From Lachnospiraceae bacterium (lineage in GTDB: Bacteria > Bacillota > Clostridia > Lachnospirales > Lachnospiraceae): a DNA stretch of 34,966 nucleotides. Position numbers and translations under genes: made by a program. The stretch's first letter is position 1; each line of letters begins with the position of its first letter. The notes below the pieces were generated by a model. The model worked only from the letters and a program-made list of their open reading frames with translations, was not told the origin of the DNA and ran no database searches. Location of the stretch: contig JAQYAV010000076.1 in assembly GCA_029338675.1 (NCBI GenBank), positions 1 to 34,966 of the forward strand, read 5' to 3'. Positions 1-34,966 of the stretch are shown one piece after another.

Positions 1-236
1 GCGAGTTGCTCTGCTACTTCATTTTTACTGTCCTCTTGTTTAATATCGGCACCAAGTAACTCGCTTACACTCACTTCCAATACCTCTGCAATATGAGAAA
101 GCACATCTGCGTCCGGTACTGACAATCCTTTTTCCCATTTGCTAACAGTCTGTCTAACAACATTAACTTTTATCGCCAATTCTTCCTGCGTATAACCTTT
201 TGCTTTTCTAATAGTTTTTAGATTTTCGCTGAACAT
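1..236 (-). CDS. Xre/HTH-family transcriptional regulator, 5' part only
   Basis: This is a leftward gene cut by the window edge; 78 codons are visible. The start is the ATG at 236-234, preceded by a GGGAGGAC ribosome site (about 242-250). Residues 1-65 read as a classic Cro/CI-type helix-turn-helix: an N-terminal KTIRKAKGYTQEELA helix pair, then the recognition segment VVRQTVSKWEKG, then PDADVLSHIAEVLEVSVSELL. This pattern is typical of small Firmicute DNA-binding regulators that carry a second, often membrane or sensory, domain after residue 70. That second part lies outside the window, so its signal cannot be named. A short inverted repeat (gttgc/gcaac, 287-301) lies upstream and could be an autoregulatory operator, but this is a guess. 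Confidence 0.85.
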   Translation of the reverse strand, partial: MFSENLKTIRKAKGYTQEELAIKVNVVRQTVSKWEKGLSVPDADVLSHIAEVLEVSVSELLGADIKQEDSKNEVAEQL

Positions 237-630
237 TTCGTGTCCTCCCGGTGTTTTGATGTTCGCATTCTACACCACTTTCCGCTGTTGCCACAAGCAA
301 CGCAAAATAACATTGTCTTATTTACTATGTTGCAATATAAAAATCAGAATTTATCATCACTAAAACTTCAAAGTTTCGCTCTCCTCAAACCACTTAATTA
401 TATCGTAACATATACAATTCTGCCACATTTTTCCTTACCATCAAAGTGTGCCGGTTGTTCTCCTTTTGTGTTAATGCCCAATAAGGAAGTGCATCTACTT
501 TTTGACAACGAACAACGACAACATACACCTAAAATCAAATGCACGAATAAATACATCTACATATGGAATAAAGAAAAAAATGCATACTCCAATCAGGTGC
601 GATAAAACAAAACCACATTCCATCAAATAT

Positions 631-706
631 AATTTAATTAACTTTAATATAAATTTCAAAAGCAAAAGGGGTAACTGGTCGTTTTCTTGGATAAATGGTC
701 ATTTTT
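631..706 (-). promoter_or_regulatory. Candidate LytTR-type operator with leftward promoter
   Basis: Two direct repeats, 670-685 and 690-705, share 13 of 16 bases (core TGGTC-TTTT) with a 20-base period, about two helical turns. Read on the minus strand they give ACCAGTT and ACCATTT cores, like the tandem imperfect repeats bound by LytTR-domain response regulators. About ten bases further in the minus direction sits TTGAAA (659-654), a 17-base spacer, then TAAATT (636-631). That is the spacing expected if an activator bound just upstream of a -35 box. The repeat and promoter geometry are visible; the LytTR assignment is inference. Confidence 0.35.
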
Positions 707-726
707 AGCAATTATTTATTACAAAA

Positions 727-776
727 AGACCCCTTTCTGGTGTTAAAATCAAACAACTAATACCAAAAAGGGGTCT
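727..776 (-). terminator. Intrinsic terminator of the hisS-aspS operon
   Basis: A 15-bp stem with one mismatch (727-741 pairs with 762-776) encloses a 20-base loop. Reading leftward, the GC-rich AGGGGTCT arm is followed directly by TTTTTG, so it works for the leftward operon ending with aspS at 855. The opposite orientation has only a weak T-tract. Confidence 0.85.
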
Positions 777-854
777 GTTATTATTTCTAACAAAGGCTAC
801 TTCAATATTAAAATAAATTAATTAGTCTTGTTCTAAATAACCTTAACTATAAAA

Positions 855-2651
855 TTATTCTTCACTAGAAGCTTCATTAATTCCGATTCCAAGCTCATCT
901 AATTGCTTAGGATCAACTACATTAGGAGCATCACTCATAAGACAAGAAGCATCCTTAACCTTAGGGAATGCAATAACGTCTCTGATTGAATCTTCTTTAG
1001 CCATAAGCATAACAAGTCTATCAAGACCATATGCAAGACCTGCGTGAGGTGGTACTCCATATTTGAATGCATTAAGCAAAAATCCAAATTGCTCATATGC
1101 GCTCTCCATTGTAAATCCAAGCGCACCAAACATCTTCTCCTGAATATCATTTTGGTGAATACGAACACTACCACCACCAATTTCTGTACCATTTAATACT
1201 ATATCGTATGCCTTAGCACGTACACGACCTGGATCAGTATCGATATACTGAAGGTCCTCCTCCATAGGCATTGTAAATGGATGATGCATAGCCTGATATC
1301 TTCCTAGCTCCTCGTTGTACTCAAGAAGAGGGAATTCTGTAATCCATACAAATCTATATTCATCCTTCTTAAGCAAACCAAGCTGTGAAGCAAGCTCAAC
1401 TCTAAGTGCACCAAGCACATCATATACAAGCTTATTCTTATCTGCCGCAAAGAGTAATAAATCTCCTGCCTTACCTCCCATAGCATCGATAAGAGCAGTC
1501 ATCTCCTCATCCTTCATGAATTTAGCAAATGACGATTTAACACTACCATCTTCCTGAATTGCAATATATGCAAGTCCCTTTGCTCCATAGCCCTTTGCAA
1601 AGTCAACTAATGCATCAATCTTCTTTCTTGGCATAGCTCCCTGGCCTTCTACATTAATACCACGAACGCTTCCACCATTTTCGATAGCACCCTTAAATAC
1701 TACAAACTCGCAATCCTTTACTACATCTGTTACATTCTTAAGTTCCATACCAAATCTAAGGTCTGGCTTGTCAGAACCAAATCTTTCCATAGCTTCAGCA
1801 TAAGTCATTCTCTGAATTGGAAGCGATACCTCAACTCCAATTGTCTCCTTAAATAGCTTTGCTAAAAGTCTTTCATTTACTTCAATAACATCATCCACGT
1901 CTACAAATGAAAGTTCCATATCAATCTGAGTAAACTCAGGCTGTCTATCTGCTCTTAAATCTTCATCTCTGTAGCATCTTGCAATCTGAAAATATCTATC
2001 ATATCCAGAACACATAAGAAGCTGCTTATAAATCTGTGGTGACTGTGGAAGTGCATAGAAATTACCTGGATGTACACGGCTTGGTACAAGATAATCTCTA
2101 GCTCCCTCAGGAGTTGACTTACAAAGTGTCGGAGTCTCAATTTCGATGAATCCATTTTCAGCAAGAAATGCTCTTGTAAGTGTTGTAACTTTACTTCTCA
2201 TCATAATATTCTTCTGAAGATCTGGACGTCTTAAATCAAGATATCTATATTTTAATCTAAGCTCTTCCTTAGTTTTGCTATTTTCCTCAATTGGAAATGG
2301 AGGAGTATCAGCTTCTGCAAGAATTCTAATATCCGAAGCAATAACCTCAATATCACCTGTTGCAAGATTCTCGTTAATTGCGCCCCCACGCTTTGCCACC
2401 TTACCAACTATAGCAACAACGAACTCACTTCTAAGCTTCTCTGCCTTGGCAAAGCTCTCTGCTCCACAGTTAGCTTCTTCAAAAATAACCTGAAGAATGC
2501 CACTTCTATCTCTAAGGTCTACAAATATAATTCCACCTTTATTTCTACTCTTTTGAACCCAACCCATAACTGTAACTTCGTTACCAATCATAGAGTTGTT
2601 TACTTCTGTGCATCTGTGGCTTCTTTTAAGCCCTAACATAGATTCAGCCAT
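855..2651 (-). CDS. aspS: Aspartyl-tRNA synthetase
   Basis: Cytosolic class II aminoacyl-tRNA synthetase that charges tRNA-Asp (or Asp and Asn in non-discriminating forms). The 598 residues match the usual bacterial length. An N-terminal OB-fold anticodon-binding domain (about 1-110, with GWVQKSRNKGG and FVDLRDRSG) is followed by the catalytic domain. Motif 2 is seen in FQIARCYRDEDLRADRQPEF with FTQIDMELSF next to it, a bacterial GAD-type insertion lies in the middle, and motif 3 is GLAYGLDRLVMLM near the C-terminus. The ATG at 2651 has an AAGGAGAT ribosome site. It shares one base with the hisS stop codon (TAATG), so the two are probably translationally coupled. It is the last gene of the leftward series and is followed by a strong terminator. 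I see no T-box leader, so any such control must lie further upstream or be absent. Confidence 0.97.
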   Translation of the reverse strand: MAESMLGLKRSHRCTEVNNSMIGNEVTVMGWVQKSRNKGGIIFVDLRDRSGILQVIFEEANCGAESFAKAEKLRSEFVVAIVGKVAKRGGAINENLATGDIEVIASDIRILAEADTPPFPIEENSKTKEELRLKYRYLDLRRPDLQKNIMMRSKVTTLTRAFLAENGFIEIETPTLCKSTPEGARDYLVPSRVHPGNFYALPQSPQIYKQLLMCSGYDRYFQIARCYRDEDLRADRQPEFTQIDMELSFVDVDDVIEVNERLLAKLFKETIGVEVSLPIQRMTYAEAMERFGSDKPDLRFGMELKNVTDVVKDCEFVVFKGAIENGGSVRGINVEGQGAMPRKKIDALVDFAKGYGAKGLAYIAIQEDGSVKSSFAKFMKDEEMTALIDAMGGKAGDLLLFAADKNKLVYDVLGALRVELASQLGLLKKDEYRFVWITEFPLLEYNEELGRYQAMHHPFTMPMEEDLQYIDTDPGRVRAKAYDIVLNGTEIGGGSVRIHQNDIQEKMFGALGFTMESAYEQFGFLLNAFKYGVPPHAGLAYGLDRLVMLMAKEDSIRDVIAFPKVKDASCLMSDAPNVVDPKQLDELGIGINEASSEE

Positions 2652-3913
2652 TACTCTATCTCCTTATCTTTGAAAAACTCTACAAACTCTTCATAACCCT
2701 CAAGCATCATCTGCTCTTTTTGGAATTTCTTATTCTTCTTCATAATTGATATATTAATCTGCGCACCAGACTCCCTCTCAGTCTTAGCCTTTGCAAGTAT
2801 CTTAAGCATCTTGTCTGATGGCATATTCTTCTCAACTAAATAAGCTGTCTTAGCCTTCTTAGTAGGCACCTTGTAATCTCTTTCAAGTAGAAGCATTACA
2901 ATTCTCTCAAATCCAATTGAGAATCCACAAGCACATGTATCCTTGCCTGTGAACTTACCAATCATCTCATCATAACGTCCACCGCCGCCTACTGAACCAC
3001 CGAATTCATCCATTGAGATTTCGAAAATAGGTCCTGTATAATACGACATACCTCTTACTAATGTAGGATCAAACGAAAGCTTAAAGTCAGCCGATTTAGT
3101 CGCATCAACACTCTCAATTATTGTCTTAAGATTATTTGAAACCTCGTCATCAAGGAAATCTCCAAGCGTATCCTTAATAAAAGTGATTCCTTCAATATCA
3201 TTTGTAACCTTATCAAATAAATCAAGATATTTTGCTACTGCTTCCTCAGCATATCCTTCCTTGATAAGCTCCTCTCTAACCCCATCTAAACCAATCTTGT
3301 CCATCTTGTCAAGAATGATAAATACTGTATCGTAATCCACCTCAGCAAAACCACTATATGCAGCCATTGCCTTAAGAATCTTTCTATCATTAATTCTAAT
3401 TGTGAAATTCTTGAAATCAAGCTTACCAAGTAATGTAGTAGTTGCAAGAATAAGCTCAATCTCTGCTAAAATAGTAGGCTCATCTAATATATCAATATCA
3501 CATTGCATGAACTGACGATATCTACCTCTCTGTGGTCTATCTGCTCTCCATACATTACCCATCTGAAGTGCCTTAAATGGACTTGGAAGATCATTAGCAT
3601 TATTAGAATAATATCTTGAAAGAGGAACTGTAAGATCATAACGAAGACCACCATCTACAAGATCAATTTCTTCTTTTGCTTCATCAAGCTTAAGCTTCTC
3701 ACCTCTTTTAAGAATCTTGAAGATAAGCTTCTCATTCTCTCCACCCTGCTTACTATTAAGGTTCTCTATATGCTCAACACATGGAGTTTCAACTGAATTA
3801 AATCCAAATGTCTTATATGTTTCTTTAATTAATCCAATAACATAGTCCCTAATCTCCATCTCCTTAGGAAGTATGTCCTTCATACCTGTAACAGGTTTCT
3901 TCTTCATTGCCAT
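2651..3913 (-). CDS. hisS: Histidyl-tRNA synthetase
   Basis: Class II synthetase that charges tRNA-His; 420 residues, the standard bacterial length. Motif 1 is represented by the N-terminal PVTGMKDILPKE segment, and motif 2 by GNVWRADRPQRGRYRQFMQ. The histidine-specific signature is RGMSYYTGPIFEIS, and motif 3 contains GGGGRYDEMIGKF with SIGFERIVML. A C-terminal anticodon-binding domain ends the protein. I chose the ATG at 3913 because an AGGAGG site (3921-3926) sits just upstream. The frame stays open for 17 more codons, but the upstream ATG lacks a ribosome site. The gene lies directly before aspS with a one-base overlap, a pairing common in Firmicutes. Confidence 0.96.
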   Translation of the reverse strand: MAMKKKPVTGMKDILPKEMEIRDYVIGLIKETYKTFGFNSVETPCVEHIENLNSKQGGENEKLIFKILKRGEKLKLDEAKEEIDLVDGGLRYDLTVPLSRYYSNNANDLPSPFKALQMGNVWRADRPQRGRYRQFMQCDIDILDEPTILAEIELILATTTLLGKLDFKNFTIRINDRKILKAMAAYSGFAEVDYDTVFIILDKMDKIGLDGVREELIKEGYAEEAVAKYLDLFDKVTNDIEGITFIKDTLGDFLDDEVSNNLKTIIESVDATKSADFKLSFDPTLVRGMSYYTGPIFEISMDEFGGSVGGGGRYDEMIGKFTGKDTCACGFSIGFERIVMLLLERDYKVPTKKAKTAYLVEKNMPSDKMLKILAKAKTERESGAQINISIMKKNKKFQKEQMMLEGYEEFVEFFKDKEIE

Positions 3914-3980
3914 ATTTTTTCCTCCTGCTAACTCTATATGCCAAATTTCTACATAATTTGACATCCCCTAAAACCATTAT

Positions 3981-4001
3981 ATGCAACTAATATTGTTGCA
4001 T
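3981..4001. repeat. Short perfect inverted repeat between hemZ and hisS
   Basis: ATGCAAC (3981-3987) and GTTGCAT (3995-4001) form a 7-bp hairpin with a 7-base loop. In the leftward, coding direction it is not followed by a T-run, so it is not a normal terminator for hemZ. A TATAAT (3981-3976) overlaps its end on the minus strand and could be a -10 element, but no matching -35 box is seen. Confidence 0.5.
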
Positions 4002-4045
4002 TTTTATCTTTATATAATAATAGTTAATCCATGTAAAATCAACAT

Positions 4046-5590
4046 TTATATATCAAAATTCTTAAATCCGTTTTTCTTTCTTTCAAGCATTTCTTCAAAT
4101 CTTCCTATGTAATCATCAACAGATTTGCAATTTTCTATTCTTTCAACACGATTTTCCTTATGGAATGTAAGCTTTGTAGATGCCCCTGCCCCTGCTGCCA
4201 CAATGTCTGTCATCTCCTCCATAATTAATATATTATAGAGACACTCTTTACCATTCTTAGCATAGCCAACATTCTCAAGGTTACCACCTATATTCTTTTG
4301 TCTATATAAATAATATGGTTCCATAGAAAGCTTACTTGCAAGATCAGACACCATATCAAGCATAGCATCCATATCCTGATTTATTTCACTTCCGTATTCA
4401 CCCATCTGTTGCTTCAAATTAGCTGCACGCTTAATAGCAAGCGAATGAACAGTTATACTCTCAGGAGATAGCTTTTCAATTTCACTTAATGTATATTTCA
4501 TACTATCAATGTTCTCACCTGGAAGTCCTGCTATAAGATCCATATTAATATTATCAAATCCAGCCTCTCTAGCCATTGCAAAGGCCTGTCTTGTCTGCTC
4601 GCTATTATGAGCTCTACCAATTACCTTAAGGGTTTCATCATTCATAGTCTGTGGATTAATGCTTATTCGTCCTACATTATATTTCTTCATAACCTTAAGC
4701 TTATCCATTGTAATACTATCTGGTCTGCCCGATTCTACAGTAAACTCAAGAATCTTGCTTACATCAAATAAATCGCATATTTGCTTAAGCAGCATCTCAA
4801 GCTGCTCTGCGCTTATTGCTGTAGGTGTTCCTCCACCCACATATATTGCAGCTAGCTTCTGTGTCTTATACGCCTCTTTAATAAACTTAAGCTCCTCACA
4901 TAGCTTTTCAATATAGGCATCTGCCTTGTCCTTATATGTTCCAATTGGATATGAAGTAAACGAGCAATAAAGGCATCTGCTTGGACAAAATGGAATTCCA
5001 ATATATAAGCAATAGTCCTTCTCAAAGTCTATAGCAGACACAAGTCTTGATTCATTAACTGCCACTGTTGTTGCAAGCTTTGCTTTTCTCATTGATGTAT
5101 CATAAACTTTAATATAATTATCAACTGCTTCTTCAAAGGTTTTATTTTCATTTAACTGCTTCATTGCTATCTTAGTTGGTCTAACTCCTGTAAGACATCC
5201 CCAGGGAAGCTTCTTTGAAGCCTTTTTACTAATCAACTCATATGAAGCAAGCTTAAGCTTATTTCTAAATATTTCTTTATCCTGATATTCACCTTGTATT
5301 ATTATGCTGTCCTCAATACTAGCCGTACTATTTGAAGTCGAACATTCATTAATATATTTTTCTATGGATGCTTCATCATTATCCTTCTTTATCTCGCAAT
5401 CCTTAACTATATAAAGTGTGGTCTGGCTATCCTTATAATGTGCAACCAAAATAAAATCAAGGACCTTGTCAACTCCATCCTTCGTTCTATCAAAATCCTT
5501 TTCAGATATCTTTACCCCAGGATAAAACGCCATAAGCATTGCTCGCAAATCATTATTATACATTTGTGAATTCTGTAGTAATCCTATCAT
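4046..5590 (-). CDS. hemZ: HemZ-type radical SAM coproporphyrinogen dehydrogenase family protein
   Basis: Radical SAM enzyme of the HemN/HemZ group, linked to oxygen-independent oxidation of coproporphyrinogen III; the exact reaction of HemZ proteins is less certain than that of HemN. Of 514 residues, the first 190 form the HemZ-specific N-terminal region, which includes LPWGCLTGVRPTK. The iron-sulfur motif is CPSRCLYC (202-209), with the SAM-binding YVGGGTPTA near residue 250. Further family signatures are SINPQTMNDETLKVIGR and NINMDLIAGLPGE. The ATG at 5590 has a modest AGAGG site. It sits between the metallo-hydrolase gene and hisS, an order seen in many clostridia. No other haem synthesis gene is in the window, so pathway membership cannot be judged from context. 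Confidence 0.9.
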   Translation of the reverse strand: MIGLLQNSQMYNNDLRAMLMAFYPGVKISEKDFDRTKDGVDKVLDFILVAHYKDSQTTLYIVKDCEIKKDNDEASIEKYINECSTSNSTASIEDSIIIQGEYQDKEIFRNKLKLASYELISKKASKKLPWGCLTGVRPTKIAMKQLNENKTFEEAVDNYIKVYDTSMRKAKLATTVAVNESRLVSAIDFEKDYCLYIGIPFCPSRCLYCSFTSYPIGTYKDKADAYIEKLCEELKFIKEAYKTQKLAAIYVGGGTPTAISAEQLEMLLKQICDLFDVSKILEFTVESGRPDSITMDKLKVMKKYNVGRISINPQTMNDETLKVIGRAHNSEQTRQAFAMAREAGFDNINMDLIAGLPGENIDSMKYTLSEIEKLSPESITVHSLAIKRAANLKQQMGEYGSEINQDMDAMLDMVSDLASKLSMEPYYLYRQKNIGGNLENVGYAKNGKECLYNILIMEEMTDIVAAGAGASTKLTFHKENRVERIENCKSVDDYIGRFEEMLERKKNGFKNFDI

Positions 5591-5623
5591 ACAAACCTCT
5601 AAACTATACTCTTTATCGCAGTT

Positions 5624-5651
5624 TTAGGAAGCAGGTATTCCCGCTTCCTAA
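5624..5651. repeat. Intercistronic hairpin upstream of hemZ
   Basis: TTAGGAAGC (5624-5632) pairs perfectly with GCTTCCTAA (5643-5651). The inner bases GG/CC can extend the stem across one mismatch, leaving a 4-base loop. In the coding (leftward) direction it is followed by AAAACTG rather than a T-run, so it looks like an RNA processing or stability element more than a terminator. Confidence 0.6.
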
Positions 5652-5684
5652 TTATATTATTTTTGCTATTCATTTTACTGTAAA

Positions 5685-6317
5685 CTAGAAATAAGGATTA
5701 TATTCCTTCTCTCTTTTTATACTTGTTCTGTCATTATGTCCTGGATATACAGTAACATCCTCTGGAAGTGTAAACAGCTTAGCCTTTATTCCCTCAAGTA
5801 ATGCACTCTCATCTCCAGTTGGGAAATCTGAACGACCAATACTTGAAGCAAATAATGTATCACCAGAAAATACCATTTTAGCATCCTCAAAATAATAACA
5901 TGTTCCGCCCTTAGTGTGCCCAGGCACATGTAAACATTTTATCTTGTTACCGATTAACGTAATTTCTTCCTCATCCTTAACATAAACATCTGCATTAACC
6001 TTAAGAGGTTGTCCAAACATTGCAGATAGATTTGTGTTAATTGAATTAAGTACCTCTTCTTCTTCACTGCCTGCATAAATCTTAATATCAGGATATTTCG
6101 CCTTGAGCTCTGGCACAGCACCAATATGATCAATATGTCCATGTGTAAGAAGAATTGCTACTGGCTTAAGATTCTGATTATTATACATATTTATCAAGAA
6201 ATCGGCCTTAGTCGCAGGATCAATTATGATTGCTTCTCTTGTTTCAGAATTAGCAACTGTATAACAATTTGTAGCAAATGATCCTAAAACATTAGTAATT
6301 GTAATTAAATTTCCCAT
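5685..6317 (-). CDS. Metallo-beta-lactamase-fold hydrolase (glyoxalase II-like)
   Basis: Small cytosolic zinc hydrolase of the YcbL/GloB-like branch of the metallo-beta-lactamase superfamily, about 210 residues. The signature THGHIDHIG supplies the metal-binding His-x-His-x-Asp-His set. Later metal ligands are visible in HVPGHTKGGTCYYF and FSGDTLFASSIGRSDF, and near the C-terminus in VYPGHNDRTSI. The C-terminal domain typical of full glyoxalase II is missing, as in the short bacterial forms, so substrates cannot be named with confidence. I prefer the ATG at 6317, which has a GGAG site eight bases upstream. An ATG at 6329 in the same frame lacks one. It lies 24 bases after rel and before hemZ in the leftward series. 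Confidence 0.85.
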   Translation of the reverse strand: MGNLITITNVLGSFATNCYTVANSETREAIIIDPATKADFLINMYNNQNLKPVAILLTHGHIDHIGAVPELKAKYPDIKIYAGSEEEEVLNSINTNLSAMFGQPLKVNADVYVKDEEEITLIGNKIKCLHVPGHTKGGTCYYFEDAKMVFSGDTLFASSIGRSDFPTGDESALLEGIKAKLFTLPEDVTVYPGHNDRTSIKREKEYNPYF

Positions 6318-6341
6318 ATTTTTCTCCATCCAACAAGCTAA

Positions 6342-8606
6342 CTAGCCTGTTGTTCTTTCAATATCAATAATTCCTTCAATAGCTCTAATCTTAGAAATCA
6401 ACTTATTAAGCTGCTCTTTAGAAGTTATCTCAAATCTGACAGAAACTGTTGCCTTTCCCTGTTTGCTAACACGGACATTCATTCCTGTTAATGCTATCTT
6501 TTCTTCGTTGAATATCTTAGACAATGCAAATACAATTCCATTGCTTTCATTTGCATAGATATTAATCTCTGTAGCGTACAAGTTAGTCTGCTGTACCTGG
6601 CCTTTAGCCCAATCAGCTTCTATTAATCTTGCTCTGTCAAATTCATCCATGCCAATTACATTAACACAATCCGTACGGTGAATTGATACACCTCTTCCTC
6701 GTGTAATATATCCAACAATTTCGTCTCCTGGAACTGGTGCACAGCACTTAGAAAATCTAACTGCCACATCATCCATTCCCTTAACTACTATTCCACCTTT
6801 AGCACTTCCATTACCTCTGCCAGGTGTATTTATTTTATCTACTATCTGTTCCTCAGTAACCTTGTCTGCCTCATCACGTTTGAATTCATCCACAAGTCTG
6901 TTAACAACCTGACCTTCCTTGATTCCACCGTGACCAATTGTTGCCATTAATGCATCCCAGCTTGAGAAATTATATTTCTTAAGAACCTTATCAACTAACT
7001 CTGGTTTAGTTATATCAGACAGCACAATTGATTTAGCCTTGCAGTATGCTACAATAGCATCCTTACCTTTTTGAATATTGTCCTCTTTATTCTCTGTTCT
7101 AAACCATTGATTAATCTTTGTTTTTGCCTGTGAGCTCTTAACAACATTAAGCCAGTCTCTACTTGGACCTTTAGAATTCTGGGAAGTGATAATCTCTACT
7201 CTATCACCATTATGAAGCTCTGTCTCAATAGGCACCTGTCGGCCATTTACTCTAGCTCCTATCATCTTATTTCCTACTGCAGTATGTATGCAATAAGCAA
7301 AATCTATAGGAGTTGAACCCTTAGGAAGATTCTTTACATCACCTGCTGGAGTAAAGCAATACACCTGATCAGAGAACAAATCCAAATCTGTTTTAATGAA
7401 GCTAAGAAATTCCCTATTATCTGTTGTATCAGTCTGCCATTCAAGAATCTGTCTTAACCAGCTAAGCTTCTGTTCTTCACTATTAGTTCCACCATTTCCT
7501 TCTTTGTACTTCCAATGGGCAGCTATACCATATTCAGCAGTTCTATGCATCTCATATGTTCTAATTTGAATCTCAAATGGTCTACCACCTGGACCTATCA
7601 AAGTAGTGTGAAGAGACTGATACATATTAGATTTAGGCATTGCAATATAATCCTTGAATCTACCTGGAATAGGTTTATATTTTTCATGAATTGTACCTAA
7701 CGCCGCATAACAATCCCTTACAGTATTAACCTTTATTCTAATAGCATGAATATCATATATCTGGTCTAAAGTCTTATTCTGGGTAATCATTTTCTTATAT
7801 ATACTGAATAAATGCTTTACTCTTCCATCAACCTCAGCCTCAATATCCGCTTCATCCATATATTGCTTTACTTCATTCACCATGCTATTAATGAATTCTT
7901 CTCCAGCCAAAAGTCTTGTAGAAATCTCTTCCTTGAGGGATTTATACACATCTGGATAGAGATATTGCATAGATATATCATCTAATTCAATCTTAATCTT
8001 AGAAATACCAAGTCTATGAGCAAGTGGTGCATATATATCCATTGTCTCTCTGGATTTTTCTATCTGCTTTGCAGGTGACTGATACTGCAAAGTCCTAAGA
8101 TTATGAAGTCTATCAGCAAGCTTAATAAGAATAACCCTAATATCCTTAGCCATAGCCAGAAACATCTTACGAAGATTCTCTGCCTGAATCTCAATCTTAT
8201 CCTGTGAAAGATCTAATTGAGTAAGCTTTGTTACGCCATCTACCAAAAGAGCAATCTCATCTGAGAACTCTTTTGCTATTTCCTCTCTAGTCATAATAGT
8301 ATCTTCAACTACATCATGAAGGATACCAGCAACTATTGTTTCTTTATCCAATTCTAATTCAGCCAAAATGATTGCTACACATATCGGATGAATAATATAA
8401 GGCTCACCAGACTTTCTCTTTTGATCCTTGTGAGCTTCCTTTGCAATTCTATAAGCCTTTTCAATCTGAGACAAGTCTGAAGACGGATGATATCTTCTTA
8501 TTGTCTCCTCTAACTGCTCAAATAAAACATCTGGAGGAGTAAAATCATCTGGTTTACTTATTTCATTTTTTAATGAACCATGAGGTATCTTTAATTCTTC
8601 TGACAT
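6342..8606 (-). CDS. rel: Bifunctional (p)ppGpp synthetase/hydrolase of the Rel family
   Basis: Long RelA/SpoT homologue controlling the stringent alarmone (p)ppGpp. It has 754 residues and the full domain order. The N-terminal HD hydrolase domain (about 45-150) retains its metal site: IIHP with H73, then HDVVEDT at 97-103. The synthetase domain (about 240-350) includes GRVKHLFSIYKKM and YDIHAIRIKV. Next come a TGS domain (YCFTPAGDVKNLPKGSTPID), a conserved cysteine region (SKCCAPVPGDEIVGY with HRTDC), and a C-terminal ACT domain (about 675-750). An intact HD site argues for both making and degrading the alarmone, as expected of the single long Rel in Firmicutes. The ATG at 8606 has only a weak GAAGTGAT site. 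It follows apt; many clostridia carry dtd immediately after rel, but here none is present. Confidence 0.95.
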   Translation of the reverse strand: MSEELKIPHGSLKNEISKPDDFTPPDVLFEQLEETIRRYHPSSDLSQIEKAYRIAKEAHKDQKRKSGEPYIIHPICVAIILAELELDKETIVAGILHDVVEDTIMTREEIAKEFSDEIALLVDGVTKLTQLDLSQDKIEIQAENLRKMFLAMAKDIRVILIKLADRLHNLRTLQYQSPAKQIEKSRETMDIYAPLAHRLGISKIKIELDDISMQYLYPDVYKSLKEEISTRLLAGEEFINSMVNEVKQYMDEADIEAEVDGRVKHLFSIYKKMITQNKTLDQIYDIHAIRIKVNTVRDCYAALGTIHEKYKPIPGRFKDYIAMPKSNMYQSLHTTLIGPGGRPFEIQIRTYEMHRTAEYGIAAHWKYKEGNGGTNSEEQKLSWLRQILEWQTDTTDNREFLSFIKTDLDLFSDQVYCFTPAGDVKNLPKGSTPIDFAYCIHTAVGNKMIGARVNGRQVPIETELHNGDRVEIITSQNSKGPSRDWLNVVKSSQAKTKINQWFRTENKEDNIQKGKDAIVAYCKAKSIVLSDITKPELVDKVLKKYNFSSWDALMATIGHGGIKEGQVVNRLVDEFKRDEADKVTEEQIVDKINTPGRGNGSAKGGIVVKGMDDVAVRFSKCCAPVPGDEIVGYITRGRGVSIHRTDCVNVIGMDEFDRARLIEADWAKGQVQQTNLYATEINIYANESNGIVFALSKIFNEEKIALTGMNVRVSKQGKATVSVRFEITSKEQLNKLISKIRAIEGIIDIERTTG

Positions 8607-8630
8607 CTAAATCACTTCTTTCCCTAGTAT

Positions 8631-8664
8631 TAATAGTGCCCTATGAACTAACAAAACACTATTA
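8631..8664. repeat. Intercistronic hairpin between apt and rel
   Basis: TAATAGTG (8631-8638) pairs perfectly with CACTATTA (8657-8664) around an 18-base loop. In the leftward direction it is followed by ATACTAG with no T-tract, so it is not a standard terminator. It lies just ahead of the rel ribosome site, in the leader of the rel cistron. Confidence 0.5.
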
Positions 8665-8706
8665 CCCGAAAATGTACATCATACACACTACATTTTCTTC
8701 TACAGC

Positions 8707-9231
8707 CTATTCTCCTTCATACTGCACTACTGATGCAATGTCATAATCAGCTAAAACCTTACGTCCACCTAAATCTGAAAGTTCAATTAAAAATATCATC
8801 TTAACTACTTCACCACCAAGCTCCTCAATAAGCTTTGCAGCGGCTTCCATTGTTCCACCTGTTGCAATAAGGTCATCAACAAGAACCACCTTGTCCCCCT
8901 TTTTAACTGAATCCTTATGAATCTCAATTTCTGCTGTACCATATTCAAGTGCGTAGCTCCTAGAAACAGTCTCTCTAGGCAGCTTTCCTTTCTTTCTTAT
9001 TGGTACAAATTTCTTTTTATTTATATATGCCAAAGGTGTTCCGAATATGAAGCCTCTGGACTCTGCTCCTGCAATTACATTATAATCTACTCCATCAAGT
9101 AACTCATTCATCTTAGAAACTGCAAGCTGTAAACCATCACTGCTATCTAAAACACCTGTAACATCCCTAAAAATGATTCCTTCCTTAGGAAAATCTGGAA
9201 TGCTAATAATATAATCCTCTATCTTCTTCAT
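8707..9231 (-). CDS. apt: Adenine phosphoribosyltransferase
   Basis: Purine salvage enzyme that converts adenine and PRPP to AMP in the cytosol. Its 174 residues are the normal length. The N-terminal IPDFPKEGIIFRDVT signature is typical of Apt, AGAESRGFIFG (54-64) forms part of the base pocket, and the PRPP-binding loop is VLVDDLIATGGT (116-127). The ATG at 9231 is preceded by AGGAGG, with a slightly long spacing. It sits between recJ and rel, a frequent clostridial arrangement. A possible promoter in the gap after recJ could give it separate transcription. Confidence 0.96.
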   Translation of the reverse strand: MKKIEDYIISIPDFPKEGIIFRDVTGVLDSSDGLQLAVSKMNELLDGVDYNVIAGAESRGFIFGTPLAYINKKKFVPIRKKGKLPRETVSRSYALEYGTAEIEIHKDSVKKGDKVVLVDDLIATGGTMEAAAKLIEELGGEVVKMIFLIELSDLGGRKVLADYDIASVVQYEGE

Positions 9232-9271
9232 AATCTTCCCGCCTCCTATGTATAATAGAACCTACATTACA

Positions 9272-9301
9272 GTTATAATATATATTATAATGTCTGTTCA
9301 A
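9272..9301 (-). promoter_or_regulatory. Possible promoter for apt-rel, with AT palindrome
   Basis: On the minus strand TTGAAC (9301-9296) is followed after 18 bases by TATAAC (9277-9272). The spacer and -10 overlap an 18-base perfect palindrome (9273-9290) made only of A and T. It lies about 40 bases ahead of the apt start and just after the recJ stop. The boxes are visible; promoter activity is inferred. Confidence 0.4.
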
Positions 9302-9309
9302 AATTCAAA

Positions 9310-11094
9310 TTAATCATTGTGTTTTCTATATGTAACAGGTTTAATCTGAATAGTTCTTCTACCCATATATTCATTAATATCTGGATAGTACGCAACATCA
9401 AGCCTTATATCGTTAGATAAACCTTTAAACATTTTATCACATTCTTCTTCACTAAACCACATTTTTATACAATCAGTGAATTTATTTCCATTAAAGTCAA
9501 CTGCTTCTATAGTGAAGCCCTGTTCTGTCATAAAAATTATTTTTACAAATTGTCCATTCTTTCCCATCTTCATGGCACGTTTTACCGCGAGATTTGACTG
9601 ACCAAACAATGGCTTCTCATTTCCTTTTCCAAATGGCTCAAGTAAGTCCAAATCTTCTATGAGCTTCTCACTTATATAGCTTACTGGCATTGCAACATCA
9701 AGTCTTACTAGAGGAATAAGCTGTTCATCTGTAAGCTTGCATTTTTCATTCAATGCTCTTCTTAAATCATCAAGCCTATCCCCTTCCAAAGAAAGACCTG
9801 CAGCAAGCTCATGTCCGCCATATTTAAGCAAATATTCCTTACATTCATTCAAGGAATCATACATGTGATAACCTTCAATTGATCTTCCTGAACCCTTAAC
9901 AATGCCTTCTATGTCACCTGTAAAAACAAACACTGGCTTATAATAGGCTTCTCTGATTCTTCCTGCTACAATTCCCGCCAAGCTCTCATGTAGTTTCGGT
10001 ATATGAATAACTAAAACCTTATCTTCGCTATGTTTTTCTTCTATAAGCTTGATTGCCTCCTCTACACCATCCTCAGTCATGCTCTTTCTTTGTTCATTTA
10101 GCACCTTAAGCTGTTCTGCTAGTATGAGTGCTTCCTGATAATCCTCCGTAAGTAATAACTCAAGTCCCTTTTGGGCGGATTCAAGTCGACCTGTTGCATT
10201 AATACAAGGTCCAATAATAAAACCTAAATGATATGCCTTTAAGCTCTTATCTTTGAGTGAATTTACAAAAATCAAAGCAGCTAATCCCTTATTAGATGTA
10301 TTCTCTAAAACCTTTAGTCCCCGTTTAACATATACTCTATTCTCGTCTCTAAGCTCCATTACATCACATACAGTTGCAACAGCCAATGCATCAAGATATT
10401 CTTCTTCGTCATCCCACGCTATATCTATCACCTTATATAAGCTTCTAATGAATTTATATGCTACCCCTGCTCCACACAAGCCTTTGTAGGGATATTTGCA
10501 ATCTATACGCTTAATATCAATAACCGCATCTGCTGGCACTAAATTATATTTTCTGTCACCATCTTCATTTATCTCATATGGCACCTCATGGTGATCTGTT
10601 ACTACAACTGTCATGCCTAAATCCTTAGCCAGCTTAATCGCCGAGAAAGCTGCTATTCCATTATCACATGTAATAATCGTATCAACACCATCCGTATATG
10701 CATCATTAATTATTCTTTCGTTTATTCCATAACCATCTAATATTCTATCTGGAATCTCATAATCAACAACCGCACCTGCTTTTTTCAAGCCTTTAAGCAA
10801 AATATAGTTGGACATAACACCATCAACATCATAATCTGATATAATCCTAATCTTCTTGCCACACTCAATCTTTTCAGCAATAATTCTGCATCCCTTATCC
10901 ATATCTGCCATCAAAAACGGATCATGACACATACTAAAATCAGCTTTCAAATACGCTTCAATATCTTTCTCCGAAACGATATCCCTGTTTCTGATAACCC
11001 TTGCCACCACAGGATCAATACCATATTTCTGGCCTATCAAACCAAAATCTGCCTTTTTACCATATACTGTCCATCTCGACTCAATATTATTCAT
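9310..11094 (-). CDS. recJ: Single-stranded-DNA-specific exonuclease RecJ
   Basis: 5'-3' single-strand DNA exonuclease of the DHH phosphoesterase superfamily, used in recombination and repair. The metal-binding motifs are present: ISDYDVDGVMSNY (DYDVDG at 87-92), CDNGIAA, and VVTDHHEVP with the DHH triad. The DHHA1 part carries SLAGIVAGRIREAYYKPVFV and KGSGRSIEGYHMYDSL with YGGHELAAGL. A C-terminal OB-like region (about 460-590) follows. GPCINATGRLESA is also characteristic. The 594 residues match the short clostridial RecJ form. The start is the ATG at 11094, with GGATAGAAG upstream. It sits between secDF and apt in the leftward series, with a long hairpin in the upstream gap. Confidence 0.93.
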   Translation of the reverse strand: MNNIESRWTVYGKKADFGLIGQKYGIDPVVARVIRNRDIVSEKDIEAYLKADFSMCHDPFLMADMDKGCRIIAEKIECGKKIRIISDYDVDGVMSNYILLKGLKKAGAVVDYEIPDRILDGYGINERIINDAYTDGVDTIITCDNGIAAFSAIKLAKDLGMTVVVTDHHEVPYEINEDGDRKYNLVPADAVIDIKRIDCKYPYKGLCGAGVAYKFIRSLYKVIDIAWDDEEEYLDALAVATVCDVMELRDENRVYVKRGLKVLENTSNKGLAALIFVNSLKDKSLKAYHLGFIIGPCINATGRLESAQKGLELLLTEDYQEALILAEQLKVLNEQRKSMTEDGVEEAIKLIEEKHSEDKVLVIHIPKLHESLAGIVAGRIREAYYKPVFVFTGDIEGIVKGSGRSIEGYHMYDSLNECKEYLLKYGGHELAAGLSLEGDRLDDLRRALNEKCKLTDEQLIPLVRLDVAMPVSYISEKLIEDLDLLEPFGKGNEKPLFGQSNLAVKRAMKMGKNGQFVKIIFMTEQGFTIEAVDFNGNKFTDCIKMWFSEEECDKMFKGLSNDIRLDVAYYPDINEYMGRRTIQIKPVTYRKHND

Positions 11095-11132
11095 CTTCTA
11101 TCCACATCCTGCCCTCATATATTTGTTATTAA

Positions 11133-11183
11133 TGATTGCAAAATGAAATCTATACCTAGATATATATTTCACTTTGCAATCAT
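11133..11183. repeat. Long hairpin between secDF and recJ
   Basis: TGATTGCAAAATGAAAT (11133-11149) pairs with ATTTCACTTTGCAATCA (11165-11181), 17 bp with one mismatch. The loop holds a nearly self-complementary tatacctagatata segment, so the whole stretch can fold into one long rod. Neither strand shows a following T-tract. It is too AT-rich and lacks the tail of a normal terminator; RNA processing or a partial attenuator is more likely. Confidence 0.6.
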
Positions 11184-11278
11184 CAATGTTTTATTAGAAA
11201 AACAAGGACATGCACACTTAAGAATATGTTTTCTACTTCTCAAATGGCACGCCCTTGGCCTTATTTCATTATGTTATA

Positions 11279-13462
11279 TTATTTTACTTTGTTGAATTTC
11301 TTCTTTAACATGTACCATAATGGTCCTGTTATACACACTGATGAGTATGCACCACATACGATACCAGCCATAAGAGTGAATGTGAACTCCTTAAGAGATG
11401 CAACACCCATTATGAATAATACAAATACCATTACAAATGTTGTAAGTGATGTGTAAATTGTTCTTGTAAATGTCTGTGCAATACTTGTGTTTACAACATT
11501 TTCAATATTATTCTTCTTATCCATAGTCTTGAGATTTTCTCTAATTCTATCGAAGATGATAATTGTTGCATTAATTGAGTAACCAAGTATTGTAAGCATA
11601 CAAGCAATAAATGTATTACCAACGGCAAGCTTTCCGATAGAGTATACTGCAAATACTATCATAACGTCATGGATAAGTGCAAGCACCGCACTAGCACCAA
11701 ATTTAACATCAGAGAATCTGATTGCTATATAGATAAGCATAAGTATTGAAGAAATAACAATGGCTATAATTGCATCCTTCTGCATCTCACCACTTATTGT
11801 TGAGCTTATACTTTGTGAACTAATCTCTGAAACCTTGAAGTTTTCTTTGATTGCATTATCAAACTTCTCCGCATCCTCTTCTGACAATAAGCTAGTCTTA
11901 AATATTACCTGATTTGTTCCCTCAACTGTCTGAATCTGAATATTAGCTGCAGACAAACCAACCTTTTCAGTCAATACTGGAATAACCTCTGACTCTGCTC
12001 TTTGAAGAGTATATTCTTCCTCAAATGTAACAGTAGTAGATGTACCACCTGTAAACTCTAAGCTGAAATTAAGAATTGAACCATCCTTAGCCTTGTTTAC
12101 GCCAAGGAATGCTATACCTGCAATAATTGCAATAAGTGATATAGCAAAACAAATCTTAGAATTCTTAACAAAGCCTCTAACCTTAGGCTCTTTAGCCTTT
12201 CCATAACACTTAACATTAGTAATACCTAAGTTTACTGCTGCATTTAAGAGCATCTTAGTAATAACAAGTGCTGTAAACATTGAAAGGACAATACCAATCA
12301 TAAGTGTTGTAGCAAATCCCTTGATGCTACCTGAGCCAAGTAACATAAGCACGAATGCTGCAATAAGCGTTGTAATATTACCATCAACAATAGCAGATAA
12401 AGCCTTTGAGAAACCAGCAGCTACTGCATTTCTTACGTTCTTTCCATCTGCTAATTCTTCTTTAATACGAGTAAAGATAATTACGTTAGCATCAACTGCC
12501 ATACCAATTGAAAGAATGATACCCGCCATACCAGGCAATGTAAGTGTAATTCCACCAATACTTAATATTAATACTAATAAAATTACATAAGCAACAAGTG
12601 CAAGTGATGCAATAAAACCAGGTACAAGATAAATGATTATCATAAGTAAACAGATAATTGCAAGACCAATTACACCTGCCTTAAGACTCTTTGAAACAGC
12701 CTCACGACCAAGCTTTGCACCAACAATATTATACTGAATCTGCTTAAGCTCAAGAGGTAATGCACCAATCTTGATTGTATTAGCTAAATTAGTTGCTGTC
12801 TCAAAATCTTCAATATGATTAATTACTGCATTACCACCTGATATTTTACTTTGTACCTGTGGAGCACTAACTAACTTGTTATCATAAACGATTACGATTG
12901 ATTTACCAATATTAGCACCAGTAACATCTTCAAATTTCTTTGCACCCTCATCTGTAAAATCAAGAGTTACAACATTATCCTCTGTTACACCAGATGTATC
13001 AATTCTTGCTTCTGCATTCTTAACATCTGCACCGTTAAGAGCATATTCGTAATCTTTACCTTCTGTAAATAACTGATAATTTGTCTCATCCATAAATTCA
13101 AGCTTACCAGGTTGTCCCAAATCATCAAGTATTTCATGTGCATCATACTTAGTAGTATCAACTGGAATCTCAACAGTTAATCTTGAATTACCCTCCTGAT
13201 ACACTTCACCTTCTGAACTGTAATTATCAATTCTTCTTTGAAGCTTATCTTTAGTTGCTGCAATTTCTTCTTTAGTAGGATTCTCTGTTACTATTTCATA
13301 AGTAACACTAAGTCCTCCCTGTAAATCAAGTCCAAGTGGAATGTTCTTTGCTTTTCCACTTTCTTCTGCGCCAACGCCTTCAATAGCCATGTATACTCCA
13401 CCTGCAACAAGTAGCAAGAATACAAGCACTGCTATTACGGCATTTCTTTTAGCTTTTTTCAT
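11279..13462 (-). CDS. secDF: Fused protein-export membrane protein SecDF
   Basis: Auxiliary part of the Sec translocase that uses the proton gradient to help pull proteins out of the membrane channel. Here SecD and SecF form one chain of 727 residues. SecD begins with a membrane helix (about 8-27) and has the signature GLDLQGG at 44-50, then an outer domain and a bundle of membrane segments containing GMAGIILSIGMAVDANVIIF. The SecF half repeats the plan: a helix near residue 435, then FSLEFTGGTSTTV, then a second bundle with LTILGYSINATIIIFDRIRE. The ATG at 13462 lies two bases after the scfB stop, with an AAGGAG site inside the scfB end, so the two are probably coupled. Confidence 0.95.
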   Translation of the reverse strand: MKKAKRNAVIAVLVFLLLVAGGVYMAIEGVGAEESGKAKNIPLGLDLQGGLSVTYEIVTENPTKEEIAATKDKLQRRIDNYSSEGEVYQEGNSRLTVEIPVDTTKYDAHEILDDLGQPGKLEFMDETNYQLFTEGKDYEYALNGADVKNAEARIDTSGVTEDNVVTLDFTDEGAKKFEDVTGANIGKSIVIVYDNKLVSAPQVQSKISGGNAVINHIEDFETATNLANTIKIGALPLELKQIQYNIVGAKLGREAVSKSLKAGVIGLAIICLLMIIIYLVPGFIASLALVAYVILLVLILSIGGITLTLPGMAGIILSIGMAVDANVIIFTRIKEELADGKNVRNAVAAGFSKALSAIVDGNITTLIAAFVLMLLGSGSIKGFATTLMIGIVLSMFTALVITKMLLNAAVNLGITNVKCYGKAKEPKVRGFVKNSKICFAISLIAIIAGIAFLGVNKAKDGSILNFSLEFTGGTSTTVTFEEEYTLQRAESEVIPVLTEKVGLSAANIQIQTVEGTNQVIFKTSLLSEEDAEKFDNAIKENFKVSEISSQSISSTISGEMQKDAIIAIVISSILMLIYIAIRFSDVKFGASAVLALIHDVMIVFAVYSIGKLAVGNTFIACMLTILGYSINATIIIFDRIRENLKTMDKKNNIENVVNTSIAQTFTRTIYTSLTTFVMVFVLFIMGVASLKEFTFTLMAGIVCGAYSSVCITGPLWYMLKKKFNKVK

Positions 13463-13464
13463 TG

Positions 13465-14850
13465 TTATTCTTCTCCTTCTTCTAATTCTGCAAGTGCAGC
13501 CTTAATCATAATTGCGCACTCAACTCTTTTTCGCTGTAATTCACAACCAATATCATATGCATCCAATATATTTCCATGGAAGTTATAAGAATTAGCTGCA
13601 CAACCGCCACTGCAATAGAACCTTGCAAAACAATCCTTGCACTTGTCCTTTGCATATACATTACATAGTTTAAATTCATCAACTACTTTTGTATTTTTTA
13701 TTCCATCAAATACGTTACCAAGTTCAAATCCATCGATTCCAACAAACTGATGACATGGATATAACTCTCCAGTTGGTGTTACTGCCAAATATTCAGTTCC
13801 TGATCCACAACCTGATAATCTCTTATATACACAAGGTCCACCATTAAGATCTAACATATAATGAAAGAATGTAACTGGTTTGCCCTTCTTATGTCTATCA
13901 ATAATATCTAATGCAAGTTTATCATACTGCTCACAAATAGGTGCAACATCTTCTTCTCTAATTGAATAATCACACTCTGGTGCAGATACAACTGGCTCAA
14001 TAGATATCTCCTTGAATCCAAGGTCTGCCATATGCTTGAAGTCCTCTACAAAATCTGTGTTATATCTTGTAAATGTTCCTCTCACATAGTAGCTCTTATC
14101 TCCACGTTTGCTCACAAAATCCTGGAATTTAGGAATAATGACATCATAGCTTCCCTTGCCATTTCTAGTAGGGCGCATCTTATCATGGATTTCCTTTCTT
14201 CCATCAAGACTAAGTACCACGTTAGATATCTCTTTGTTACAAAACTCTATAACATCATCATTCAATAAAACGCCATTAGTAGTAAGTGTAAATCTGAAGT
14301 TCTTGTTGAATTCCTTTTCTTTGCTTCTTCCGTAAGCAACAATTTCCTTAACAACATCGAAATTCATAAGTGGCTCTCCACCGAAGAAGTCCACCTCAAG
14401 GTTAACACGATTACCTGAATTCTCTATTAAAAAGTCGATAGCCTTCTTGCCTACTTCAAGACTCATAAGTTCTCTCTTTTGACCATGATACTCACCCTCA
14501 TCAGCGAAGCAGTATTTACATGCCAAATTACAATCATGAGCAATATGTAAACAAAGAGCCTTTACAACTGTTTTTCTCTGCTTAAAATCGATAATAACAT
14601 CTTTGTAAACATCCTCTGTAAAAAGCTGTCCCATCTTCTCAAGCTCTTCAATATCGGAGTATGCCTCATTTATATCCTCAACAGAATACAAGTCATTATA
14701 TTTGCCTGTAATATGATTAATTATCTCATCCTTTGATGAATCCTTAAACATAGCAATCATGTCATAAACTAAATCATCTACAACATGCACTGAGCCACTA
14801 CAAACATCTAAAACTATATTGTATCCGTTGTTTTTGTACTGGTGTACCAT
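13465..14850 (-). CDS. scfB: SCIFF peptide maturase, radical SAM/SPASM thioether-forming enzyme
   Basis: Radical SAM enzyme that installs Cys-to-Thr type thioether crosslinks in the SCIFF precursor encoded just upstream. Its 461 residues begin with the peptide-recognition region typical of the family (VHQYKNNGYNIVLDV and a RiPP recognition-like fold to about residue 95). The radical SAM cluster motif is C107-x3-C111-x2-C114. The C-terminal SPASM domain has many cysteines for two auxiliary clusters, seen in SGCGSGTEYLAVTPTGELYP, CKDCFARFYCSGGC and the last cysteine in DIGCEL. The ATG at 14850 follows AAGGAGAG with a somewhat long gap. A hairpin between scfA and scfB could keep maturase levels below precursor levels. 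Confidence 0.95.
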   Translation of the reverse strand: MVHQYKNNGYNIVLDVCSGSVHVVDDLVYDMIAMFKDSSKDEIINHITGKYNDLYSVEDINEAYSDIEELEKMGQLFTEDVYKDVIIDFKQRKTVVKALCLHIAHDCNLACKYCFADEGEYHGQKRELMSLEVGKKAIDFLIENSGNRVNLEVDFFGGEPLMNFDVVKEIVAYGRSKEKEFNKNFRFTLTTNGVLLNDDVIEFCNKEISNVVLSLDGRKEIHDKMRPTRNGKGSYDVIIPKFQDFVSKRGDKSYYVRGTFTRYNTDFVEDFKHMADLGFKEISIEPVVSAPECDYSIREEDVAPICEQYDKLALDIIDRHKKGKPVTFFHYMLDLNGGPCVYKRLSGCGSGTEYLAVTPTGELYPCHQFVGIDGFELGNVFDGIKNTKVVDEFKLCNVYAKDKCKDCFARFYCSGGCAANSYNFHGNILDAYDIGCELQRKRVECAIMIKAALAELEEGEE

Positions 14851-14882
14851 ACAGTTTTAACTCTCCTTTTAAAAACGCAACT

Positions 14883-14911
14883 AAAGAGGACCACCCGAAA
14901 GCGTCCCCTTT
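14883..14911 (-). terminator. Hairpin between scfA and scfB, possible attenuator
   Basis: AAAGAGGAC (14883-14891) and GTCCCCTTT (14903-14911) pair over 9 bp with one G-U pair in the leftward RNA. Leftward, the stem is followed by AGTTGCGTTTTTAAAAGG, where a short T-run begins eight bases later. This suits partial termination or 3'-end protection of the scfA message while still allowing read-through into scfB. Confidence 0.5.
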
Positions 14912-14933
14912 AAAGTATGTATTCTTATTAAAA

Positions 14934-15074
14934 TTACTTATTCTCGCAGCTCTGGTTTCCTACTGTGCAAGAAGTCTTACATGCTGACTGGCATGAAGTC
15001 TGGCACTCACCACAACCACCTTTAACTACTGTGCTGTTTAAAGTCTTATCTGTTAATGTTTTAATTCTTTTCAT
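14934..15074 (-). CDS. scfA: SCIFF ribosomal peptide precursor (six cysteines in forty-five residues)
   Basis: A 46-residue peptide that is the substrate of ScfB. The leader is MKRIKTLTDKTLNSTVV, followed by a glycine pair and a core with cysteines at 21, 24, 28, 32, 36 and 43. The six cysteines are interspersed with Thr and Ser (T26, T34, T37), which can accept the thioether bridges. The ATG at 15074 has a textbook AGGAGG site eight bases upstream, and the stop codon is at 14934-14936. The peptide is highly conserved across Clostridia. Its physiological role is not established as far as I know. It lies directly before scfB and secDF; no dedicated peptidase or exporter is seen next to it. Confidence 0.96.
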   Translation of the reverse strand: MKRIKTLTDKTLNSTVVKGGCGECQTSCQSACKTSCTVGNQSCENK

Positions 15075-15125
15075 GTTTTGCCTCCTAAAAATTGTAACTA
15101 TGCACACTACTACATGTTACCTAAT

Positions 15126-15150
15126 ATTATACATATGAAGCATTATAACA
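15126..15150 (-). promoter_or_regulatory. Candidate scfA promoter
   Basis: On the minus strand an extended -10 box, TG-T-TATAAT, lies at 15150-15142, about 70 bases ahead of the scfA start. A second TATAAT lies at 15131-15126. No strong -35 box is seen, which fits an extended -10 promoter. The region immediately upstream is the tandem repeat at 15172-15334. Confidence 0.45.
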
Positions 15151-15171
15151 CACTATTCCCACAAATAAAAG

Positions 15172-15334
15172 CATTTTTTACTTACCTCAATATACCATTT
15201 TTTACTTGCCTTAATGTAATATTTCCACTAACTTTAATATATCATTTTTACTTGCCTTAATATAATATTTCCACTAACTTTAATATATCATTTTTACTTG
15301 CCTTAATGTAATATTTCCACTAACTTTAATATAA
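15172..15334. repeat. 46-47 bp tandem repeat upstream of scfA
   Basis: Three nearly identical units begin at 15196, 15243 and 15289 (unit pattern catttttacttgccttaat, then a TAATATTTCCACTAACTTTAATATA stretch). A truncated unit of 24 bases precedes them at 15172. Spacing is 47 then 46 bases. Differences between units are a T-run length and single bases (ATGTAAT versus ATATAAT). The array fills the gap between the end of the small membrane protein gene and the scfA promoter. Confidence 0.85.
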
Positions 15335-15341
15335 TATTCTT

Positions 15342-15707
15342 CTATTTTCTCATTAAACTTCCCATTCCACCTGATATAACGCTTATTATAAACATCAAAA
15401 GAATATCTCTACTATATTCTAGTCCACCTTTCGATACACAAATACCCACAAGCACAATAACAATACTATAAAATAATCCTAATAGCATTCCAGAAAAAAG
15501 CTTCTTTTTTTCTACTTTTCCTCCAACATATATTCCTCCACTTAGGCTAGCCAAGGAATAAATCAAAGATGTAATTACTATAATTGCCTTATCCCCTAAT
15601 TCCATCTTGTAAACAAAAAATGCCGCAACCATAGTTGCGACACCTGTTATCAAATACGATATAACCAACGCAATCAATAGCTTTAATAAATAGTTTGTCT
15701 TGCTCAT
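15342..15707 (-). CDS. Small four-helix membrane protein, TIGR04086-like
   Basis: A 121-residue integral membrane protein with four predicted helices: about 8-32 (LLIALVISYLITGVATMVAA), 41-63, 70-90 and 100-118. Glycines such as SGGIYVGGKV and SGGMGSLMRK lie between or after them. Length, topology and position directly before scfA fit the TIGR04086 family, which I recall as a frequent neighbour of SCIFF loci. The function is unknown; a link to SCIFF handling or to the Sec machinery encoded downstream is only a guess from location. The ATG at 15707 is preceded by GGAGG. The preceding 163 bases are very AT-rich and contain near-repeats of TTATATTTTGATTTTAT but no clear promoter. Confidence 0.75.
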   Translation of the reverse strand: MSKTNYLLKLLIALVISYLITGVATMVAAFFVYKMELGDKAIIVITSLIYSLASLSGGIYVGGKVEKKKLFSGMLLGLFYSIVIVLVGICVSKGGLEYSRDILLMFIISVISGGMGSLMRK

Positions 15708-15870
15708 AAAACCTCCATATAAGATTATGTTTATATTCTATGAGACTAGCCTTTAATTTATTACATAAACAAATAAAAATATTATGATTATTGTATTTTG
15801 TTCGCTATTATATTTTGATTTTATATTGGCTTCCGCTTTATTTATATTTTAATTGATATTATATTTGATT

Positions 15871-17043
15871 TTATCCTTGAATTTCTCCGGCCTTCTTAAG
15901 TGCAGTTTTTGTAATTATTGGTCCTACTAATTCATATACTACAACACCACAAAGCACGATAGTTCTAATTGTGGCACCATACTCTGGAAGCGTTGCTGCT
16001 GCAGATGTTGCCAAACCAATAGCAACGCCCTCCTGAGGAATCAAGGTGAGTCCAAGCCATTTTCTAACTGTCTTAGGTGCATTTGATATCTTAGCACCAA
16101 GCGCTGCTCCTAATGCTTTTCCAATGACTCTACCTACAACATATATTACCCCCACAAGTCCTACTGAAGCCATAATCTTTATGTCCAAAGAAGCACCTGA
16201 TACAATAAAGAACATCATATATATTGGAGGTGTAATTCTCTCTAATGGTTCGTATATTTTATCTCTGAATTTTGACATGTTTACAAATACCATACTAAGC
16301 ATCATACATGCCAAAAGTGACGAGAATCCAACCATATCTGATATACCTACACATACACAAATCATCATTATTGTTACTGCTAATCTGTTTCCTCTTCCTG
16401 TGTAAAGCTTAACAAGGTATACCATTATTATTCCTAATACAAATCCAAATAATAAGCCTCCACCAATTTCTTTCAGTGGATGCAATAAAAGCTTGCCAAT
16501 CGGAGCAGTTCCATGTGAACTAATTACATTTGCTGCTGCCATAGATACACCAAAAGCAACAAGTGCAACTGCATCATCTAACGCAACTACTGGAAGAAGT
16601 GTATTTGTAACTGGTCCCTTTGATTTGTACTGCTTTACAATCATAAGTGTTGACGCTGCAGCTGTAGCTGATGCAATAGCCCCCATTGCAAGAGAAAATG
16701 TTACATCATAGCCAAGCAATAGCATTATTGTATCTACAACTACAACCGCTCCAAGTCCTTCTAGTACACCAATAATAATAGGTGCTTTTCCTACTCTTTT
16801 AAGAAAGCTTATCTTAAATTCTGCGCCAATAGAAAATGCAATACATCCAAGGGCGAATTCTGTAATAAGGGACATTGAAGCTATCAATTCATCTGTTAGT
16901 ATTTTGAGACAATTAGGTCCTATTAAAAGACCAATAACAAGATATCCTGTTACGTTTGGAAGCTTAAGCTGTTTAACTATTTTGCCAGCTAAAAGCGCAG
17001 TTCCAAGCATAATTGCCATATACGTTAGTAAGTTCAAATTCAT
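15871..17043 (-). CDS. Cation/proton antiporter, CPA2-type transmembrane domain
   Basis: Integral membrane antiporter of the Na+/H+ or K+/H+ exchanger superfamily, about 390 residues, with 11-13 hydrophobic segments and no cytosolic RCK/TrkA-N domain. The ion-binding acidic pair is visible in VVALDDAVALVAFG, and the N-terminal region has VTGYLVIGLLIGPNCLKIL, typical of the CPA2 branch. The ion is not determinable from sequence alone. I chose the ATG at 17043, one base after the stop of the P-II-like gene, with TTAGGTG as ribosome site. A GTG at 17052 in the same frame would add three residues. Tight coupling to the upstream P-II-like gene suggests that protein regulates the transporter, a known theme for P-II homologues. 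Confidence 0.88.
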   Translation of the reverse strand: MNLNLLTYMAIMLGTALLAGKIVKQLKLPNVTGYLVIGLLIGPNCLKILTDELIASMSLITEFALGCIAFSIGAEFKISFLKRVGKAPIIIGVLEGLGAVVVVDTIMLLLGYDVTFSLAMGAIASATAAASTLMIVKQYKSKGPVTNTLLPVVALDDAVALVAFGVSMAAANVISSHGTAPIGKLLLHPLKEIGGGLLFGFVLGIIMVYLVKLYTGRGNRLAVTIMMICVCVGISDMVGFSSLLACMMLSMVFVNMSKFRDKIYEPLERITPPIYMMFFIVSGASLDIKIMASVGLVGVIYVVGRVIGKALGAALGAKISNAPKTVRKWLGLTLIPQEGVAIGLATSAAATLPEYGATIRTIVLCGVVVYELVGPIITKTALKKAGEIQG

Positions 17044-17044
17044 T

Positions 17045-17383
17045 TTATGCACCTAAGCCTTCCACAAATGATACTGGTACAGCGAACATAATTCCTGTAT
17101 TAGGTTCATCTAAACCAACCACTTCATTTATTATTTTCTTGGCTGTAACAAGCTCTTCATCATCCATAACAAAAAGCATAGTCTTAACAACCTCGTTATC
17201 ATCGTCGTCTGCCAATATAGCCTTAAGCATTCCAAACATTGGCAAATCATCCATCTTTTCTATTACACTTGCCATACCTGTTCCATCTATAATTGTTCCA
17301 CCATGAACACCTTTTTCTGCAAGTTCCTTACATATGTCAGCAACAAGATTAGCTTTTTTCAAAATTACAACTAATAAATTCAT
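17045..17383 (-). CDS. P-II-like (nitrogen regulatory protein homologue) small protein
   Basis: A 112-residue soluble protein whose alternating strands and helices resemble the ferredoxin-like P-II fold: NLLVVILKKANLVADICKEL at the start, GGTIIDGTGMASVI as the first turn, and KTMLFVMDDEELVTAKKIIN later. The classical T-loop and the uridylylated tyrosine of GlnB/GlnK are not seen, so it belongs to the broader P-II-like group, possibly binding nucleotides or ions. It lies just upstream of an antiporter with a one-base gap, so a role as its regulatory subunit is likely. The ATG at 17383 follows AAGGAGAA. The family call is from pattern and context rather than a strong motif. Confidence 0.65.
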   Translation of the reverse strand: MNLLVVILKKANLVADICKELAEKGVHGGTIIDGTGMASVIEKMDDLPMFGMLKAILADDDDNEVVKTMLFVMDDEELVTAKKIINEVVGLDEPNTGIMFAVPVSFVEGLGA

Positions 17384-17429
17384 CTTTGTTCTCCTTTATC
17401 TATACAGCTATCGCTACCTACTATCTCTA

Positions 17430-17478
17430 TATTATTTCTATATTATTTCTAGATTATTTCTATTTCTAGATTATTTCC
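17430..17478. repeat. Short 11-bp AT-rich tandem repeat
   Basis: Three 11-base units of the form (t/g)attatttcta run from 17430 to 17462, followed by a partial copy to 17478. The array overlaps the last codons and stop of the HAD gene and the gap before the P-II-like gene. It is probably slippage-generated. Confidence 0.6.
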
Positions 17479-18113
17479 TTTATTTTAGTTATTTCATCAT
17501 ATATTTTCTTTGCATACTTTTTTATTTCATCATTTGGCATAATCATATCTATTACCATGACGGGATAAAGCTTAGCAGTTCCAGCTGAAATTATTCCATT
17601 AATTGAGTCCTCAACAGCAATCGTTTCACAAGGCTCAACCCCAAGCTTTTCACAAGCCTTCAAATAAATATCTGGTGCAGGCTTTCCATGTTCAACCATA
17701 TTACCAAATATCAATTCATCGAAATATTCATATATATTATTATCCTTCAAATATTTCTCTGCACGGTCTTTAACAGTAGATGTAGCAAGCCCAATCTTAA
17801 TTTCCTTATCCTTAAGATATTTTAAGATTTCTTTTACTCCTGTTTTTAGCTCTACTCCATAAGTATTAATATGATTATCCAGCTTATTTATTACACCCTC
17901 TCTATATACCATATAGTCGATTCCTCTTCCAACTATATCTTCGAAAGGCTTCTTATTAGCATATTTATTTCCACCTGTTATCCTTTCACAGGCTTTTATC
18001 ATTACATCCTCGGGAATCCCTAATCTTTTCCCTTCCTCTAACTGAAAACGTCTATATAACTTTTCTGTATCAGTTATAACGCCGTCCATATCAAATACTA
18101 CAGCTCGAAACAT
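17466..18113 (-). CDS. HAD-superfamily phosphatase or phosphoglucomutase-like hydrolase
   Basis: A 215-residue cytosolic HAD hydrolase of subfamily IA with a helical cap. Motif I is FDMDGVITDTE (D8 nucleophile, D10 acid/base), motif II is the threonine/serine in GLATSTVKDRAEKYL, motif III is the lysine in EHGKPAPDIYLKACEKLG, and motif IV is AVEDSINGI. This pattern fits the beta-phosphoglucomutase/phosphatase group. The substrate cannot be named, since sugar phosphatases and beta-phosphoglucomutases share these motifs. The ATG at 18113 has an AAGGAGG site. It is preceded by the terminator of the signalling cluster and so is probably transcribed separately. Confidence 0.85.
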   Translation of the reverse strand: MFRAVVFDMDGVITDTEKLYRRFQLEEGKRLGIPEDVMIKACERITGGNKYANKKPFEDIVGRGIDYMVYREGVINKLDNHINTYGVELKTGVKEILKYLKDKEIKIGLATSTVKDRAEKYLKDNNIYEYFDELIFGNMVEHGKPAPDIYLKACEKLGVEPCETIAVEDSINGIISAGTAKLYPVMVIDMIMPNDEIKKYAKKIYDEITKIKEII

Positions 18114-18143
18114 ATATCCTCCTTGCCTTCACTAGACATTAGA

Positions 18144-18170
18144 AAGAACGCATTATCAGCATGCGTTCTT
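18144..18170 (-). terminator. Intrinsic terminator ending the kinase/phosphatase cluster
   Basis: AAGAACGCAT (18144-18153) and ATGCGTTCTT (18161-18170) form a perfect 10-bp stem with a 7-base loop. Leftward, the last stem bases run into TTCTTTCT, a moderate T-tract. It lies 25 bases after the stop of the last PP2C gene, as expected for the end of that leftward operon. Confidence 0.7.
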
Positions 18171-18195
18171 ATTCTTTATACACCTATATTAACAA

Positions 18196-18921
18196 TTATT
18201 CAACCCTAACACATATAGCCGAATAATTATCGCTATTATTATCTAATCTTCCTTCCACAATATCAGCCATCTTAGCAAGCCATTCCTCTGAAGTTTTGGT
18301 ATTGTTAAGACATTCTAGCATCTCGTTTTCTAATATATTCTCCCAAAAGCCATCTGTCATCAATACAAACTGGTGCTTTCCATCTCTTTCTAATATAGCA
18401 CTTTTGTCAAAGGATTTTTTTCCAAAGACAGTTCCCATTGCCCGAAGCAATTTATTTCTATCATCATGCTTTCTCACATCAGCATCTGTTATTTCTCCTG
18501 AATCTAACAGCTGCTGAACTATACTGTGGTCTTTAGTTCTTTCATATCTAGAACCATCTCCAAAGATATGATACACCCTGCTATCTCCAATATGTGCCCA
18601 TTTCATTTGTTCATCTGTAACAACAAGAGCCGCCACCGTAGTTTTCATCCCGTTACTTACAGAGCATTCCCTTTGAAGCTCCAACAATTTATCCTGAGCC
18701 ATGTTAAATGCATCATCTAAAAACATAGGATAATCGCCTTTTTCTTCAAAGCATTTAGCTATAGTATCTCCTACAAGCTTAGAAGCAATTTCTCCACTTT
18801 CATGTCCTCCAAGTCCGTCACATACCACAAAGCATTTTGAAGAATCATTAACAGACATAGTTACATAATCTTCATTAACTTGTCTTCCTCCTATTTTAGA
18901 AACCATAGCATAATCAAACAT
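18196..18921 (-). CDS. PP2C-family Ser/Thr protein phosphatase, first copy
   Basis: Cytosolic metal-dependent phosphatase, 241 residues, of the bacterial PrpC/Stp type that reverses Ser/Thr kinase action. Metal ligands are visible in GGRQVNEDYV (E17, D18), VVCDGLGGHESGE (D35 with the following Gly), AHIGDSRVYH, VLMTDGFWENI and, near the end, NNSDNYSAI. The ATG at 18921 has a GGGAGG site. It follows the repeat-bearing membrane protein gene after 11 bases and is the last gene before the terminator. The natural targets are probably the kinase in this cluster and the proteins it phosphorylates. A second, divergent PP2C lies at 22001-22771, so the system has two phosphatases for one kinase. Confidence 0.92.
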   Translation of the reverse strand: MFDYAMVSKIGGRQVNEDYVTMSVNDSSKCFVVCDGLGGHESGEIASKLVGDTIAKCFEEKGDYPMFLDDAFNMAQDKLLELQRECSVSNGMKTTVAALVVTDEQMKWAHIGDSRVYHIFGDGSRYERTKDHSIVQQLLDSGEITDADVRKHDDRNKLLRAMGTVFGKKSFDKSAILERDGKHQFVLMTDGFWENILENEMLECLNNTKTSEEWLAKMADIVEGRLDNNSDNYSAICVRVE

Positions 18922-18932
18922 ATGAAGCCTCC

Positions 18933-19763
18933 CTATATTGTTTCATCTGAATGAACAATTACTATTTCGTATAACACCTTTACTTTTCTCGCTAAACTTT
19001 CAGCTGTCTCGCCAACTAATATTGCAGTGTTAGCCTTTGTTTCAGCAGAAGTAGTTTTCTGCATATATTCTTTCACATTTTTATCTATTTCATCAATATT
19101 CTGACTATTAAAGCCATCTACATTATCAGACAACACTGATGTTTCCTGTTCTTCCGAAAGTACTGATGTTTCCTGTTCTTCCGAAAGTACTGATGTCTCC
19201 TGTTCTTCCGAAAGCACTGATGTCTCCTGTTCTGACGAAAGCACCGATGTCTCCTTTTCATTATCTAATGCAAATTTGAGATTAGGTTCCTTTTCTTCAT
19301 TACCTACTATTACCTCGCCTAACTTGCCCGACACTAAAAGACCTGTTTCCGGTTCAGTTTCTTCAACAGCAAAATCAACATTTACATTGTTATTTACCAC
19401 AGAATCAGTTTCACCAAAGGTAAGATTAGTATCTGTTTCACCTATTAAATCCCCTGTATGTTTCTTCTTTAACGGTCCAGGAGTTTTATCCTTTTTAGAC
19501 TTGTCAACAAAAGCATTTGACGATGATTGTTTAACCTTAATTCGTTCACTCTGTCTAGAATAGTATTTTTCTTTTTCCTTTTCAGAGTATGACACCTTTT
19601 TTTCATTCTTCTTTTTATCTTTCCTAACAAAACGCATTCCCACAAGCTCACTTATAACCTTAGGAATATTCAACCAAAAGAACAAAAATATAGAAAGGAC
19701 CAGGAAGAATATTGCTACCATAAGGCCGCCATTATAAAATAATCTGTACATATTATTATCCAT
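18933..19763 (-). CDS. Membrane-anchored protein with five ETSVLS repeats, function unknown
   Basis: A 276-residue protein with one N-terminal membrane helix (about 12-33, VAIFFLVLSIFLFFWL), a basic stretch (45-105, many Lys/Arg), then an acidic region. Residues 170-214 contain five consecutive 9-residue units, QETSVLSEE or close variants, with threonines at 172, 181, 190, 199 and 208. Similar short motifs appear outside the array: GETDSVV (118-123), ETGLLVSG (139-146) and NTAILVGET (245-253). Each places a hydrophobic residue three positions after the threonine, which suits FHA domains once the threonine is phosphorylated. The C-terminal 25 residues (ESLARKVKVLYEIVIV) look folded. The ATG at 19763 lies two bases after the kinase stop, with GGAGGAG inside the kinase end. 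I do not recognise the family; a phosphorylated scaffold is the inference. Confidence 0.85.
   Translation of the reverse strand: MDNNMYRLFYNGGLMVAIFFLVLSIFLFFWLNIPKVISELVGMRFVRKDKKKNEKKVSYSEKEKEKYYSRQSERIKVKQSSSNAFVDKSKKDKTPGPLKKKHTGDLIGETDTNLTFGETDSVVNNNVNVDFAVEETEPETGLLVSGKLGEVIVGNEEKEPNLKFALDNEKETSVLSSEQETSVLSEEQETSVLSEEQETSVLSEEQETSVLSDNVDGFNSQNIDEIDKNVKEYMQKTTSAETKANTAILVGETAESLARKVKVLYEIVIVHSDETI
19122..19256 (-). repeat. In-frame 27-bp tandem repeat, five units
   Basis: Five 27-base units, each coding nine residues with the invariant core ETSVLS. The units differ at only a few bases (mainly third positions, plus the outer units), which points to recent expansion. The array is inside the membrane-anchored protein gene and never breaks frame. 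Confidence 0.92.
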
Positions 19764-19765
19764 GG

Positions 19766-21946
19766 CTACTCCTCCATTCCTTCGTTTATTTCTTTCTCAG
19801 TGTCCGACTCCTCAATATTAGTATCAGGCTTATCACCTAAGCTGCCTCCGGACGAGAGCATCTCCAACACATCTTTTCTTCTATTCCAAGTTTTACTTGA
19901 GTTTATATCAGAAACACTACAGCCTTCTTCATAAACCTTAAGTAAATCACTTAATTCATTGTTGCAGGTTCTTATCCAGGTTGTTGGATCCTGATGCTTT
20001 CTTTCACAAAATGTATATATATAATCTAAGTGATTTGCATACACTTTATTGCTAAAAACATTATCCTTCCCCACAATCTTTTCAGCTTCTTCATAAGTAG
20101 CAATAACGTCATCATACTTATCAATAGCACTATAGAAAAATGCCTTTTTCATCATCTTATTATAATACGAAGTATTATATACGTTATCATTTGTTCCGCC
20201 TATACCATTATTTGCGTCATTTTCAACCTTTATGGTCAAAATGTTCAAATATTCCTCACAGGCATTCACTCCCTTTGACACAAATATGGTCTTGTTTGTA
20301 TCGTCATCTCCAATATTTCGTATTATAGTTTCATAAATTGAAGTAAGATTGTCATAGTACGCAAAATAATAATCATTTACATCAATATCTTTACCATTAT
20401 ATTCTTCCAAATCGTGTAAGGCCTGTTCCATAACAGTCTCAGCTTTTTCTGCAACCTCACCATATGTGGCATTTCCAGCATATATTTTTCCAATTATTTT
20501 GTAATTTATGAATTTGTCAATATTCTGATTATTAAATGCACTCATATTATAATCAGCGAACTTACCAACCTCATCCATCAATTCTGCTGGCTTATAATTT
20601 GCGCTAGACAGAATAAGAGATACAGACCTGTAATATTTTGCAATTTCTCCGTAATCCTTATCCTCTTCATCTATCTTATTAAAATATGTATGTGCCATCT
20701 TATAGTCTGATAATTCTATAAAATATGCCATAGCCACCTTATATAATACGGCATCATTTTTATTAACACCATCGTATCCGGCTTTTATTCTGTTGGTAAC
20801 AACTGTCAAACCAGTTTCTAGCTCAAGCTTTCTGTTACCCTCTTCATCTATCATATTGTAGCCATCAATATATGTCTGAATAAATTTCTCATACGCCTCT
20901 GAATCTCGTCCATCTAACTCAATTGCATGCTTATAATCCTCTGCCGCTTTAACTAAATCACCCTCAACACGATCTTCATCACCTTCCTCGATATAGGAAT
21001 TATAGTTTTCGAGTTTTATCTCGTTCATCTTATTATAACCAAATAAAGATGTAAGACCACCAATCACCATAAAAGTTACAGAAGCTATAAATCCATGTAA
21101 TTTTAGTTTGTTGCTTCTTTTATGCGCATCATCTAACTCATCGTAATGCTCTAGCGCATACATTAATTCTGCACAATTTTGGTATCTATCCTCTGGATTA
21201 GGCTGAGTACATTTTAAGATGATTTTTTCTAAGCCTGATGAAAGCTCTGGATTCCACTCCCTAATAGGCTTCATCTCATATGGTGGTTCACAAGGGTTCA
21301 TACCAGTAACAATGTGATATAAGGTTGCACCCAGATTATATATATCTGTTCTCGCATCAGTATTATATATTCCCCTACCCTTTGAATCACCAAACTGTTC
21401 CGGAGCAGCATAACCTCTTGTTCCAAGGGCAGTTGTATCGGCATTATCTTCTATCTCATATTCCTTTGCAGTACCAAAGTCAATAAGCTTAACTCCACCT
21501 TCAGGTCTAATCATAACATTAGAAGGTTTCATATCTCTATAAATAATAGGTGGATTCATATTATGCAAGTAATCGACTGCACTTGCCAACTGAATACCCC
21601 ACACAATAACCAACTCCTGCGGCTGTGCACCTTCTTTTTTGAGTCGATTGCTAATTGTTGTACCCTCAATAAAGTCCATTACAACATAGATTATCTCATC
21701 CTGGTTAATGATATCTACAATTCTAGGCAATACAGGATGATCTACATTTTTAAGAATATTGGCTTCTCGTTCTAAGGCTTTTAATAATGTTGTTATATCC
21801 TTCTTACCATCATTTTTTATCTCCTTAACAGCCCACTGTTTGTTAAGTCGATTATCTCTGGCAAGGTATACAATAGACATTCCGCCTCGTCCAACTTCTT
21901 TCCATATTTCATATTTTCCGTCTAATACTGTTCCTTCTTTTGTCAT
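19766..21946 (-). CDS. Transmembrane Ser/Thr protein kinase with C-terminal TPR-like domain
   Basis: Hanks-type kinase of 726 residues. Kinase features: glycine loop GRGGMSIVYLA (19-29), ATP lysine K41 in AVKEI, catalytic loop YRDMKPSN (D138; the usual His of HRD is Tyr), DFG at 156-158, activation loop with T171, T172 and T176, and GTRGYAAPEQFG. One membrane helix lies at about 284-304. The outer part (310-700) has TPR-like helical repeats, for example GDLVKAAEDYKHAIELDGRD, and no PASTA repeats, so it differs from the PrkC/StkP cell-wall sensors. The true start is the ATG at 21946 with GGAGAGG upstream. A TTG at 21961 in frame lies on that ribosome site itself. It sits between the second PP2C and the repeat protein, with a hairpin upstream. 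Confidence 0.95.
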   Translation of the reverse strand: MTKEGTVLDGKYEIWKEVGRGGMSIVYLARDNRLNKQWAVKEIKNDGKKDITTLLKALEREANILKNVDHPVLPRIVDIINQDEIIYVVMDFIEGTTISNRLKKEGAQPQELVIVWGIQLASAVDYLHNMNPPIIYRDMKPSNVMIRPEGGVKLIDFGTAKEYEIEDNADTTALGTRGYAAPEQFGDSKGRGIYNTDARTDIYNLGATLYHIVTGMNPCEPPYEMKPIREWNPELSSGLEKIILKCTQPNPEDRYQNCAELMYALEHYDELDDAHKRSNKLKLHGFIASVTFMVIGGLTSLFGYNKMNEIKLENYNSYIEEGDEDRVEGDLVKAAEDYKHAIELDGRDSEAYEKFIQTYIDGYNMIDEEGNRKLELETGLTVVTNRIKAGYDGVNKNDAVLYKVAMAYFIELSDYKMAHTYFNKIDEEDKDYGEIAKYYRSVSLILSSANYKPAELMDEVGKFADYNMSAFNNQNIDKFINYKIIGKIYAGNATYGEVAEKAETVMEQALHDLEEYNGKDIDVNDYYFAYYDNLTSIYETIIRNIGDDDTNKTIFVSKGVNACEEYLNILTIKVENDANNGIGGTNDNVYNTSYYNKMMKKAFFYSAIDKYDDVIATYEEAEKIVGKDNVFSNKVYANHLDYIYTFCERKHQDPTTWIRTCNNELSDLLKVYEEGCSVSDINSSKTWNRRKDVLEMLSSGGSLGDKPDTNIEESDTEKEINEGMEE

Positions 21947-21966
21947 AATATACCTCTCCAAAAATC

Positions 21967-21984
21967 AAAACCCCTACGGGTTTT
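21967..21984 (-). terminator. Small hairpin with T-tract between PP2C and kinase genes
   Basis: AAAACCC (21967-21973) and GGGTTTT (21978-21984) form a 7-bp stem with a 4-base loop. Leftward, it is followed by GATTTTTGG and then the kinase ribosome site. It looks like a weak intrinsic terminator or attenuator inside the operon that could lower kinase relative to phosphatase and FHA products. Confidence 0.55.
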
Positions 21985-22000
21985 AATTTTGCCTACATAC

Positions 22001-22771
22001 CTATTGCACGTTCATAACAAGTACTGAAATATTGTCTGTCTCCCCACGAGATTTCACAAGTTCTGTCAAATATATACATCCATATTTAATCTTTTCTTCA
22101 TCAGTAGCATTAGCAGGTCCAAGCCTCTTAATTATCTCTTCCTCACTAATCTGGTGTCTAAAGCCATCAGAGCAAAGCATATAGGATGCCCCTGGAGTAA
22201 TCACACCTTTAACAAACTCCGGACTTACAACAGGAGAAGCACCAACACACTGTAGCAATACACTTCTTCTCGAATCTACTTTAGCCTGTTCTGGTGTCAT
22301 CCTTCCAGCTGCAATTTCTCTAGCAACAAATGTTTGATCATTAGTAAGCTGTCTTAGCTTATTAGTCATTTCATATATTCTACTATCACCAATATGCATA
22401 ATATAATAATAATTATCATAGAACAAAATAGCAGATAAGGTAGTTCCAAGCATTATATTCTTCTGTTTTCCATATTCTCCTAATCGAAGATTCTGTTCCT
22501 GAACAATAAGATTCCACTGATTAATCAATAGCTCTTCACTATGTCTTCCGTCCTCATAATATGGTATAAAATCCTTATCAAACCAATTAAGCATTGCCAC
22601 AATAACTTCCTTACTGGCAAGCTCTCCCTTTGAAAGGCCTCCCATTCCGTCACACACAACGCCAAATGCAACCTTTCCCTTCTTTGTTTCCACAACCTTT
22701 GCAACAAGTGCATCTTGATTTGTATCTTTTGTTATACCAATATCAGTGTGATATGAAACATTAAAATTCAT
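22001..22771 (-). CDS. PP2C-family Ser/Thr protein phosphatase, second copy
   Basis: Metal-dependent phosphatase of 256 residues, divergent from the copy at 18196. Ligand motifs are TKDTNQDALVA near the N-terminus, VVCDGMGGLSKGE (D41), MHIGDSRIYEM, MLCSDGFRH and GETDNISVLV at the C-terminus. The ATG at 22771 is one base after the stop of the upstream FHA gene, with GGGAGA inside that gene's end, so the two are translationally coupled. It precedes the kinase gene. Having phosphatase, FHA readers and kinase in one operon supports a self-contained Ser/Thr phosphorylation circuit. Which of the two phosphatases acts on the kinase is unknown. Confidence 0.93.
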   Translation of the reverse strand: MNFNVSYHTDIGITKDTNQDALVAKVVETKKGKVAFGVVCDGMGGLSKGELASKEVIVAMLNWFDKDFIPYYEDGRHSEELLINQWNLIVQEQNLRLGEYGKQKNIMLGTTLSAILFYDNYYYIMHIGDSRIYEMTNKLRQLTNDQTFVAREIAAGRMTPEQAKVDSRRSVLLQCVGASPVVSPEFVKGVITPGASYMLCSDGFRHQISEEEIIKRLGPANATDEEKIKYGCIYLTELVKSRGETDNISVLVMNVQ

Positions 22772-22772
22772 T

Positions 22773-23930
22773 CTAGTCTCCCTTTCTTAAAAGAAAAGTA
22801 AATTCTTCATCTCCCATTTGAACAATAGTTCTATTTTTAAGAAGCATCTCTTTACCCGGTTCTACCATCACTCCATTCAAATATGTATGATTCGTAGAAT
22901 TATTATCAATTATATAATTCACGCCATCATGCTGAACAATTGTACAATGAACTCTACTTATGGCTGAATTATTTTCTATTGTATAGTCTGCATTTACACG
23001 AGACTTTCCTATTTTAAAATCGTTTTTTGTTATGTTAATAACTTCGCCAGTTCTTTTTCTTATCATATGTGGAACAGGTTTAACATTAAGCTGTCCAATT
23101 ATGGAACCTTGAATACTTCTTGAAATCGGCTCCGCATATTTGTTGCCAAGCGTTTCTAGAGAAGAAGTTATTTTCTCTGTACTACCGACAATATTAACAT
23201 CCTCTACAGCTTGTGTCATATTGCCAAGTACTGTTTCTTCAATTCTTGAATACGTTGGTGTCTCAGCAACGTTATTGATGACTGCCTCAGGAACGTTTGT
23301 TTCAGGAATATTAGTTTCTAAAATATTCCTTTCAGAAAGAAGCATAACCCCTGTTTCCTTACTGTAAAAGCACCCTATATCCTGCAATTGTTTTTCAACA
23401 AGAAATCTAAGCCTAGAAAGAGTAAAGTCACTAGAATTAATCATGGCAAATAATTTTGCCACATAATTATCAGTATCCTGGTCGCTATACTTTACAACAG
23501 ATAAAACAAATCTCAAGAGCCCTGCAATATCAGCCAATGGCAAAGCCTCCTGCTTTATTGGCATTAATAAAAACTTCAACGTGCCAGTTGCATTGTCATA
23601 ATATATCTTGTTTATATCTGTCACAACATAACTAATAGGAATGCCTTTCATCCCTAATTCAAATACATCTATTATTCCGCTAACTATTGCCAATACGCTT
23701 TTCTTATCTAACACAGCATTAAGATGCATAGCTAACGTAGTACTGTAATTGACATAAGAAACAATACTTACTCCATTAACACTATTATTTACTTGAAAAG
23801 GAATAATATCTGGTAACCCATTTATCTTATTAAAAACGGATTCATCATATATTTCCGAAGGCTGTAATAAATACGAAACACTTTCTATTCCATTTTGATT
23901 AGAACTGCAAAAATTGTATTGTCTCATCAT
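22773..23930 (-). CDS. FHA-domain protein with Lachnospiraceae-type N-terminal domain (first paralogue in the window)
   Basis: A 385-residue cytosolic protein. The N-terminal 1-190 region shares a pattern with the neighbouring larger FHA protein: a PISYVV/PLTYILL strand pair, a segment ending LPVES or MPIKQ, and a C-terminal FTLSRLRFLVE helix. This may be the domain called DUF6382, but I cannot confirm the number. A linker (190-295) contains threonine motifs such as KETGVMLLSE and EETVLGN. The FHA domain occupies 296-382: GKSR (308-311), SAISRVH (322-328), NNSTNHTYLNG (343-353). It would bind phosphothreonine peptides, presumably made by the kinase encoded downstream. Two adjacent ATGs (23930 and 23927) share a GGGGAGGG site; either may be used. 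Confidence 0.9.
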   Translation of the reverse strand: MMRQYNFCSSNQNGIESVSYLLQPSEIYDESVFNKINGLPDIIPFQVNNSVNGVSIVSYVNYSTTLAMHLNAVLDKKSVLAIVSGIIDVFELGMKGIPISYVVTDINKIYYDNATGTLKFLLMPIKQEALPLADIAGLLRFVLSVVKYSDQDTDNYVAKLFAMINSSDFTLSRLRFLVEKQLQDIGCFYSKETGVMLLSERNILETNIPETNVPEAVINNVAETPTYSRIEETVLGNMTQAVEDVNIVGSTEKITSSLETLGNKYAEPISRSIQGSIIGQLNVKPVPHMIRKRTGEVINITKNDFKIGKSRVNADYTIENNSAISRVHCTIVQHDGVNYIIDNNSTNHTYLNGVMVEPGKEMLLKNRTIVQMGDEEFTFLLRKGD

Positions 23931-23979
23931 TATCCCTCCCCTGTAATGAATATCAACACATTTATTTCATATTACAAAT

Positions 23980-24011
23980 TATGCAACCAAAAGGGTATTT
24001 CTGGTTGCATA
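23980..24011. repeat. Hairpin between the two FHA genes
   Basis: TATGCAACCA (23980-23989) and TGGTTGCATA (24002-24011) form a perfect 10-bp stem with a 12-base loop. Leftward the tail is ATTTGTAATA, a poor T-tract. It may be a weak terminator or an RNA stability element; its ATGCAAC arm resembles the hairpin at 3981-4001. Confidence 0.6.
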
Positions 24012-24053
24012 ATATTTACTCTTATTCAAATACTACATACAGTAGCATATCTA

Positions 24054-25817
24054 CTATCTAATCTTGAAAATGAATTCCTCATCACCAAGTGTTATCAAAG
24101 AATCGTGTGTAAGCATGACCTCTTCTCCATCTTCAACCATCTTACCATTTACATATGTATGATTAGTTGACTTATTGTCTTTGATATAACACACATCATC
24201 CTTCTCAATAATAATAGCATGCTGTCTGCTTATTGCACTATTATCTCTTACTGTATAATCTACGCCACGTGTAGCCTTTCCAATCTTGAATGGAACTTTC
24301 ATAATCATTACACGCTCTTCATTGTTAACACGAACCAAATATGGTGCAGCCTTTGGTACATTCTTAATGCTATTCATAACAGCGGTATCTGCAATTCCTG
24401 CAACAGTGGCAGCAGGTTTAGATTCTTCAACTGTCTCTGGCTTAACATCCTCTACAACTGGAACTGCAATGTTTTCTGTTGGTGCATCTTCACTAACATT
24501 CTCTGTTGCCTCAGCTTCATGAGTACTTTCTTCTTTCTCAATTCCAGCTTCAACATTCTGAATAATAGCCGCTCTGTTAACCTTAACAACATTCTTCTTA
24601 TTCTTAGAAAATGGATCAGTATCCTTTATGTTCTTTGAAGAAGTTTCATATTCAATACTCTCCTTAGCATTTGGTACCTCACCAACTAATTCTTTAATTC
24701 TATTCTTGATAACATCAATGTCAGTTTCCTTCTTATGAGTAGTACCTGTTCCACCCAATAAGATTCCACTTGTTGCATTGTTCTCAAATTCATTTATTCC
24801 AAGGATATCATCATTATCCTGTGCAATACTTAACTTAGTCTTCTTTGATGGCTTAACAAATTCTTCCTTAGCAGCTGGTACTTCTTCAGTATTACTTGCT
24901 TCAGTTTTTTCCTCAGCTACATTATCTGCTTCAACTGACTTTGTTTCTTCCTCGGCAGCGTTATCTTCTTCAGCTGACTTTTCTTCTTCCTTAACTGTAC
25001 TATCTTCTTCAACTGGCTTTGTTTCTTCCTTCACTGCTGGTATATCATCTTCCTCGTCAAGCTTTATTGCCGAGATGCCTTCTGGAATAACTTCCTCTTC
25101 GTCCTCTTCATCTTCCTCATCATCGCCGATCTCAGGAAGAGGCTCATCGCTTTGTCCTAACGAATTCATAATACCAGAAACAGTATCTTCAGACGAAGAC
25201 TTAACAACCTCAACACCATCTGCATCAATAGTACTTACATCCTCGTAAGCAACATCTGCTTCCTCCATAAGAGCTTCGCAAAGTCCAATTAAATCTCTTA
25301 ATGTAAATGAATCTCCATTGATATATGTAATAAGCTTACCCACATAATTAAGATCTTCTTCAACATCAAACTGCATATTTGCAATAAGCTGTCTAACAAA
25401 TCCCTTAAACTCTGTAGCCAAAGAGCCCTTGCTCTCAACTGGCAAACATATAAATTGTATATCTAATGCATCCTCATCAACATAAATAAAGCTTCTATTA
25501 AGTAAAATATATGTTAAAGGAATAGTCTGTTCCTTCAAAGAAACAAGTCCATTCGCAACATTACGTATTACAGACAATACTTGTTCACATGAAACCTTAG
25601 TCTTAATAAAATCATCTAACGAAATTTTGTTAGTAATATCGTAAGTAAGATAATCATAGTCCTCATCTTCTTCGTATATTATTCCAATGAGCTCTTTTAC
25701 TTCATTCTCCTCACAATAATCCAAAACATCTTCATCAAGTTCAGTTTCCTCACCCATTATGTAGGTAAGATATTTCTCGTCTTGAATGTTTCGAACTTTG
25801 AAATTAAATGTTCTCAT
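24054..25817 (-). CDS. Large FHA-domain protein with acidic repeat linker (second paralogue)
   Basis: A 587-residue cytosolic protein with the same plan as the preceding FHA protein. Residues 1-190 match its N-terminal domain (IPLTYILLNRSFIYVDEDA, FTLRDLIGLCEALM). A long linker follows; residues 230-245 are nearly all Asp/Glu, and 262-313 form four degenerate 13-residue units of the VKEETKPVEEDST type. Threonine motifs such as NNATSGILLGGTG (347-357) also occur. The FHA domain is at 497-587, with GKATR (513-517), SAISRQH (527-533) and NKSTNHTYVNG (548-558). The ATG at 25817 has an AGGAGGG site. It stands between mltG and the smaller FHA gene, so the pair probably arose by tandem duplication. 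Likely role: phosphothreonine reader or kinase substrate. Confidence 0.9.
   Translation of the reverse strand: MRTFNFKVRNIQDEKYLTYIMGEETELDEDVLDYCEENEVKELIGIIYEEDEDYDYLTYDITNKISLDDFIKTKVSCEQVLSVIRNVANGLVSLKEQTIPLTYILLNRSFIYVDEDALDIQFICLPVESKGSLATEFKGFVRQLIANMQFDVEEDLNYVGKLITYINGDSFTLRDLIGLCEALMEEADVAYEDVSTIDADGVEVVKSSSEDTVSGIMNSLGQSDEPLPEIGDDEEDEEDEEEVIPEGISAIKLDEEDDIPAVKEETKPVEEDSTVKEEEKSAEEDNAAEEETKSVEADNVAEEKTEASNTEEVPAAKEEFVKPSKKTKLSIAQDNDDILGINEFENNATSGILLGGTGTTHKKETDIDVIKNRIKELVGEVPNAKESIEYETSSKNIKDTDPFSKNKKNVVKVNRAAIIQNVEAGIEKEESTHEAEATENVSEDAPTENIAVPVVEDVKPETVEESKPAATVAGIADTAVMNSIKNVPKAAPYLVRVNNEERVMIMKVPFKIGKATRGVDYTVRDNSAISRQHAIIIEKDDVCYIKDNKSTNHTYVNGKMVEDGEEVMLTHDSLITLGDEEFIFKIR
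24879..25034 (-). repeat. Degenerate 13-residue acidic repeat in the large FHA protein
   Basis: Four in-frame units of 39 bases code 13-residue blocks rich in Glu, Lys and Val (residues 262-274, 275-287, 288-300, 301-313). The units are clearly related but have diverged more than the 27-bp array at 19122. They probably form a flexible charged spacer before the FHA domain. Confidence 0.7.
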
Positions 25818-25863
25818 AGCTTGCCCTCCTACTTGCGTCTATATAAATTGCTAAATATATTCT

Positions 25864-26946
25864 TTACTCTTCTGACTCCTCATCATCTGATTCATCATCT
25901 GGGCCACCTATTATTCTAGAATCCTCATGTTCTTCATAAGTTTCTGTAAATATATGTGTTCCCGCTGCTTCATCATCTACGTGATAATAGAAGTATGAAT
26001 GTTCTTCCGGATTCAATACAGCCATAATACACTGTAAACCAGGGTTGCATATTGGACCTACTGGTAATCCCGAATTAATGTAAGTATTATATGGAGAATC
26101 AATCTCTAAATCCTCATATAACACCTGTTCTTTATCATATAATCCCTTTGTTATAGGGTATAAAACTGTTGGACACATCTGAAGCTTCATATCAGATGCT
26201 AAACGATTATTAATAACACCTGCAATAGTTGCTCTTTCTTTTTGAACCTTAGCCTCTCTTTCAATAATAGAAGCTCTTGTTAAAAGCTCAAAAGAGCTAT
26301 AGCCTAACTCTTCAGCCTTTGCCTTTATCTCATCTGAATAGTAATTATCAAATGTCTCAAGCATCCACTCTACTAAAGAGGTAGCTGTTGTGTCCTCATA
26401 TATATCATAAGTAGCTGGGAATAAATATCCCTGTAACTTATATTCAACATTAGCACCAGCTGGTACATCAGCTAAATATGGAAAATCATTAGCTGTAACT
26501 GAATTAACTGCGTTGAGGAAATCCGATGATGAGCAAATTCCTTCTGATTCACAAGTCTCTGCAATCATCTCTATTGTATATCCTTCTGGAACAACTAACT
26601 TCTTGATTGGCTCATTCGTATCCTTTGCAGGAGCAAGAACATCCATCATCTCCAAAGTATTCATTCCTGTGTTAAGTGTATACGTACCACTTGATAACCT
26701 TCCTCTGTAATCGTCTGATTTCTGAAGTCGTCTTACAAATGCCGTCTTATACTTTATCAAGCCCTTCTTCTGAAGTATCTCTGCAATCTGATTAGCTGAG
26801 GCTCCTTCTGGAATCTCAACTACAATATCAACGCCCTCTCGATGTTCAGTTCCTTTATATTCAACCATATATGCATCATAATAATCCTTCACATAATTAT
26901 AAGTAACGACTGAAAGTGCAAATACTGCCACTCCCAAAAGTATCAT
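25864..26946 (-). CDS. mltG: Endolytic transglycosylase MltG (YceG-like)
   Basis: Membrane-anchored lytic transglycosylase that cuts nascent peptidoglycan strands and so sets their length. Its 360 residues begin with one membrane helix (MILLGVAVFALSVVTYNYV). A LysM-like subdomain follows (VVEIPEGASANQIAEILQKK). The catalytic region has LQGYLFPATYDIY, the catalytic glutamate in ASIIEREA (first Glu), and the closing GLPVGPICNPGLQ. The acidic tail (DDESDDEESEE) is unusual. I chose the ATG at 26946 because AAAGG lies at good spacing; a GTG at 26964 has a GGGG site and remains possible. It is the first gene of the leftward signalling cluster, 46 bases before the large FHA gene. Confidence 0.92.
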   Translation of the reverse strand: MILLGVAVFALSVVTYNYVKDYYDAYMVEYKGTEHREGVDIVVEIPEGASANQIAEILQKKGLIKYKTAFVRRLQKSDDYRGRLSSGTYTLNTGMNTLEMMDVLAPAKDTNEPIKKLVVPEGYTIEMIAETCESEGICSSSDFLNAVNSVTANDFPYLADVPAGANVEYKLQGYLFPATYDIYEDTTATSLVEWMLETFDNYYSDEIKAKAEELGYSSFELLTRASIIEREAKVQKERATIAGVINNRLASDMKLQMCPTVLYPITKGLYDKEQVLYEDLEIDSPYNTYINSGLPVGPICNPGLQCIMAVLNPEEHSYFYYHVDDEAAGTHIFTETYEEHEDSRIIGGPDDESDDEESEE

Positions 26947-27013
26947 TTTAATAACCTTTACCACTGTTGTTTCCCCACTATTCTAGTTTACATAATACCA
27001 ACGCAAAACATAC

Positions 27014-27042
27014 TTGAAGTAATTTTACATTAATGCTATTAT
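27014..27042 (+). promoter_or_regulatory. Promoter of the rightward cyclophilin gene
   Basis: TTGAAG (27014-27019), a 17-base spacer, and TATTAT (27037-27042) match a housekeeping sigma promoter. Transcription would begin near 27049, giving a leader of about 35 bases with an AAAGGA ribosome site (27071-27076). The leftward mltG promoter must share this 120-base divergent interval, but I see no equally good match for it. Confidence 0.7.
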
Positions 27043-27084
27043 AGTAACATCTTTTAAAGAAAAATACAAGAAAGGATGATAAAT

Positions 27085-27603
27085 TTGGCAAATCCAATTA
27101 TTACAATCGAAATGGAGAGTGGCGACATTATGAAGCTCGAGCTTTATCCAGATGTTGCTCCTAATACAGTTAAGAACTTTATTTCTCTTGCAAACAAGGG
27201 ATACTACAACGGATTAATCTTCCACAGAGTAATTGAAGGCTTTATGATTCAAGGAGGATGTCCAGAAGGAACTGGTACTGGCGGTCCAGGTTACTCAATC
27301 AAGGGTGAGTTCAGTCAGAACGGTTTCAAGAACGACTTAAAGCACGAAGCTGGCGTTATCTCTATGGCACGTTCTATGATGCCAAACTCAGCAGGTTCAC
27401 AGTTCTTTATTATGCACAAGGATGCTCCACATTTAGATGGTGCATACGCTGCATTTGGCAAAATTACTGAAGGTATGGATGTTGTAAACAAAATTGCTAC
27501 TGTTCCAACTAACTTCAACGATAAGCCATTAGAGCCACAGCAGATTAAGTCAATTACCGTTGATACATTAGGCGAGACATACGACGAGCCTGAAAAATGC
27601 TAG
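27085..27603 (+). CDS. Cyclophilin-type peptidyl-prolyl cis-trans isomerase
   Basis: Cytosolic prolyl isomerase of 172 residues that helps protein folding. The signatures are FHRVIEGFMIQGG, GPGYSIKGEF, SMARSMMPNSAGSQFFIMH and APHLDGAYAAFGKI, the core of the cyclophilin active site. No signal peptide is present. I chose the TTG at 27085 as start: the product then begins (M)ANPIITIEME, the common N-terminus of this family, and AAAGGA sits eight bases upstream. The in-frame ATG at 27076 directly abuts that ribosome site and cannot use it. It is followed 39 bases later by another rightward gene, so the two probably form a small operon from the promoter at 27014. Confidence 0.93.
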   Translation: MANPIITIEMESGDIMKLELYPDVAPNTVKNFISLANKGYYNGLIFHRVIEGFMIQGGCPEGTGTGGPGYSIKGEFSQNGFKNDLKHEAGVISMARSMMPNSAGSQFFIMHKDAPHLDGAYAAFGKITEGMDVVNKIATVPTNFNDKPLEPQQIKSITVDTLGETYDEPEKC

Positions 27604-27642
27604 ATTTTACAAAAAACAAATAACTAGGGAGGTGTATTCTTT

Positions 27643-28893
27643 TTGAAAAAACCATTTGTAACAAAAGAGCAGATTGAAGAAATTGTAAAAACATATCCTA
27701 CACCTTTTCACATTTATGACGAAAAGGCAATCAGAGAAAATGCCAGAAAATTAAAACAAGCTTTCTCTTGGAACAAAGGTTATAAAGAGTATTTTGCAGT
27801 TAAGGCTACTCCTAATCCAACTATTTTAAGAATTCTTAACGAAGAAGGATGTGGAACAGACTGTTCATCATACACGGAGCTTCTTATGTCTAAAAAGGTA
27901 GGAATCACTGGAAGCAACATTATGTTTTCTTCAAATGATACTCCTGCAGAAGAATTCAAATTAGCAAGAGAATTAGGTGCAACAATTAACTTAGATGATT
28001 ATACTCACGTTAAGTTCCTTAACGATACTTGTGGTATTCCAGAAACAATAAGCTGTAGATACAATCCTGGTGGAACTTTTTCAATTTCAACAACTATCAT
28101 GGATAATCCTGGGGATGCAAAATATGGTATGCCTAAGGATCAGCTATTTAAGGCATATGTAGAATTAAAGGAGCTTGGTGCTAAGAAGTTTGGTTTACAT
28201 TCTTTCCTTGCTAGTAACACCGTTACTAACGAGTACTATCCAACTCTTGCCAAGATGCTTTTCCAGGTTGCTGTTGAATTAAAGGAGCAGACTGGAATTG
28301 AATTAAGCTTTATTAATTTATCAGGTGGTGTTGGTATTCCATACACTCCAGACAAGGAGCCAAATGATATTCTCGCAATCGGCGAGGGTGTTAGAAAGGC
28401 CTTCGAGGAGGTCCTTGTTCCTGCTGGTTTAGGTGATGTTAGTATCTACACTGAATTAGGAAGATTTATGTTAGCTCCTTACGGACATTTAGTTACTAAA
28501 GCTATCCATGAGAAGCACATTCATAAGGAATATATTGGTGTTGATGCATGTGCAGTTAATCTCATGAGACCTGCTATGTACGGTGCATACCATCATATCA
28601 CAGTTTTAGGCAAAGAAAATGATCCTTGCGATCATACATATGATATCACAGGATCACTTTGTGAGAACAACGACAAATTCGCAATTGACAGACAATTACC
28701 TAAAATTGATATGGGTGATTATCTTGTAATTCACGACACTGGTGCTCATGGTTTTGCTATGGGTTATAACTATAACGGCAAATTAAAATCTGCCGAGCTT
28801 CTACTTTGCGAAGACAAATCTGTTAAGATGATTCGTAGAGCAGAAACTCCTGAAGATTATTTTGCTACTTTAGATGGTTATTGGGAAGTATAA
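27643..28893 (+). CDS. lysA: PLP-dependent diaminopimelate decarboxylase family enzyme
   Basis: Fold type III PLP decarboxylase of 416 residues; the likely reaction is meso-diaminopimelate to lysine. The PLP lysine is K54 in FAVKATPNP. Other family sites are NLSGGVGIPY (phosphate-binding glycine loop), YTELGRFMLAPYG, and GSLCENNDKFAIDRQLP with the active-site cysteine. The motif after LHSF is SNTVTNEYY rather than the usual His-x-Gly-Ser-Q, so it belongs to a divergent branch and specificity is less than certain. The start is a TTG at 27643 behind a strong GGGAGGTG site. The last 16 bases overlap the end of the convergent leftward gene (28878), and no terminator lies between them. Confidence 0.82.
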   Translation: MKKPFVTKEQIEEIVKTYPTPFHIYDEKAIRENARKLKQAFSWNKGYKEYFAVKATPNPTILRILNEEGCGTDCSSYTELLMSKKVGITGSNIMFSSNDTPAEEFKLARELGATINLDDYTHVKFLNDTCGIPETISCRYNPGGTFSISTTIMDNPGDAKYGMPKDQLFKAYVELKELGAKKFGLHSFLASNTVTNEYYPTLAKMLFQVAVELKEQTGIELSFINLSGGVGIPYTPDKEPNDILAIGEGVRKAFEEVLVPAGLGDVSIYTELGRFMLAPYGHLVTKAIHEKHIHKEYIGVDACAVNLMRPAMYGAYHHITVLGKENDPCDHTYDITGSLCENNDKFAIDRQLPKIDMGDYLVIHDTGAHGFAMGYNYNGKLKSAELLLCEDKSVKMIRRAETPEDYFATLDGYWEV

Positions 28894-31433
28894 GTATACA
28901 TAGTATTGCTATATTTGCTTAATTCATTCTTGAAACTATCTCTTGATATTTTTACTTCTTCACCCTCAACTGGATCATAGTATCTTACGTGGGTGGAGTT
29001 GTAACTTATCAATAATACATATCTACCATCTTGTATCCTTGCCGTAATCGGCACATCTCTATCCAGAAAATAAAGTGCTATATCAAGATCAATTCCAGAT
29101 ACATTTATTCCTACACCACTTGTATATTTATCAAATGCATCTTCAAAGCTTTCACAAGCCATAATCTTGTCATACTCAGCATCATTTTCCAAGTATTCAA
29201 CGCACATATATGCACATGTAAGAAGTGATTCATCTATGCTATCACATTTCTTTTCACGTATTTCATCAGCAATAGTATTATATGTTACAGCATCTATGCT
29301 ACGATAAATTGTATTTCCGTTGCTATCAACAACTAATCCAGATTCAATCTCCTCAACATCAATTATTGATTTGCCTGCACTAGTGTACTCGCCATAGTAT
29401 CCAACATTATTAAATACATAAAATGTGTTTTCTTTTGTACTTGTTTTAATATTTATATCATTGTATATTTCATTTTCTTTGTTTTTAGTAATAACGTAAG
29501 TTGGACTATCACTAATATACATATTAGAAGGCAATTGTAAATCAATCTGATTCATCTCAAGCTTGTCATAGTTGTTTGCCACCCTTACAATGTCATCCTT
29601 TTCATCAGACTTATACATAATAAAGTCAGCTTCAGTTGACACATAAAAGTTATTTTGTTTAATAGATCTTTGAAGATATATTTTCTCGTCCTGGACTTTG
29701 GCATTCATTACATAAATTCCAGCTTTTGAATAGTTTTTAATATTTTTTCCATCCATTCCAACAATATTGATTTCATAAAGTGGAAGAATCGGTTCACCAT
29801 CCGATGAAACAATTATATCTTCTTTTTTCGCCACACCATATATCATATCATTTCCCACAAATCCACTCGCAAGCAAACGTTCATCAGCTTTACATTCAAT
29901 AACAAATTCCTCACCTGTTTCAAAATTACGAAGATATATTTGAGTTACATCTTCAGGAACATCTGTATTAGGATACGCAACAACTCTGCCGTTTTCTGAT
30001 ACTAAATATTTACCAGATGATATATCTTCTACAATAACTGCCTGTTCCATTTTGTTTATGTCAAACTTATACAAGGATTCATCCAAAAGGTAATAAAAAA
30101 AGTTGTTGTTTACATCAAAATAAGTGAATCTACCTACCTCTTGTCTCATTACATCATATGTTTCATCGCAGGAAACAAAAGCCAATTCCTTTATCTTTGA
30201 ATCCTCTGCTGTGTAGCTATATAAGGCAATACCATTCTTACCCTCATTATCACCTCGATTTATGTATCCATACACAACAAAAGACATATTTCCATCATTA
30301 TCTACATCAGATATTTTTATTCCGTGCCCCGCATTCAAAGTTCTTACATCAGTGTAATTGCCCTTTATGTAACTAAATACACTCGTAAGCTTAGAAAGTT
30401 TATAGTCATACATCCACAACTGACCATTTTTCACGAAAGCAAGTTTGTTAGCATCTTCAGACGCCCTAAACTCAAGTAATTCTGTATCTGCCACTCCAAG
30501 AGAAATACTATTTCTCTCCTTGCTGATATAATTCATATCAAAGAAGCTTTCCTGATATCTATCAAAAGCCAAAAGCTCTACATTCTCTTTGTCTTTATTA
30601 TATAAAGCACTGTAAAATTCATTTATTGTATAGTAATGTGCTTCCTTTGTGTTAATTGACTGCACAACATAAGAAAGCTTTACAACAGCAAATTCATTAT
30701 CAATTTCTGTTATTGTAGGAATAATTCCAGTCACAGGAATAAGAACTAAATCTCCATAGCTTATCAATGAATAGCTTGAATACAAATCTACGTGAGACAA
30801 ATTTTCCTCTTCTGATATTCTTCCTGGCTTTAAGTTATCATATACTAGATTACCTTCACTTTCATTTACCTCTTTTATGAAGGTTGTATTATGAAAATCA
30901 TTTGCAAAATCTATTATTTTCTTTGCGTACTGCTCTTTTAGTCTTACTATTCTAGTATAATATTTTACAGTTTCTTCTTCATCCTCGCCACTCAAGCAAA
31001 ATACAAGAACGTATTCCTGATTAAGATCCATATCCATTCTAAATCTTATCTTAAATACATCATATCCATCTTTGTTCCCAGTCGACTCGATATCGCCATT
31101 TTCAACAAGCGAATCGCCACTTATTCTACGAAGCTCATATTTGAAGTGTTTACCTATTTTTTCCTGATCCTTGACAAGTATATCGATACCACCTTCTTCA
31201 TTAAGTGGTACGATGCATTCTCTCATAAGACTTGTGGACATAGTCATAGTATACCCCTGCATTCTATTGATTACTCGTCCATCAAATTCACAATATACAA
31301 GTGGAAGCTTCGGCTCATCCATTTCACGAGCAGCATATTTATAATCTGCATTATTTAATTTATTTACAAAAAAAGCTGTGCTCACTGCAACTACAATGAA
31401 CACAATCACTCTTAAAATTATTTTCTTAATCAT
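28878..31433 (-). CDS. Large membrane-anchored extracytoplasmic protein with degenerate C39-like C-terminus
   Basis: An 851-residue protein of unknown function. An N-terminal membrane helix (about 4-24, ILRVIVFIVVAVSTAFFV) with a lysine-rich start implies export with the bulk outside. The middle shows beta-propeller-like strand repeats (KLAFVKNGQLWMYDYKLSKL, KISDVDNDGNMSFVVYG with an FG-GAP-like calcium loop). The last 110 residues resemble a C39-type papain-fold domain: SLLTCAYMCVEYL followed by VPITARIQDGRYVLLISYN and YYDPVEGEEVKISRDSF. The expected catalytic Cys aligns with Ser and the His of the GH motif is Arg, so it is probably inactive. I chose the ATG at 31433, four bases after the stop of the upstream gene. 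An ATG at 31490 would add 19 residues but has no ribosome site. Confidence 0.75.
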   Translation of the reverse strand: MIKKIILRVIVFIVVAVSTAFFVNKLNNADYKYAAREMDEPKLPLVYCEFDGRVINRMQGYTMTMSTSLMRECIVPLNEEGGIDILVKDQEKIGKHFKYELRRISGDSLVENGDIESTGNKDGYDVFKIRFRMDMDLNQEYVLVFCLSGEDEEETVKYYTRIVRLKEQYAKKIIDFANDFHNTTFIKEVNESEGNLVYDNLKPGRISEEENLSHVDLYSSYSLISYGDLVLIPVTGIIPTITEIDNEFAVVKLSYVVQSINTKEAHYYTINEFYSALYNKDKENVELLAFDRYQESFFDMNYISKERNSISLGVADTELLEFRASEDANKLAFVKNGQLWMYDYKLSKLTSVFSYIKGNYTDVRTLNAGHGIKISDVDNDGNMSFVVYGYINRGDNEGKNGIALYSYTAEDSKIKELAFVSCDETYDVMRQEVGRFTYFDVNNNFFYYLLDESLYKFDINKMEQAVIVEDISSGKYLVSENGRVVAYPNTDVPEDVTQIYLRNFETGEEFVIECKADERLLASGFVGNDMIYGVAKKEDIIVSSDGEPILPLYEINIVGMDGKNIKNYSKAGIYVMNAKVQDEKIYLQRSIKQNNFYVSTEADFIMYKSDEKDDIVRVANNYDKLEMNQIDLQLPSNMYISDSPTYVITKNKENEIYNDINIKTSTKENTFYVFNNVGYYGEYTSAGKSIIDVEEIESGLVVDSNGNTIYRSIDAVTYNTIADEIREKKCDSIDESLLTCAYMCVEYLENDAEYDKIMACESFEDAFDKYTSGVGINVSGIDLDIALYFLDRDVPITARIQDGRYVLLISYNSTHVRYYDPVEGEEVKISRDSFKNELSKYSNTMYTYTSQ

Positions 31434-31437
31434 AGGT

Positions 31438-31785
31438 CTAAAAGAACTTTCTCCTTCTTTTATATCTGCTACGCCTAACATAAAATTCATTACATAGCAT
31501 TACTTCAATAAGTTGTTTTAACATCTCATCTGTGTCATTATATTTTACTTTGTCATAAATGCCTCTTGCTATCTCTAGCATAGATTCTTTGTCTGGGTAA
31601 AGTGAAAACATCAAACTTCCCTCATACTCGAGTTTGTCGCATTCGTTTTCAACCAATACCATAATTATCCTTGCCTTCGCAGGATACATTCTTAAAAGAT
31701 ATTCTCTGTCAGCATATAATTCTCTTTCATCTACATACTGAAGCTTTGGAGTTATAAATCTATTTTCATATACGCTATTATCCAT
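31438..31785 (-). CDS. Hypothetical 115-residue protein
   Basis: Not recognised. A soluble, mostly helical protein: YVDERELYADREYLLRMYP, then KARIIMVLVENECDKLEY, then SMLEIARGIYDKVKYNDTDE, then EVMLCNEFYVRRSRYKRRRK. The very basic tail (RRSRYKRRRKFF) could touch membrane lipid or nucleic acid. The ATG at 31785 has a GAGGT site. The stop at 31438 lies four bases before the start of the large membrane protein, and the AAGGAG within its last codons may serve that gene's initiation, so the two are probably co-expressed and functionally linked. Confidence 0.75.
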   Translation of the reverse strand: MDNSVYENRFITPKLQYVDERELYADREYLLRMYPAKARIIMVLVENECDKLEYEGSLMFSLYPDKESMLEIARGIYDKVKYNDTDEMLKQLIEVMLCNEFYVRRSRYKRRRKFF

Positions 31786-31808
31786 ACTACCTCACAAACA
31801 CTATTATT

Positions 31809-31846
31809 ACAAACAGACAATCAGATATCTCCAATTGTCTGTTTGT
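31809..31846 (-). terminator. Perfect 13-bp hairpin after pfkA
   Basis: ACAAACAGACAAT (31809-31821) pairs perfectly with ATTGTCTGTTTGT (31834-31846). It lies 45 bases after the pfkA stop. Leftward, the closing arm ends in CTGTTTGTAATAATA, giving a weak T-tract, whereas rightward it is followed by TTTTA. Probable pfkA terminator, possibly leaky into the 115-residue gene. Confidence 0.65.
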
Positions 31847-31891
31847 TTTAATATATGCATTTATAAGCCAAATGGTTTACTAATTTATCAA

Positions 31892-32971
31892 TTAATCTCC
31901 AAAAGATATTCCCAACATCTTTGCATTTGCAACTATGCTATCATCTGGTGATACATATTTTAGCTTTCCTGCTGACTCTGAAAGAGGAATTGCTGTAACC
32001 TCATTGTTCTTCATTACAACAAGCTTACCATAATCTTCGCTCTTAATAAGCTCTGCTGCCTTAGCACCAAATCTACTTGAAATTACTCTATCATAAGGGA
32101 CTGGACTTCCACCTCTTTGAGTATGTCCTGGAACAGTAACTCTTATATCTGTTCCACAGAAATCCTTAATTTTGTCTGCAATTTCATATGCAACAGAAGG
32201 ATATTTCTCTGCTGCCTCAGCAAGTGCTGCTTTTCTCTCCTTCTTAGGAAGTTCAGCAACCTCCTTAGAGATAGCACCCTCTGCTACTGCAAGAATCGAG
32301 AATCCCTTTCCTGCCTTAGAACGTTTTTCAAGAGCTTCGCATACTTTCTTTATATCGTAAGGTATCTCAGGTATAAGAATAATATCAGCACCTGAAGCAA
32401 TACCAGCATGAAGAGTAATCCAACCAACCTTATGTCCCAGAACCTCTACAATAAATACTCTGTTATGAGAAGCTGCTGTTGTATGAATACAATCAATTGC
32501 CTGTGTTGCAATATCTACAGCACTCTGGAAACCAAATGTCATATCTGTTCCATAGATATCATTATCTATAGTCTTAGGAAGTCCTACAACGTTAAGTCCT
32601 TCCTCGCTAAGTAAATTAGCAGTTTTCTGCGAACCATTTCCGCCAAGCACTACCAAACAATCAAGCTTAAGCTTCTTATATGTGTCCTTCATGGCCTTTA
32701 CCTTATCAAGCCCATCTTCTGTAGGAACAGTCATAAGCTTAAAGGGTTGTCTTGAACTACCTAAAATTGTTCCGCCCTTTGTGAGAATTCCAGAAAAATC
32801 ATCTGATGAAAGCTTCTTATAGTTTCCGTACATAAGACCTTTATATCCTTCTAAGAAACCATAAACCTCAACATCATCAAAACAACCATAAAGACCTTTT
32901 ACTACACCTCTCATAGTTGCATTAAGTGCCTGACAATCGCCACCACTAGTTAACATTCCTATTCTCTTCAT
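31892..32971 (-). CDS. pfkA: 6-phosphofructokinase
   Basis: Glycolytic enzyme that phosphorylates fructose 6-phosphate at C1. It has 359 residues, within the range of clostridial forms and longer than the 320-residue E. coli type. The phosphate-donor loop is MLTSGGDCQALNATMRG, and the nucleotide motif is GGNGS (110-114), with Asn at the place of the usual Asp. The catalytic loop is PKTIDND (D136), with Lys at 133. Gly113 after Asn favours ATP, while the Lys in PKTIDND is the residue typical of pyrophosphate-dependent forms, a mixed pattern also seen in actinobacterial ATP enzymes. Substrate-binding HTTAASHNR and TVPGHTQRGGSP are present. The ATG at 32971 has only a weak GGTAGAT site. An IS607-family element lies just upstream. 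Confidence 0.93.
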   Translation of the reverse strand: MKRIGMLTSGGDCQALNATMRGVVKGLYGCFDDVEVYGFLEGYKGLMYGNYKKLSSDDFSGILTKGGTILGSSRQPFKLMTVPTEDGLDKVKAMKDTYKKLKLDCLVVLGGNGSQKTANLLSEEGLNVVGLPKTIDNDIYGTDMTFGFQSAVDIATQAIDCIHTTAASHNRVFIVEVLGHKVGWITLHAGIASGADIILIPEIPYDIKKVCEALEKRSKAGKGFSILAVAEGAISKEVAELPKKERKAALAEAAEKYPSVAYEIADKIKDFCGTDIRVTVPGHTQRGGSPVPYDRVISSRFGAKAAELIKSEDYGKLVVMKNNEVTAIPLSESAGKLKYVSPDDSIVANAKMLGISFGD

Positions 32972-33069
32972 AGTATCTACCGTTACTGAAAACTTATAAA
33001 AAGCTATAAACTTTTATGTTTCATTCCTATTTCAATGAGTATGCTTTTGCGATTATAAGTAATACGCTA
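32972..33069 (-). promoter_or_regulatory. pfkA upstream region, possible promoter at the IS boundary
   Basis: About 100 bases between pfkA and the end of the tnpB frame. A minus-strand TATAAT lies at 33057-33052, but no good -35 box is placed 16-18 bases further upstream; that position falls in tnpB-tail sequence. A small AT hairpin (about 32995-33016) lies nearer to pfkA. The element end therefore lies close to, or within, the pfkA promoter. Confidence 0.3.
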
Positions 33070-33147
33070 CTCACAAGTTCTTGTACTCTCCATAGGCATA
33101 AATTCCGAATTAACGTATCCGTACATATTTGCATTAGCTTTTAAGTG

Positions 33148-34311
33148 CTAAGATACAAATTGTTCTCCATAAGCTTTAAGATTTAATGCTGCTTGGAAAT
33201 CCCTGTCTATAACATTTCCACAGTCACATTTATAAATCCTATCAGAAAGTTTCAAGTCTTTTTTGATATTTCCACAGCAACTACATAACTTTGATGATGG
33301 ATAAAATCTATCGGCTACAATAAGCTGAATACCTTTATCTTTACATTTATACTCTAGTTGTCTATGAAATTCATAAAATCCTTGACATTGAACAGCTTTG
33401 GATAAATGTTTATTTTTCATCATTCCACTAACATTTAAGTCCTCAATACATATAAATCTTGGTTTTCGATTTACTATTTCAGTTGTAGTCTGATGTAAAT
33501 AATCATTGCGGATGTTTGATAATCTGTGATTTACTTTTAATAAAAGTCTTTCCTTTTTGATTACATTATTAGTTTTACAGTATTTCCCTTTCTTTTTATT
33601 TTTCTCATATGAACGAGATATACTACGCTGTAACCTGCGTTTTCGTCTTTCCAATTTTTTAACTATCTGAGATTTATTTATATTCTTATAGGTATTACCA
33701 TCAGAACATATAGCTAAATCCTTTATTCCTAAATCTATTCCAATACCAGATTTGTTAAGTTTACTCTTACATTCATCTGTATCAATGCCTACAGAAATCC
33801 ACCAGTTAATACCATCAAATGTAATTCTTGGATTATAACATTTACAATCCGTAGGAATGCGATTATGTTCAGCAAGTCTTATATGATTAAGCTTCTGTTT
33901 ATTAGCTTTTTTGCTAATGGCAAATCCTTCCACTTTAACATGTGTATCCGTAAACTTTATCTTTATCGGATCTTGAAAAAATGATGGTTTCGATTTTTTC
34001 TTTGATTTATATTTAGGGAATTTACTCAATCCCTTAAAGAATCTCTTATAGGATTCACAGGCATCTTTAATGGCTTGTTTAGTTACATTGTTAGAAACAT
34101 TATTAAGCCATGCATATTCGTCTGTATGTTTAAGAGTTGTAAATTCTTTTCTCAAATCATTATCGGAAATAAACTTGCCACCATTTTCATGGTTTTCTTG
34201 TTCTCTTGCTAATGCCCAGTTATACGCAAATCTTGCAGTTCCTGCATATTGGAATAATTTAGTTATTTGTTTGTTATTGGGTATCAACATTACCTTTATT
34301 GTTTTTATCAT
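33148..34311 (-). CDS. tnpB: IS607-type TnpB RNA-guided nuclease
   Basis: A 387-residue TnpB, the transposon-encoded, guide-RNA-directed DNA endonuclease ancestral to Cas12. RuvC residues are D193 (GIDLGIKDLA), E290 (CIEDLNVSGM) and D371 (DRDFQAALN). The zinc ribbon is C343-x2-C346 with C362-x-C364. The N-terminal helix-turn-helix-like region (KVMLIPNNKQITKLF, then RFAYNWALAREQ) is typical. All catalytic residues are present. The chosen ATG at 34311 has AAGGTGAT eight bases upstream and overlaps the end of tnpA by 38 bases; an ATG at 34317 and a GTG at 34320 are alternatives. After the TAG stop the same frame stays open for 26 codons to 33069, with a tail like that of longer TnpB proteins. 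Confidence 0.92.
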   Translation of the reverse strand: MIKTIKVMLIPNNKQITKLFQYAGTARFAYNWALAREQENHENGGKFISDNDLRKEFTTLKHTDEYAWLNNVSNNVTKQAIKDACESYKRFFKGLSKFPKYKSKKKSKPSFFQDPIKIKFTDTHVKVEGFAISKKANKQKLNHIRLAEHNRIPTDCKCYNPRITFDGINWWISVGIDTDECKSKLNKSGIGIDLGIKDLAICSDGNTYKNINKSQIVKKLERRKRRLQRSISRSYEKNKKKGKYCKTNNVIKKERLLLKVNHRLSNIRNDYLHQTTTEIVNRKPRFICIEDLNVSGMMKNKHLSKAVQCQGFYEFHRQLEYKCKDKGIQLIVADRFYPSSKLCSCCGNIKKDLKLSDRIYKCDCGNVIDRDFQAALNLKAYGEQFVS

Positions 34312-34924
34312 TTTCATCACCTTCTTCGATAAGTTCTTTTACAAGTTTTCGTGCTTTGCCAGCTCTTTTACCTTGTAGTTTACAACTGAATGCAGTTATT
34401 ATTTGAACTAAATCTTCAACTAATTCTTGTTGTTCAGGTTTCTCGGTATTATCCATGATCTCAATTTCACAATTATATAAAGAAGCAATGTATTCTACTA
34501 ATTCAAATCCAAATCTCAACAATCTATCTTTATATAAAACAACAACCTTTTCAACTTTGTTTTGAGTTATTAGTTTAATAAGTTCCTTTAATCCTTTTTT
34601 CTTATAATTTATTCCAGAACCTATATCACTTATTATTTCAAATGGTTGTCCTTTGGCTATTAGATATGTTCTTACATTTTCTATCTGTCTTTCTAAATCA
34701 TCTTTTTGTTTATGACTAGAGACTCTACAATAACCAATTGTAACTCTATTAAGATTAGGCTTAACATTCATCACTTGATTTAATTGTTCATGTGAATAAT
34801 ACCTATATCCATTAGTAGAAGTGTGATGTGGATGTAATTTACCATTAGCATCCCAATTTCTTAACGTTTGTGCTGATACTCCCAATATTTTTGAAAACTC
34901 ATTGATAGAATAATACTTACTCAT
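34274..34924 (-). CDS. tnpA: IS607-type serine recombinase (TnpA)
   Basis: Transposase of the small serine recombinase class, 216 residues. An N-terminal MerR-like helix-turn-helix (SINEFSKILGVSAQTLRNWD, then GYRYYSHEQL) recognises the element ends. The catalytic domain starts near residue 60 with the nucleophile serine in GYCRVSSHKQKDDLERQ (S69). Conserved arginines follow in KDRLLRFGFELVEY (about 133-146). A Lys/Glu-rich tail (EEGDENDKNNKG) overlaps the start of tnpB. The ATG at 34924 has an AAGGAG site. No truncation or frameshift is visible, so the element may still move. Confidence 0.95.
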   Translation of the reverse strand: MSKYYSINEFSKILGVSAQTLRNWDANGKLHPHHTSTNGYRYYSHEQLNQVMNVKPNLNRVTIGYCRVSSHKQKDDLERQIENVRTYLIAKGQPFEIISDIGSGINYKKKGLKELIKLITQNKVEKVVVLYKDRLLRFGFELVEYIASLYNCEIEIMDNTEKPEQQELVEDLVQIITAFSCKLQGKRAGKARKLVKELIEEGDENDKNNKGNVDTQ

Positions 34925-34966
34925 AAATATAAACTCCTTTTGATATCACTCTATCACAATAGTTAT

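Follow-up and report, generated by a model that had tools for sequence, protein, structure and literature searches.

What is a compact set of genes that write, read, and erase serine/threonine phosphorylation for, when no secretion machine is encoded beside it? We took up this question in a 34,966-nucleotide stretch of DNA from a Lachnospiraceae bacterium (GenBank contig JAQYAV010000076.1, here C76), which we call the window. The seven minus-strand open reading frames that a preliminary description had placed at 18196-26964 are all present, and Pfam and NCBIfam profiles identify the leftward set as mltG, two DUF6382-FHA proteins, a PP2C, a transmembrane kinase, a repeat scaffold, and a second PP2C. 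We propose that these genes probably encode a phospho-docking receptor that is anchored in the membrane, stands alone, and is assembled from the regulatory set of the T7SSe and T7SSj type VII secretion systems. The features are as follows.

25864..26964, minus strand: MltG, an endolytic transglycosylase (YceG, E=1.3e-83; TIGR00247), first gene of the conserved neighborhood
24054..25817, minus strand: FHA2, with an N-terminal DUF6382, a long acidic linker, and a C-terminal FHA domain at residues 511-578 (PF19909 and PF00498, over cut-off)
23978..24013, minus strand: terminator-like 15-bp hairpin in the gap between FHA2 and FHA1 (RNA fold)
22773..23930, minus strand: FHA1, a paralogue of FHA2 with a DUF6382-like N-terminus and a C-terminal FHA domain (5e-14)
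22001..22771, minus strand: PP2Cb, the core PPM/PP2C phosphatase of the module (PF13672, 3.6e-10)
19766..21961, minus strand: KIN, a transmembrane Ser/Thr kinase (Pkinase, 2.5e-44, Pfam)
21179-21913, minus strand: kinase domain of KIN (domain placement)
about 19832-21028, minus strand: helical, TPR-like ectodomain of KIN (structure model and Foldseek)
18933..19763, minus strand: SCAF, a membrane protein with a single helix and an acidic tail (hydrophobic stretch near the N-terminus, and repeats)
19131-19250, minus strand: TSVL array of SCAF, residues 172-211
18936-18953, minus strand: C-terminal peptide of SCAF
18196..18921, minus strand: PP2Ca, a second PP2C and an optional addition to the module (PF13672, 5.3e-16)

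The preliminary description knew of no described system with exactly this composition, a view not supported in light of the published regulatory set of T7SSe and T7SSj (Garrett 2024, PMC11217815). The accessible portion of that account names as T7SSe parts a kinase, a PPM phosphatase, a DUF6382-FHA protein, a single-helix protein, and a large Ig-like protein, and lists the regulatory components TseD, TseF, TseJ, TseK, and TseI, along with the T7SSj kinase TsjD, which bears a TPR domain. The window locus resembles both systems in its membrane kinase, PPM phosphatase, and DUF6382-FHA protein, a likeness drawn from descriptions rather than from Tse sequences, and it resembles T7SSe in its single-helix protein, which there has a cytoplasmic stretch that is short and unstructured. 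It departs from them in having no adjacent ATPase, WXG100, or ubiquitin-like gene and no counterpart, at the locus, of the large T7SSe Ig-like protein with its signal peptide and C-terminal helix; beyond them, it has two FHA proteins, an mltG neighbor, and an extra PP2C. Neither a pseudokinase fold nor an array of threonines, both central to what follows, is mentioned in the same portion of the paper (PMC11217815).

Could the locus be the regulatory part of a type VII system whose core is encoded elsewhere in the genome, such that the module only regulates secretion? We consider this unlikely. A similar kinase with a PP2C does lie about 3-4.5 kb from a WXG100 gene in G095 and G147, and a kinase alone does so in G105, whereas about 21 kb separate WXG100 from the kinase that matches best in G148. 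KIN matches the G095 kinase at 45% over 535 columns (E=1e-139), and PP2Cb matches the G095 PP2C at 43% (203 bits). The source genome, moreover, has a T7SS-like locus on contig C4, with a WXG100 protein of 89 aa and an FtsK-type ATPase of 881 aa. That locus, however, has a kinase of its own (470 aa) together with PP2C and vWA genes, which is the make-up described for T7SSc, and so has no need of the window set. A whole-genome search found WXG100 only on C4 and FtsK/SpoIIIE only on C103 and C4, hence neither on C76, which counts against T7SS membership for a locus with no EssC-type ATPase or WXG100. Across 36 kinase-bearing genomes, 4 have WXG100 no more than 25 kb from the kinase, many contigs being too short to tell, and 17 have no WXG100 match, including G040, which is 97% complete and carries the gene order on two contigs. 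BLAST of 80 named loci, with few references and often short contigs, returned no WXG100, FtsK-type, YukD, prepilin-peptidase, or DUF5702 relative. DUF5702 and DUF6382 occur somewhere in all 36 genomes, so Tad-like genes in a genome are uninformative by themselves; in 8/36 (G088, G073, G008, G130, G030, G099, G051, and G009), DUF5702 and the kinase are no more than 20 kb apart. These 36 genomes are the 35 whose best kinase E value fell below 1e-60, among 150 searched with the source genome included, plus G081, with G018 (2.4e-60) left out; the threshold does not mark a sharp gap, as values of 1e-56 to 1e-49 lie between module-type and general kinases.

The preferred reading, a stand-alone receptor, draws on a gene order kept beyond close relatives. 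The kinase ORF could be scored in 78 of the 80 named loci, the greedy ORF caller not having kept it in L165 and L172, which were left out. Of these 78, 75 have a PP2C one or two genes upstream of the kinase and 75 have the scaffold adjoining it; where loci reach far enough, a giant Ig-like surface protein is found in 66/68 and mltG in 36/39. The locus sets L092-L118, L040-L043, and L126-L205 share contigs, and their counts are not additive. The named loci hold 69 giant ORFs; 62 of them are at least 1,200 aa long, and the shorter ones include pieces at contig edges. A genus search of 31 genomes drawn from a larger group matched the scaffold in 27, and one of the remaining four, G176, has the kinase ectodomain. 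The giant gene stands just downstream of the scaffold in 22/22 genus loci that reach that far. It is missing from the window locus, where the SCAF-PP2Ca gap is just 11 bases. A single relative with Ig-like domains (1,672 aa; 40% identity to the genus query) lies on contig C149, which argues against outright loss; it is possibly a paralogue instead of the moved gene. Eubacterium ruminantium ATCC 17233 (L203) carries the whole order, giant gene included, and thereby offers a named strain from which to start. The write/read/erase set with its repeat scaffold and the kinase type given in the preliminary description are supported, as is conserved gene order; the novelty of composition is not, and the term "self-contained" is incomplete in that it overlooks the giant protein displaced in this genome.

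Profile searches, a model of the ectodomain, and Foldseek bear out a non-PASTA, TPR-like kinase. KIN starts, by alignment, at the ATG at 21946 and not at the TTG at 21961, and its K46, R142, D143, N148, D161, F162, and G163 are invariant in 15/15 aligned kinases. The ectodomain was modeled as an all-helical solenoid (pLDDT 94) whose best Foldseek matches are mostly TPR proteins, at modest TM-scores of 0.24-0.48 in the first ten rows. Pfam and NCBIfam searches matched no PASTA repeats in KIN, which reaches 203.8 bits against the PASTA-kinase profile NF033483 (cut-off 450) and covers positions 2-273 of its 563. This TPR-type ectodomain occurs in 2/291 genomes of the class, namely, the source genome and a congener, in a sample with only eight other family members. 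The same genome also encodes a true PASTA kinase with a PP2C neighbor, on contig C13. As for the phosphatases, PP2Cb scores 154 bits against NF033484, below the cut-off of 230, and a counterpart of PP2Ca is among the first five genes downstream of the kinase in 12/21 genus loci and 13/51 named loci reaching at least four genes downstream.

The scaffold supplies the candidate substrate. The T-x-[VI]-L motif occurs six times in SCAF, with five copies recurring every 9 residues, and it agrees with the FHA ligand pTxx[ILV]. Across 76 scaffolds, the array position is occupied by Thr at 549/608 such sites and by Ser at 11. The tails of 56 proteins encoded directly downstream of a kinase contain 340 T-x-[VIAL]-L sites, whereas residue shuffles predict 16.2, and 50 of the 56 proteins have at least one; these counts include related sequences and tandem copies and are not independent, so distinct contexts were counted separately. 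Together, the enrichment, the Thr-over-Ser bias, and the distinct-context count led us to reject a chance origin. We regard it as quite improbable, too, that the repeats are an assembly peptide array rather than kinase sites, or a functionless low-complexity expansion. Copy number does vary from 2 to 15 among the 76 scaffolds, tandem duplication inflates counts, and the window array is itself modest, with five copies near-identical in protein and DNA and one outlier. Nevertheless, Thr is retained over Ser across 411 distinct contexts and in 76/76 scaffolds, spacing is irregular, and FHA genes co-occur with the array. Beyond this clade, some genes taken as scaffolds have at most one site (L057 and L073, 0; L060, L052, and L065, 1 each), and seven kinase genes in the downstream-gene survey have no small gene downstream. 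The downstream genes of L049, L062, L064, and L122 (the last two being one place) were judged non-scaffold, leaving 52/56 for follow-up.

The two paralogous readers share 49% identity over 99 aa in the FHA domain and 23% over 198 columns at the N-terminus; only FHA2 passes the Pfam cut-off for DUF6382 (26.7 bits), FHA1 scoring 22.5. In FHA domains, the Arg after Gly usually contacts phosphate. Lys replaces it in both proteins, and FHA2 has an invariant Arg three residues later; G513, K514, R517, S530, R531, H533, and N552, which include the SRxH motif and the Asn, are invariant in 12/12 aligned FHA2 proteins. The FHA of Rv1747 was the sole solved FHA found by sequence. An AlphaFold2 model of FHA2 residues 1-190, searched against PDB folds with Foldseek, returned a protein-kinase fold, and DUF6382 is thus predicted to be pseudokinase-like, a kinase fold with no catalytic motifs. 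The top match was TraF, a published YukC homologue, level with ordinary kinases; EssB and YukC are not among the best 50 rows, and the DUF6382 sequence profile matched no kinase among PDB chains, its one match being a retron protein (E=0.3). A common fold by itself demonstrates no function. In T7SSb, the contact between FHA and pseudokinase is independent of phosphorylation.

We envisage the receptor as working in the following way. KIN would use its helical ectodomain to read the envelope, probably in concert with the giant Ig-like surface protein, and its cytosolic domain would phosphorylate the threonines of the T-x-V-L array on the neighboring scaffold. Once phosphorylated, the array could offer many docking points to the FHA domains of both readers, FHA1 and FHA2, as the motif match and the Thr-over-Ser bias suggest. 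The predicted pseudokinase-fold domains at the N-termini of these readers may serve as protein-interaction hubs, as YukC/EssB does in T7SSb, so that an assembly would gather at the membrane, and PP2Cb, plus PP2Ca where present, would reverse the phosphorylation. Some relatives have this gene set close to T7SS or Tad-like genes, and there the hub presumably governs the machines in question.

The mltG gene invites a different account, a cell wall homeostasis circuit like IreK/StkP in which the kinase would respond to wall stress by controlling MltG and the FHA proteins would relay the signal to wall synthesis. As a neighborhood, the link to mltG proposed in the preliminary description is conserved: mltG is directly upstream of FHA2 in 35/39 named and 11/11 genus loci reaching at least three genes upstream. 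The cluster copy is also the sole full-length mltG found by whole-genome search, alongside a 68-position partial match on C13, and IreK phosphorylates MltG of Enterococcus faecalis (PMC12369325). According to the accessible portion of that report, however, the site, T20, lies on an extended cytosolic tail (PMC12369325). Window MltG has about six residues before its membrane helix, and in 26/37 relatives the tail has 10 or fewer, the other 11 first-start calls giving 12-74; this weakens MltG as a substrate reached through a long tail and makes a substrate of the known type unlikely. KIN, furthermore, has no PASTA repeats while the kinase on C13 does, and BLAST, with limited flanks, labeled MltG in just 1/40 loci. 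We rate the wall circuit as slightly less probable than the service of a distant secretion core.

The proposed receptor has partial precedents, each compared here with the accessible portion of its source. In the T6SS threonine phosphorylation pathway of PpkA, Fha, and TssL (PMC3953482), as proposed here, a membrane-linked kinase places pThr on a membrane protein and an FHA protein binds it; that pathway uses a single Thr instead of an array, and the portion cited mentions no pseudokinase fusion (PMC3953482). The Rv1747 module of Mycobacterium tuberculosis, whose condensates are promoted by the kinase PknF and reversed by the phosphatase PstP (PMC9312465), likewise has two FHA domains and adds a disordered linker, but it lies within one ABC transporter, whereas in the window set the reader is one protein and the ligand array belongs to another. 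The bifidobacterial PFNA operon (pkb2, fn3, aaa-atp, duf58, and tgm, with prpC and fha in some; PMC8430577) also clusters a Ser/Thr kinase of variable outer region, a large FN3 surface protein, PP2C, and FHA. Unlike PFNA, the seven window genes include no AAA-ATPase, DUF58, or transglutaminase by Pfam, and the portion cited makes no mention of a repeat scaffold for PFNA (PMC8430577).

Taken together, these data suggest that a set named as a T7SS part is a separable module. LAT and MDC1 are multivalent phospho-scaffolds. More tentatively, with somewhat less than even confidence, we propose a general bacterial plug-in for membrane assemblies. In it, a kinase would write as many as 15 FHA docking sites onto a scaffold with one helix, and pseudokinase-FHA adaptors would read them, forming switchable membrane clusters, a bacterial counterpart of LAT and MDC1. 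The plug-in would have been coupled to Tad-like genes, to type VII secretion, or, in this clade, to a giant Ig-like surface receptor alone; the "T7SSe components" would then not be secretion parts as such. The receptor model offers a testable function for TseJ- and TseK-type proteins, so far described by domain content, and proposes a molecular link between them through the threonine array, the FHA reader, and the pseudokinase hub. The array also makes the question of bacterial multivalent phospho-scaffolds easy to ask. FHA linkers as a second source of T-x-V-L sites found little support, as the named loci show no enrichment (77 FHA1 proteins have 8 sites and 37 FHA2 proteins have 11). In a wider set of 42 FHA1-like proteins there are 16 sites, and in 15 of these a D, E, or N immediately precedes the site or is separated from it by one residue, so a few FHA readers may carry such sites themselves.

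The layout of the cluster bears on its transcription. The tight spacing first reported, with several gaps of one or two bases, holds for PP2Cb/FHA1 (1 base) and KIN/SCAF (2 bases) and for no other pair; SCAF/PP2Ca are separated by 11 bases, MltG/FHA2 by 46, and FHA2/FHA1 by 123. This last gap (about 123-124 nt) folds at -28 kcal/mol, with a z of -2.3 for the gap as a whole, and its hairpin is absent from the list of the terminator scan. The corresponding gap spans -4 to 69 bases in all 11 measurable genus loci, seven of which were folded, with energies of 0 to -10.5 kcal/mol. Given the hairpin and the unusually long gap, the seven genes need not share one transcript, and the cluster may be split into two.

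The module is a write/read/erase set of genes whose order is kept within the genus and beyond close relatives. ORF calling on the window recovered seven ORFs on the minus strand between 18196 and 26964, and Pfam and NCBIfam identified them as MltG, two FHA proteins (FHA1 and FHA2), two PP2C phosphatases (PP2Ca and PP2Cb) and one protein kinase; the repeat scaffold reached the cut-off for no family in either database. The seven-gene cluster of the preliminary description therefore stands as an observation, and its write/read/erase logic was the right reading, while its list of parts was incomplete. FHA2 begins with a DUF6382 domain and FHA1 with a DUF6382-like one; the two are paralogues, with 49% identity over 99 aa in their FHA domains and 23% over 198 columns in their N-termini. 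Kinase residues K46, D143 and N148 and the DFG motif are kept in 15/15 aligned orthologues, with Tyr replacing His in the HRD motif. Two intergenic gaps in the cluster measure 1 to 2 bases. Between FHA2 and FHA1 the window has 123 bases, with a 15-bp hairpin inside; in all 11 genus loci measured, this spacing is at most 69 bases.

Conservation of gene order was checked across relatives. The kinase was found at E below 1e-60 in 35 of 150 family genomes (window genome counted), with weaker matches grading from there into the general kinases, and the scaffold was matched in 27 of 31 genus genomes. The fetched genus loci share one order: PP2Ca (optional), a giant Ig-like surface protein gene, scaffold, kinase, PP2Cb, FHA1, FHA2 and mltG. 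PP2Cb and the scaffold each accompany the kinase ORF in 26/26 of them, the giant is present in 22/22 that reach two genes downstream of the kinase, and FHA2 and mltG in 11/11 that reach three genes upstream. The order also recurs among 80 named loci, titled mostly Lachnospiraceae or Eubacterium and including Eubacterium ruminantium ATCC 17233 (L203); among the 78 usable, PP2Cb and the scaffold are each found in 75, the giant in 66/68, FHA2 and mltG each in 36/39 and PP2Ca in 13/51. The TPR-type kinase ectodomain is narrow in distribution, occurring in 2 of 291 class genomes (the window genome and one congener). Relatives' contigs often stop within FHA1 (L094, L096, L099, L101 and L104-L110); the long linker of low complexity in FHA1 may be the cause. 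An 870-aa protein at window 28878-31490, without a Pfam or NCBIfam match, has relatives in the same neighbourhood of many named loci.

The giant is present in 30 of 31 genus genomes; between scaffold and PP2Ca in the window genome it is absent, as it is from named loci L195 and L197. A search of the window genome with a genus copy found one relative, a 1,672-aa ORF with bacterial Ig-like domains on contig C149. Giants over 1,300 aa have a hydrophobic end followed by a 4-14-residue tail in 57/61 cases.

Beyond a hydrophobic segment close to the N-terminus, the scaffolds share little but their T-x-[VI]-L sites and a peptide at the C-terminus (window 18936-18953; [HN][TS]xEx[LIVA] fits 69/76 relatives). 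Across 76 named scaffolds, x[VI]L was scored 608 times, and the residue three before its L is Thr in 549 of these and Ser in 11, in tails that are 9.4% T and 8.3% S; a first, wider set of 52 scaffolds gave Thr in 324/358 and Ser in 5. The six residues preceding the sites in the 76 are 48% acidic, and spacing runs from 9 to over 100 residues. Duplication alone does not account for the array: distinct 10-residue contexts number 411 with Thr versus 8 with Ser, and the threonines draw on all four of their codons. Motif density is 29 per 1,000 aa in scaffolds versus 0.2-0.75 in other module proteins. A review (PMC8786283) sorts FHA motifs into two classes, of which pTxx[I/L/V] is one, and describes pThr as strictly needed. 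The kinase of the cluster would phosphorylate the array threonines. In a Tad-like locus of the window genome, a DUF6382-FHA protein (L077 7832-9502) carries its own repeats (SEQERTMFKQNKS) between its two domains, a threonine motif unlike the scaffold's.

The claim that no described system has this composition was wrong. Garrett et al. (2024; PMC11217815) describe TseD, TseF, TseJ, TseK and TseI for the type VII subtype T7SSe and a TPR-bearing TsjD for T7SSj, and the cluster's parts match these components by type; by sequence they match the WXG100-bearing locus of genome G095. A WXG100 match is missing, however, in 17 of 36 genomes having this kind of kinase and lies within 25 kb of it in only 4/36. 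A T7SS-like locus on contig C4 of the window genome (L079 4866-12538), which resembles the T7SSc make-up described in that paper, has genes for vWA, WXG100, an FtsK-type ATPase, a second vWA-like protein, PP2C and a kinase. On these counts, and with the C4 locus having its own PP2C, vWA and kinase, the window set is best seen as a separate module. A DUF5702 gene lies within 20 kb of the kinase in 8/36 genomes, and the family occurs elsewhere in 36/36. The T6SS Fha pathway, Rv1747 clustering and the PFNA operon have a logic similar to the cluster's.

That mltG neighbours the module is firm, and we treat it as a companion of the cluster. In the published kinase-MltG link (PMC12369325) the Thr concerned sits on an extended tail in the cytosol; the MltG tail is short in the window and in most relatives. 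A PASTA kinase is encoded separately, on contig C13 of the window genome. An island elsewhere in that genome (L076 1896-12271) combines two more Ser/Thr kinases with an FHA protein and a gene that by eye looks HSP70-like.

Two features lie toward the end of the window:
33024-33096, minus strand, RAGATH-18 RNA
33148-34320, minus strand, TnpB/OrfB-IS605 gene

The RNA sits 51 bases 3' of the TnpB/OrfB-IS605 gene, at the position in which a TnpB guide RNA would be expected. A TnpB/OrfB-IS605 piece, 85% identical over 210 aa, occurs in the Tad-like locus (L077 4301-4933).
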